A DNA stretch of 64,000 nt from positions 217,848,151-217,912,150 of the forward strand of contig CP136065.1 in the NCBI GenBank assembly GCA_032622095.1, in the 5' to 3' direction. This stretch comes from Siphonodentalium dalli. Lineage: Eukaryota > Mollusca > Scaphopoda > Gadilida > Siphonodentaliidae. A model generated the notes under the pieces. The model had not been told where the DNA came from and ran no database searches. It saw nothing but the letters and a program-made list of their open reading frames with translations. Shown piece after piece: positions 1-64,000 of the stretch (positions within the stretch are counted from its first letter, which is position 1; every line of letters begins with the position of its first letter). Position numbers and translations under genes: made by a program.

Positions 1-880
1 TTCTTCTTTCAATTCTTTCACGACATTGTCGGACTTCGTTATTGTTGTTATGAGAACAGCTGTAATAGCTAGGCGAAACGTGAAATTGGTCACCACGAAG
101 ACGCGATTGATTGGCGAAGATAATTGGCTCCACGTTGAACAACACACACCTTAATGTCGCCGCGACACTTAGTCGTCATACTAGTGTGATCAGAAGGAAT
201 ACATTCAAAACAGAACACGATTTGGTGATTGTATTCTGTTAAAAATTGAAGGGAGACGTTTAGTATATTGCTGAAGAAACCTCCATCAATTAGGTCAATA
301 GTGAACCAGATTTGCGACCTAAAAGGTCGATAGATCATATGTGGCTGACATAATAGATCATACTATTCTTCGTTGGAAACAACGGTAAAAGTTGTGCAAC
401 TTGTTGCTGATATCCGATTCTGGTGAAGACTGCAACTCCTTTTGAAAAGAACAGTTGTCATCGTTGTTTAAACAATGAACACCTTTGGCATAATGAACTA
501 TTACAGATAAGAATTACGAATAGGGAACAGTAGTCGTAATTACATATTACGGTCCAAAAACCTTTTAGGAGAATATACTACTACGAGTCCGTTTGTGAGA
601 AAAATCATGCTTACCGCTCGCAGTTTTGGGATTATGGTTCTGATTTCGTGATTACTTGGTACTTAATTGTGTTGTTATCAGGTATAGCTTGTTTCACGAC
701 GATTCACAATTTAATGACATAATATCAGTCATTTCCCACATTTGGGGAGCTGAGATCTGATTACCATGTGATGTATTTGTGAGTTTTGTTGATAATGCGA
801 AACAATCGTAACTACGAGTATGGAACAAATTCTAGTGACGTAGTACCCTATTCGTAATTCGTATATGTTGTGCATTATGC
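1..880. other. No gene recognised
   Basis: AT-rich sequence with only short open frames on either strand, none of which resembles a protein family I know. No tandem array or clear terminal repeat was seen. Probably intergenic or intronic. Confidence 0.5.
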
Positions 881-1283
881 GAAATAGAGACCTTTCGCAA
901 AATCACGATTACGATTACGGATATGGAAATATCCTGCCAGTATACGACCAAAATTCGATCTGTACGCATGGGGTTCTTATGTGAGACGAAATATACACCA
1001 CGCAGTTTAATTATGTGCAAATGTGTCAAGGATGTGCCGTCCGCGGTCCTGCTTGGGGACGATCTAACATTATGCGTGTGGTGTATTACAAACGGATAAG
1101 AACATGGGGTCTCAAAGAGACACACATTACTTTTTCCATCAAATATATGTGTAACTGAATATAGTGGGGCATATGCCGTCTCACCAATTAGCAATCGTAA
1201 GTAAATTGTGATGGTGTCCACCTTACTAGGACAATATATCCTATCCGTAATCGTAATAGTGATTTTTGCGAAAGGTCTCTATT
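881..1283. repeat. Small foldback: inverted repeat around a unique centre
   Basis: The left arm at about 881-926 (contains GAGACCTTTCGCAAAA) is matched in reverse complement at about 1239-1283 (contains TTTTTGCGAAAGGTCTC). Both arms also carry the GATTACGGATA / TATCCGTAATC pairing. The two arms are separated by about 310 bp with no recognised protein. This is the form expected of a foldback or MITE-like element. Terminal duplications could not be fixed, so the class is unknown. Confidence 0.6.
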
Positions 1284-1289
1284 GTCAAA

Positions 1290-3230
1290 AGTACGGTTGC
1301 AGTCCCTCGGGTAATACGCGCTCATGTCATCATGATATCACACTGTTAGACAAAAATACACAAAATGCAACAAATGGTTATCATGCAAAAAGCTTTATGG
1401 ACTGCGGGTATAGCGAGCAATATATCATAAGAAGACCATCAGAGTCATCATCAAAGAGCATACACTCAGGGATATCATAAAAGGGCATCCATTCAGCGAT
1501 GTCATTTGCTAATGTAAGCAATCGTGCCATGGCAGAATTGATCATAACCTCTTGTACTATGTTTCTTATACTACCAAATGATACTAATTGTGTAATTAGC
1601 CCATCACCCATGTCGAGTACTGGTCTCACGATGACCATTCGCGCGTTCCACTATATATACTTGTTATGATAATGATATATGTGCAGGTGGACTTTCAGTA
1701 TAACATTTTAATATTATCTTGCAAATTTAATCAAAGAATTCACTTATGGAAAAAGTTCGAGGATATAAACGAAATATCAAACAGTCCACTTGCACCATTA
1801 AATAAATTGAATGCTGTAAACCGACAAATTCTAATCTAGACACGAAATATTTAACTTAATCCTGAACAAATGGATAAACGACGATGTAACCAGCTCTCAC
1901 ATGTCATGACCGGATTTATTACTATCAAAGAATCAATAACAATATCTTTAATTTTAGGGTGGCGACAGGAAGACGACCCGATAGGTCATGTCGCCTCCAC
2001 ATGACTTGTCTATTTTTGTTATATTTACTTTTTTTATGTACTAGATACTATATATGATTTGTCATGAAATAAACTATTCATCTGAGATAAATAACCCCCG
2101 GACAGTTTGATATAACACAGACTGTGTATTTACAGAGAATTTAAGATAAGATTCTGTTTCGTGTACGTGTATGTTGGGGTGCGATACAAATGAAAACAGA
2201 TATCCGTTTCAGTGCATTGTGCTTGGGTCAGTGATAGTTGTAATGATAGTTTGATGAAAGTAGTAGCGTACTCATTATTCCAAATTTCATGACACAGTGT
2301 TCATGCAATCACAGGGGTCATTACTTTTAGTTGATTGAATCCTTTCTATACTCATCCGTTTTACAACTCTCAGTTATAACAGAATACACTGGCATGTTCA
2401 ATCACTCATCTGGAGGGGATTTAGGAAAACTAAGCATACGACAGATAATAAAGACACAGAGGGAGTCCTTTTATTGGAGGGAAGTGTTCAGAGAAGTTGA
2501 ACTTATTGATTGAACAAATCCTAATGTAACTGCTCGTCAGTGGGTATATTATAGACAGGGTTAACATAGATCATAACACGCTTCTGCTACAAAGCAATTA
2601 CAAACTTATGTGACGTTTCGTTATTGCCCCATAACTCTTCCCAACATATTCAATCTGAACCTGTGTTGAGTCAGTTTCAAATGAGGTATGGCCATTTGGT
2701 AACGTAATAGTACACCGTTTTGCAGGTTTTCCATAGTGACTATGTAAATGTGTCGATGGGGTGGTTGAATGATGAAATAAAATAGTTTGTTTACTTTGGC
2801 CTTTCTTTTGGGCATCAATACCGTTCTTCTTCTTTTTTGCGGTCGTTCCCCTTTCGCTCTACAAAAATAGTATAATTCGCGGATGTTTTGTTGATATACG
2901 ACTAACGTTTTTATTTGAACGACTACCAATCTTGCCCTAGGTTTCTTTCGCTGCTTATGAAAATTCCAAAATATAAATATGAGCTAATACGGAGACTGTT
3001 CCACATTAAGTGTAGAGGAGCTGGGTTGTCTCGCATAAAGTACAATTATCTTAATCTGAGATTGCAAAAATCTTTACAAAAACCACATACCGTAAATGAT
3101 TTGTTTCTCGTGATCAGCGGTTTATTGTGCAACGTGTAATACAAAATTGGCCTTTCGGTCAACCGGAATATGAATTAGTCGAAATGTAATCTTCTTGGAA
3201 GCAGCCAGTAAATTGTTTGGTGTGAGATTT
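1290..3230. other. No gene recognised; one MITE end fragment
   Basis: Short open frames of 60-100 codons occur on both strands but show no known motif and overlap one another. Near 2535-2566 there is CTCGTCAGTGGGTATATTAT followed by AGACAGGGTTAA. This matches the right end of the small TTAA-bounded foldback at 13686-13861, so it is probably a truncated copy of that family. Confidence 0.45.
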
Positions 3231-3233
3231 TAG

Positions 3234-3324
3234 TGAGCCTCGCATATGTAAGGGAATGCATTGGCCTAAGAATATTTACCTTGACTAGGTAAGCCAGTGC
3301 ATTCTCTGATATATGGGAGGCTCG
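3234..3324. repeat. Diverged hairpin of the E1/E2 type
   Basis: GAGCCTCGCATATGTAAG with GGAATGCATTGGCC pairs with CCAGTGCATTCTCTGATA and TATGGGAGGCTC. This is an older, imperfect relative of the 67-bp hairpin found in the E1 and E2 elements at 29.8, 30.2, 47 and 51.7 kb. No TTAACCC ends were found around it, so it is either a decayed element or the hairpin alone. Confidence 0.6.
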
Positions 3325-3430
3325 CTATCAGAGACTCGCATATATATATGGTACATGGTATTTAGTGCTACACCAGCGCAGCTTCCATCATGAAATGGTT
3401 AAACTTGAATGGTGTAATGGGATTCCAGTA

Positions 3431-3893
3431 TCGATACAGCCACGATCAATACCGCTGTTGACTCCGACTAACTAAAGGCCACACATTGACGACCGATACC
3501 GTGGTTACTTCCGGCTAAATGAGGGCCGCACAGTCACGACGATACTACGGTTACTTCCGACTAACTAAGGGCCACATACTCATACCCGATACGGCGGTTA
3601 CTTCCGACTGAGGGCCACACAATCACGACCGATACCGCGGTTACTTCCGGCTAACTGATGGACAAACATCCGCGACCGATACCGCGGTTACTTCCAACTA
3701 ACTAAAGGCCACACATTCACGACTGATACTGTTGTTACTTCCTGCTAACTGAGAGCAACAAGTCACGACCGATACCGCGGTTACTTCCGTCTAACCTAGG
3801 CCACACTTTGACGACCGATACCATGGTTACTTCCGACTGATTGGGGGTCAGTCACGATCGATACCGCGGTTACTTCCGACTAACTGGGGATCA
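3431..3893. repeat. Minisatellite, about 47-bp unit, roughly 10 copies
   Basis: Units start with CGACCGATACCGCGGTTACT and continue with a CTAACTAAGGGCCACACA-like stretch. Successive starts at 3626, 3673 and 3720 give a 47-bp period. Copies differ by substitutions and small deletions. It is more GC-rich than the surrounding DNA. Confidence 0.9.
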
Positions 3894-5714
3894 GAGCTGT
3901 TCATTTTTAAGGTTGAATCTTTGTGTTACAAATAGTGTTAGTAATTTCACGCGGCTACCCAAATTAGACTTGATGTACTCGCTATACTAATCACTCACTA
4001 TGCAACGTGCAGGGGGTCAACAACAATTGCATTAGGTTTTCTGGATACCGTTTTACTTGGCAATTCACAATTTAAAACACTCGTTGATAGACCCGATTAA
4101 CCCGTATCCAATGCGCAATATTAACATGATGCCAATATCCCTCTACATAACGGCGACCAGCGCTGCAAAACTACTAGCAAATCTCAAAATTCGGGGTTGA
4201 GATATAGCAATCCACTCCACCGACAACACATCCATGTCATCTCATAGTTTCCTCGTCGACACATTTGAAGTAATCTCTCTTCAGCCGATGCCGATGGATG
4301 TTTGTTCTGGCTACGATTAGAAGAATTAACCGACCGTATAATCATGGCCATGTCATGGACAATGGTTTGTAACTAGTCTCCCTGGAACTTCAGAAAACAT
4401 TTCCTCCACATGATGCCCGCATTTCGAGCATTGAATAGCCATTGAATATTGAAACATAACGGTCTTGCTGGTCAGCACTTATATTCAGCCATCCATTCGT
4501 GTTGACAACGTACATCTGGTCCCAATAATGTAAATGTTTTCCTTGGGCCTCATTGCAAACGGTTCAGTGTATATTGTTTACAATATAATGCCCAGGTCCA
4601 GAATTGTCTTTAAATCTGAAAGAAAACTTTGTATTCAACAAAATAATATCCGGCAGGGAATTCTCAGGGAATTCGCCATTAAAGGCCCACATAATTTTCG
4701 ATTCACCTATTATATTTATATTTATATTGCCTTGATATACAGTTTTAATAACAAACTATGACAAAATATTATTAAAATACTATATTTCATCACAATGTGG
4801 AACGTCTGTGTCTCTGAAGGTACCCATAGAGAAATATAAAATAGCTGAAATAATAAAATAATTTCCCCGTTTGGTTATGCGATATATAGCCTTAATGACC
4901 CCAAACAATCAGTCTGGGTATTAATTAATATGAAGCGCATACGTGGTATGTGGGTGTTTATTCTATTTTATTAATCGCTGCGTCATTTTTTTATAGTATT
5001 TTCTGTTTGCAGCAGCTTCTTCTTTGGAGTTCGGGTTTTCTCCGATTTCGACAATCGAACAGAGTCATGGCTTCTTTTGAGTTTCCAAAGTTCGCTATGC
5101 ATGTTTTATTATCAGTATCGCATAAAATCGCTTTCGACATGGCTCTTTCATAAATCCACGATATATACAGATCGAGAATAAGTACCATAAAAGAGGAAAC
5201 TGAATGCGTGTTAATAACACATTTACATAGGTTACTCAGAATTTAAAGACTACATGTGTTGTCACCCTTTTTGCACTTAAGGCACCAAGAACAAATTATG
5301 TGGGATAAACGAATTACTGTAAGCGTAATTACAGCGGTAACGTTCATCACACGAGACGGTCGTAAAACAGGACAGCAACGCCAGTCATTACAGGACAGCG
5401 GCTTAGACGTGTGGTAAACATATCAGTATTTGGCACCAACTGATGGGGTTTCTTGTTTTATGTACCCTTTTCGTGTGAGTTCATCCAGCAGTATTTCTGG
5501 AGACAGCGTACTAAAAATGTGTGCTATACCATAACAGAGAGTTGTATTCCATACGGTACACGTGTTCATATGTAACATCTGTTTCTTTAATGAGTGTAAT
5601 ATACCAACCCATGTTAATGTACATAATTAACGATAAGCTCATGGATAGTTTCCCGGTCAAGATAAACTCGAATGCTGATGAATGTTCAGGCCTCAAACTA
5701 GTAACTTTTCGTTG
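3894..5714. other. No gene recognised
   Basis: Short overlapping frames only. No domain motif, splice-bounded exon or array was recognised in this stretch. Confidence 0.45.
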
Positions 5715-6052
5715 CAGTATGTTCTCTCGAAAAGCCGCACATTAGCTTTAGGTAGATAATCTGCTTAGAAACGGCTCATTTTGAGTCGAAAATGTGCTGA
5801 ACATGAGAGCGTTTTAGTCACATTGTGAACTCATAATGAGGCGATTCTAAGCACACAATGACTCAAATAAGCCATCCCACGACTTCCCAGGTGTACGATC
5901 TTTAACATGTGTTTTCACAGTGGCCCGCGCCTTAAAACGAAATAACGGGTATGAGTCCATTATTTGCTCATTTCAGAATCAAATAATCACATTTTAAACC
6001 TATTTCACATTATAGATCGATTATGTGCGTATTTACGCGAGGATTTGTTGGT
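5715..6052 (+). mobile_element. Family C repeat, copy 1 (short non-autonomous element)
   Basis: One end is like CAGCCTGTTCTCCCGAAAA and the other is GCGAGGATTTGTTGG. The copy contains the internal inverted motifs GATAATCTGCTTAGAA and TTCTAAGC, GAGTCGA/TCGACTC-like pairs, and the block GTGGCCCGCGCC. Four further long copies lie at 6714-7027 (opposite strand), 20453-20808 (opposite), 55366-55725 (opposite) and 63642-63999 (same). No matching terminal inverted repeat was found, so the transposon class is unassigned. The strand given is the orientation starting with CAGCCTG. Confidence 0.75.
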
Positions 6053-6713
6053 TCGTTCTCACTTCTATACTTTTCAATATCATGTAAATACATTTGATAC
6101 GAAAAACAAAACATTATGACAAGTTCCAGTAATCAGAATATTTTCGTAGATACACGATTTATTAAAATACTGACTATGTTCTCTGAAAAGACTGAAGGAG
6201 ACAAAAGTTCCTTGTTTTTACTTTTTAAGGAAAAGATTGCTTGACTGGTTGATTTCTTCATTGATTAGAGTAAATAATATTTTATTCTCAATTACCACAA
6301 GTTGATGATGATGATTTTGGAACATTGTTTCTTTATCACGTCAAGGGGGTAGGTATACCACGTGTCAGACATCCACTGCGGCAGGTGGTTTGAACAATGA
6401 TTTCTCAATGTTGTTTGTGTCATTTCAGTTGTCAATGAAACCTTTAAGATTTCGTGTTGGGATGCTGCGTTGGATAAGTGAATATGATCTACTTATGGGT
6501 TGAAATTAATGCCTTCTAATCGCGTATCTCGCGAGATGATAGAACTATACTACGTTATTCTTCGATCATTCCGTCTAGTTTTCACCCTGTGCTAACACAT
6601 ACCTTATATACGTAATAACGTTTATACTCTCGATATACTTAGATATACGAGTATTGGACCCTTGATGTGTCGTCATTTTGGTGTAATGGTCCTTCGGATC
6701 ACTGGAGCTTCCT
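6053..6713. other. No gene recognised
   Basis: AT-rich spacer between two oppositely oriented family C copies. Nothing coding or repetitive was recognised in it. Confidence 0.45.
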
Positions 6714-7027
6714 TGCCAATATATCCTCACGGAAATACGCCCATAATTGCACAATGTGATTATTTGATTCTGAAATAAGCAGATAATGCGCGGACCACAG
6801 TGAAAACACTGTTAAAGTGCGTACATCTGAACAGTCATGAGTTGGCTTATTTGCCTCATTGTCCGCATATAATCTGCTTAGAATCGCGTCATTATGAGTC
6901 GATAATGTGACTAAAATGTTTTCATCTTCAGCACATTTTCGACTCAAGTTGAGGCGATTCTAAGCAGATTATCTACCGAAAACTAGTTATGAGCAGATAA
7001 TGTGCTGGTTTTCGGGAGAACAGGCTG
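6714..7027 (-). mobile_element. Family C repeat, copy 2
   Basis: It runs from CCAATATATCCTC to TTCGGGAGAACAGGCTG, the reverse orientation of copy 1. The internal inverted segments around GATTCTAAGCAGATTATCT are well preserved. Together with copy 1 it forms a spaced inverted pair about 660 bp apart. Confidence 0.75.
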
Positions 7028-7445
7028 TCCTTACGGTAATTGGTCATCGGAATAACAGGTTATGTGGCGCTCTGTATCCAATGGTTAAACTTGTAATAGT
7101 TGTCTACACAGCACCATGACTTTGGCACTTGTCGGCTAGGTTTCGAGTTAAGCGGGGTGTGACTGTAGAGTTATACGCTGTTCAAATCTCGCGCCTAGTT
7201 GTGACCCTCGAGCAAGGTCATTCGTTCTGTGACAGCTTCGTCGTGCGTAGTCACTAACTGTGGATCTGTGTAAACGTATCAGCCGTCACATGGTAGTATG
7301 CATTATACTTGACATTGCTCAACGACTGGGGTAATAATTCGAAGCGCTTAATGTCCATTATGTTAGAGCGATAATCGCCATATAACTCATTATTATCGCC
7401 GGACAAGTTAAATAAATTAAACACACGCAAGTATAGTGCTAAATC

Positions 7446-7850
7446 ATGCCATGGATCTCTACCCTGGCTGATGCCTGTAGAGATCATATTCCACCAGTAC
7501 AAAACAGGGAAGTTTATAATGCTTATAAAATCAGTGCTGGTAATGTTTTAGTTAATACCTGTCCCAACTCAAAATCGCACGATTTAAGTGACTTTGTGAG
7601 CGATTTTGCTTTGCGTCGCTTACAATCATTGAATTTCTCTCGGGTAATTAATTCAATGTTTATTTCGATATCATCTCACAAAGAAGCATGCGATATCGAG
7701 CTGCAACCACCCCATATTATGAAGTTGATTATTGAGGAACAAGTATTAACAAAGAAATATATTCAGAAGACCAAAAAGTTCCCAGGTTTTGTACTGGTGG
7801 AATATGATCTCCACGGGAACTCTAAGCCAGAGTTGCGATTCATGATCTAG
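7446..7850 (+). CDS. Unrecognised 134-codon open frame
   Basis: This open frame begins at an ATG in a CCATGGATC context and runs 134 codons to a TAG. It is the longest plus-strand frame here that is not explained by a retroelement tail or repeat. The product is mixed and soluble-looking, with no signal peptide or membrane segment. Its C-terminal third is charged (a KKYIQKTKKFPGF stretch). I see no catalytic motif or known domain. A chance frame in AT-rich DNA, an exon with unannotated splice sites, or a piece of transposon protein are all possible. No partner gene is nearby. Confidence 0.25.
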   Translation: MPWISTLADACRDHIPPVQNREVYNAYKISAGNVLVNTCPNSKSHDLSDFVSDFALRRLQSLNFSRVINSMFISISSHKEACDIELQPPHIMKLIIEEQVLTKKYIQKTKKFPGFVLVEYDLHGNSKPELRFMI

Positions 7851-7895
7851 TATAGTGCATGACAACATTGTAATAATCGTTTGTGCTGACATAGC

Positions 7896-7976
7896 AAATT
7901 CAGTCAATTATACGTTGACGAAATTCAGTCAATTATACGTTGATGAAATTCAGTAATTATATACATTGACGAAATT
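7896..7976. repeat. Short tandem repeat, 25-bp unit, about 3 copies
   Basis: The unit AAATTCAGTCAATTATACGT is followed by TGACG and repeats at 7896, 7921 and 7946. The third copy is altered and a fourth partial copy begins at 7972. Confidence 0.85.
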
Positions 7977-8104
7977 GAAATTATGAGCCGACAACATTGA
8001 ACAACTTGTTAGTGTATTTTGTAAGCCGTGTATCCGGTGAAGCGACGTCACATTTGCGGTGGTTGTCGTTGATAATTGGAACGCTATTTTCAGTGGGATA
8101 TCGC

Positions 8105-8180
8105 ATGTGTCCGATCACGCATTCATACGCCAATATCGGAAATAACTGTTGTGTCCCGACCGGAACACTATGCATGTACA
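8105..8180. repeat. Dispersed duplicate, partner at 8625-8703
   Basis: The stretch containing CCGATCACGCATTCATACGC, then TATCGGAAATAACTGTTGTG and GACCGGAACACTAT, recurs almost unchanged at 8625-8703. It is a direct duplicate about 520 bp away. No coding content is recognised in it. Confidence 0.8.
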
Positions 8181-8624
8181 TGTCAAACCTAATAACTTCA
8201 AACTGGGTACATAGCACCACCCGACCCCCCGGACTAGCAGGAACATACTAGTATGAAGGATCGACTGGTAACCGAGAGTGACCCCTCGGCTATCTACAAG
8301 TCAACAAATGATACAGGATAGTAAAATGGCCTATCATTCTGCCGTTATACATGTAATTTTTCACGTGATATATGTATAAAATAGGTGTATGCATACCACG
8401 ATGGAAAAGGAACGTAGCTGTAAGACATATTAAAGATATGGGGATATTTTATGGTTCTGTTGCCCAATTTGTACAGGTACATGTTTCCTCGTCCACCATG
8501 ATATAAAATTTGTTAGTCATGATCCAGGAAATGATTAAGTCAACGCTCTTCATTTAGCATGACATTGCGTGTATAGTTGTGCAGATTATAAATTATAATT
8601 TCTTTTCTATATCAATTTATAGTG

Positions 8625-8703
8625 CACATGTCCGATCACGCACTCATACGCCAATATCGGAAATAACTGTTGTGTACCGACCGGAACACTATACATGTCC
8701 ATG
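8625..8703. repeat. Dispersed duplicate, partner at 8105-8180
   Basis: Direct copy of the segment at 8105-8180 with few substitutions (for example CACTCATACGCC for CATTCATACGCC). It ends just before the large foldback that starts near 8752. Confidence 0.8.
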
Positions 8704-8751
8704 AGAAAAAGCACCATCGAGTAGATATCTTAGCATTTTTCGACCAGCAAA

Positions 8752-9198
8752 CTCTCGCTGAATAGGTCATTGTCGCATGGTTTCTGGCAAAAAGACACCC
8801 AGGATCTCTTAAACTGTCAAAAAGACACCCAGGATCTCCTAAACTGTCAAAAAGACACTCAGGATCTCAAAGTCTCACCAAACAATGGGAATTTTGTTTA
8901 GTCACCTGCTATTAATATTATGATAATTATTTGTTTGTGATCGAAGTGAAATATCAACGAAATTTAATTCGGCTTTGAGTCTGACTGACAGCGCAATTCC
9001 GCATCCTTGATAGTTGGACCAATATTAATAGCAGACGACTAAACAAAATTCCCGTTGTTTGGCGAGACTTTGCCGTGAGATCTTGGGTGCCTTTTTGACA
9101 GTTTACGAGATCCTGGGTGTCTTTTTGACAGTTTAAGAGATCCTGGGTGTCTTTTTGTCAGAAACCATGCAACAATGACCTATTCAGCCATACTCTCA
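8752..9198. mobile_element. Foldback element with tandem repeats in both arms
   Basis: The left arm (about 8752-8925) begins CTCTCGCTGAATAGGTCATT. The right arm (about 9018-9198) ends in its reverse complement, AATGACCTATTCAGCCATAC. Each arm holds three direct copies of a roughly 32-bp unit, AAAAAGACACCCAGGATCTC on the left and its complement on the right. The arms then pair through ACAATGGGAATTTTGTTTAG and CTAAACAAAATTCCCGTTGT and the TATTAATAGCAG region. The loop is under 100 bp and codes for nothing. Tandem repeats inside long terminal inverted repeats are typical of Foldback-type DNA elements. Confidence 0.85.
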
Positions 9199-9947
9199 CC
9201 GGTGTCATTTCCTGTCATTGCGCGTATTGATTGAGACCTAATCAATGTCGCTTTCCCAACACGTGATATCCGAGTCCATCCGCTGAGGGGCAATAATTTA
9301 CTGCGCGCGGAACATCATCGATTGCCGCGAATGGAATTATGTTCGGCTCGTTATTGCGTAATCTAGTCCTATTTCCAATTATACAATCGAATTTTAATTC
9401 CTATATGCCTGGTCTGTCATGTCCTCGTGCTATGGAATCGTGTTTGTGTGTCACAGTTGATGGTCTTATGCTGTTATTATCAAATGAGATATTAAATTGA
9501 AATAAGATTTGAAATCATAAACCAATGCTGACAATTCCACCCTAGGATAAATCTGCTGACTGAAGGCATCTCGACAAAATTGGTTAGATCAGCGGCGTAG
9601 TCTTGTCAGAAAGGAATGCCTCAGGGGAAATGGGTTCCACCGTCTGGTCTCTCTTGTCATCCCATTATCTTGAACAGCTCAGCTCCCGTGTTGGCGTTAG
9701 TTTGAATAGTATTTATTCCATGAAAAATTACAATTTGTGAAAAATAAGAGATATACAATAATTACGTGTCCTGGAACGCATTCGACATCAAGCATTGTGC
9801 TTATGTCAGTCGTTTCCGAAAACATTAATATCCCATCCCGCGAGAATGTAAAATGTTAAATTCAACATGTCAATTAGTCTTCCAATCATCTCCACCGGTT
9901 AGCGCTCAAATACGACTTTCAAACATCAGATATAGTTTGGTCTATAT

Positions 9948-10310
9948 GAGGCCTCCACCCCCACTTTTCGTACGCCGTATTCCATGCCCTGTTATGAGGT
10001 ACGCCGTATTCCGGCCCCTCTGTTCGGTATTCGGTATTCCAAAAATACCGGTATTCGTACGCCGACCTTCCAAAAAATTATCATAATAATAATATAAATG
10101 CGATTTTTGTCACAATAAATGATAAAATCACGGTTTGACATACAGATCGTCGATCATCGTCATTTTAGATAATTTTAGACGTGGACACTGCGGTATGACC
10201 GGCATTCGTACGGCAATAGAAAATTTATCCATATATGGCTGTTAACTGGTATTCCGTATTCCACCCTCTGTGCTAAGTGGTATTCCGTATTCCAGGGGGT
10301 GGGGGCCTCC
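9948..10310. mobile_element. MITE with GAGGCC/GGCCTC ends and internal TATTCCGTATTCC motifs
   Basis: The left end GAGGCCTCCACCCCC is matched at the right end by GGGGGTGGGGGCCTCC in inverse orientation. TATA-containing sequence lies just outside each end (CTATAT before, TATATTC after) and may be the target duplication. Inside each end are short repeats of CGCCGTATTCC and its relatives, some pairing across the element. A 77-codon frame crosses the left half but is made of these repeats and is not a gene. Confidence 0.75.
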
Positions 10311-10335
10311 TATATTCATAACAGTGGCACGATAG

Positions 10336-10755
10336 TTAAACGGACATGGCTAAGTAATTTGGAGGGACGGGTACGATAGGTCATAAATACACGAAATATT
10401 GATATACCGGCTGCATGTGCTTTGAAAAACACTTGCCAAAGTCACAGCCATTTCCCAAACGTTTTCAGTGTTTCGCCCGAAGTCAGACAAATTCTCTTTA
10501 TTGCTACCATATCAGGAATGGAATAATATGGAACGCTCTTTTCTGTTCCATGTCGTGCAAATAACTGTTTTATTGTTTGGGACCCAAACACCTTGTTCAT
10601 TGTTGCAATTTCATAATTCAATGCGTCTTTTTGGGTTACAGAATGCTCGTAGAAAGGTAGTTAAGATATTTATCGACCTATTTCGATACCGGGAAAAATT
10701 CAAAAGCGAATAATATTATTTGTATTTCGGAGTGCAAACCGCCATGTGGCTTTAA
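10336..10755 (-). mobile_element. Family B TTAA MITE
   Basis: Bounded by TTAA on both sides. The left end reads TTAAACGGACATGGC and the right end CGCCATGTGGCTTTAA, so the outer 14 bp form an imperfect terminal inverted repeat. The interior matches the other family B copies in reverse orientation (ATTGATATACCGGC, TTTATTGCTACCATATCAGG, GGGACCCAAACACC). Frames of up to 81 codons inside this family recur in every copy as by-products of the repeat and are not genes. Confidence 0.9.
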
Positions 10756-10962
10756 TGCTTTACCGGTCTATCATCGATTTTATATGAGACAGGTGATACC
10801 TGTGGCCCCCTTTGTGGGACTTCACACACATTTTGATCTTAGACAGAACCTTCCTTTAGCGGCGGCCCCTTTTTTTTAAAGATTTAATTCCTTGCTCAAT
10901 TTAACAAAACCAATTTTATTTTTATTTTTTTTAATTAATTTTTTTGAAAACCTAATACCATT

Positions 10963-11059
10963 ATAACATCCGCCAGGGTACCCAGAGTCACCACACCAAA
11001 TTGGTTGAACTCGGTCTGATAGAAAAATTCGGACAAATCCTACTCTTTTATATATAGAT
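10963..11059 (+). repeat. Retroposon-like tail (shared with 17905-18035)
   Basis: The stretch CCGCCAGGGTACCCAGAGTC, then ACCACACCAAATTGGTTGAA, ends in ATCCTACTCTTTTATATA and TAGATGA. The same order of motifs occurs at 17905-18035. A shared body ending in a TATATATAGATGA tail suggests the 3' end of a SINE or LINE family. The 5' limit is unknown. Confidence 0.5.
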
Positions 11060-11086
11060 GACAAGCAGTCGCAGCTCTATATATAC

Positions 11087-11300
11087 CAGACTTGGATACT
11101 TTAGGTCTTGTGAGAGATCATCTGAGTTGAAAGACATGCAAATAATTCACTGATTGGCTTGATGCACTGATGACAGATATTTTCTACCCATTGATAGTCA
11201 CATTATTGTTCGAGACAGTTGCTCGCTCTTTTTCCATGCACACAATGATCAAGGCATTATAGTTACATCAGGACAAGTTTACTTATATATGCAAACTAAG
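11087..11300. repeat. Direct duplicate, copy 1 (partner 11447-11660)
   Basis: AGACTTGGATACTTTAGGTC through TGCTCGCTCTTTTTCCATGC and CACACAATGATCAAGGC recurs about 360 bp downstream with small indels. It is a local tandem duplication of non-coding sequence. The 11300-11446 spacer is unique. Confidence 0.8.
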
Positions 11301-11446
11301 GTCATTGTACAGGTACACACAATTCCATAATTTCTAACCATTTCCCGATTAGTCTGTCAACCAGCCCATTATCTAGCATTATGCCTTAACACTTTTGTTA
11401 GTCTACTGGAGCAACCTCTGTTATAATAAATGACAAACAGTCACTA

Positions 11447-11660
11447 TGCCAGACTTGGATATTTTAGGTGTTGTGAGAGTAACCGATCATATGAGTTGAT
11501 AGATTTGCAAATATTTCACTGATTGGCTTGATGCACTGATGAACAGAATGATGACAGTTATATTCTAGCCATTGATAGTCACATTAATGTTTGAGACAGT
11601 TGCTCGCTCTTTTTCCATGCACACAATGATCTAGGCTTTAGTTACATCAAGACAAGTTTA
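11447..11660. repeat. Direct duplicate, copy 2 (partner 11087-11300)
   Basis: Copy of 11087-11300. It differs by a few substitutions and a short insertion (GAACAGAATGATGACAG region). No protein is recognised. Confidence 0.8.
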
Positions 11661-11920
11661 TTTATTTCAGTTTTAAATTTCTCGAAGCTTCTGCGGGAAG
11701 GAATTTGTTCACCCCACCGCCTCATATGCAACATGCCATAGCTTAATGTCATCTCCACTAAGGCCCATATGAGGTCCCAGTAACATAAATATGGTGTTTT
11801 TGCAGTTATAAATTCTTATAATCTGTTTTAAACTGTTACAAATGTCAAATAAGGGCACAAAAGGTCTTTAGTAAAAAAATTGCATGAGGTTGTAAAACAC
11901 ATGTTTTTCGCCCCTCGAAC

Positions 11921-13320
11921 TAGGGGCCTGCGATGCATCGAATCGAAATTCGATTTTCGATTCATCCCTCTGAATCGAATCGAATCGTTTTCGATTTTGA
12001 GTACCAGTTTTTCGATTCGATTATCTCAAAGAATCTTAAGTACACTGCGCGTTTCTAGTAGCGGGCCCAGATCGATCGTTTTACCGGTAATCCAAAGCAT
12101 TTAGCACATCAAATTCTCAAAACATCTCGTGATACATTTGAATAAACTCCGATGTTGCCCTTTCAAAATGCATGGACCATCATACTGCAATTCGGTCCAC
12201 ATCGCTGGGAACATCAACTCAGAATAGCGATAACGCAACACGGAATCCGCTAAAATGGGCGGAAGCTGAAAATTAATTTTAAATGGATCCGTTTTTCATT
12301 TGCGGTGTAGTAGTAAATACGCGACATGGCGGAAATATAGACATGTGTATGCTTCATTCCATTTTCTTCTTTCTATACACGCACGCACAGGCATGTCCAT
12401 TCAAAAGTTTAGCTTAACAATATGCAGCGCACATGGGGTTATATAGACCGTAATTTAGTCCGTAAATTACCCAGCAGTTCTACATTTGTAAGCAGTCCGT
12501 ATTTTAGATCAGCTCAGCCGTGACGTCAGTTCTATTTACGTCTGCTAGTGGGGAAACCCGGGAAATTAGGGAATAACCTTCACTATATATAGCGTATATA
12601 TAGCCATAGTGTTAGTTTGCATGCATCGGAAGATGAATGAAGTTATTATGACAATTTATATTTTCATTTGAATCATCAAATATCTGATGAGTTGTGTCTT
12701 TTGTTAATAACTAAACATGTACGTAGTATATAATTTATTTAAGTCCACTAATAGTCTAATATCAGGGTGGGCCGTGTGTGACTGGACGAGTAAGACAAAC
12801 ACCGCAATATGATGGCATCTCACCGTCTCACGTGCATTTTATCAATATACCAATTTTATCATTGCTAATGCAATGTTCTGATAATGAGTGATAATCATTA
12901 ATCCGGAATTCAAATCTATCGACGATTTCGCGAGGAACAGATAATTGTGACTGTTAGTGTAAAATCGAATAGCGCATCTGCGCATGCGTATTTGAAATCG
13001 AGATTTTCTCTCACATACAAGACAAACGTCTTCCTGGCCAGATTGGATTTGCCGTTTGTGCACGAATCCGATAGTTCAAGTTATCTAAATTATTCAAATA
13101 GCCTATCCGATTACAAATTGCGTCTGTATTTCGTCAAGAACAGACGTCGGGACATTCACATACGAATCAGATCAGTTATGCGGACCTCGTTGACAATTTT
13201 TACCTTGATTTTTCGCCCAATGTCCGATCTAATGGTCTACGTTTGCTGAATCGAATCGAATCGAATCGCGATTATGTATCCAAATCGAATCGAAAATCGA
13301 ATCGAATTAATAATGCCCTG
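11921..13320. mobile_element. Candidate 1.4-kb DNA element bounded by AATCG-rich inverted ends
   Basis: The left boundary TAGGGGCCTGCGATGCATCG is followed by about 100 bp of repeated AATCG/CGATT motifs. The right boundary is also AATCG-rich and ends TTAATAATGCCCTG, so the last bases in reverse read CAGGGCATTATTAA. Short YAGGG ends plus inverted AATCG-rich subterminal blocks are what many hAT elements show. The flanking 8 bases do not match as a target duplication, so the class is inference. The interior contains only short frames and no transposase motif. Confidence 0.5.
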
Positions 13321-13685
13321 ACGATTGTGTGAATTTAAGTGGACATAATAACTGAACGAAAAAAAAAACGGGTAAGCATATTAGTATTGTGTATTGCATT
13401 AGGAGCTGTATAAAGAAGACATATATGGCAATATGTATAGCGATGATATGTATACAGATGATGGTTAATATATACAAACGTGTTGGTGTTAGAAGAATCG
13501 ACACGCATATCCCTTCTTCGTGAAGAATTCCATTTGTCTTGATTTTTTTTATTTTGAATATTCCACACATAAGTTACTCTACAACGTTCGCTATGAAATG
13601 CATAATACAAATCTAACCTTTATGTACTAAATGGATTCTTCCATTCAGTTAAACCAGTATGCACTGGGACGGTCTTATTATTCAT

Positions 13686-13861
13686 TTAAAGGGTAACAAA
13701 AGCAGACAGACAAAAAAGCAGATAATACAAGAACAGAATGATTCATATTCATTGGTGGGAAATATTCAGATAATAAGTTTGGTCGTTTTTAGAATTTATT
13801 ATCTGAACATTTTCGATGGGATAACTACTCGTCAATGAGTCTTTAGTATAGACAGGGTTAA
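13686..13861. mobile_element. Small TTAA-bounded foldback (family F, copy 1)
   Basis: Bounded by TTAAAGGGTAACA on the left and AGACAGGGTTAA on the right. It contains ATTCAGATAATAAGTTTGG with the inverted partner ATTTATTATCTGAACATTT, and CTACTCGTCAATGAGT near the right end. Relatives lie at 17625-17800 and 18240-18405, and a right-end fragment lies near 2535-2566. The ends are not good inverted repeats of each other, so TTAA targeting is only suggested. Confidence 0.6.
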
Positions 13862-14060
13862 CGGGCAAAATAAAAATACCCCAATATTACCGTAGCGTGC
13901 GTGAGAGAGAAGAAACGGTCCTATTGTAGATTTTCAATCAAACATTTGGAATTGTTCCGAATGAGTTTATTGCTAGCCACGAATGGACATGGAACATGCA
14001 TACACATATACAAACGCACCAAAGTATATCGATGCACAGTTGGCAAAATTTATAAGCCCA

Positions 14061-14301
14061 GGAACATAAAATAACGTTCCGTGGTAGTCTTATCCTCATA
14101 ACGTAGCAATAAAGAGCGTTTGTTTGACTTTTGGCGAAAAGTTGAAAACGTCTGAAAAATTTCTGTGACTTTGGCAAGTGTTTTTTCAGAGCATATGAAG
14201 CCGGCATATCAATAGTTCGTTTATTTATCGACCTATCGTATCCATTGCTCCAAATTACGTAGAAAAAAATGTGGAGGATCGAATGAGCCATGTCCGTTTA
14301 A
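14061..14301 (+). mobile_element. Family B TTAA MITE, 5'-truncated
   Basis: Only the right half of family B is present, from GGAACATAAAATAACGTTCC through GTAGCAATAAAGAGCGTTTG to GAGCCATGTCCGTTTAA. The left half with GCCACATGGCGG is missing, so this copy is deleted at one end. Confidence 0.85.
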
Positions 14302-14449
14302 AACACCCCCTTTTTCTTTGTTCTCTGAATGCGTTATTCAAGAAAATCGATAACGGTTTCAGAGTGTTCACTGAAATTGCCCCCTTTCTGGGCTCTCCCA
14401 ATAACATTTCGGGATAAATCTGCTACGCATTTCATTAAAATAAATGCAC

Positions 14450-14655
14450 ACAATCATACAGCCTGTTCTGAAAATAAGCTCATAACGGCATTATTTGAAT
14501 TTTAATTACGCTCTATATGAATATATTTAATGTGCTTTCATTGTGGCCCGCGCCATAAAACGGAATAACGGGTAGAAGTCCAATGTTGGTTTATTTCATA
14601 ATCAAATACGTCTAATACGAACACATTTTCACGAAAATATACATGTTGAATCATA
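14450..14655 (+). mobile_element. Family C relative
   Basis: It contains CAGCCTGTTCTGAAAATAAG at the left and GTGGCCCGCGCCATAAAACG followed by GAATAACGGGTA further right. It lacks the GATAATCTGCTTAG palindrome of full family C copies. It is a diverged subtype, also seen at 18885-19270 and around 47640-49173. Confidence 0.65.
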
Positions 14656-14659
14656 AGAT

Positions 14660-16070
14660 GATATTCGGCGCCCATGCTAGACTAACATACTCTATTTTAT
14701 GTCTGTATCTTTTCAATCGGCCACTTCTCTCTCTCCAGAGATATATTACCCATATTTATAAATTGAGTATTCTATATACTTTCCATGTTCTATTTACGCA
14801 CAGTCACTGGGAATCATAGTTTATAAAATTATTTAATTTGATTAATAAATATAACAACTAGATATTACATTTCTCATATAAAAATCCTGTTTATAAGATA
14901 TAAAGCACTCTTATATAAAATGTAATCACATATTTATAAGGTATTATTTAGTTGTTACATATACTTAATTTTATAATGAGTTATTCCTAGAACTGTGACA
15001 TAGGGCGCAATATAGGGCCAAATAAATACTATTGAACAATTCTTTGTCTTTACGGACCCGGCCAAACTCGGTGATATCAGAAGGCACCGCAAACATGCGG
15101 ATTCGATCGGGTTTTTATTTTAAAATATGAATTTCATAATTCGAAGAAAATGTGAAGAACAAATTGCGAATACGATAAAAAATATTTAATCAAAATATAG
15201 GACAGCACGACCCGGAAAATCGGAAGTCAGACCCCAAATACGCTCGGCAGGGTTGTACGTGGTCCCGCTTCCATGAACATGGTGCAGATGAGCGGGAGAA
15301 GCAGAACGAGGACATTTACGAACATGAAAGATAAGAACAATTTCTCTTCAAACGACAGGGAAGTTTCATGTTGGCACATGTGCAACACAAACTATGTCTC
15401 CCGCATTCACGTATTGAGGAAATTGAATTTTATAGTGACATCCAAATTGTGAGTCATACTCAGATTCAATTCGAAGAGTTATCACTATCACTATCCAATA
15501 GATTGCGTCCAACGGTGATGGATTATGCATTCTTCAGTTTCATGTCAGTTAACCATACGATGAACACACAGATTAAGCAACCAATAGCTAAATATCATGT
15601 TCTGTTCAGGCTCTCGTCGCAATAGTTCTCGCAGTTAAACTTGATAGACAATCACCTAAATTAATTAAGCACATTCCGTACCATTCTAAGCAGTTTTATT
15701 TTAGTTAAAAACTATACCTGTGGATATAAACTATAAAATGTGATCGATGTGAGGCTGTGAGCTAATTACACACATGCGAATATTTGTATAGTATATAGAT
15801 TAGCTACTGCACTGAGTGGCTTCATATTTTTATCTTCCAGAGTTGGAAATGTGAATACGCGTTTAAAAAAACCGACCCAGTTCAAGAGGGGTCGTGAACA
15901 AATTTGCAGACACAAGGTCTAAATATTTTTCCTGTCACGTGTAATCCGTTTAGCTCAGTAGGATTGTTGGTAAGTATGTCATTGCATACTCATTGACTTG
16001 AAGCAAGAATGTGTCGCGTTTCAGAATAGGCATATATAACAATGAAAACCATCAGGTAAGAACAAATTGA
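14660..16070. other. No gene recognised
   Basis: AT-rich DNA. The frame of 85 codons at 15368-15625 has no recognisable motif. A tRNA box-A-like string, TAGCTCAGTAGG, near 15952 lacks a matching box B and cloverleaf. The 16020-16070 part may be the decayed upstream end of the LINE that follows. Confidence 0.4.
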
Positions 16071-16493
16071 GTGTATAGAGAAATAATAAATTATTACCGA
16101 TTGGAGCCATATTTGGACATAGTCAAAAATTTTGATGTTAGACAGATCTTCAGCAAATTGCGGATTAGCAATCATACTCTAGAAATTGAAAAAGGGCGCC
16201 ATAAACAACCGAAGATTCCAGTAGACAAGAGAATATGCAGAAAGTGTGGGTTGGAAACTGAAACCGAGGAACATTTTATTTTAAAATGTCCTATTTACAA
16301 AAGCATTCGCCTCCGTTTCTTTGACGAAATAAATAAAGTAAATAACAAGTTTACTAATATGACTGATGCACAAAAATTCATTTTCATACTGCGAAATGAT
16401 AAAACAGAAACGTGCAATATCATCTGTAACATGGTCCGTCTCTTTTTCCACAAAAGGTGTGAAACACCAGATTTTCAAAAACAAACATGTTAA
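16071..16493 (+). pseudogene. Non-LTR retrotransposon reverse transcriptase, C-terminal tail
   Basis: An uninterrupted 140-codon frame matches the region after the RT domain in invertebrate LINE polyproteins. That region is a helix-rich stretch with SKLRISNHTLEIEKGRH (residues about 27-43) followed by a CCHC-like knuckle, CRKCGLETETEEHFILKC. This spacing (C-x2-C, about 9 residues, H, x4, C) is the usual cysteine motif near the end of such RTs. The catalytic FADD-type palm motif, the thumb and all upstream parts are absent, as expected of a 5'-truncated insertion. It ends naturally at a TAA and is followed by an AATAAA-type 3' tail. The first ATG is not the original start. It is unlikely to produce anything active. 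Confidence 0.8.
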
Positions 16494-16622
16494 ATTTTTC
16501 ATTTTAATTCTGATTACAATTGTGTACATGTATACTTATTGTATCATATATATATATATTTATTGTTATTTATGTTGTGACATCGGTGTAATTGTCAATA
16601 AACTTATCTATCTTATAAGACC
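16494..16622 (+). mobile_element. 3' UTR and tail of the 16.1-kb LINE fragment
   Basis: AT-rich sequence follows the RT stop and ends in GTCAATAAACTTATCTATCT. Such short (TATCT)-like tails are typical of non-LTR elements that end in simple repeats in place of poly(A). The 5' truncation and this 3' tail together suggest target-primed insertion. Confidence 0.6.
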
Positions 16623-17624
16623 TTAATTTTGTGAATAACATATAGTTTTTGTTAAGTGGAGTAAAGGCGTAATACTAGTATTACATGTTATATAATTATA
16701 TAATTTATTTCTTCAAGATTTGTAAAATATCAGCACAGCTGAGCTACGTTTATTATATGAGTGTTCAACTTGGTGATACATACAATGTTCTTCAGTCACT
16801 AATATAGACTTGAATTGTACTGCGGAATGATGCACCAGTAAATGAAGTACAAGATTAAGTGATATATATATCTTAATGTTTGAAAAAGATATGTTGATCG
16901 GGAAATAGATGCATCACTATTTTATTATTCCCATCTAGAAAAACCCACTCACCCCATCCATGTATCTGGATTTTGTGTTTGTCTTTGCAGACCCCCGCTC
17001 CCTTTACCCAGCGTGGAAACAAAGCTGCGTTCAGATGACACACGTGTGCCGAATGCAATGTTAGCACACGTTTAAGCCGGGGAATGCTTTACTTTGTACG
17101 CGCCCGGCTATGTCATATTTTACTGATTCACTTCAGATGATTTAACATAAGCGTAAACGGCCTGATTTCGCCATTAATTGAGGCCAATTAAGATAAATAT
17201 ACGTCTGGGAATATCGCTCAATGACAGATTCACATAGCGGATGAGCTCGTGGTATCGGATCTTTATGGGAACCATGTAATTTGTTCCTATAATCTGCAAG
17301 AACAGGCTCCGGGATATCCTTCAAGCTCATTAAATGACTCCTACGCGAACAGATTCGCACAGTGTTATGAATGATAAGCAATTCGAAACTGAAGACGTAT
17401 GCCTTGTCTCAAGTACATGTTTTGCGTATATGATTTATCAACAGGTTCCTGCCATAGTAGGTTAATTTTGCACAGCTGCGTTGATATAAATAGTATGTAA
17501 ACTATATCGAAGATACATTGAAGATATAGCCAGTGCTTCAACCAGCCGAATTGCAATAACAATTTTTGTTTTGTTTTATATAATTCAATGTGATAATATG
17601 AAATAAACTACATGTTTAATACTC
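16623..17624. other. No gene recognised
   Basis: Short frames on the minus strand (up to 79 codons) are not recognisable. No array or MITE end was identified. Confidence 0.4.
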
Positions 17625-17800
17625 ACCCTTTATTAACCATGTCTGTATTAAATACTCATTGACGAGTAATTGCCTTAGGAAATGTCAAGATAATAAGTCC
17701 AACAAACTGAACTTATTATCTAAACATTTCCCTCCAATAAATAAATAGGACTTCTGTGCTTCTATTATCTGTCGTTCGCCCTTGTTACATGAACATTCCT
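17625..17800. mobile_element. Family F foldback, copy 2 (reverse)
   Basis: TTAACCATGTCTGTATTAAA leads into ACTCATTGACGAGTAATTG, then GATAATAAGTCCAACAAA and its inverted partner ACTTATTATCTAAACATT. It is the same family as 13686-13861 in the opposite orientation. Confidence 0.6.
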
Positions 17801-17894
17801 CTATATAAATAGACCATTCTAATGTGTACATTTATAACTAACTAGCTGAAACATGCTCCCTTTGGGTGCCTTTATTAAGCGTCGGAGGGACCTA

Positions 17895-18035
17895 TGCCTA
17901 TGCCGTTATAATCCCCGCCAGGGTAAACCGAGTCACCACACCAAATTTGTTTGAAATCGGACCAGCATTCTGGGAGGAAACTCCTGACAGACAGGCGTAC
18001 GGACGGACAGATCCTACTCTATTATATATATAGAT
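17895..18035 (+). repeat. Retroposon-like tail (shared with 10963-11059)
   Basis: CCCCGCCAGGGTAAACCGAG and TCACCACACCAAATTTG are followed by CGTACGGACGGACAGATCCT and a TATATATATAGATGAT end. The GGACGGAC stretch and TA-rich end are commonly seen at SINE/LINE 3' ends in marine invertebrates. No RNA polymerase III boxes were found upstream, so this is probably a 5'-truncated copy. Confidence 0.5.
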
Positions 18036-18239
18036 GATATAATCCATTCAGTATAGAACGTTAATGTAATGATGAAACTGGTATCTTGAAGACGGCAACA
18101 GAAGTAGTCAAACTTATATCACTTGCTGACCATCTATCAGTGGCTCACGACTGCAGTTACGCGTTTATACATGTAGTATGATTCCCCCATTAAGCTATAA
18201 TATGTATACCTTAACACGTTCTACCAATATGGTGCAATG

Positions 18240-18405
18240 TTCATGTAATAAAATCATACGACAGGAATGCGAATAATAAAAGTGGAGAATGATTCATATA
18301 ACTTGGTGGGAAATGTTCAGATAATATGTTCAACAAACGACCAATGGCCGTTTGTTGAACTTATTATCTGAACATTTCCTACTACTTGTCAATGCGTGTT
18401 TGGTA
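18240..18405. mobile_element. Family F foldback, copy 3
   Basis: A strong palindrome: GAAATGTTCAGATAATATGT pairs with TTATTATCTGAACATTTCCT, and CAACAAACG pairs with CGTTTGTTG around a short AATGG centre. The outer sequence resembles copies 1 and 2 but the TTAA ends are not preserved. Confidence 0.7.
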
Positions 18406-18409
18406 GGGA

Positions 18410-18884
18410 AGGCGCTAAGTCCAATGATGGGACGACTTCAGGCATGATAATGACTGGTAATCGAGGGACGACTTACAGGAAACATAACCAGCTTACCATA
18501 CAATAGAGCTTCAAATTTAGGACATCAACACGCGAATACGCGCACGCAATAATTTAGCTATCGCAATAGCATAGCTGTTATCCTGATTTATATTGGCTAT
18601 AATGTGTGTCAATACGATACGTGTCAACCCGTTGACATAATTATATTGTTTTGACATACTCTATCGTCCATTTGAGTAGGCCTTTGCCCGATTAACAGCG
18701 ACTTTCGTACACTCATCATTGCTGAAAGAGAATCAACTGATTATTCTCATCACACAAGCATTGCGGAAGTCCACAAAATCGTAATAAAGGCATACGCCGA
18801 AAACGATCACATAAGTCCGATCGGTTATATTATTACCGGGTCAGTGTGACGCCCATATTGTTATCCCTAAACGATAAATTATCA
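18410..18884. other. No gene recognised
   Basis: Spacer between the family F foldback and a family C relative. Nothing recognisable was seen. Confidence 0.4.
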
Positions 18885-19270
18885 TCCAGCCTATTCTCGT
18901 AAAAATATGCACATGACTGGCGAATTTTAGTGAACGAAATACTATAATATTGGCTGTATTAATCCTCAATATACACTAAATGGACGTAAAGCACGTTTTT
19001 TAAAACAGTCCACTATGGGATTATTTCCATACGAAATATACAATATTGGCATTATTTAATCTATCTTCTTTTTTTTGGTCATCGACACGACTTTTCGAGA
19101 TTCGCGGTTTTTATAAACGTGTTTTCACTGCCGTCTACGCAATTCAACACAATAACGGGTATACGCTCACCGTGGGCTTATTCCATGATCAAATACGTCC
19201 AATATGAACCCATGTTATATGAATATTCACGTCCAATATGAATGTATTTGCATGAGGATATGTTGCATTA
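18885..19270 (+). mobile_element. Family C relative
   Basis: It begins CCAGCCTATTCTCGTAAAAA and ends TTGCATGAGGATATGTTGC, with AATAACGGGTATACGCTCAC inside. It shares the outer ends of family C but has a different middle (AATATTGGCTGTATTAATCC). Confidence 0.65.
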
Positions 19271-19639
19271 TCTTATTCACATTACGTGTTGAGTGTGGTT
19301 TAATTCTATTTCGTCAAGTGTGAGGTCCCATTTGCTAAACCATGAGGTCTATAGCGAATCTTGCCGCCATAAGCCGTCCAGCCTGATGACCCTGGTTCGA
19401 TTCCCGACAGTTACGGATTCGTCGCAGTTCACGGCACGAATTCACCCGTCGCAGCTCAGGGTGGAAGCCGACAGATTGAACTATTCCAAACAAACATTTA
19501 TTTTATATTGGAAATGACCCTCACTCTTTTGTTGTTTTAGTCTATTACATGGACATACTACATGTACAATGTATACTTTAATTATATATGCATGTAACGG
19601 CAACCGATTTTCTGTGGAAGCCGGTGATAGCTCGGGAAA
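19271..19639. other. No gene recognised
   Basis: Contains a box-B-like GGTTCGATTCCCG near 19390 but no matching stem or box A. No coding sequence is supported. Confidence 0.4.
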
Positions 19640-19830
19640 TGTGTGCTCGTATGGGCCCGGGGTATAATATCGTGATCTGAAAGAACACCCTAATCTATAG
19701 TGGAATAGGCATTCGAGGTAAATTACGTTATACGAAATACGAATGATAAATTCATTACTTAACATACTACCACTGAAATTTATATACCCATCGGAGACCA
19801 GTGTGGACCCGGGGTAGAATAGGCTTACCG
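19640..19830. repeat. Inverted copy of 24218-24345 plus a retroposon-like GGACCCGGGG block
   Basis: GATCTGAAAGAACACCCTAA and TTACGTTATACGAAATACGA are found in reverse complement at about 24218-24345, next to the start of the minus-strand LINE ORF1. Both places are followed by the CCACTGAAATTTATATA end. Just downstream GGACCCGGGGTAGAATAGGC looks like a retroposon consensus block, but that part is a guess. Confidence 0.6.
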
Positions 19831-20037
19831 CCCACTGCGAGGGTTAAGAATCCCCTAATGTGGTACCCTAATTTTTGTGGGGTGCAACTCGTGAAGTTTG
19901 GTGTAAGAGTCCTTGTAGTATTAGGGCGGCTTCTATGTATTGCTGAACAATTCAAAATTGCCAATCAGATCAGAACTGGGCCAGTAAATCTATCTCCCCC
20001 CGATTGAACATTGAAAGTTGTTAAATCTGACGCTCAC

Positions 20038-20235
20038 TAAATCCGGCCATTTAAAGGGGTACTGTGCACTAAATCCGGCCATTTAAAGGGGACTGTAGAC
20101 TAAATCCGGCCATGTAAAGGGGTACTTTACACCAAATCCGGCCATTTAAAGAGGTACTGTACACTAAATCCGGCCATTTAAAGGGGTAATGTACACTAAA
20201 TCCGGCCATTTAAAGGTGGACTGCACACTAAAAAC
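20038..20235. repeat. Tandem repeat, 32-bp unit, about 6 copies
   Basis: The unit reads CTAAATCCGGCCATTTAAAG then GGGTACTGTACA. Copies at 20041 and 20073 fix a 32-bp period. A single related unit (GTTACTGTACACTAAATTCG) recurs near 22710 with the same downstream sequence, suggesting both belong to one larger repeat. Confidence 0.9.
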
Positions 20236-20452
20236 AGAATATATGCAACTAAATAATGCAATTGAGCCATGGGTTAGTCCGGTAGGGATCTTTAACATGC
20301 GCACGGGAGAGCCATTAACGTCGGCTCCCGATCCGACGGTATGCCTAGCACAGTGTCATCCCTGGATATGACACCGTAGATGAGCGGAGGTACGAAATTC
20401 GTCCAGTACGCTCTTCATAAAGGCCTTGAATAGCAGCAGGATTGTGTTGAGA

Positions 20453-20808
20453 CAACATATCCTCGCGAAAATACACACATAATCGACCTATAATGTGACA
20501 TAGTACATGTAATTATTTTATTCTGAAATAAACGGATAATGGCCCATGCCCGTTATTCCGTTGATGGCGCGGGCCGCAGGGAAAACACATGTTAACGTGC
20601 GTACACCTGAAAAGTATTGAGTTGGCTTATTTATGTCATTGTCCGCGCATAATCGGCTTAGAATCGCTTCAGTGTGAGTCGATGGTGTGACTAAAACGCT
20701 CTCATCGCACATTATCGACTCAAAATGAAGCGATTTTAAGCAGATTATCTGCCTAAACCAATTTATATTATAAGCAAATAATGAGCGAGTTTTCGGGAGG
20801 ACAGGCTG
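20453..20808 (-). mobile_element. Family C repeat, copy 3
   Basis: Runs from CAACATATCCTCGCGAAAAT to TTTTCGGGAGGACAGGCTG. It has the TGGCGCGGGCCGCAGGG block and the inverted segments GAATCGCTTCAGTGTGAGTC and GACTCAAAATGAAGCGATTT. Confidence 0.8.
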
Positions 20809-20937
20809 TATATAGAGCGTACATCTGGTTATTCGATTTAGGTTCATATAGTGCGTAATTCAGATGTGGCGATATGGGTTTATTTGTGTTCTTAAATAAG
20901 TTCAATATGGGATTATTTTCAGGAGAACAGGCTGAAC
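20809..20937 (-). mobile_element. Family C relative abutting copy 3
   Basis: After copy 3 ends in CAGGCTG, a short second element with TATAGAGCGTACATCTGGTT and TTCATATAGTGCGTAATTC runs to TTTCAGGAGAACAGGCTG, the same terminal string. The two elements are therefore arranged head to tail and share an end. A similar piece is found at 44575-44725. Confidence 0.6.
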
Positions 20938-21441
20938 AACTAGTGACGTTGAGAGAGACCGTTTATCCTCAACACTCTACTGAAGCTGAGTATGTTGTTC
21001 CAAAACGGTCGCCGAAAGTTCTCCCACATTTTAACAGACGTTAATATTTGAGTCTTCAAAGTCTGACATCATCCAAATTATTGTAACGAATTGTCATATC
21101 TATAGACTGACTGTTCAATCGCCAAGCTACTGCCTCTGGTCCAGATGTAGGATAGGATAGGATATTTTATTTGCAATACACATATCTATTACATAATAGT
21201 GGCGAAAATTATGGAAAATTATGTCGTATATTGTGGGGGATGGCATAGTCTGGCAAGACTGTGTTCCTGCCATCCCCAGTATGGTGAATATAGAAATTAA
21301 TAACAATAGTAAGATGGCTTCGGTGAGCCGTGCACAGATTGTGTATATGTAATTTATAAGTTTAGGGCTTAGTTAAAGAGTGTGTGAAATTGGATACTAC
21401 CCGAGGGCTGTTCAATATCATGTATATGTTTCAAATTCAGA

Positions 21442-21690
21442 TTAGTGGGTAGTATTTTTGGCGGATGGGGGTACAGGGACTACTGATTCGTTTGGTTGGT
21501 GTTGACGTTGAAACCGCATGTGACACTTGATATTGTTAGAATATGCGCTTAGTATTTTTTCTGTGATGTGTTTTTTGAATACGTGCCTACTTTGAGTTTT
21601 AGTCATGGTGTTATCTAAATTGTTCCATGAGGTTGGGAATGCATGAAACGGAAGCTGTCCATCATGGCAATTATAACTTACAGGAATAAT
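21442..21690 (-). pseudogene. LINE reverse transcriptase C-terminus
   Basis: Minus-strand translation reads through FHAFPTSWNNLD and a following SRHVFKKHITEKILSAYS stretch to a TAA at 21442. The pattern (aromatic-P-x2-WN-x-L-[DP], 10-15 residues, then F-K-K-x-[LI]) is the closing segment of jockey/CR1/L2-type RT proteins. It is about 70-80 residues and upstream frames are closed by stops, so nothing of the catalytic palm remains. The CDS end lies about 290 bp before the simple-repeat tail, a normal 3' UTR length for such elements. Confidence 0.7.
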
Positions 21691-23065
21691 GTTTTAATTA
21701 ATGGGCATATCCTTTCAAATAAGCATGGACAGCCTAAGACAGCGGTTCAAAAATATGTTTCTTTGTGGTAGCATTTGTCTCTTGCGATCATCTTGCTTTA
21801 GTAATCTTGAAAACACATCCGTGTCCATTGACATGTTGGTCTTTCTGAAAATCGACTGCATGTTAACGATAATCAGAGTACCAGTAATACTCCACAGAAC
21901 CACATAACCGAACAACCTTCAATCTGCCAATCGGATATTATCACCAAATTCAACATATATTGTTCACTTGCCAGCCATTACCTTTACTGTTTATCCGGAA
22001 CCAATGCTGGAAGGGAATACTGACATTTCACTGGAGCTGCGGGCTCTTGGTGAAATTCATATGTCGGCTCCCATTCTTGTTCGTACACTTCAAGCAACTT
22101 TCTTTATTTAGCGCAATGTTTTTAAATCTTTTCCTTTACATCTACTGTTGATATTATCTTTCATCCATTGCATGCATTTATTATTATATAGAACCATTGC
22201 AAAATCTGAAAAAGAAGCTTTCTTGTTCTAATTTCATTTCACGGATATCCTTTCGTAATAAATATGATGGCTCACTATACGCAACCAGCATCCCGAGTTT
22301 ATTGTGATAAATGTATCTAATAAGACTTCCAGCGTTTTAAACAAACAACATCACGAGCTTATTGTGATAAATGAATCTAATGAGATTGCGTGAGTTTTAT
22401 ATCCCATCTATACAGTTCCTGTCGCATTAAAGTATAGCATATTACCAGTGTTGCGGCCGGCTAAGTAAGAGTTCGAATTGGGTTGTAACCAGCATTATTC
22501 CTCTTGGGATGTATTTATGTGAATTAAAACTCCATTCTGAGTATGAGTGCGTGTTGCCTAATCTTACACGGAAGAGATTATCGGGAACTAGGTTACCGCA
22601 CAAGTACAACTAATACCAAGGTCGTACAGCGATACAGTAAGTATACAATTGGTGACATCTTAGTGTAAACATATTTTATTTCTCAATAATACATTCCATA
22701 GTTAAAGGGTTACTGTACACTAAATTCGGCAATATATGGGACCATCTGCTTTTATACTCAACATAATATATGCAACAAATGAATGAATTTGAGCAATGGA
22801 GTAGTGCAACATTCACTCGTGTGAACTAGGAACAATGCAAACAACATGGTAGTTAGTATTAAAATTAATTTATTATGACACCAGTCTGCGCATAGCTTTT
22901 AAAATCAGATTTAGCATTGATAAGGCATTCATCACATTTGATTAATCGCGCACGAACGTTTATCACTGGATGAAGCTGACAGTCGGGTGGATGGGACATA
23001 CATGTAATGTCATCCTTCAACCAACCACAGCTTTAGTCCACAAATACTGTTTTTGTCTTTAAGAG
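21691..23065. other. Deleted or unrecognisable centre of the LINE
   Basis: No endonuclease or RT palm motif can be read in any frame. The 22190-22560 part is shared with 26535-26870. The 22690-22800 part resembles the sequence after the 32-bp array at 20.2 kb. Confidence 0.4.
22190..22560. repeat. Dispersed repeat, partner at 26535-26870
   Basis: AAGAAGCTTTCTTGTTCTAA, ATTTCATTTCACGGATATCC, CACTATACGCAACCAGCATC and AAGTAAGAGTTCGAATTG occur in the same order at 26535-26870. This copy has an extra internal repeat of the GAGTTTATTGTGATAAATG block. No coding content was seen. GAGTTCGAATT resembles a pol III box B, but no box A was found. Confidence 0.7.
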
Positions 23066-24189
23066 TTAATTGTTTTTCATCAAGCATCTGGTCAAACTTT
23101 GAAAGCTCACGTTCTGAGATTCGAAACGTTGCAGTGACTTTGACGAGTTTTGTTTCGAAGCAACAGGCGATTTCTGTTTTGGAACAGTATGATCAACTTG
23201 CATAGATTGTTTCGGAGGAAATGCCTCAACTACAGAAGTTGCATCCATCACCTGCTCTATAGGTTCTGGAACAGGAATAATATCAGTCGCCTCAACTTGT
23301 GTTGCTAGCGATATACTGACGAGTTTGGTCTGACTCAGTGTCTGAGTGCTGGCACAAACACTTTGTTGCAGACACGATTGCTGAGTATGTGACCTTTGTA
23401 ATGGATGGTCGAATACCAACTATTTTCTTAGCATGTTTATGTGACCGATGCTTCTCAGCCTTACATGGTTCAATCGTGAATGCATAGTCCCAAGTGGGAT
23501 ATGAACGATCCATTGCAGATTGCGAACTCTGGCAGTTTGACCATTTTTTAAAGATTCGTACAATCCTTATGACCATGACCGGAAATAGAATATCGTGCAC
23601 ATATGGTTTCTTTACTTTTAAAATCTTCCTGGTTGGCCATGGCCATGCCCCTGACATTTAAAACATCGCAATTGGAACAGATGTGCTTAAATCCATCTTC
23701 ATATACCCAAAAACCTTCAATTTCGGTGGATGTTCGCATTGACTGAATGTCAGCAGATAACTACTCAAAAGAAATTTGTGTCCATCAACTGTCTTTGTAC
23801 GGATATCTGCAATTCCCTGTGGTGCTAACTCAGCCAATATATCTGACTCAGAAGAATCCGATATATCACGAGTTTTCAACACAGCTCTGCTACTAATCAA
23901 CTCTGTTCGTTGTGCAATAGATGTTAATTGCATAAGAGCGCCACTTCCTGATAAGTCCTGATCAGTTTGACATATTTAATTGTCCGGTTATGCTTTGTAG
24001 CATTTTATCAATCACAAATACAGAAGGTCTCTTGACATTCGGTTCAAAACCAAGTACTAAGTACTGAGGATAGACATCGGCATCAGTGGAACTTAGCGGG
24101 TAGTCAATTTTATGTTTGTGTTTGTTTTGAGTTGCCATATCAAAAGCAGATAATCGACAACTAGCCCAGCAGCCGCATCGGACTACCAT
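23066..24189 (-). pseudogene. LINE ORF1 (zinc-knuckle nucleic-acid-binding protein), broken
   Basis: Several minus-strand frames joined by frameshifts and stops make up an ORF1 of the jockey/CR1 type. The N-terminal part has DYPLSSTDADVYPQYLVLGF. The middle part has ILAELAPQGIADIRTKTVDG followed by YLLTFSQCEHPPKLKVFGYM, which in intact relatives is the RRM-like segment. Then come knuckle remnants (CARYSISGHGHKDCTN, where the second Cys of the CCHC is Tyr). The C-terminal part is Ser/Gln/Pro-rich. The family role is RNA binding in the LINE ribonucleoprotein. At least three frame breaks and lost cysteines make it non-functional. Confidence 0.75.
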
Positions 24190-24359
24190 TCGAATTATGG
24201 TTGGGCCAAAGACTTATATAAATTTCAGTGGTAATATGTTAAGCATTGAATGTATTGTGCGTATTTCGTATAACGTAATTCATGTTAAATCATCGAAGAC
24301 CTAGTCCACGATAGTTCAGGGTGTCCTTTCAGACCCGGTCAACTCCGAGATTTCCGAGC

Positions 24360-24640
24360 TTTAAGTGGTCGTTTGTGTGACCAAAATAGGCGGTACGAAA
24401 TAATTAATACACATCCATACTTTGGCTATGTCACTGTTGACAAGAGTTACCGACGGTATAATTTTATCAGCTGTGTTCAACTGTTCGCATAGGATTGAGA
24501 CAAGCGCTCTTATTTTACGACAAAAACGGAAGCTCTTTAGTGTTTCAAGCGAATATAAAGGGAATCCGTTTTTCTTTTCTGGAGATAAACTCCGAGATAC
24601 CCGAAAGTTTAGTTGTATCGTTGCTGTTATTATTGAACAG
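24360..24640 (+). repeat. Family D repeat, copy 1
   Basis: It starts near GGTCGTTTGTGTGACC and AAAATAGGCGGTACGAAATA and continues with AAGAGTTACCGACGG and AGCTGTGTTCAACTGTTCGC. Further copies begin at about 24955, at 27070 (interrupted by a family B element) and at 31045 (right part only). The TTAA at about 24405 is an empty-site counterpart of the family B insertion at 27112. Confidence 0.7.
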
Positions 24641-24954
24641 TTATAGCATTTGTGGCCGATCCCCCGATCGCAGAGCCCTGAATAGTTTTATTAGGACAAT
24701 CAACTGGTGTACTTGTGCAATATGGCATTGTTTTCTTCCAGAGATGCGTCATGAGAACCTTTTAATAATGTCTTCGATTCACGTTTTCGATTCAAGTTTA
24801 AATTGCCAAAGCATATTTCTCATTAATGTAATCTTATCATGTTGGCTGAAGAAGTTCTTATATTTGCAAGAGCTCTAGTTATGCGATAAATACTGGGGGT
24901 TTTGTGTTTTCAAACACCAAAAAACGGAAACGCCCTTAATTATGTGATGAATCG

Positions 24955-25350
24955 TTATTGGGTCGTTTGTGCGACCATAATAGGCCGCGAGAAATAATTA
25001 TTACACTACTGAAAAGAGTTACAGACGTCATACAATGTGATCAGCTGTGTTCAACTGTTCTCTTATTACACATTACCAGGAAATGACTAATATGGAAAGT
25101 TCTTTAGCGTTTCAAGCCCAATATAACGGGATTGTTGTTTTACTTATTCGGAGATATTGAGTGGCTCCAGTGACTCAATTCTCGATATGAACTTTGATTT
25201 CATAGCTAAAACAGTTTAAACATATATGCCGGTTTGTATACAATTGTCCCCGACAAAATCGAGGGACTATAGAGATCAGCTGTGTGCGACCGGCCGTCCG
25301 TCCCAGATCTTTTTTTCAGATATCGTCAGTAATAATCAATGAACTTAAAC
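24955..25350 (+). repeat. Family D repeat, copy 2
   Basis: TTGGGTCGTTTGTGCGACCA leads to ACTACTGAAAAGAGTTACAG, TGACTAATATGGAAAGTTCT, and further on GACCGGCCGTCCGTCCCAGA. The right end with repeated GTCCGTCC resembles the GGACGGAC block of the retroposon tails at 11 and 18 kb, so family D may be a longer retroposon. Confidence 0.65.
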
Positions 25351-25421
25351 AGTATGTGGTATGGAGGGGCTGTTCCTCAACATCTAGTAAATAAGCCTTC
25401 TACAGAATAATCAAACAAGAT

Positions 25422-25760
25422 TTCGGCAAAGAAAAGTACCTTAGTAGTGTAGATTATAAACTCGTTTCGAGTATTCTGCGAATCAGAACAAGAAACCACC
25501 ACCTCCATATTGAAACTGGATCCTGGAAGAGAATAGACTACTCTGAAAGAAACTGTACTTTATGTCTATCAGAACTGGGCGATGATTTCATGTCATACAG
25601 AAATGTCCAGTTTTACATTATCTCCGACATAAATATATCCCATCATATTTCTACCGAAATCCGAACATTATTAAATTGAGAGAACTTTTCAACTAGGGGA
25701 AAAGGAAGACGAACCATAAATCTGTCCATATTCATTAGAAGGGTTTTTTCGCTATATAGG
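25422..25760 (+). pseudogene. LINE reverse transcriptase C-terminal tail
   Basis: Plus-strand translation gives SSILRIRTRNHHLHIETGSW, then RNCTLCLSELGDDF, matching the R-x-R-[TS]-x-NH-x-L-x-IE-x-G-x-W block and the first CxxC of the knuckle in LINE polyproteins. After a break the frame resumes with NLSIFIRRVFSLYR, the usual final helix. The His and Cys of the knuckle second half are damaged (MSYRNVQFY where YHYLLTCP-type sequence is expected). At least one stop follows. It is a different LINE from the one at 16.1 kb, judging by the residues around the knuckle. Confidence 0.75.
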
Positions 25761-26534
25761 CTCTCCTGAGGCTTTCACTGACGAAATTTACCATATTCCA
25801 TCATGGGTTGTCGCACTATATATCTTTCAATTAATTTATTGCATATATACATGTATATGTACTATACACATAACTGACACATTATTTTTAATGTATATGC
25901 TAGTACAATACAATCTGCACGCATGCCCACAAAATTTATCATATTTATGTATACACATATGATATTGTTCTCTGTATATCTACATGATGATGGGCAAAAT
26001 ATATTGAATTTAATATAATGGGTCGTGGGATAATTGAACCCGGAATAAATTAGATACAAGCAGATTATGGCGTCATTCGACGGGGAAAAACACGAGGAAC
26101 AACATATCTAAAATTCACAAATGTGAAATTAAGTTGCTATTAGCTATCGATTCCAAACAGCCCTGATTGTTTTAACAGATAAGTGTGAAAATTCTTCAAT
26201 TTTCCAAATTTCAGTCACCATTTTGGCGGCCGACGGAAGCCTGATATAATAGTATAACAATAATAGAGACATATTCAGTTGTAGATATGAAATTCATTAC
26301 CAGCTATTGATCAAACTGACTGAGTGCTTATACTCTGCAGTTTGGATGACGGCCATCTTGATCACGTATTAATCCACCAGTCGCGACCCCCATGTGTCCA
26401 ACAATTATCTTCTGATACCTGATATATCAAGCAATATCATTAGCATAGTTGTTATATTTCTTCACAAAATGCACAAGGGAGCCTCTACTAATATGGCCTA
26501 TCGGCTAAAACGACGTTTAACACTAACTAAATAA
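25761..26534. other. No gene recognised
   Basis: The first part is probably the 3' UTR of the preceding LINE fragment. The remainder, with GGCGGCCGACGGAAGCC near 26227, is unassigned. Confidence 0.4.
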
Positions 26535-26870
26535 ATACACATTGAGAAAGAAGCTTTCTTGTTTTAGTTTCATTTCACGGACATCCGTTCGTAAGAATTG
26601 TGATTTCCCACTATACGCAAACAACATCCAGCGTTTATTGTGATAAATGAATCTAATCAGACTGCAATCGTTTTAAATCCCATCTATACATTTCCTGTCA
26701 TATTCAAGTATAGCAAATTACCAGTTTGGCTGCCAGATAAGTAAGAGTTCGAATTGTGTTGTAATCAACAGGCTTCCTCGCGGGATTTATTTGAGTGAAT
26801 TAAAACTCCATTCTGAGTGTATGAGTGCGTGTTACCTAATCTTACGGAAGATTATCAGGAACTAGGTTAA
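26535..26870. repeat. Dispersed repeat, partner at 22190-22560
   Basis: Same order of blocks as the partner: AAGAAGCTTTCTTGTTTTAG, TATACGCAAACAACATCCAG, GCCAGATAAGTAAGAG. It is shorter because the GTTTATTGTGATAAATGAAT block is present once. Confidence 0.7.
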
Positions 26871-27111
26871 CATACAACTTGACACAATTGCATCTATAGT
26901 ACATGTCCTTAGGCCGTAGAGCGATATAATAGACAATATGTGTCATATTATCCTGGTGGTTGAAGCAATACTTATATTTGCAAGAGCTCTAGTTATGCGA
27001 TAAATACTGTTTTGGTGTTTTCAAAAGGATAAACAAAAACGGAAACGCCCATAGTTTTGCTATGAATCGTTAAAGGGTCGTTTTGCGATCAAAATAGGTT
27101 GCACGAAATAA

Positions 27112-27558
27112 TTAAAGCCACATGGCTGTTTGCGCTCCAAAATACACATAATATTATTCGCTTTTCAATTTTTATCAGTATCGAAATAGGTCGATAAATA
27201 TCTTATCTACCTTCCTACGAGCATTATGTAACCCAAAAAGACGCATTGATGTAATGAAAAATACCACTGTGAATACGGTATTTGGGTCCCAAACAAAAAA
27301 ACGCCATTTGCGCGACATGGGACAGAAAATATAGTTCCGTGGTAGTCTATTCCTGATATGGTAGCAATAAAGAGCGTTCGTCTGACTTCAGGCGAAAAGT
27401 TGAAAACGGCTGAAAAATAGCTGTGTCATTGGTGAGTGTTTTTCAGATATATGAAGCCGGTATATCAGTAGTTCGTTTATTTATCGACATATCGTGTCCG
27501 TCGCTCCCTAAACTACGTAGAAAAAAAATGGAGGTTCCAATGAGCCATGTCCTTTTAA
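27112..27558 (+). mobile_element. Family B TTAA MITE, inserted into family D
   Basis: A full-length copy (about 447 bp) from TTAAAGCCACATGGCTG to GAGCCATGTCCTTTTAA. The flanking family D sequence continues across it: ACGAAATAATTAA before and TTAATACACTACTGAAA after. Uninterrupted family D copies at about 24405 and 25000 show the empty site. This fixes both the TTAA duplication and the order of insertion (D older than this B copy). Confidence 0.92.
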
Positions 27559-28310
27559 TACACTACTGAAAAGAGTTACCGACGTCACAGCATTTTGTTT
27601 CACCTGTTCAAATGTTCGCATAGGTTTGGGACAGGCAATGACTAATATGGAAAGCTATTTAGTGTTTCAAATCGAATATAAAGGGAATGCTGTTTGTCTT
27701 ATCAGGAGATAAATTCAGTGGCTCCATGCAGAGTCTTTCAATACTGAACTTAGATTTCATAGCTGAAAAGATTTAGCCGCATATGCCGGTTTGTATTCCC
27801 TAATTGTCCCCCGAAAAACAAACGGTAAACTATAGAGTTCCGCCGACCGTCCGTCCGTCCCAGATTGGTTTCCAAATATCGTCAGTGATAATCAATTAAA
27901 TTAAACTATATTTGGTATGTTAGTTTATCGGTTAGAGGCACATATCAAGTTCGAATTTGGATGAGAATGTGAAGACTATTTGGTTTCGTGATGATAACTT
28001 TGCTTTTAATATCAAATTGTGTTCAAATGTTATATGTTGATTACACACATGTAAATGCAGAGAGCTATGGTTCTTGTCGACTTATAATTTGCCGATTATT
28101 TTGGTTTCCGGCTGATAACGTTAGCTATAGTTTATCCGATTATTTTCAATGTGTTTAAATAGATTGCTCAAATGAAAATACAGGATCTACACCGCGGAAT
28201 TACTTGAAGTCATGGAACTTAGATATTTTTCTTCAGCGTTATGCAATAAAGAGCGTCCATTGTTAGTGTATTACTAATACGGTATGATTAAGCATTTGTC
28301 GGGAATTTAT

Positions 28311-28323
28311 GCGGGGGGGGGGG
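28311..28323. repeat. Poly(G) run
   Basis: A run of about 12 G, also present at the equivalent place in copy 2 (about 31709-31720). It predates the duplication. Confidence 0.9.
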
Positions 28324-28354
28324 GTCTATGATTTCGGTACGTGTTTTCGTGTAT

Positions 28355-28750
28355 TTAAAGCCACATGGCGGTTTGCGCTCCAAAAATTTTCTCAGTATCG
28401 AAATAGGTCGATATATATCTTAACTAAAAAAAGACGCATTGAAGTAATGAAAAATACCACTGTGAATACGGTGTTTGGGTCCCAAACAAAAAACCGCCAT
28501 TTGCGCGACATGGAACAGAAAAGGGCGTTCCGTGGTAGTCTATTCCTGATATTGTAGCAATAAAGAGCGTTTGTCTGACTTCTGGCGAAAAGTTGAAAAC
28601 GGCTGAAACATGGCTGAGACTGAGGCGAGTGTTTTTCACACACATGAAGCCGGTATATCAGTAGTTCGTGTATTTATTGACCTATCGTGTCCGTCGCTCC
28701 AAATTACGTAGAAAAAAAAATGGAGGTTCGAATGAGCCATGTCCGTTTAA
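28355..28750 (+). mobile_element. Family B TTAA MITE, present in both duplication copies
   Basis: TTAAAGCCACATGGCGG to CCATGTCCGTTTAA. The orthologous insertion in copy 2 is 31752-32134, with the same flanks (GTTTTCGTGTAT before, GTTCCACGTA after). This insertion therefore predates the segmental duplication. An internal deletion near 28400-28430 removed part of the CTACCTTTCTACGAGC region. Confidence 0.92.
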
Positions 28751-29202
28751 GTTCCACGTACCAGTATTTGGTATATTTAAGGGCATATTGACAAATTATG
28801 TAGCCAATCATGTTTGAGGTTGAAATGTGCCATATCTGTTCAAAGACAAAAAATTACTCTTGTAACAGCGCGATAACTTGTGTCTTCCAAATTGTTCGGC
28901 TATACATGTCTTACTGCGTAAACTTAATCCAAACAATAGTGAATTCAGATGCCACGCATGTTGACAACTATACTTGTTTACACCTAACATGTAATAATCG
29001 ATGCAATATCGACATCTATGTGTTATCGCGCCTGATTACGTTCCTGATTATCCGCGGAATGAGTTGTTATCCCGAATTCGACAGAGCCAGTCATCAATTT
29101 GTGTGTACTTCAATATCTAATGTTCATTGGGTAATATAATATAGTTACGCGATACCGCGTCCCGATCGAAAATAGAACTTACTCCGGAACAATTGGCGGA
29201 AG

Positions 29203-29255
29203 TATAAAAAGAGTAGGCGTGATGCGTCCTGCGTGCGAGCCGTGTAAACATTCAG
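29203..29255 (+). promoter_or_regulatory. Possible TATA-type core promoter (duplication copy 1)
   Basis: TATAAAAAG at 29203-29211 follows GAACAATTGGCGGAAG. About 30-45 bp downstream lies CATTCAGTTTTACAGTTCGG, which could hold an initiator. The same arrangement is kept in copy 2 (TATAAAAAG at 33568-33576). The CG-rich run upstream (TACGCGATACCGCGTCCCGA) differs from the AT-rich surroundings. It could be the promoter of an LTR or an unannotated transcript, but no PBS or second LTR was found. Confidence 0.35.
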
Positions 29256-29741
29256 TTTTACAGTTCGGTCGAACTTAACTTATTGATTCAAAGTTTATGG
29301 TACAGATTGGGTATTTTCGTTGAGTTAAATTTAGGTCAAATTAACTTTTTGTCAACTGCTTAGTTCAATATCAGGCTCATTGTTTCTACCATGTAGGTTT
29401 ATTTATGTAGGTGAAATCTTTCCCCGCACACACACCGACGTGACATTTCGTATCTGCCAAAACCAACGAAAAATCTTCCAGTGAAATAGCAGGGACCGGA
29501 AATACAGATCGTGCAGAATAGACCTGTATGTACCAAAGTTCCACCCCAAGTCGATAGCTCGAGCGGAAACGGCAATGTTAACCTTTAACTGGACAAGGGA
29601 CCACTGATAGGTTATAACGATTACCTGTTAAATTATATATGGATGTCATTATTCATTCCTGTTCAAAAGGTCCTGCTAATTTGAAATGAAGTTTGTGGGT
29701 TCTGCTAAACAGCTATAATGATGTAGGGCGAACTGATGCTG

Positions 29742-29967
29742 TTAACCCATTGAGTGCCAGGTCAGATTTTTGTATCAACCCATATACCCTGTGCCAATGC
29801 ATTCTCTTATATATGCGAGTCGACCATAGGTCGCCTCGCATATATAAGAGAATGCATTGGCCTAACTATTTTTTGTTTTACATTATTATATTTTATTATA
29901 TTCTTTAACAGACTTCTTGTGTAGGTTTAGGGCCGATTAGATCGGCCCCTGGCACTCAAAGGGTTAA
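29742..29967 (+). mobile_element. E1 piggyBac-type MITE with hairpin, copy 1
   Basis: TTAA at both ends. The left terminus is CCCATTGAGTGCCAGG and the right terminus CCTGGCACTCAAAGGG, a clear inverted repeat starting with CCC as in piggyBac elements. A 67-bp hairpin fills 29794-29860: the 26-bp arms begin CCAATGCATTCTC and pair perfectly, around a centre with GACC and GGTC. Second-copy sequence at the same place carries a family A element instead (34181). It encodes no protein. Confidence 0.93.
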
Positions 29968-30064
29968 GAAGAAATATCGTTATTTTCGCGGTGTTTTGCT
30001 GATCTGAACGAATCGTGGAAATTATGTGTATAAAACATTAAAAACATATATTTTATAAAATAGT

Positions 30065-30323
30065 TTAACCCTTTGAGTGCCAGGGGCCGATATTATCGGC
30101 CCTAAACCTACACAATAAGTATGTTAAAGAATATAATAAAATATATTAAAATTGTAAAAAAAATTGTAAAAAAAAAAAAAACAATAATTTTTTTTTTTTT
30201 TAATCCAATGCATTCTCTTATATATGCGAGGCGACATATGGTCGACTCGCCTATATAACAGAATGCATTGGCACAGGGTATATGGGTTGATACAAAAATC
30301 GGACCTGGCACTCAAAGGGTTAA
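30065..30323 (-). mobile_element. E1 piggyBac-type MITE with hairpin, copy 2
   Basis: TTAACCCTTTGAGTGCCAG to CTGGCACTCAAAGGGTTAA. The hairpin lies at 30205-30271 with two mismatches (CTATATAACAG for the usual TATATAAGAG). A long A/T run near 30160-30200 separates the left end from the hairpin. Duplication copy 2 has an uninterrupted TAGTTTAATATC at 34772-34782, the exact empty site. Confidence 0.95.
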
Positions 30324-30651
30324 TATCTAATATTGAAAATAACAAATCAAGTAAACATATTGAAAATAACAATATAGAAGTTTCAAGAAATCTATGGACG
30401 TGACACAACAGTCACTAATCAAACTTATTTATAAAGGTTCAACATCTATATCCACATGTCACTCATATGTCACCAGTATGTGACAGTAGTATATATGAGG
30501 TCCTTACAATTGTTCCTTATAAAATTTTCAAATATCATAGGGCTAAAACCTCAATGCGATACGTGCTTTGCGTACGCAGTCCAGCGGTGGTCCATTCCGA
30601 TGCGCAGCATATTACGCCATCATGGTCCGTCCAGCAATGGTGAAGCTGGTT

Positions 30652-31044
30652 TTAAAGGCACGTGATGCCTTAGTTGTCGAAAATATTCATATTTGTTCCA
30701 ATCACCGTCAACAGAAAAACATTAAAACGCATTATGTAACCGAAAAAGACGCAATTGAAGTAATGCAAAATACCACTGTGAATATGGTATTTGGGTCCCA
30801 AACAAAAAACGCCATTTGCGCGACATGGAACAGAAAAGATAGTTCCGTGATAGTCTATTCCTGATATGGTAGCAATAAAGAGCGTTCGTCTGAATTCAGG
30901 CAAAAAGTTGAAAACGGCTGAAAAATGGCTGAGACTGAGGCGAGTGTTTTTCACACACATGAATCCGGTATATCAATAGTTCGTTTATTTATCGATATAT
31001 CGTGTCCGTCGCTCCAAACTACGTAGACAAAACTTGGAGGTTAA
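30652..31044 (+). mobile_element. Chimeric A/B element at the duplication junction
   Basis: Starts as family A (TTAAAGGCACGTGATGCCTT, then GAAAATATTCATATTTG) for about 75 bp. It switches near 30728 to the interior of family B (ACGCATTATGTAACCGAAAA) and runs to AACTTGGAGGTTAA. The left end is a normal family A end. The right end lacks the B terminus (CCATGTCCG) yet still stops at TTAA. It sits exactly between the two copies of the tandem duplication. Confidence 0.75.
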
Positions 31045-31751
31045 TATGGAAAGCTATTTAGTGTTTCAAATCGAATATAAAGGGAATGCTGTTTTTCTTA
31101 TCAGGAGATAAATTCAGTGGCTCCAGCGACTTTCAATACTGAACCTAGATTTCATAGCTGAAAAGATTTAGCCGCATGTGCCGGTTTGTATTCCCTAATT
31201 GTCCCCCGAAAAAACAAACGGTAAACTATAGAGTTCCGCCGACCGTCCGTCCGTCCCAGATTGGTTTCCAAATATCGTCAGTGATATGCAATGAAATTAA
31301 ACAAAATTTGGTATGTTAGTTTATCGGTTAGAGGCACATATCAAGTTCGAATTTGGATGAGAATGTGAAGACTATTTGGTTTCGTGATGATTACTTTGCT
31401 TTTAATATCAATTTTTTTTCAAATGTTATATGTGGATTACACACATGTAAATTCAGAGAGCTATGGTCCTTGTCGACTTATAATTTGCCGATAATTTTGG
31501 TTTCCGGCTGATAACGTTAGCTATAGTTTATCCGATTATTTTCAATGTGTTTATATAGATTGCTCAAATGAATATACAGGATCTACGCCGCGGAATTACT
31601 TGAAGTCATGGAACTTAGATATTTTTCTTCAGCATTATGCAACAAAGAGCGTCCATTATTAGTGTATTACTAATACGGTATGATTAAGCGTTTGTCGGGA
31701 ATTTATGCGGGGGGGGGGGGGTCTATGAATTCTGTACGTGTTTTCGTGTAT

Positions 31752-32134
31752 TTAAAGCCACATGGCGGTTTGCGCTCCAAAATACACATAATATTCGCTT
31801 TTTAATGTTTCTCAGTATTGAAATGGGTGGATAAATATCTTAACTAAAAATAGACGCATTGAAGTAATGAAAAATACCACTGTGAATACGGTGTTTGGGT
31901 ACCAAACAAAAAACCGCCATTTGCGCGACATGGAACAGAAAAGGGCGTTCCGTGGCTGTCTATTACTGATATTGTAGCAATAAAGAGCGTTTGTCTTACT
32001 TCTGGCGAAAAGATGAAAACGGCTTAAAAATGGCTGTGACTTTGGCGAGTGTTTCAGATATTTAAAGCTGGTATATCAATAGTTCGTTTATTTATCGACA
32101 TGATTGGGGGTTCGAATGAGCCATGTCCGTTTAA
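31752..32134 (+). mobile_element. Family B TTAA MITE, duplicate of 28355-28750
   Basis: Same insertion as in copy 1, with independent small deletions (the region ATTTATCGACATG runs straight into ATTGGGGGTTCGAATGAG). Its left end TTAAAGCCACATGGCGG and right end CCATGTCCGTTTAA are intact. Confidence 0.92.
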
Positions 32135-32351
32135 GTTCCACGTAGCAGTATTTCGTATATGTATGGGCATATTGACAAATTATGTAGCCAATCATGTTTG
32201 AGGTTGAAATGTGCCATATCTGTTCAAAGACAAAAAAAGTACTATAACGCTCTTGTAACAGCGCGATAACATGTGTCTTCCAAATTGTTCGGCTATACAT
32301 GTCTAACTGCGTAAACTTAATCCAAACAATAGTGAACTCGGATGCCACGTA

Positions 32352-33315
32352 CAGGGATGTGGCTAGAGGGTCTCCGCTGGGGGGGGGGTGTCCACCTTGG
32401 GAATTTCCAACTGCAACCCCCCCCCCTTGAGTCGGAATCACACCAACACAACTTTTTGCATAATTCCATTTGCACCCCCCCCCCCCCCCCCCCTTTGAGT
32501 CGGAATCGCACCAACACAACTTGTTTTGCATAATTCCATTTGCACCCCCCTTGTACCTCATGCTCAGGCCTAATTTCCTATATATTCATAAGCCATGCTT
32601 CTATTTTCCCAGTATGAGAACATTAAGATATTTTAACCTGAAAATTGCCCCAAAAAACAACTAGTGATCTAATTCCAGACAAATGCACACAGCTACCGAC
32701 AACAGACCAGGAAACACCGGGCCGACCATGGTTGTTTGGCCCGGTGTGAGAAATTTTTGAAAACTATATACAAGAAAATCGCAAATCCTATCATCTAGAC
32801 TGGCCTCAACTGAAGCTTTCCTAGTGTTTGAAATTTCAAACCTCATGCTCCCCCTCAGGTTGGAAAATTCTTCAACTGATGACCATTTATGTCTACAAGT
32901 TTGACCAAATGTAGTAAAATATTGTTTTGCTAAACTAATTAGCAGTTTTGTATTGGCCATGTGGATGGGGCAATGAAATCTGAACAAGAAAATCGCAAAA
33001 TCATAACATCTAGACTAGCCTCAAGCCTTCCTACTATTGGAAATTTCAAACCCTACACCCCCATATAGGTTGGAAAATTTCCAACTGATGACCATTCCAA
33101 TGACAATGTTGACCAATTGTATGACAATATTGTTATCTTAAATTAACTAGAAGTTTTTGACTGGCCACGGGGAGGGACCAGGACACAAGCTTTCCAAGTG
33201 TTGGAAATTTCCAACCTGTCACCCCCCTAAGGTTGGAAAATTTCCAACTGATGTCCATTTCTGTCAAAATTTTGGACCAAAAATAGGAACATATGCATAT
33301 CTAGCCACATCCCTG
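32352..33315. mobile_element. Non-autonomous hAT-like element
   Basis: The ends CAGGGATGTGGCTAGA and TCTAGCCACATCCCTG are a perfect 16-bp inverted repeat. The eight flanking bases are GCCACGTA and ACCACGCA, and the equivalent uninterrupted site in duplication copy 1 reads GCCACGCA, so an 8-bp duplication with two later changes is likely, as for hAT. Inside are poly(C)/poly(G) runs with a duplicated block ending GAGTCGGAATCACACCAACA, a short palindrome ACACCGGGCC/GGCCCGGTGT, and two to three diverged copies of a roughly 210-bp unit (GTTGGAAAATT, CAACTGATGACCATT). Frames crossing it, up to 157 codons, are low-complexity and not genes. Confidence 0.85.
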
Positions 33316-33567
33316 ACCACGCATGTTGACAAATATACTTGTTTACAACTAACATGTAATAATCGATGTAATATCGACCTCTAGGTGTGATCGCGCCTCA
33401 TTACATTCCTGATTATCCGCGGAATGGTTTGTTATCCCGAATTCGACAGAGCTAGTCATCAATTTGTGTGTACCTCAATTGCTAATGTTCAGTGGGTAAT
33501 ATAATATAGTTACGCGATACCGCGTCCCGATCGAAAATAGAACATACTCAGGAACAATTGGCGGAAG

Positions 33568-33620
33568 TATAAAAAGAGTAGGCGTGATTCGTCCTTCGTG
33601 CGAGCCGTGTAAACATTCAG
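33568..33620 (+). promoter_or_regulatory. Possible TATA-type core promoter (duplication copy 2)
   Basis: TATAAAAAG with the same upstream GGAACAATTGGCGGAAG and the downstream CATTCAGTTTTACAGTTCGG as in copy 1 at 29203. Conservation after duplication is not evidence of function, because both copies are similar throughout. Confidence 0.35.
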
Positions 33621-34180
33621 TTTTACAGTTCGGTCGAACTTAACTTATTGATTCAAAGTTTATGGTACAGATTGGGTATTTTCGTTGAGTTAAATGTAGG
33701 TCAAATTAACTTTTTGTCAATCAAACTGCTTAGTTCAATATCAGGCTCATTGTGTCTACCAGGTAGGTTTATCTCATGGTGAAATATTTCCCCGCACACA
33801 TATCTATTGGCACTATCTTGGTGCAATTAATGGTCCGCATTTAAACCAAAAACTCTATCGGAATTCACACACCGACGTGACATTTCGTACCTGCCAAAAC
33901 CAACGAAAAATATTCCAGTGAAATAGCAGGGACCGAAAATACAGATCGTGCAGAATAGACCTGTATGTACCAAAGTTCCACCCCAAGTCGATAGATCGAG
34001 CGGCAACGGCAATGTTAACCCTTAACTGGACAAGGGACCACTGATAGGTTATAACGAGTATACCTGTTAAATTATATATAGATGTCAGTATTCATCCCTG
34101 TTCAAACGGTCCTGCTAATTTGAAATGAAGTTTGTGGGTTCTGCTAAACAGCTATAATGATGAAGGGCGAACTGATGCTG

Positions 34181-34677
34181 TTAAAGGCACGTGAGGCCTT
34201 AGTTGTCGAAAATATTCATATTTGTTCCAATCACCGTAAACAGAAACAAACAGTAAAACGCATACAGTTTCGTTCATATATACCATGACCATCGCGTAAA
34301 CAGCATGTTATCATAAAGACCTACTATATTTTACCTAAGCAAGAATCTGATTGTGTTACAGAAGACAGCGCAATGCTACTGGCTAATCACACACAAATGG
34401 CATAAACGCTCTTTATTATTTCCATATCAGGAATTCACCAACAAAGAACGCTCTTTATGTTTACCATCATAATATAAACAAACACCAGAAAAGTAACTTT
34501 TTATGCTTTTGTTTACATAACAATGGTCAACCATATGACAATAACACACTGTTTATGCGATATTTCTTATTTGTATACGGACAAAGTCTGTCTACATTTC
34601 TTTCTGTTTGTGGCGGTTTTTGACGGTTGGAAATATTTTCACAGGATACCCACCGCCAAGGCCAACCGTACCTTTAA
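34181..34677 (+). mobile_element. Family A TTAA MITE
   Basis: TTAAAGGCACGTGAGGCCTT at the left, AAGGCCAACCGTACCTTTAA at the right: an imperfect inverted repeat with TTAA at both ends. Inside are AACGCTCTTTATTATTTCCA followed by TATCAGG, and CCCACCGCC near the right end. Flanks are ACTGATGCTG and GAAGAAATATCG, the same as those of the E1 element at 29742 in duplication copy 1. Confidence 0.92.
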
Positions 34678-35402
34678 GAAGAAATATCGTTATTTTCACT
34701 GTGTTTTGCTAATCTGAACGAATCGAGGAAATTATGTGTATAAAACATTAAAAACATATATTTTATAAAATAGTTTAATATCTAATATTGAAAATAACAA
34801 ATCAAGTAAACATATTGAAAATAACAATATAGAAGTTTCAAGAAATCTATGAACGTGACTAATCAAACTTATTTATAAAAGTTCAACATCTATATCCACA
34901 TGTCACTCATATGTCACCAGTATGTGACAGTAGTATATATGAGGTCCTTACAATTGTTCCTTATAATTTTTTTCAAATATCATAGGGCTAAAACCTCAAT
35001 GCGATACGTGCTTTGCGCACAGGGTCCAACAGTGGTCCAATCCTATGCGTAGCATATTATTCAATCATGGTCCGTCCAGCAATGGTGAAGCTGGTTATAA
35101 CCCTGACCGGCTTATATCTGTGATCCATTCAAAGGACGGATAAACTTATTCGTGTATCTTGGAAAGACAGACAGCTGCCTTCCATGGTCGATGGTGTAGT
35201 GGCGTTATTCCATACTGAAAATACCATTTGGGTGGTCATTCATCCACCATTAGAACCGATGAAGTCATGGCATGACTTAATGGCTGATATAACTATATAA
35301 TAAAAACATAAAGCTAAAGGAAGCTCTGTAAGTTTGGATAAGTAGCCTTCGTGTGGAATTGTTTACTCATTTTATTTTGATATCAGCACCACCACGTTTA
35401 AA

Positions 35403-36582
35403 CCCCTGTCACACTCAGGCCGGCGCTCTCACTGCGCTGCAAAAGTACCAACATATGAGTAACACGCAGGAGGAGCGCCGAAAACTGTCGAAAATTGTCA
35501 AACTTTAAAAGCAAAGTATGCTCCTATTGCGTTCCTACTTTGTCAAGTCTCACGCTCTTAGTGCGTTCAAGTCGCTGTCATTGTGATGCTAGTACGTTCT
35601 CAATAAGTTCGCAAAACGTTCTCTGCGCGGGCGCGGAGAGTATAGATAGCGCCTTCTGCGTTCTCCAGTCATAGTCAGTTTTTATGTTGTGGGGAAATAA
35701 CCCAACACTCCGCAATAGATTAGCTGTCCGATTAAACTACTGTCACACTCCGCTGCGATCAGGCCGGCGCTTGTATTGCGCTGAAAAATAATCAAAGCGC
35801 CAAGCAAAGCGCAGTAAGGTATCCAAGAACGTATTGGTGACGCAGTGGACACTGGCTAGGACGGGGGAGGTTCTCCGTGATCGCCCCAGAGCGCCAGAGC
35901 GCCGCGCTTGTTTTGTGCATGCACAAAACAAGCGCAGAGGTTCGGCGTTCTGACCAGGCGTAGTACCGTCGCCATGACAGCGCAAAGCGTACTAACAACG
36001 CAATGACAACGACATGAACGCATTAAGAGCGTTTACGGGGCGTGGAGGAAACGCAGTGAGAGCGCGTGGGAGCTTGAGACTTGACGTGACAAAACAGGAA
36101 CGCAATGGGTCGTACAAAGAGCGCGATGAAAACGTGATAAGCGGGATAGGAGCATAGCTTGTCACGCGCGCCGCATGTATAACTGGTGGCGGAGTTTCTC
36201 GTTTCGCGTGCGTAGTGAGAATTTGCTTAAGCTTACTGTAGTCGCAAAAGACAAGATTAAGTCCTTGCTGCGACCACGAGAAGCTAATATGCGCTCTTGC
36301 TACGTCCACATAACGCTCATGTCGCTCGCTTGGCGCTTTGCTTTGCGCTGTCACGGCGACAGTAATACGTCCTGGTCAGAACGCCGAGCCTCTGCGCTTG
36401 TTTTGTGTATGCATAAAACAAGCGCGGCGCTCTGGCACCTATGGGCGACCATGGAGATCCTCGCCCGTTGTAGCCAGTGTCCACTGCGTCACCAATCGGT
36501 TCTTGGAGACCTTAGTGCGTTTAGGTGGGCGCTTTGATACTTTTGCAGCGCAATGAGAGCGCCGGCCTGAGTGTGACAGGGG
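35403..36582. mobile_element. GC-rich foldback with nested inverted arms
   Basis: The outer ends are CCCCTGTCACACTCAGGCCG and CGGCCTGAGTGTGACAGGGG. An inner copy of the left end (CTGTCACACTCCGCTGCG, then CAGGCCGGCGC) begins at 35741. From there the left arm to about 35990 pairs with about 36330-36582, including GTTTTGTGCATGCACAAAAC, itself a palindrome. The interior has many GCGC, GAGCGC and AACGCA motifs, far richer in GC than the surrounding DNA. Overlapping frames of about 70-120 codons on both strands mirror each other and are by-products. No transposase is seen. Confidence 0.85.
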
Positions 36583-36599
36583 CTTTACTCGACAACATG

Positions 36600-37830
36600 T
36601 GTATACAATTAAAAAAATATATATAAGGTCAGCGTTGACCAAATATAAGGTCAGCTTTTTATTCTACAATGCAGTTTATGCTACAAATTTAGCTACCATG
36701 AAATAACATCTCACATTAAGAGGGAGGTAAAGTGGCAACATTTAAATGGTGAATTCAGTGTTAATTTTCAAGATTACACAATGGTTACAAACCGTAGAAT
36801 AATAATTCATGTATTTTTTTTTGGAATATTTGAGCATATATCTAGTGACAAAGCAAAGCAGACTTTTTATTTTATGTTTTGTTTTGTGACATTTGATGGA
36901 AATATTATAAACAATGATAAAAATGGTGGCCTACTTTTTAATAATGTCCAATAATATCCAACCTGGGATGAAAATCAAAAGTCCGCTTTGCGTTGTCACT
37001 AGATAAGTCTTCAAACTTCCAAAAAGGTATGATATGGTCACCTGCGCTTTTCTAAAACATTAACACTGAATTTCCTGAATTCATATGTTGCCACATTTAT
37101 CTCCATCTGAATAGAAGTAATCTCTACACCTTTTTATATTCATAATTTTTTACGTACTAAAATAACGAAGTGAGCTGAAGGTAAAAACAGCATTTAAACC
37201 CTGTTATAACTCACGAAACTGCCTTTTATTTCAGGCCAGTTGTTTTAGTCGCCCGAATCCGGATCCACCCTTAGTATCGGTTCATAAAAGGACAAATATT
37301 TAGAACAACAAATCGTTGAAGACCCCCCACGCCCGCCCCGATCCCATTAGACAAAATGTTTTATGACTTTCGAAACGATTCTTTGGTCAACGCTAAACAA
37401 TGACTGTTTCTTAGCATATCTCCCAAAAAGCGGGTCTTCTGAATGAATCACTGTATCCGACATTGATAACGTAAGAATTGCGAACGAAACATTCTTCTGT
37501 CAACTTAATGCGTGCAAGCCATTTTTCGCCTTTCCAGTGATTTGTCCAATCCAAATGCAATACATAGATTGTGTATCCTATATATGCATGTAATTACACG
37601 CAAATTGTGATGTTTCCGGTAGTGGGCGGAAATAATAAATATATATATATATATTTTATTTTTTTTGAAACATCGAAATAAATGCCCCTGGCATCATAAA
37701 TGATATAAATGGACAAAATGAGCTCAATACTGCGCGTACATGTATGGGAGGGATACTGAAACCTTTGTAGTATATTTATTCAAAAACCACCGAGACATAA
37801 CAGCTTTTTCTGAACTTCCCGGTTAAATCA
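36600..37830. other. No gene recognised; short TA microsatellite
   Basis: AT-rich stretch with a TA run near 37640-37660. A pyrimidine-rich TTTTATTTCAG near 37220 could serve as a splice acceptor, but no coding exon follows it. Confidence 0.4.
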
Positions 37831-37854
37831 GCATGGTCCTTCTCTTGATCCTCT

Positions 37855-38160
37855 GGATACTGGAGCCAACCAGCTACCCACCAACACAGGATGGGCTACC
37901 AAGAACAAGCGGAATAGAAGGCGAAAGACTCCATCTCAACGTAGACGTGATACAGTGAGGATAGACAGGTGGAGAGAGAGGCCCAGATCCCTCCTCCCAC
38001 TTGGGCATCGAACCACACTTCCTTTGACGCCAGCTCTGCTTTCAGAATCAAAGTCAGTAAACTCGGAAAAGCATAACTATATCTCAAATGGCAGCCAACA
38101 GTATAAGAGGACACGAACAGTGACAACAAGTGTATGACTAACAACAGCAGCAGAGTCAAC
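37855..38160 (+). pseudogene. ORF1-like low-complexity fragment, copy 1
   Basis: A plus-strand frame gives basic sequence with KNKRNRRRKTPSQRRRD and then a Ser/Thr/Gln-rich tail. A similar K/R-rich KxxSPSxRRRD block is found at 40.5 kb and in altered form at 39.6 kb. Such K-[ST]-P-[SG]-x-[RKL]-[RK]-[RK]-D segments are known from N-terminal ORF1 regions of some invertebrate LINEs, so this is probably a retroelement remnant. The frame is not continuous upstream. Confidence 0.4.
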
Positions 38161-38798
38161 AACTAGAACCGACACAACCATGTCGCCCCCCCCCCCATCT
38201 TCCGGTGAGAAGCACCAAGAAATATAATAAAGTTATAGTTATTTACGTGAAAAAAAAAAGGAAGACATTATTTCTTTTGACTTAATTTGAGGCGCAAAAT
38301 GAGAGTTTAAGTGTAAGACCATTTGGTCCTACCGACAACCTGGGTTTAGCACCCCCCCCTTAATTATATATTTATTCCGCGCACACCGACTTCTGGTGTA
38401 AATAATGCAGATCGGCGACTGATCGGCACAGTTTTACAACGAACCGAGATCATCAACAGGATTATGTTGTTGTTTTTTTGCGCTTATTTATTTTATGGGG
38501 TCGATACAATTAGTAGGGGCGGAAGTCTGGGTTTGAGGCGGGATGGTTACAGGAAACATTACTATTTATTGGCCTTATACAGTGTATTTATTTATATTCC
38601 GCATGGACCGACCAATGGGATCGATATGCAAGTAATGTGGTAAAACTCATAGAAGCATATCAGACGCGATTTCGTGAGCCACCAAGCTCTTCGATTCGTG
38701 TCCGTGTCCTACCATTGCTGCTCTTTTCAGTATACAGTATAGTATATCAACATATCGTCGTCTGAATAGTTTCATATTGGAGCGAAATGTTAACATTA

Positions 38799-38943
38799 TA
38801 CAATTATCGCATTGTTTCGAGGTTGACACGAGGAATTGTCAACCCGAGGAAGTCAATATTCACCAAGGGCGTAGGTCGAGGTGAATATTTACTTCCAAGG
38901 GCTGACAATTCCTCGTGTCAACCAAGTAACAATGCGATAATTT
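38799..38943. repeat. Long hairpin (about 60-bp arms)
   Basis: ATTATCGCATTGTTTCGAGG plus TTGACACGAGGAATTGTC pairs with GACAATTCCTCGTGTCAA plus CCAAGTAACAATGCGATAAT. An inner GAAGTCAATATTCACC pairs with GGTGAATATTTACTTC. The loop holds AAGGGCGTAGGTCGA. A mobile hairpin of this kind, with a TTGTCAACCCGAGGAAGTC centre, looks like a MITE core. Its outer limits are unclear. Confidence 0.8.
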
Positions 38944-39129
38944 GAACGTCGCTGTGAAAACCTGATCTATTTTCAGGTATGATAATACGTTATGTTAACC
39001 CCTGAAGTATCTGACGTCACTCAGAACTGTTATTAAACCGTTGTGTCATTAATGAGGTTAACATCGTTAGATATCTCAACTTTTTCGTTAGGTTTTAACA
39101 TAGGAATTGGGGAAAGAAACTTATAACCA

Positions 39130-39260
39130 TATAATAAAGGTTCATATTGAACTTATTTGGTTCTGATTTAAGCCCATAGTGGACTTATACCCGTTATACC
39201 CTTTTCAGTCATGGCGCGGGACACAGTGAAAACACATTAAAACATGGCAATCAGCCCTCG
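39130..39260 (+). mobile_element. Family C relative, short
   Basis: Contains AAGCCCATAGTGGACTTATA, CCCGTTATACCC and ATGGCGCGGGACACAGTGAA, followed by AACACATTAAAA, matching the central part of family C copies. The ends are not preserved. Confidence 0.5.
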
Positions 39261-39482
39261 ACCAATGGAAGTTATCTAATGGGGTCCGGTAACCGACCTT
39301 TATTTACTGTAAAGATCTTTAAGTCATTCGCCAGTTGAGATTGAGCGGGCAAGTTGCTTTGTGACTAGTCGCTGTTCATCGTGACTGGTCCCATATCGCT
39401 CGTGAGTTGTGTGTTCGTTCTGCAAAGACATGTAGAACCTGGCAGAGGATTATGGAGTTAATCCCCTCTGCCGTGGGATACT

Positions 39483-40158
39483 CTTAGCTGGACTCTACAC
39501 AAGGCTAAGGTGGCTACGTGCATCTGTCTGTGGAATACAGAACTGCAGCAGCTGGAGACCACCAGGGCAGACGGTTCTGAGCAGGGACGTAACCACCGGC
39601 GCAGGGAAGTGGAAGAAGAAGAAGACAAAGACACCTTTCACGTAGACGCAGTTCGAAGGGCTGAGTGGGAAAGAATGCAGCTGTTGTTCGGCCGACTGTT
39701 CTTTCCCACTCGGCTCTGACAACTGATGGTCACCAACCATCTTCCACTGAAGCTGCCGACAGTCATGAACTATTTGAGAGACGCACAGATAGCCCCTCCT
39801 GTCCGGAGATCGGAGTCAGCGGACCCTGTCGCTGTCTTTGACGTAGAGATGGATACTTTACCTCCATCGACGCCGGATACCATCAAGACCCGGTGCCCCC
39901 ATATCTACATCAAACAACACCAGCGTATCCAGCCATTCTGTGGCGGAGATCCAAGAAGTCTGCCGGAGTGTTCTGGAGTTGGTGACTGAATCAAGACGAA
40001 AGAGAGAAGAATGCGAACAGCAGATTCAGCAAAGCAACACGCTAATCGCGGTCATGAACTCCGAATCCGAACCACCAGCAACAGCACAGACAACAGAAAG
40101 AAAGAAAAAGAAAGCCAAGAAAGAATGTCTAGATAATTTTCAAAACTGTTCATGTTAA
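39483..40158 (+). pseudogene. ORF1-like fragment, copy 2, with a coiled-coil-like tail
   Basis: Begins with a frame encoding ATCICLWNTELQQLE, matched by ATCICIWNSRLQQH at 40.4 kb. It continues in broken frames with AVRRAEWERMQLLFG, then DVEMDTLPPSTPDT. The last frame (39940-40158) is a glutamate/glutamine/lysine-rich segment (EVCRSVLELVTESRRKREEC, then QQIQQSNTLI) that could form a coiled coil. It ends in KKKKAKKE. GC content is higher than in the flanks. It could be an ORF1 remnant or exons of an unknown gene; multiple frame changes favour decay. Confidence 0.4.
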
Positions 40159-40374
40159 TGTCATACCATTTCATCATACCCATCAAAATTTCCCAAGTGG
40201 GTTGTAGGGGAGGGCATCATGCCCTTCCAAATCCTCCCGCGTCCACACCCAAATCCACAACAAACAGGTAGTCGCCTGCTCTATAAAACGGTATATCGTT
40301 ATTACAATATGTCTAGAGTTCCGACCACCAACGGGATAAGTCGCATGGATTGAGGGCTCCAATACTTCGCCCGA

Positions 40375-40811
40375 TTGGCGATCGGATTACTGACCCCAGC
40401 CACGTGCATCTGTATCTGGAATTCCAGGTTACAGCAGCACTGTCCGTCTCGTGACCCTCTTCTGGCCGTAACATGGATGCTGGAACCCACCAGCAAACCA
40501 CCACCACCTCATCCAGCGGGGCAGCCTCGGCGTGGAAGAGAAGGAACAAGAGCCCCTCCCTACGACGTCGAGACCAGCAACGAATGCAGTGCTGTGCCAA
40601 GGGACAGACAGCACCACCACCAGCTGAAGAGACTGATATCACCAGGACTCCTTCAGCCATCTCGGCAGACATCATCACGCATGCGATGGAGACTGGAGAT
40701 CTTCCTATCAACGTTTCAAACAACGATGTGCAGATGGAAACACCATCACCATCCCAGACTCAACCAGAAACGGAAAACGACACATCTACCCCTATGAGGC
40801 CGCGATACTAA
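40375..40811 (+). pseudogene. ORF1-like fragment, copy 3
   Basis: Three overlapping frames of 112-140 codons lie in one GC-richer island. The most protein-like (40473-40811) reads WKRRNKSPSLRRRDQQRMQ, then an acidic/Pro-rich tail with NDVQMETPSPSQTQPETEND. The first block parallels 37.9 kb, and DVQMETPSPS parallels DVEMDTLPPS at 39.85 kb, so the three regions are diverged copies of one source. No catalytic motif is visible. Retroelement ORF1 is the favoured reading. Confidence 0.4.
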
Positions 40812-41396
40812 GAGCGACCGGCGTCTCCACCTCACAGGGAGAGCCGAGAGGAAAACATTAAAATACACCATATATTTGTCCGCCGATGTGAGCATTACTA
40901 ATACGGGCTGTCATACCATGTTTTCTCACAATCAAATGCAGTGACGTAGCGACGTGGAAGACAGGGGCGACACATTATGCCAAAGATGGAAACATTAATA
41001 CTTAAATCAGAGCAGTTTGTAATACCGATTACGCCATACTAAAACTTCAGACAGGGGGGGGGCGCAGTCGGACGAGTTGCATTGGCATTTGCTGTCGGCA
41101 AAATCATGCACCTACTCTCCTGAACAGTGGCATATTTTGTAGCCCCCCCCCCCCCCGCCAATACAATGAACAAATTTAATGAAAGATAGACCGTTCTGCA
41201 GCACAGGCAACAACTAAATATATTTAGAGTAAAAAAGGTCGGTAACCTGACCCCATTGGATAATTTATATTGGTCGAAAGTGCTGCTTGTGATATTATAA
41301 ATCCGGCTACGAATGTATGGAATATATAAATCCGATAAGTTGGAATAATGCACAAGCGAAGAGAAGAGTAGTATATTCTCTTCAATTAACCCAAGA
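40812..41396. other. No gene recognised; G and C homopolymer runs
   Basis: Runs of G near 41056 and C near 41144-41156 flank a non-coding stretch. Nothing else was recognised. Confidence 0.4.
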
Positions 41397-41897
41397 TTAA
41401 AGGCACGTGCGGCCTTAATTGTCGAAAATATTCATATTTGTTCCAAACACCGTAAACAGAAAAACAGTAAAACGCATACAGTTCCGTTTATATATACCAT
41501 GACCATCGCATAAGCAGCATGTTATCATAAAGACCTACTATATTTTACCTAAGCAAGAGCCTGATTGTGTTACAGAAGAGAGCACAATGCTACTGGCTAA
41601 TCACACACTAATGGCATAAACGCTCTTTATTATTTCCATATCAGGTACTCTCCAACAAAGAACGCTCTTTATGATTACCATCATAATATAAACAAACACC
41701 AGAAAAGTAACTTTTTACGCTTTTGTTTACATAACAATGGTCAAACAAATGACCATAGTTACTGTTTATGCGATATTTCTTATATGTATACGGACAAAGT
41801 CTATCTACATTTTGATGTTCTTTCTGTTTGTGGCGGTTTTTGACGGATGGAGATATTTTCACAGGATACCCACCGCCAAGGCCAACCGTGTCTTTAA
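41397..41897 (+). mobile_element. Family A TTAA MITE
   Basis: TTAAAGGCACGTGCGGCCTT at the left and AAGGCCAACCGTGTCTTTAA at the right, 501 bp including both TTAA. It is nearly collinear with 34181-34677 throughout, with scattered changes. Confidence 0.92.
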
Positions 41898-42114
41898 CAC
41901 ATAATTCAATTGAACTCATGATTCGGCACAGATACAAATAAATACAGTCCAGATGAACCGATCACTGAAACTACTGCTCAATGCGTCTGTCCTTGTGGTG
42001 CACACCAATTTCTTGGTCGAGGGTGGTACAATAACTTGTAACTTCAAAGTGTTTGTGTCACTCGAAACTGACGCAGATGCTGCTGGACCTGCATGTGGGG
42101 CACTAAAACCTCGC

Positions 42115-42501
42115 TTACTTCCAGTTATCGTTTGAAAGATTTTCGCTTGTTTGAGTCAATTGTATTGCTTCTGTGACCATTGAGTTTTCGAATTGACTTC
42201 TTATCGAAGCCTGCATTAAACACAGTGGTGACGCACGTAACCTTACCAGAGCTGTTACAGATAATTTGTCCTCTATGTTTATACCAGCCGCTGCAAATAT
42301 CTGCACCATGTATTGTCCTAGTGTATTTTTGCAGATTGGGGATTGTGCAATTCGTGGTCGAATTGTTAGAGCTTGGCGATACAAGGGTCCACGTTTTGGA
42401 ATTAGGGAAATGTACACGTCCGTTTGTTTCACAAAGCATCTGGAATTTTCTTTATCTTCCAGGTGATCCACGTTTTTAATATTCACATTCCTTTGGTTCA
42501 A
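42115..42501 (-). pseudogene. Crypton-type tyrosine recombinase (DUF3504-like), C-terminal part, frameshifted
   Basis: The minus strand carries, in one frame, NVDHLEDKENSRCFVKQTDV, then YISLIPKRGPLYR and SPICKNTLGQYMVQIFAAAG. After a shift to a second frame it continues with GKVTCVTTVFNAGF and IRKLNGHRSNTIDSNKR. In the family, NTL-x-F/Y...AGI leads to the TNHS-x-[RK] box, and the GHRS-x-x-[AV]-x-x-Y-[KQ]-R box ends with the catalytic tyrosine. Here that Tyr position reads Asn (IDSNKR) and the first box is damaged (ICNSSGK for TNHSGK). With the frameshift it is inactive. Upstream N-terminal domains were not recognised. The same domain also occurs in domesticated vertebrate proteins, so a host relative cannot be fully excluded. 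Confidence 0.72.
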
Positions 42502-42583
42502 GCCTCATGTTTGGTTGTTTTAATTTCTGCCTTCAAAAACAATGTTGTTCAATCCGACCGACGAATCGAAAACAACATTTAAC

Positions 42584-42704
42584 GGTGAAGCATCCAATGC
42601 ACGACCCTCGTCCATGCTGCGCAAACCAAAACACTGACAGTAACGGTGGAGCATCCAATGCACGACCCTCGTCCATGCTGCGCAAACCAAAACACTGACA
42701 GTAA
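42584..42704. repeat. Tandem duplication, 61-bp unit, 2 copies
   Basis: GCATCCAATGCACGACCCTC, then GTCCATGCTGCGCAAACCAA and AACACTGACAGTAAC occur twice in a row with one or two differences. It lies immediately upstream (in minus-strand terms) of the recombinase remnant. Confidence 0.95.
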
Positions 42705-44161
42705 CAGAAGATATCATACGACAATCATCGAGTAGTATCAACATGAAAACGTGTCTGCTACTTTTTTTTTTTACTTTGTACCGACTCCATCTTTATTGAG
42801 CACTTTCGTACGACAGCTGATGTCCCGTCTGAAGCATGAGCATACATCTTCTGTTTTCGATCAAATGTTCAGGTTACACTTTCCAAACTCTCTCAATTCG
42901 CGTTGCAAGGCAGATGTTATGCCAACGAAGGAATTGGGTTGATAAGCCTTCCCTCCATGCCGACGGATCTCCACAATAAATATTGACAGTCAGAAAGCAA
43001 GTTATGCATTCTCAATATCCGGCTATAGTAATTCCGGAACTGTCCTGCCTCCATCCAGCACTGCCTCTGCATGGTTGTTGGTTTCTATGCCCATTCTCAC
43101 CATCGTTTCATTGCCCATGTATTGTAGTATCTTATACTTTTGGGAATCGAACCTCGAATTTTCTGCTGCGATTGATCAGTTGAAACTGGAATTCAACATT
43201 GTAGAGTAATGCACCGTATCCCTTCTTATCCAAGGGACGTGATGGTACATACTAAATATAACTATCTTAACCTATGGGGGAGACAGGAATATAATCGAAC
43301 GATAGTGACCCCAACCAAATTACCAAGGTCATACTCGGAGAGACCTCGACCTAGGAGTTATGCAAGGCTAGCCACAAAGGAAAGAAAGTCTTGTGTAACA
43401 ACTTCAGTTCACCCATCGGTCAGGACAGACAAAGATATATACTAAGTCATTAGCGTATATATAAACCAAACATTAATCTACTCTTCAATTAGTTCTGGCT
43501 CTTCAGAAATATATGACAGATGCCAAAATGGGCTCGCTAATTAAAAAGCGACGCCTTCCTTTCATGGCATCCATCTGATTCACCATTATGTATTGTTACC
43601 TACACTTGCTGCTTACCACATGATGTTAGAGATGAATAAAATTTATACAGAGAACAGTCTTATTCCTTCACAATATTGAAACATTCTAAACTCTTATTCA
43701 TGACCATCAGCAGTATTTTCAGGACAAACTTGTATTAGTTAGTCTTGTTTTGGTGTAGTTACTGATGCTTCATATTAAATTATTATTAGGAATTTCCATG
43801 ATACAAGATATTTACACCATTGAATTGTTATGTGTTCTTATTCATCTATTTTAATTTTTTCTGTCTGGACCCAATAATATAGGGTGTGCCTGAGTGTTGG
43901 GTCCAATTCATTCAAGTATTTAATGAATACAATTTATTTAAAGAAAGATGAAACTGGACTCCATTATAATATATGTAACACTTCGCTGAACTCTCTGGGT
44001 GTAATGTCGACAATGGAGTATAGATTGTTTATCAGCGGACCCGGGTTTTACGACTGATCACATGCTTAATTGGTAAGAGAAACTCATCACTGATTGTAAC
44101 TATCTTGGGCTGTTTGGGTGTTATAAATATGTTTTAAGCAGGGCGTCCGTTTTAGAAGCTT
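42705..44161. other. No gene recognised
   Basis: Holds several frames under 80 codons, including a basic one at 43209-43445 with no recognised motif. It may include upstream parts of the decayed Crypton, but no recombinase motif could be read. Confidence 0.4.
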
Positions 44162-44560
44162 TTGAATTTTTCTCATTATCGAAATAGGTCGATAAATATC
44201 TGAACTACCTTTCTACGAGCATTATGTAACCCAAAAAAGCCGCATTGAAGTAATTACAAATACAACTGTGAATACGATGTTTGGGGTCCCAATAAAAAAA
44301 CGCCATTTGCGCGACATGGAACATAACAGAGCGTTCCGTGGTATTCTATTCCTGATATGGTAGCAATAAAGAGCGTTTGTCTGACTTCTGGCGAAAAGTT
44401 GAAAACGGCTGAAATAATGGTTGTTACTTTGGCAAGTGTTTTTTCAGAGCATATGAAGCCGGTACATCAATAGTTCGTTTATTTATCGAGCTAACGTATC
44501 CGTCGGTCCAAGTTACGTAGAACAAAATATTGGAGGTTCGAATGAGTCATGTCCGTTTAA
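44162..44560 (+). mobile_element. Family B TTAA MITE, left end missing
   Basis: Family B interior begins at AGCTTTTGAATTTTTCTCA and runs through AACGCCATTTGCGCGACATG and GCAATAAAGAGCGTTTGTCT to ATGAGTCATGTCCGTTTAA. The first about 45 bp of the element are absent. Confidence 0.88.
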
Positions 44561-44574
44561 TAAAACGGAAGCCG

Positions 44575-44725
44575 TGCTTATAACGTATATTTATAAAGAG
44601 CGTACATATGGTAAGTCAAATTAGGTTCATATAGAGCGTAAATAATTCAAAATAATGCCTATATGGGCTTATCTGTGTTCTTTAAATACAAGTTGAGCTT
44701 ATTTCCAGGAGAATAGGCTGGTATA
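44575..44725 (-). mobile_element. Family C relative, short
   Basis: AAAGAGCGTACATATGG, TTAGGTTCATATAGAGCGTA and TTTCCAGGAGAATAGGCTG match the short element at 20809-20937. Confidence 0.6.
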
Positions 44726-45979
44726 TTATATAGACGCATTGATATCTGCGGACGATGAATCTTACTCCATCTTATTTATAACACGTGCTGCGAACATGTG
44801 TACTGATCAAACGAATTGGTTCAGTTGAATGTTGGTCAATTTATTCGATGAAATTAATTCAGTAAAACAATCTGAAAGACTCGCGTCCATGTCAACGTGC
44901 TGTGTTTACGTAACTGTCATCTAACAAATCAAACGAATTAGCGAACACATTGTAACACAGTTATATGCCAATTTACATAAGAGTTGATGTAATCTGGAAA
45001 AAGCCCCCTAATGTATGCTTCCATACACAAGCCATGACAGAGCGTTAGCATACTGCCAGCTGCCTTGACAGGTCAGCCTAATGATGCGCCAGATAGAATT
45101 GATCTCAGTAATTGCAGGTTGTTCCCAGCGATGACAACGTCTGCATAGCAAGAGAGACAACGCAACACGCCACTTGAATGTGTCACCTCGAGCTGCGAAG
45201 CGGCTCATCGGAACCCGTCTTAGGATACTCGACCAATTATGAGAGTGCACATGATTATTGAAATAGGTTGACGTGTCAATGCTTCGTATGATCGAATATA
45301 TGTCAACGGGATTGTTAGGTCTTACATCATGTACAGATATGGTCGAAGGGTGTTGTGAATGGAGCTAGGGTTACATCGATGGCATTCGCAACAGGATTGA
45401 TGTGACCTCATAACATATGCACTGGAATTATTTCACGGCAAGTTTTGAGGAATATTGTTTGTATCATTACCTCAGTTCGTTAGAGGGATTACGAACTTGC
45501 GTCGTACACCTACACGCCTAATATATATTTCCACTTTAACTTTAAAATACATATTCTTAACCCGATAACCGTGGGTCGTGTTTTGTTGGACGGTAGTATA
45601 AATACCATTGTTCCTCGCGGGTATTAAGTACAAACCTCTTCCTCAAGTGTTGCACATCTCTCGCTTCCACATGTGGATATAACCAGATGTTGCGAGTTAA
45701 CTTTATCGAACAAGACAATAGATCTAGACCAGCGTGGAACGACTGACATGTGTGTCTATAAACGCTCAAAACAAATTGAAGATATGTGAATGCTATGACA
45801 CGTGTGTCCATAAAGGATACAATTGTATAGCTCGCTAAAAAGGAAAGATATCTGTAAATATAGATAAATATGGTTGCGATCAGGGCCACGCAGCACCTTA
45901 TTTTAAGCATCGAACTTGTTTCTATTATATTAGGTAAATCTCAAGTTGTCAGTGCACATACTTTTTAACAATATTCACG
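44726..45979. other. Upstream region of the GPCR exon
   Basis: No repeat family recognised here, unlike the DNA around it, which fits retained host sequence. TTCTATTATATTAG just before 45932 could be a splice acceptor, which would put the start codon in the second exon of a transcript. No TATA box was found at a convincing distance. Confidence 0.4.
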
Positions 45980-46283
45980 ATGACGGAGGACCACACACAG
46001 ATTTACAGTAATATTACTGACAATCTAACGGAATTCATGTACCAATCCGACATCCACTTCAACTTGCTGAAACAGTCGCCGTTTCTGACTTTCGTTTATT
46101 GCATCAGTTATGTTCTCGTTTTCTGCTTTGCTACTTTCGGGAATGTCGTCGTCATCTACCTCATTAGGAGCGGACAACACGCACATGCAGTGACAAATAT
46201 GTTCCTGATAAATATGGCTACCTCGGATCTGTTCGTAGCGTTCATTTGTGTTCCAGTAACTCTGTTGATGAGCATCTTCAGTG
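45980..46283 (+). CDS. Peptide GPCR (rhodopsin class), first coding exon
   Basis: An ATG in the context TTCACGATGACG opens a frame of 101 codons plus one base up to a donor, G|GTAAGTG at 46284. The N-terminus has two N-glycosylation sequons (NIT at residue 11, NLT at 15) and no signal peptide. TM1 spans about residues 37-62, with the conserved GN pair (N55 as N1.50). Intracellular loop 1 has HAVTNMFLINMATSDL, and TM2 (about 72-96) carries D83 as D2.50 and the P in VPVT. The HxVTN-[MYF]-x-[LI]-x-N-x-[AS]-x-SDL pattern is typical of the neuropeptide FF/SIFamide/NPY/orexin-like receptor group. The phase-1 intron just after TM2, in the SG codon before an expected W, also fits that group. TM3-TM7 were not found in the window. 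Translation past the donor runs only ten codons to a stop, which supports splicing. The exact ligand cannot be told. Confidence 0.85.
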
Positions 46284-46289
46284 GTAAGT
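46284..46289 (+). other. Splice donor of the GPCR exon
   Basis: GTAAGT after AGTG gives a near-perfect U1 site. The intron is phase 1 and must extend at least to the end of recognised sequence downstream, since no TM3 exon with a conserved Cys and DRY-type motif was found on the plus strand. Confidence 0.75.
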
Positions 46290-46914
46290 GGATATGCGTT
46301 TCCTACATTTGGTAACGTGCCATATGATGTGTTGATAAGGGTCATGTCGATAACTTGTGCTTTCGATGTATAGAAAACTTTTCCTGTTTGTTCCCTAAAT
46401 TCATAAATTTGCTTACGACTTTATTTGTGTAACTGTAGCTCAGCACTCACTGTTACTAGTAAACGGAAACAAATGCATGCATGTTATAAAAAAAGAGCCG
46501 CCCAATTTGCGATATGATTATAATGATGCCATTCACATGAAACGTTAATTTATGTGAGTTTATCTAAAAAAAATTTAGATTGGTGTATTTTCCCCCGCAT
46601 ATTCTGTACATATTCAGGGTATAAACTAATAATTTTGACAGAGAGACCAGTCATTGGGAGCGCATGTCACTAGGAAATTCTTTTTCCTTAAATTAGTCAC
46701 CAAATGAGAAATAAAATGTTACTGTTTTAGAAAAATGTATAATATATATGGAAAACACTTATAAAGTGATTCCAAACACTCTGCTGCGCCTGACAGAAAA
46801 TAAACTTGCCCATCGCAGATATTTCAATAAATATTGTATCAAAATTAGCAGAATACAGCGTCATTTTTTCATGTAAATGAAGTGACTTTCGTTCACGAAA
46901 TCTCTCTCGTTTGT
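46290..46914 (+). other. Putative GPCR intron, no feature
   Basis: AT-rich sequence without repeats or coding features, lying between the donor and the E2 element. Confidence 0.4.
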
Positions 46915-47313
46915 TTAACCCTTTACCCAACAGAAGGGCCATGTGCCAATGCATTCTCTTATATATGCGAGTCGATCATAGGTCGCCTCGCATATATAAG
47001 AGAATGCATTGGCTTAACACATTAAAAATTATAAAATTGTTAAAGAATGTAAGAAAAAATGGTAAAAAGTGTTAAAAAAGATTTTGTTTAGGCCAATGCA
47101 TTCTCTTATATATGCGAGGCGACCTATGGTCGACTCGCATATATAAGAGAATGCATTGGTACAGGGCATAACTGTAACCATCACAATGTGGTCAATGAGC
47201 CGGTTCCAATGATATCCATATTTGTATGGTTCTATTGAGACAGACCGAAGATATTTTAGGCTGTGGAAGCTTTATTTGGCCGGTTTTGGCCGTTTTGTTG
47301 GGTAAAGGGTTAA
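46915..47313 (+). mobile_element. E2 piggyBac-type MITE with two hairpins, copy 1
   Basis: TTAACCCTTTACCCAACAGA to TTTTGTTGGGTAAAGGGTTAA (final bases at 47313): a CCC-starting inverted repeat with TTAA at both ends. Two 67-bp hairpins lie at 46946-47012 and 47093-47159, both with arms starting CCAATGCATTCTC, the same as in E1. Between them is a short AT-rich stretch with GTTAAAGAATGTAAG. A second, nearly identical copy is at 51651-52031. It lies in the presumed GPCR intron. Confidence 0.95.
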
Positions 47314-47639
47314 GGGTGATTTGTTCGGGACATTCTTACGTAGTTCGGACACAACCGATCCTGTCTAATATTTTGACAATTAAATGGTGTGTTCTTCAAA
47401 TGGTTGTAGTGGCTGAGAAAATATATCTGATATTTGAAGTTGTGAAATAAGCATTTAAGTCATGAAGTGAAATATGTATAACGCCAGATTTTCCTTGTGT
47501 GTTATTAGGGAATAATAATGCAAACGTGTCTTCAAAGAGAGTTTCATATGAAATTGTGTTGTCACTGTATGTGCTGCCAGGAAAGATAGGACATATCAGC
47601 CTGCTCATGAAAAACAACATGTTATGATGAGAGACCTCT
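47314..47639. other. No gene recognised
   Basis: Two opposite 74-codon frames overlap here without a recognisable motif. Confidence 0.4.
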
Positions 47640-47830
47640 GTTCATATTGGCATTATTTAACCTCAGTATACACTCTATATGGACTTACAACGCTCTTTTA
47701 AAACATTCCGATATGGAGTTATTTGCAGACGAAATACGCCCATATTGGCATTATTTTATCTACCTTTTTTCATCGACACGACTTACCTGATTTATGCATT
47801 TTATTCCGCTAGAATGTTCAAAAATATTCA
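47640..47830 (+). mobile_element. Family C relative
   Basis: CATATTGGCATTATTTAACC, AGTATACACTCTATATGGAC and GAAATACGCCCATATTGGCA lead to TCATCGACACGACTTACC. It is the same subtype as 48480-49173 and 18885-19270. Confidence 0.6.
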
Positions 47831-47987
47831 ATAAATTCGATTCATTTCAGGAAACGTTTACAATACTTGTGTTAGTAGTGTGTTATAAAGTTTAGGAAAA
47901 TTAACACCTCTCCCAAGATGCAGTTAATCCGATACGATTAGTATGGACGAGCGGAGGGTTTACTGGTATATATTGTAGTGGTGGTGA

Positions 47988-48144
47988 TACAGTAATGCCC
48001 AACGTAATTGACCACTTAACGATGAGAGCTTTCCGATGAGAGCTTTCCGATGAATGGCAACAAGCCATATTTCCGACTAAATCCTGAAAAATTACCCATA
48101 ATTCTCCTGTGGTTAAGTGGTCAATTACTTTGGGCATTACTGTA
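47988..48144. mobile_element. Tiny Tc1/mariner-type MITE (157 bp)
   Basis: TACAGTAATGCCCAACGTAA, then TTGACCACTTAAC, pairs with GTTAAGTGGTCAATTACTTT, then GGGCATTACTGTA. This is an inverted repeat of about 33 bp with one mismatch, flanked by TA. The centre holds two direct copies of GATGAGAGCTTTCC. The flanks are themselves a direct repeat (TATTGTAGTGGTGGTGATA and TATTGTAGTGGTGCTGATA). Confidence 0.85.
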
Positions 48145-48149
48145 TGTAT

Positions 48150-48479
48150 TGTAGTGGTGCTGATATAGGACTCAATATTGCAGAAACTGATAAACTAGAC
48201 CGAAACTGAAACTAAAAGAATTTGGCAAAATGTTTATATTTGAAAAGTTCAACACGATGTTTGAAGACATTTGTTTACATTCAAAGGAAACACAGCAGTA
48301 TTTGTGAGTTGATGACAACAAATCCATGTCAACCACCGGACTGCCATCTTGGTGCATTAATAAAGGCTCACCAGATTCAGCAGTTTATTAGAAATATCTT
48401 GTCAATGCCAAACTGAGACATTGGAAGCTACTTTCACTATTTCGATGGGAAGCCTTGTATTATTATAATACAGCTTGTA
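48150..48479. other. No gene recognised
   Basis: Contains a 64-codon plus-strand frame with a CELMTTNPCQPPDCHLG stretch that matches nothing I recognise. Confidence 0.35.
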
Positions 48480-49173
48480 CTTTTTAAAATAAGCTCATAT
48501 TGGACATGTTGTAGGCTCTTAAAACAGTCCAATATGGGACAATTTGCATACGAAATAAGCCCATATTGGCATTATTTAAAGCCACGTGGCGGTTTTCGCT
48601 CCAAAATACACATAATATAATTCGCTTTTGAATTTTTCTCAGTATCGAAATAGTTCGATATATATCTGAACTACCTTTCTACGATCATTATATAACCCAA
48701 AAAGACGCATTGATATCATGAAAAATAGAACTGTGAATACGGTGTTTGGGTCCCAAACAAACAACCGCCATTTGCGCGACATGGAACAGAAAAGAGCGTT
48801 CCGTGGTATGATATTCATGATATGGTAGCAATAAAGAGCGTTTATCTGACTTCTGGCGAAAAGTTGAAAACGTTTGAAAAATAGCTGTTACGTTGGCAAG
48901 TGTTTTTTCAGAGCATTCGAAGCCCATATATCAATAGTTCGTTTAATTATCGACCTATTTTATCCGTCGCTTCAAATTAGGTAGACAAAAATTTGGAGGT
49001 TCGAATGAGCCATGAACGTTTAATCGCCACGACTTACCAATTTCATGCTCTTTATAATGTGTTTTCACTACGGCCCGCGCATTCAACGGAATAATGGGTA
49101 TCCGCTCACGGTGGGCTTCTTTCATAATCAAATCAATCCAATATGAATCTATTTTCATGAGGATATGTTGGCC
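48480..49173 (+). mobile_element. Family C relative interrupted by a family B MITE
   Basis: The left part ends AAGCCCATATTGGCATTAT. After the family B insertion (48586-49023) the right part resumes with CGCCACGACTTACC and continues through GTTTTCACTACGGCCCGCGC to ATGAGGATATGTTGG. The related copy at 47640-47830 is uninterrupted across the same point. Confidence 0.75.
48586..49023 (+). mobile_element. Family B TTAA MITE, nested in a family C relative
   Basis: TTAAAGCCACGTGGCGG to GAGCCATGAACGTTTAA, full length with a few end changes. It lies within 48480-49173, showing that family B moved after this C subtype. Confidence 0.92.
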
Positions 49174-51026
49174 AATAATTACTTATTTAACATGTATATG
49201 TTTATACTCATTTTATGTGTTTTGGATTGTTTGCGCACTAGACAGTCCCTGGATACATATTCCCGACATCTTGTGTGTATTTATTTGTACATAGCTCAGC
49301 GTTTCACTCTCCTTCACTGGCTACCTTACACACAGTTAATTCGTACAATAGTTTTTATAACCTGTTTCTGCTCTGTGTCTTGAATGGCGTTAAACCCCAG
49401 CCGATCAATGCAAGGGTTAATATCAGCCAGTCACCACAAGGCTGCTTATTGTTAACTACTTGAACACTCGGAGACTCAAATATTTCAGCAGCTCTCACGA
49501 TGACATAGACATCTCATCTCAACATTAGTTGCCGTTGCAAACGTCTCAAACACCAAATACCCCCAACGAGTGTTAGAGTTGCATCCTGAGACCAGTGGAT
49601 GTTTTTAACAGAAAGACAACTTGTCTGACGTAAAACAAATAGGAGGGGTGTTTTTTTCTAGTATCCTTTGAGAACAAATGTGCATACTTTTTCTACTTTT
49701 CCTACCCATGTTATATTTTAACTTGTAAGCCAGATAGCATCATCAACTTACAGTTTTGTGATTTTCACAATCAGTATTGAGGTATCCTCAATGTATTCTA
49801 TCATGTCGCTTAATTTTGACGTAAATTATTTCTCTTAGAATTATAACAGAACTTTTGTTCAGAAAACATCCCGCCGCCAAAAAAAACGAATGTCGCCGAC
49901 AAAAACATATGTTCTACTATTTTCCTATGTCAGCAACTGTGACGAAGAGGTATCTAAGATTCGAAGCATTATCATTGGGCTTAACACAGACTGACCCTAC
50001 GTATGTACGCAGACCTCATGATTAATCACTCCCCTATGGCTATATACGTTATCAGGAATCCGTCATCACGATCCCATTAGGAAAGTCAGGGAAGGTGTCA
50101 TCGCTGTCAGTGGTTGATTTAAAGATATGTTAATACTATACTAAGATACAGATACTGGGGATTGGCGGACAAGTTCTTGAAACTTAAAATGGATCTCCGC
50201 AATCCACAATACAGGATATGCCTAACAGCGTATATAAACAGAATTTACATATGATTGATTTGGCATACGGGGATAATTAAATGCGAATTATAAATATAAT
50301 ATCAGGTATTGCTGATATGAAGTGGGCTTCACTATGCAATACCACCCCTCTCTTAAATACCCACGTTTTCTCCCATACCACACAAATTATATTGTAAAGC
50401 AAACAGACAAGTTGGCAATTCCATTATGGAGATATGGAGACATGTTTTCGGCGCATGGTGTAAAATTATGTGATTAAATAATTCAAATAATACTATATAT
50501 ATAATACTAATAACTATCTGGAATAATCCGAACTTACAAATCGGAGGTTCGTTGATCAACTATAAGTCGTGGACAGACGCGGGAAAATATATTGTATAAA
50601 TGATCTATTCTAATCAGATAACAAATTCCATACACATATGCAACTTTCAACATCCTATTCGATGTCATAACAATCAACAACATAAAGATTTTCTCATTGG
50701 CAAGTTATCTTAATAAACCCTTAATCCGTATGCCATGTTCATGCCTACACAACAATCTTGCTCCGATACTCCGTCACGTAAAAGGCGGGCAGTTATTTCA
50801 AAACTATGCCGAATGCATGCCAAAAATGGGAATCCGAAATAGGCGAGAAGATACAAAAATGGGAAGAATAATTGAGCATGCCCTTTAAAACGACAACCGA
50901 TACTAAATTACGAAAAAAACGATTACGAAATTCAGAAAAAATCACGAATTATTAGTACCAATAAATTTCTGAAGATGGTTAACCTTCGAGTCTTTCGATT
51001 TTGACAATCGCTGCCAAATATACAGG
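49174..51026. other. No gene recognised
   Basis: AT-rich, with frames under 75 codons on both strands. No array or element end was identified. The short plus-strand frame at 50697-50888 may be upstream debris of the LINE fragment that follows. Confidence 0.4.
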
Positions 51027-51170
51027 AAACCATTTCTCACATATTCTGGAAATTGTCCCCATGTCCAAACCTTTATGAAAGAAATTACAACATGGACAAG
51101 AAAAAACCAATTGCCACCAATTGATCTAACAAAAAAGAATATCATTATCGGTATCGATCATGAAACATAA
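51027..51170 (+). pseudogene. LINE reverse transcriptase C-terminal fragment
   Basis: The plus strand reads NCPHVQTFMKEITTWTRKNQ, then LPPIDLTKKNIIIGID, to a TAA at 51168-51170. A one-base shift just upstream gives FSHI...W before the NCP. H-x-[FLI]-W-x-C-P-x-V-x-x-[FW]-[WM]-x-x-[IV] is the zinc-knuckle end of L1/Tx1- and related LINE proteins. Only about 50 residues survive, with a frameshift at the knuckle. It differs from the knuckle ends at 16.1 and 25.4 kb, so it is a third LINE lineage. Confidence 0.65.
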
Positions 51171-51650
51171 ATTCAAAAAGTAACCCTTTCCTACTAGTGT
51201 TGAAACAATATATAGGACAAAATTAACCTCAACACAGCTGTCGCTTCGCTCGTTCCTTTCTGATCTTCACTGTAGGTATGAATGAGAGAGATACAAGGCA
51301 AAATGTTGTGAAATGCCTTATAAATTAAATAATATATTGTAATATATTGAAAACAATATATGTTCAGGCTCAAAGAATACCCTACCTTCGCAGTAACCAT
51401 GAACAACACACAAAATAATTCAATTGTCCGGTACCCGAGCGATCATTCTTATTTGTCCAGTCATAGAGTCCACGAGGACGTCAATATATATATCATGACC
51501 ACTTTAGCTGTTTAGTAAGGGAAATATAAAGTTATTCTGAAGACACAATATAATCTATTGTTTTTACAACCATTGTTGTTGCTAAAGAAAGTTAATTTTC
51601 GGGCAAAAATATATTACGGTAGTACCAAGTATCGCTGATTCGTCTTGCCG
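51171..51650. other. No gene recognised
   Basis: AT-rich, probably including the 3' UTR of the preceding fragment. No further features. Confidence 0.4.
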
Positions 51651-52031
51651 TTAACCCTTTACCCAACAGAACGGCCCTGTGCCAATGCATTCTCTTATAT
51701 ATGCGAGTCGACCATAGGTCGCCTCGCATATATAAGAGAATGCATTGGCTTAACACATTACAAATTATAAAATTGTTAAAGAATGTAAGAAAAAATGGTA
51801 AAAAAAAGATTTTGTTTAGGCCAATGCATTCTCTTATATATGCGAGGCGACCTATGGTCGACTCGCATATATAAGAGAATGCATTGGCACAGGGCATAAC
51901 TGTAACCATCACAATGTGGTCAATGAGCCGGTTCCAATGATATCCATATTTGTATGGTTCTATTGAGACAGACCGAAGATATTTTAGGCTGTTGAAGCTT
52001 TATTTGGCCGGTTTGTTGGGTAAAGGGTTAA
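51651..52031 (+). mobile_element. E2 piggyBac-type MITE with two hairpins, copy 2
   Basis: TTAACCCTTTACCCAACAGA to TTTGTTGGGTAAAGGGTTAA. Hairpins lie at 51682-51748 and 51821-51887. It is almost the same as 46915-47313 apart from a few substitutions and small deletions (for example, one GGTTTTGGCC block less near the right end). This near identity suggests recent movement. The orientation is the same as copy 1. Confidence 0.95.
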
Positions 52032-52248
52032 GTTGATCGGTGTTTGTTAAAATTGTCCGAACACATTGTGTTCCTTTAACTATTTACCACTCGACTGTCA
52101 CAGTTAGGAAATAGGTCAGGGCATGGAAGAGCAAAACTCTGCCATGTCTTGGGTTGAGAGCTTGAATTCATGAGTGTATTTTCTCTCTTCCTCCGTTGTT
52201 ATTCTTTGTTCTCAATAAAAAAAATAAAAAAAAATAAACATAGACTAA

Positions 52249-52695
52249 TTAAACGGACATAGCTCATTCGAACCTCCAAATTTTTTCTACGTATTTTGGA
52301 ACGACGGATACGATATGTCGATACATAAACGAACTATTGATATACCGGCTTCATGTGCTCTGTAAAACACTTGCCAAAAGCACAACCATTTTTCATCCAT
52401 TTTCAACTTTTCGCCAGAAGTAAGACAAACTCTCTCTATTGCTACAATATCAGGAATAGACTACCACGGAACGCTCTTTTCTGTTCCATGTCGCGCAAAT
52501 GGCGGTTTTTTATTTGGGACACAAACACCGTATTCACAGTTGTATTTTTCATTACTTCAATGCGTCTTTTTGGGTTACATAATGCTCGTAGAAAGGTAGT
52601 TCAAATATTTATCGACCTATTTCGAAACTGAGAAAAAAATTAAAAGCGAATTATATTATGTGTATTTTGTAGTGCAAACCGCCATGTGACTTTAT
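52249..52695 (-). mobile_element. Family B TTAA MITE, reverse orientation
   Basis: TTAAACGGACATAGCTCATT at the left and CCGCCATGTGACTTTATT at the right, where the last TTAA has changed to TTAT. The interior is typical: ACCATTTTTCATCCATTTTC, TTGCTACAATATCAGGAATA. Confidence 0.9.
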
Positions 52696-53309
52696 TGTAT
52701 ATTATAAAATAAGGGTTCTATTGCAGGGCATGTAGCGTAAGAGCGTGGGTAAATTTATTGATTGATCACGAGAATATTATACATTTTAAGGTTGATTCAT
52801 GGAGAACGAAATTGCCATTGACATTTAGCGTGATGTCGCCAAACAACAGAGCTATGTGAGAACCTATTGAAAGTGATTTCATGGTGTCAATCAGTAGAGT
52901 TCTTTATGTTGAGTACAAAGGACAGTTTAAATAATCTTCTTTGGTGAATCCACAGGCGCATGGTCGGTAATAGCAAATATGAAGTTTATTGTTTTTTAAA
53001 TCACTTCAACCATTTCTCAGCCGGCAATATATGTGTTGGTCGATTACCTATGAGAAGAAAAGCCGAGATCATGCGTTGTGGAGGAACAGATGACTTGAAA
53101 GAATCGTATGATTTATTTGTTTATATCGATTGCCAAAGTATTCCAAACTCGTATACTGCTGGGAATGAATGGTTGTTTGAATGTCTCTAGTCTCTAGTAT
53201 AGGCACAAGTATAGTCGCAATAAAATAAAATATCGGCTGATGTCACCAACATTGGGTATAAGGTCTGTTAAGAATGTGGGGGCTTTGTCGTTGAGAATTT
53301 TTGTGTGCA
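52696..53309. other. No gene recognised
   Basis: Contains a 76-codon plus-strand frame (52960-53190) with no recognised motif. Confidence 0.35.
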
Positions 53310-53689
53310 TTAAAGATACAGGCGGAGTTGGCGGTGGGTATGCTGTTAAAATATTCACCTCCGTCAAAATCCGCCATAAACAGAAATAATAGTAAAATAT
53401 AGACAGACTTTGTTCTTATGCCAATCAGAAATATGGAATAAAAAGTATGTTATTGTCAAATGTTTTTCCTTCGTTACAGAACCTGACTTTTGTTTAGATC
53501 CGGATATGGTAAACATAAAGAGCGTTATTTGTTACTGTTTTTCTGATATGGAAATAATAAAGAGCGTTTATATCATTTGTGTGTGATTAACCAATAGCAT
53601 TAACCAATATATATTTTAATAATCCTTCCGTTGATGGCGATTTAAACAAATATGAATATTTCTGCAACGAACACCGCCCGTGTCTTTAA
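53310..53689 (-). mobile_element. Family A TTAA MITE, reverse, internally deleted
   Basis: TTAAAGATACAGGCGGAGTT with GGCGGTGGGTATGCTG at the left corresponds to the right end of other A copies reversed. The right end ATGAATATTTCTGCAACGAA leads to CCGCCCGTGTCTTTAA. It is about 120 bp shorter than the other two A copies. Confidence 0.85.
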
Positions 53690-53746
53690 GTATAACGTGT
53701 TTGCATTGCAGCGACTTTGGAGAGGTTGCCAAACCAATTCACATAG

Positions 53747-54300
53747 TAAGGTCGAGTTCGAGGTAGATCTATACGGTCGCGTTCGAGGTAGATCTAGTAA
53801 GGTCGAGTTCGATGTAGATCTAGTAAGGTCGAGTTCGATGTAGATCTATACGGTCGCGTTCGAGGTAGATCTAGTAAGGTCGAGTTCGATGTAGATCTAG
53901 TAAGGTCGAGTTCGAGGTAGATCTATACGGTCGAGTTCGATGTAGATCTAGTAAGGTCGAGTTCGATGTAGATCTAGTAAGGTCGAGTTCGAGGTAGATC
54001 TAGTAAGGTCGAGTTCGATGTAGATCTAGTAAGGTCGAGTTCGAGGTAGATCTAGTAAGGTCGAGTTCGATGTAGATCTAGTAAGGTCGAGTTCGATGTA
54101 GATCTAGTAAGGTCGAGTTCGATGTAGATCTAGTAAGGTCGAGTTCGATGTAGATCTAGTAAAGTCGACTTCGATGTAGATCTAGTAAAGTCGACTTCGA
54201 TGTAGGTCTATTAGGTCCAGGTCCAGTTTGAGGTAGATCTAGTTAGGTCGAGTTCGAGGTTGATATATTAAGGTCGAGTTCGAGGTAGATCTATTAGGTC
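53747..54300. repeat. Satellite array, 26-bp unit, about 21 copies
   Basis: The main unit is AAGGTCGAGTTCGATGTAGA then TCTAGT. Variants have GAGGTAGATC for GATGTAGATC, and ACGGTCGCGTTC with TCTATA. Every unit contains the palindrome AGATCT. The 3' end decays (AAAGTCGACTTC, then irregular units to 54300). The frame that crosses it is a by-product. Confidence 0.97.
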
Positions 54301-55365
54301 CAGAAACGACTCGATCTCCATCGCATTATACCTTATCTGGTAGCGATTGTTTTGTATACTAGCCCCGTGGTCCCAAACAGCGTCCATACTCAAGAACTGG
54401 CGATATATGGGACTTGAACATTGTGTCAAGAGATTTTCTTGGTAGTACATATTTTAATCTACAGATTTGAGAAAGTGCTGCGCACTGGGTATTGGAATAT
54501 TGGTTAATAGAGAGATCCCAGTTAAGGTTGGGCTGGAGAATGACTCCTTGAGGTCGGTGATATTAAACCATTTCAAGTTTATCAAAGCCAAGTGTGAGGT
54601 CCTCGGTGCGTTTGCCTGTTGATTGCGTGCCCTGAAATATTATCGCTTTTGTTTTAAACACGTTACGAGACAAAAGTTATGTGTTGGTTCAGTAATTCTA
54701 GATCGTCAGTCATGTGGGACACCAGGCTGTCGAGAGATCGCATGGGTAAAGAATGTATGTGTCGTCCACAAATTGACGCACGTTCGATTTCAGTGGATGT
54801 TATTGTCGTCCACCAAGTGAAGTCACAGACACTCGAGACCATGACATAAATCTGCCACACTGGGAGAAGGCAGCAGCCACCAAAACGTATGTCTTTTCCT
54901 CGCCATAGGATGACCTTTTTGCCCGACGAACCCTAATGCTATAGACAACTTCAATAAAGCACTAACGCAAATGACAAAATGGACAATTTCGCTGCCCGAC
55001 ACTATTAGCTTATAACACACTTGGTAATCTCGATATTACGTTATTACGTCTTTACGACGTTTGTGTTATGGGCCTTATTGTCTAGAACATAACTCGTCTA
55101 TGTGCCAATAAGTATCACTGATGATATTGCACCTTTATGTTATCTAGGTAGTAGGGTACATAAATGATATATCACTTCAAATGTAATAGGAGTTATACAT
55201 TTGATATTTATCCCGAAAGTATCTGGCACAGTTCTACATCAATTACAAATGTTATAGTGAGCCACATGGCGCCTTATTATCTATAACTGGTTTGGTGATA
55301 TAAATATGCTACATGTGGTAAAACAAGTAATAAAATCAGAACTGAAATCACATCAACCACCTGCA
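54301..55365. other. No gene recognised
   Basis: Overlapping 60-65-codon frames on both strands without recognised motifs. Confidence 0.4.
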
Positions 55366-55725
55366 CAACATATCATCGAGCAAATAGGCATATATAATCG
55401 ACCTATAAAGTGAAATAGGTACATGTGATTATTTGATTCTGAAATAAGCAGATAATAATAGAGTCATGTCCGTTATTTCATTTTATGGCGCGGGCCACGG
55501 TGAAACACATGTTATATATAGCGAATACCTGAAAAGTCGTGAGTTGGCTTATTTGTGTCGTTGTGCGCACGTAATCTGCTTAGAATCGCCTCATTTTGAG
55601 TCGATAATGGCTCTCATTTTCAGCACATTACCGACTCAAACTGATGCGATTGTAAGCGGATTATCTACATAAAACAAGCTACATTATAGGCAGATAATGT
55701 GTGGGTTTTCGAGAGGATGATCTGC
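55366..55725 (-). mobile_element. Family C repeat, copy 4
   Basis: CAACATATCATCGAGCAAAT to GGTTTTCGAGAGGATGATCTGC. The central inverted segments AATCGCCTCATTTTGAGTCG and CGACTCAAACTGATGCGATT are present. Confidence 0.75.
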
Positions 55726-56639
55726 AAACCAGGAATAATCAAATCCCCACGAATAGGATGGAAAGTGCATTACAAAGGATACACGTACATTAGTAACAGC
55801 AATTGGCTTGGAGATTATGCAAAGCCCGTCGCCATGAACCAATAACACTCGTTCATTGTCACTTTCGAGATATTCATATCAAGAACGTGGAACTATTCTG
55901 CCCTGTACTATTATTATAATTCGTGGAAATTTCCATCATGTACAACTATTCTGCCCTGTACTAATATTTGGATCCCGAGAGTAAGCGTCTGTTTACAGTA
56001 GGTCACCAATAGTCTAGTCGTAATTCTCAGAAAAGACATTTCTAGAAGCATTTCCGCGGAAAAGTGTCAAACCAACTTTTTTACCATAATTCGAAGGAGC
56101 CGAACACGAATAGACTGCCTGTCGCCCGATTGGATGAGCATAGGGTTCAATAAAAGGCTTTTAAAATCTTCGTGTTTTTCTTCGCTGGAGGGTTGTTGAT
56201 ATGGCACCGTACAACGTCATATGAAATCACGTAACTGGCCTTGAACATACTCAAACTTATATACTCCTCGTGGAACGTTCAAAGCCGCGTTGTATCATGA
56301 CACTATCATCACAGTAATAATTCTGAAACATTAACATCATATTAATTAGGTACCTAGGGTAAGACATTGCTGTTTTGTATATTTATCGACGATTCTCGTA
56401 AGAATAATCCGGGAGCCAATAGGGGTACCCTTGCACCCGCCCATGGGACTTAACTTCATCCCACTCATTTTGTTCCTTATTATGTCCTTCAATGTTAATA
56501 AGAAAAAAAATTGGCCGTGTAGACTTCAGACAAGATGGCGTCCATCCTGGCCGCCATTTTTCAGATCAGACCCTAAGTCAGTTTTATGCAAATTATAGCG
56601 GGAAAATCTAGTAAAATGTATACAAATGTATGTATTTTC
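55726..56639. other. No gene recognised
   Basis: Contains AGATGGCGTCCATCCTGGCC and GCCATTTTTCAG near 56532, probably an outlying piece of the repeat that follows. Otherwise unassigned. Confidence 0.4.
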
Positions 56640-56905
56640 AAAAAAAATCACAATTGGGATTCTAGTCATATTTCAACAAGAAATGAACAGAACTTTGTAA
56701 TGTAAGTGAGGCATATCATTACCTATGAATATTCCAACTCACTGGAACCAAAATTCTTACGTTGGCTCAAAATGGCTGCCAAAATGGCCGCCAAAATATG
56801 GAAAATGGTAAATATCTTCTAGATCAGTTCATATTGTTTGGAACTGGTTGAGTAATATGACTTTATTTTGTGTTTTGTATATTAACTGATCATTGGAGCG
56901 GCGTG
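56640..56905 (+). repeat. Inverted flank of the minisatellite block, left (order X-Y)
   Basis: Block X (CAATTGGGATTCTAGTCATA to ATGGAAAATGGTAAATAT) is followed by block Y (CTTCTAGATCAGTTCATATT to AACTGATCATTGGAGC). Both occur in reverse complement at 59690-59990 but in the order Y-X when read on that strand. X contains AAAATGGCTGCCAAAATGGC, a motif repeated in related form near 59340 and 59720. Confidence 0.85.
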
Positions 56906-56934
56906 TATGAATACAGTATACAGTGAGTTGCTGA

Positions 56935-57240
56935 ATTGTCATGTGTGAGGTGTATGTGCAAGTACGGGAGGTATAAGTGGTCGTGTGTGTGGGTATTCGT
57001 ACATCTGGAAGGGCTCACCATTGGTGAGGTGTATATGCATACACGGATTGACCCTATGGTCATGGGTTTGGCGAATAGGTATACATGTAGTGGCTGTATG
57101 GTCCAAGGTGACTATATTGTCATTTGTGTGGTATTTATGTACATATGGAGTGACTGAGGTAATGGGTGGGTTGTACATGTGTACCTTGGGTGGCTATCGC
57201 TTTCCACAATAACTCAAGGATATGTTAATCAATAGAGAGG
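56935..57240 (-). repeat. Minisatellite, reverse-oriented part
   Basis: Units such as GTGAGGTGTATATGCATACA and TGACCCTATGGTCATGGG are reverse complements of those in the 57300-59010 array. The orientation switches near 57240-57300, making a head-to-head arrangement. Confidence 0.8.
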
Positions 57241-57289
57241 TCATGTCAGAGAGTTCTCCATCTTGATGGTGTTTATGTACATGGGGGAA

Positions 57290-59010
57290 ACGTTAAAGTG
57301 TTAGCCACCTATTATCACACAGTCATTCCATATATACATAAACACCACCGACACAACAATATAGTGACACAATGTGTATACGTACACCTGACCCATTACC
57401 ACGGATGACCATACATCCATGAGTCACAATAGAGGCCCACCGGGTATACTCCTAAACATGACCCATAACCATATAGTCACTCCGTGTATACCCATGCATT
57501 CACCTCACGATTGGCCATATCGTAATCCCCTGTATACCTATTCTCCACACAGTTGGTCAAATAGACATTCAATATATACATCAACACCACACCAATGACC
57601 ATAGAGTCACTCAATGTATACATATGCACCTCACCAATGGCCATATACCACTCGCTTCATACACATACCCTCACCCATGCCACCTGGTATACTCCTTCAC
57701 CTGATATATGTCCATATAGTCACATCATGTGTACCTATTCAAACATTCATACATGATCATGGTCAATCCTTGTATACATATTCACCTCACCATTGGCCAT
57801 GTCACTCCATGTATACCTATGTGTCGCACCATAGCCGAATAGCGACACAAGATATACTAATACACCCCAGCGATTTCAGAAAAGTCACTCCATGTATGCA
57901 TATACACCTCACCCATGGCCATATAGCCACTCGCTATATACACATACCTCTCACACATGACCATATAGCAACACGTGTGTATACCCGTATAACCTACACA
58001 TGACCATACCGCCACGAGTCACCAAGCAGGAACACCAGGTATACTCATACACCTGACACATGACCATTTAGTCACTCCCTGTATATATATATATTCATTA
58101 CATTTATGATCATACAGTCACTCCTTGTATACTTACATGTACTCATATCACCATTGACCATACAGTCACTACATGTATACCTATTCGACACACATTCATA
58201 TAACCACTCGATATATACATATGCAGCCCACCCTATACCATAGAGTCACTCCAGGTATACATATACACCTCACCAACGGCCATTCAGCCCTTCCAGATAT
58301 ACAAAAAACCTGCACACACGACCACTCATACCTTCCATACTTGCATATACACCTCACACATGACAATTCAGCAACTCACTGTATAACCATACACGCCATC
58401 CATGATCATACAGCTAATCCCTATACACCCACCAATGATAATACATCCAGGAGATATATAAATATATACCACAAGGACACTCCCTATATACCCACACGCT
58501 CGATAATGTCCACCAGCTTACTCCAGGTATGCATATAGCCATATACACTTCAATCATGACCGTACATTCATTCCATGTATACCTATACACATTACCCGTA
58601 ACCATAAAATAACTCCCTATTTATCCACACAGCCCATCCATGATCATACATACAACACATGTACATCCACCATGACCTTACAGTCACTCCATATATACAT
58701 AATCAACACATAGATGATCATGTAACTATATTCATACACCACACCAATGTCCATACAGGCACATCGGGTGCACCCGTACTGGATATACACAACCATACAA
58801 CATATAGTCACTCCATTCATACAGATTCACCTCACACATGACCATGACCTCTCCCTGTATACCTATACACCTTACAATGGACAACACACACATAACCATA
58901 TATTCACTCATTGTATACCTATTCACATCATTCATGACATACAATAACTCCCTGTATACCTATTCACTTCAACTATGATCATAGAGTAACTCCCTGACTA
59001 CCATCATGCC
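57290..59010 (+). repeat. Minisatellite, about 40-45-bp unit, roughly 40 diverged copies
   Basis: Units read approximately CACCTCACCCATGACCATA, then TAGTCACTCCATGTATACCT and ATA. Unit length varies by several bases and copies are strongly diverged (CCATGTATACC, CCCTGTATACC and CCTTGTATACT are common cores). Long frames here are translations of the repeat. The sequence is C- and A-rich on this strand with very few G. Confidence 0.92.
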
Positions 59011-59689
59011 CTCCACCCTGCATCCAGTTGATATTTTTTTTTACCATAATGGACCAGAATAGCCACAGATTATGGTTCATCTCGGTTCCGTCTCAATGTT
59101 CTGCCCATTTCCATTCAATAATATGGCCAGAATCACAAAAGAGGTTCTCGGCAAAATTCCATACTTTAAAATGAGTTTGTCATGCCCCATACGGAACTGG
59201 GACAACCAGAATAGAACATATAGTTGTCAGTTAATTAACTAACACGTATAATAACCAAGTGAGTCACAATTTACTACCTTTTCGGATAACACAGAGAATA
59301 ATGTTCAGGATATATGTAAAATAAAACTTTTTACAAATTTGGTTGCCATTTTGGAAGCCATCTTGAGCAATTTGGTCTATAGATACCGTAGTGTGACACA
59401 TTTAAGATAGACCAAACAATAAACACATTTGAATCCAGAGACAGTTACATTTTACCAATGATAGTTGAACTTTACTTTAAAAAAATGGTCTATACCTGAA
59501 AAGTTAATTTTTGCCGATATTTATGTCAAGTTTTTGAGAGAAAAGTCCAATATTTTTGGTAATGTCAGTGGTAACAATAGTAACAATTAACCATGGTGCA
59601 TAAGATATGTTAGTATTCAATGTATAGGAGGCAGAATAGCCAATTTTATACATCAAACACAACTTGTAAGCGATTGCAGGACACGCTAG

Positions 59690-59990
59690 GGCAATATTTA
59701 CCGTTTTCCATATTTTGGCGGCCATTTTGGCAGCCATTTTGAACCAAAGTAAGAATTTTGGTTCCAATGAGTTGGAATATTCATAGGTAATGATATGCCT
59801 CACTTACATTACAAAGTTCTGTTCATTTCTTGTTGAAATATGACTAAAATCCCAATTGAAATTTTATACCGTGTTCCAATAATTGCATATTTAATTGCTC
59901 CAATGATCAGTTAATATACAAAACACAATATAAAGTCACATTACTCAAGCAGTTCTAAACAGCATGAACTGGTCTAGAAGATATTTGTGG
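59690..59990 (-). repeat. Inverted flank of the minisatellite block, right (order Y-X on the minus strand)
   Basis: ATATTTACCGTTTTCCATAT to CCTCACTTACATTACAAAG is the reverse complement of block X. CTCCAATGATCAGTTAATAT to GACCAGTTCATGC-type sequence (read reversed) is block Y. Identity to the left flank is high by eye, with a few percent differences. Confidence 0.85.
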
Positions 59991-60768
59991 AAAAAAACGT
60001 CATATTTTCAACTTAATCCTGATTCACAGAACTTTCAACCGTGTGTGATTTCGTGAAGAGCGTTTATTTATTAAATAACATACTTGTCCATATATGTATA
60101 GCTGATGATGAGATAGTTATGACAGAAAGGTCACGAGGGGTGATTCAGATAACAAAGTATTCCCATGTTCATGAGATTATATGTATAACGAGTGTGATAT
60201 ATGTCTCGATATTGACTTACTGTATTTTCGCGGCAATAAAAACAGTATGTGACTTTAAGTTGATTTTATGGGTGAAATATGGGGCACATGCAGCGACAGG
60301 CACCCTCATTGGATTCAGCATACTTGAATTATGCTAGAAAACTTAGTTTCATGCTTTTCCCCAAAAATGCCTCTAGGGTTCTGGTATTCCACAAATGTAG
60401 CTTTTCCGACCAGACTACAATACATTATCGAGGGTAATGTTTGACTCTTGTTATAAGAATTAAACGAACCAGGTATTTTTTTTCTAAGAAATCTATTGAA
60501 TCTTCCTGCAAGTGTATTTTAGCTGTTATATCTTCTACACAAACTATGATGTTATTTAACAACATGACCTTATATTTTGAATCTGAATCTCGGCTAAATT
60601 TTGTAGACCAACTGTCGTATATATTGACTGTTGAGCCATTGGCTGTTTTTTTTTATTTATTGTTTATTTTGTGTTTCACACCGTTTCTGTAAAAAAAAAA
60701 GAGACATTGGGGAATCCGTCAAACGACGTGACCTGTTTGTTTTTCATTTTTTCATTTTTTAAACGTAT
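59991..60768. other. No gene recognised
   Basis: Two plus-strand frames of 98 and 83 codons (60041-60337, 60441-60692) have hydrophobic stretches but no recognised motif. They do not resemble missing GPCR exons (no DRY, CWxP or NPxxY). Confidence 0.35.
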
Positions 60769-61235
60769 TTAAAGGTACTAAATCCTATCAGGCCCTCATA
60801 AATTACTATTTATTTGGCTTCCGGGGTAAAAAATAACTGATTCGAGTCGAGGAACCTACCTATAAACGCTCAGAGTGATCAGATATCAATTTTTGAAGTT
60901 TTGTTATTTCTATTTTTTCTGGCCCAGAAACACACCGTCAAAAGGGTGGTCTCAGTCAAAATTGCGTTATTAATACACTTTATTTTAGAGTTATCCTTCT
61001 TCGTCTGTTTGAATAAGGGCTTTTGTGGAAATTATTAGTACACATCTCGAGAAATTTATAAACTTAGGGGCAATTATTAGTACACATCTCGAGAAAATTA
61101 AAAATTTATAAAAATCACTATCTAATAACTCTGAGCTTTGATGGGTGGGTTCCTCGACTCGAATCAAATATTGTTTACCCCCAAAGCCAAAGAAATAGTA
61201 ATATAGGACCCTCTGATCGGATTGAGTACCTTTAA
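60769..61235. mobile_element. TTAA MITE with TTAAAGGTAC ends
   Basis: TTAAAGGTACTAAATCCTAT and GGATTGAGTACCTTTAA form a terminal inverted repeat with TTAA at both ends. Subterminal pairs include GATTCGAGTCGAGGAACCTA with GGTTCCTCGACTCGAATCA, and TTTGGCTTCCGGGG with CCCCAAAGCCAAA. The middle holds a direct duplicate of ATTATTAGTACACATCTCGA. The ends resemble but do not equal those of family A. Confidence 0.9.
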
Positions 61236-61560
61236 TCTCTATCAACTAAATTAATAATTATGTACATACAGTATATAGTAATCATAAATGAGAATATGAT
61301 TTGGTAGTAAGCAAAACGGTTATTGGTGTCATCTCATATATACAATGATAAGAATGAATGGATTTACTAAGAACAGAGATGTTAGGTCGAATTTTATGGC
61401 CAGCCACTAATTGTAGAAAACAACATTACACTGATGTGGAAAAAGTCCACTGAGACGTTCCGAACGGAAAATCTAAGAATCATGCCAAATTAAGTTATTC
61501 TCATAAATTTGATATCAAATTAGACAGAAAACAGTTGATATATAGAGGATATGAAATGAG
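61236..61560. other. No gene recognised
   Basis: AT-rich spacer. It may contain the left limit of the element whose hairpin is at 61561. Confidence 0.35.
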
Positions 61561-61678
61561 TGTTTCTCTCATATGATATTTATGCAACGAGTCTAAGAAT
61601 GTTCAGTTTTCTCGAGCCTCCGGCGAGAGAAAACTGAAAATTCGTGACGAGTTTCATAAATATCATATGAGAGAAACG
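61561..61678. repeat. Long hairpin in a larger unassigned repeat
   Basis: TGTTTCTCTCATATGATATT pairs with AATATCATATGAGAGAAAC, followed inward by TTCAGTTTTCTCG with CGAGAGAAAACTGAA around CCTCCGG. The AATTACATATTCTATTTATC string after it is repeated at 61920. This suggests a larger composite element of about 61.5-62.2 kb whose ends I could not define. Confidence 0.8.
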
Positions 61679-62379
61679 CGAATTACATATTCTATTTATC
61701 ATATGACACCTATAAATTGATTATGATGTCCAAAACGCAAACAAATCATTAAATAGCTATATGACATCGGCAGCAAAAGGTTAATGTGACGTCACTTCAT
61801 TGCACCGGAAGCCCAATTATACCTGGTGAACTAGCAGAAATAATATGCACGCGAAGATATAGTGCGCTATTCTGTTCTCAGTTGGTGACATTATATTGTA
61901 TGTTTATTAGATAAATACGAATTACATATTCTATTTATCGTATAACAATGTCCAAAACTATATATTTCAAGATTATAATTGCGATAATTTCGGCATCGCG
62001 TTGATTCGTGTATTTGACGCGCACGAATTTGACCTGCATTTAGTCAGAGATGCGGCTCGGCCCCGGCTGCCATTCAGCCAATCAGAACACACTTTTTGTC
62101 AACAAACCAATCAAATTATCGGAAGGTGATATGAATTAGTAATTGATATGAAATTGATTTATGACATTGTTTCCAACGTAAATAATGATTGAGTCATATG
62201 ATAAAATCGCATTCCACGCAGTAGCTATTGTTGTCTGACTCATTGTCGTAATGTTTATGCCAAATGAATCGTCGATGTGGTTGGAATTTTCGATAATTTG
62301 AGTTGATGCTACATTATTTCAGTGGATGTAGTGTTTGAATACTAACTGATCGGTGTTATTCACTGAAGTAAATCCATTA

Positions 62380-62865
62380 TATAGTACCAGTCAAAAGAAG
62401 TTGTATATTAAGAGCGCTATTTTTGCGCCCAATATCGCAATAATATTGCAAGCGGAAACGCGTATAAGCGTGCTGCTTGCGATATTTTGCGCTTAATATC
62501 GCTATATGTCGCGCTTAATATTTGCGATATCTTGCGCTCAAAATTGCGACATATAAAGCAAATTATTGCTTCTTCTATATTGTTTATTGCATAAATAGAG
62601 ACAATGTTTTAGATTTGTATATAATTATAGTTGTAAACACTATATGTACACTATATGCACAGTATTTATCTAATAAAATATAACACTATCGGGTCTGTAT
62701 GAAATTTTGCGCTTAATTTCGCAATAGTTTGCGCTCAATATCGCAATAATAAGCGCGAAAGATGTTTGGTATTGCGCTATAATCGCGCCTTTTTCGAAAT
62801 TAAGCCCGCTCAATATCGCTATAAAGGCGCGCATCAATATATCACTTCTTCTGACTGGTACTGTA
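62380..62865. mobile_element. Tc1/mariner-type MITE with internal AATATCGC repeats
   Basis: TATAGTACCAGTCAAAAGAA at the left and TTCTTCTGACTGGTACTGTA at the right are inverted repeats inside TA. TACAGTACCAGTCAAAAG-type ends are well known in animal Tc1-like elements. The interior is built from many copies in both orientations of GCGCTTAATATCGC and GCAATAATATTGC-like words, able to fold into multiple hairpins. No transposase. Confidence 0.9.
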
Positions 62866-63641
62866 TGTCTTTAACAACTAAGCAGAATAAGCTTGTTTGT
62901 CCTTTTTGTCACCGAAACAATGTTCAGCGTTCATGTATTATCAATCTCAACATGATGCTGATATTTATTGCCGTTTTGTCCATTTGTCATAGTCGAAATC
63001 GACTTCTCTCTCACTTTCGTGGCGACAAATTCCCCATGTAAAATAGTCCACGTGCTTATTGATGTGAATAATTTCTTTATCAGATTATATAATCTTTTGG
63101 TTGTTCTAGTAGTGTGACTGGCAGTAAAGTAGCTTTCAAATTTATTCCCTGTAAATCGTTCCTCGCAAGCACACTCGGTTATCACGAACAGCAGTTCGAT
63201 CTATTAGGTGCACCATGTGATTCCCCGTACCATTATGCATGCGTTTTAGTGATAAGTCATGGAACTCTGTGGGTGAGTGTGTGATTGTAATTGATAGTGG
63301 CTATGATCAAGATTATTCATTCTTCCCACGATATGAGAGAAGATTCCACCGAGCGCCGATGCGTCCTTTGAGTATATTGACAAACATTCATATGCTCTGA
63401 TGTTATTAGAAGTACTGTCAGTTCCAACACAACGGGGAACTGACTGGTGACGTGAATGCCAATATACTCGCCTCATCGCCCAGATGGCGATGGTCCACGT
63501 GAGTGGCCCCACAAAGTATTTCCGCATGTAAATCAGATGGGATACTAAGTTCACAAAAGTAATTATTGCCCCGTGGGTTGTGATTCCGGGTACATGTCCC
63601 CGGTAGGTAGCATAATGGGACTATAATACTGTCTAGGGGTG
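62866..63641. other. No gene recognised
   Basis: Frames up to 102 codons on the minus strand lack recognisable motifs. Nothing repetitive was seen. Confidence 0.4.
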
Positions 63642-63999
63642 CAGTCTGTTCTCCCAAAACTCCGCACATTATCTGCTTATAATATAATTTATGTTATGTA
63701 GATAATCTGCTTAGAGTCGCCTCATTTTAAGTCGATAGTATGCTTAAAATGGAGAATTTTAGTCACATTAACGACTCATTATGAGACCATTTTAAGTAGA
63801 TTATTTGCGGACATTGACAAAAATAAGCCAACAGTGAGCCTTTCATATGTACGCCCTTTACCATGTGTTTTCATCGTGGCCCGCGCCATAAAATGAAATA
63901 ACGGACATTATCTTCTTATTTCAGAATCGAATAATCGCATTGTGTACCTATTTCATCGTATAGGTCGATTATGTGCGTATTTGCGCGAGGATATGTTGG
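63642..63999 (+). mobile_element. Family C repeat, copy 5
   Basis: CAGTCTGTTCTCCCAAAACT to GCGCGAGGATATGTTGG, ending one base before the window edge. It is one of the better-preserved copies: GTAGATAATCTGCTTAGAGT, CGTGGCCCGCGCCATAAAAT and TAGGTCGATTATGTGCGTAT are intact. Confidence 0.8.
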
Positions 64000-64000
64000 T

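Follow-up and report, generated by a model that had tools for sequence, protein, structure and literature searches.

How did two unrelated transposable elements come to occupy the same four bases in the two copies of a duplication? The window, the 64,000-nucleotide stretch of contig C5 analysed here (genome of 2.23 Gb in 9 contigs), contains a local duplication (27643-30655 versus 31042-35103, by BLAST and MAFFT) whose alignment is interrupted by several insertions, and at one TTAA copy 1 carries an element of family E1 (E1a), while copy 2 carries one of family A (A1). The earlier note had placed both elements within the same flanks, and its coordinates and flanks hold. Its claim that two unrelated families sit at the very same TTAA in paralogous DNA also stands, since E1 has piggyBac-type and A Kolobok-type ends, and the flanks are homologous up to the TTAA. 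The features are listed in Table 1.

Table 1 Features of the duplicated locus and of the two element families in the window
Feature	Position	Strand	Basis
Copy 1, host DNA around the site	28952..30655	+	BLAST and MAFFT against copy 2; inner elements excluded from the homology
Copy 2, host DNA around the site	33317..35103	+	BLAST and MAFFT against copy 1
E1a, putative piggyBac-type MITE, copy 1	29742..29967	+	218 bases between TTAAs, 15/18 terminal bases matching, internal palindrome
E1b, second E1 element in copy 1	30065..30323	-	Inverted relative to E1a
A1, putative Kolobok-type MITE at the homologous TTAA of copy 2	34181..34677	+	489 bases between TTAAs, 13/18 terminal bases matching
Single unoccupied TTAA of copy 2, counterpart of the E1b site	34775..34778	.	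Alignment of the copies
5' fragment (81 bases) of another A element, end of copy 1	30652..30732	+	TTATAA at this place in copy 2
Further full A element in the window	41397..41897	+	5.5% (27/493) from the majority of A1's relatives

The left flanks (29429-29745 and 33866-34184) are 95.9% identical and the right flanks (29964-30068 and 34674-34778) 96.2% identical, and on both sides the match stops at the TTAA. The copies align closely through ...GATGCTG-TTAA, after which copy 1 runs into E1a and copy 2 into A1; beyond each element, both continue as TTAA-GAAGAAATATCG. One TTAA thus stands on each side of the element in both copies, and the aligned copies show neither extra bases at either junction nor A letters beside E1a or E1 letters beside A1. 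The alignment proposed in the earlier note, which had allowed for flanks that differ by more than the elements or for an E1 lying inside a remnant of A, therefore leaves its description intact: the flank identities speak against the former, and the latter is ruled out because no A letters lie beside E1. At the second TTAA to the right of the site, copy 1 (30065) has E1b, whereas copy 2 (34775) has no element. All occupancy states at the site were read from one assembly, in the two window copies. The 313-base left flank has at least 73 genome matches (the best 40 of 1360 candidates scored); among those listed, the two full-length ones are the window copies, and the other 71 are fragments no longer than 88 bases that belong to a dispersed repeat inside the flank. 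At the other end of copy 1, the 81-base A piece marks the junction of the duplication's two units and is directly followed by a dispersed repeat (30729-31042, similar to 27221-27536).

To read the site as it was before insertion, we searched the genome with the locus minus its element, which gave at least 52 rows (the best 40 of 688 candidates scored). Four rows belong to the two window copies, whose matches both stop at the TTAA; another 35 come from dispersed relatives with 70-79% identity, in which one alignment runs straight through the junction; two (84 and 86% identity) start 12 bases past the TTAA, and the remaining 11 are short tails within a single tandem array. Judged by these matches, the site lies in an old dispersed repeat (29640-30059 and 34079-34769), one of whose 35 listed relatives adjoins a short tandem array on C9. 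In the 20 best-ranked of the run-through relatives, which are uninterrupted by choice and include near-duplicates (L091/L092, L090/L097, L105/L106), so that not all are independent, the TTAA is found exactly at the junction in 13 and is altered or missing in 7. The TTAA kept in 13 of 20 uninterrupted relatives indicates that the site was originally an empty TTAA. Because this search scores interrupted relatives lower, it gives no unbiased occupancy rate for the TTAA.

The ends of E1 read CCC(T/A)TTGAGTGCC and enclose a long internal palindrome; the left end of E1a reads CCCATTG, and the other three ends of E1a and E1b read CCCTTTG. The genome contains 16,492 exact occurrences of the 17-base E1 end, and an exact TTAA borders both sides of the match in 24 of 30 fetched E1 loci (window copy included). 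The E1b site, with its one TTAA in copy 2, is consistent with a 4-base target duplication. According to the available text of PMC2872659, piggyBac-type MITEs combine TTAA with a CC[C/T]T terminal motif; E1 has both the TTAA target duplication and the motif, and by these features it fits the piggyBac-type MITEs, which it also resembles in its short terminal inverted repeats and in an empty site with a single TTAA. The genome contains 128 matches to PF13843 (piggyBac transposase family), many in open frames of more than 500 codons. No transposase gene with the end pair of E1 was found among five loci fetched from these matches, of which only L079 has a loosely E1-like single end.

Family A begins with AGGCACG and ends with CGTACCT, and TTAA is present on both sides in 29 of 30 fetched loci (window copy included). 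Its AG...CT termini agree with the 5'-RR and YY-3' ends of the Kolobok superfamily (PMC9587614, as far as its available part goes), and with the TTAA target they suggest that A fits this superfamily (available parts of PMC6004289 and PMC9587614). In those same texts, Kolobok-type MITEs such as the T2-MITE of Xenopus share with A the TTAA target, the 5'-AGG terminus and the RR...YY ends. The solo long terminal direct repeats of KolobokP, as described in the accessible part of PMC9587614, resemble A in length (489-495 bases for A versus a class of ~450 bp, with examples of 473 and 480), in short imperfect inverted ends, in TTAA and in numerous solo copies. A BLAST comparison of A1 with the window and the fetched loci revealed no two near-identical copies in direct orientation flanking a coding interior; in L026, an A is followed 308 bases on by an A-like piece of the same orientation that has diverged (80%). 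The sole long candidate read, the 2.9-kb A-ended L087 (C1:8394370-8397230), was rejected as a KolobokP: in it, ~2.4 kb with reverse-transcriptase-like frames (labelled by eye) take the place of the middle of an A, and these frames are not the coding interior of a direct pair.

The TTAA target of A is confirmed, by sequence comparison, in the host repeat of L002. With A left out this repeat gives 13 rows, in which nine other copies match the joined site full-length or in all but one base; a single TTAA is seen in L085 (an uninterrupted copy) and in L086 (a partial row), and L084, from another row, has A at the same TTAA. The search misses copies, as L015 and L029, with the same flank, are absent from its list. 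L002, L015, L029 and L084 belong to one multicopy repeat with A at the same TTAA in several copies, which is probably a single inherited insertion; L029 shares the left flank and has a different right flank.

To place the insertions relative to the duplication, we compared their divergences. Between the copies, 126 of the 2486 aligned bases are different (5.07%), which amounts to ~2.5% for each copy if both changed at the same rate; a hand calculation from the 115 mismatches that BLAST gives for its six main blocks yields ~2.3%. Element ages were taken from the best-matching relatives, which somewhat shortens the distances. In A1, 7 of 488 bases (1.4%) depart from the majority of its relatives, and a few relatives share three of these 7; insertion at the time of the duplication would predict 11.1-12.4 differences (probability of 7 or fewer, 0.135 or 0.075), and the shortfall weakly suggests that A1 is younger than the duplication. 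For E1a, the raw divergence of 8/217 falls to 4/174 (2.3%) once an A/T slippage tract is left out, and E1b has 3/175 outside its tract, against 4.0-4.4 expected for each. Both ages equal that of the duplication within error, and E1a could be older. We also considered E1b as an older insertion that would prove excision, and rejected it because its raw 13/241 (5.4%) consists mostly of slippage-tract differences. By these divergences no element is clearly older than the duplication, and therefore no excision is required.

How often should two such families meet? The copies have 16 distinct TTAA sites in common (18 alignment rows, with two sites listed twice), and with two of them taken by E1 in copy 1, even use gives an A inserted into copy 2 a chance of 2/16 (~1 in 8) of landing on an E1 site. 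Across the genome, a TTAA is followed by an A-like end 39,130 times (3,080 in a reversed-pattern control), and exact E1-TTAA-A junctions number 18, versus 17.6-22.1 expected under even use from the TTAA densities of the window and the fetched flanks. A set of 3,140 junctions with at most 3 mismatches was left unused, since a random 7-base extension behind an exact E1 end often passes, a case that the reversed-pattern control does not cover. For E1-E1 junctions the count is 7 versus 3.7-4.7 (P 0.08-0.19), and for A-A junctions, where two A elements meet head to head at one TTAA, it is 106 versus 21-26, a 4-5 fold excess; full head-to-head A pairs share a TTAA in L014 (1003-1997) and lie 25 bases apart in L019 and L020 (1501-2514). 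This excess points to uneven self-sharing in family A, which may come about through self-targeting, paired movement or tandem arrays, and among the exact E1-TTAA-A junctions of the genome it does not extend to E1 with A.

The earlier note had suggested a strong local insertion hotspot, and these counts, like the site itself, give it little room. Two insertions at a single TTAA are what a hotspot for both families would produce, and piggyBac hotspots are reported in human cells (PMC3078864, in its available part). However, in a small flank matrix the site ranks only mid-table among the 16 (6th for A, 5th for E1), and of the matches listed in the host-repeat search (the best 40 of 688 candidates scored) none is interrupted at the TTAA apart from the window copies, a biased view of occupancy. 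A hotspot through an extended motif was also rejected: inspected by eye only, 53 A and 48 E1 sides (101 sides) pointed to no strong preference outside the TTAA itself, with modest departures such as a surplus of C and a shortage of G at position 7 on the E1 sides. We therefore regard a hotspot as very unlikely. In human cells, piggyBac is reported to select TTAAs by context within ~100 bases (same available part of PMC3078864), so even use of TTAAs is a simplification.

Taken together, E1a and A1 are probably independent insertions, made after, or about when, the duplication arose. We infer the transposase types and the order of events from the element ends and ages: a piece of an old dispersed repeat with an empty TTAA would have been duplicated locally, after which, or at about which time, copy 1 would have received its E1 elements (29742 and 30065) from a piggyBac-type enzyme and copy 2 its A element (34181) from a Kolobok-type enzyme. 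That the two families met at one TTAA would follow from their common TTAA target and from the small number of such sites present in both copies. The clean junctions, and E1b opposite an empty TTAA in copy 2, support independent insertion; against it count the age of E1a, equal to that of the duplication, the weak youth of A1 (P 0.075-0.135), the A-A excess and the untested flank departures.

The main competitor is clean excision and reuse, also raised in the earlier note, in which E1 or A was inherited by both copies, lost from one without a scar and followed in the restored TTAA by an unrelated superfamily. This possible course is compatible with the data and not needed by them, and overall we consider it unlikely. 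Its form with E1 as the ancestral element, precisely excised from copy 2 in piggyBac fashion before A took the site, is somewhat less likely again: the 2.3% divergence of E1a is the value expected at the duplication, piggyBac transposases usually excise precisely (available part of PMC2872659) and piggyBac transposase frames are present in the genome, but one additional event is needed, copy 2 retains no trace of a former E1, and the absence of E1b from copy 2 is equally well a later insertion, given its 3/175. Were A ancestral instead, having departed cleanly from copy 1 before E1 refilled the TTAA, A1 should not be the younger, as its 7 differences against 11.1-12.4 weakly suggest; the accessible part of PMC9587614 offers strong indications that solo Kolobok-type repeats are excised, but the excisions described there left nucleotide footprints, of which this site has none, and we hold this course to be highly improbable. 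Least probable of all is an ancestor in which E1-TTAA-A neighbours, present before or at the duplication, each lost a different member in the two copies. The 18 exact junctions show that such neighbours exist in this genome, but their frequency is not above chance and two losses would be required.

The locus can thus be explained by two MITE families that target TTAA and inserted independently at an ancestral TTAA, with no need for a hotspot or clean excision, which makes it an ordinary event. In titles and abstract openings, a literature search returned no account of two TTAA families at one paralogous TTAA, a result that covers those texts and not all that is in print. The locus is a tidy case of two unrelated transposon groups using the same four-base target. 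It also provides a worked null, in which tens of thousands of TTAA-flanked element ends lead to meetings of E1 and A near the rate of even use. If other individuals or species were to prove excision and reuse instead, scarless replacement would be documented in nature.
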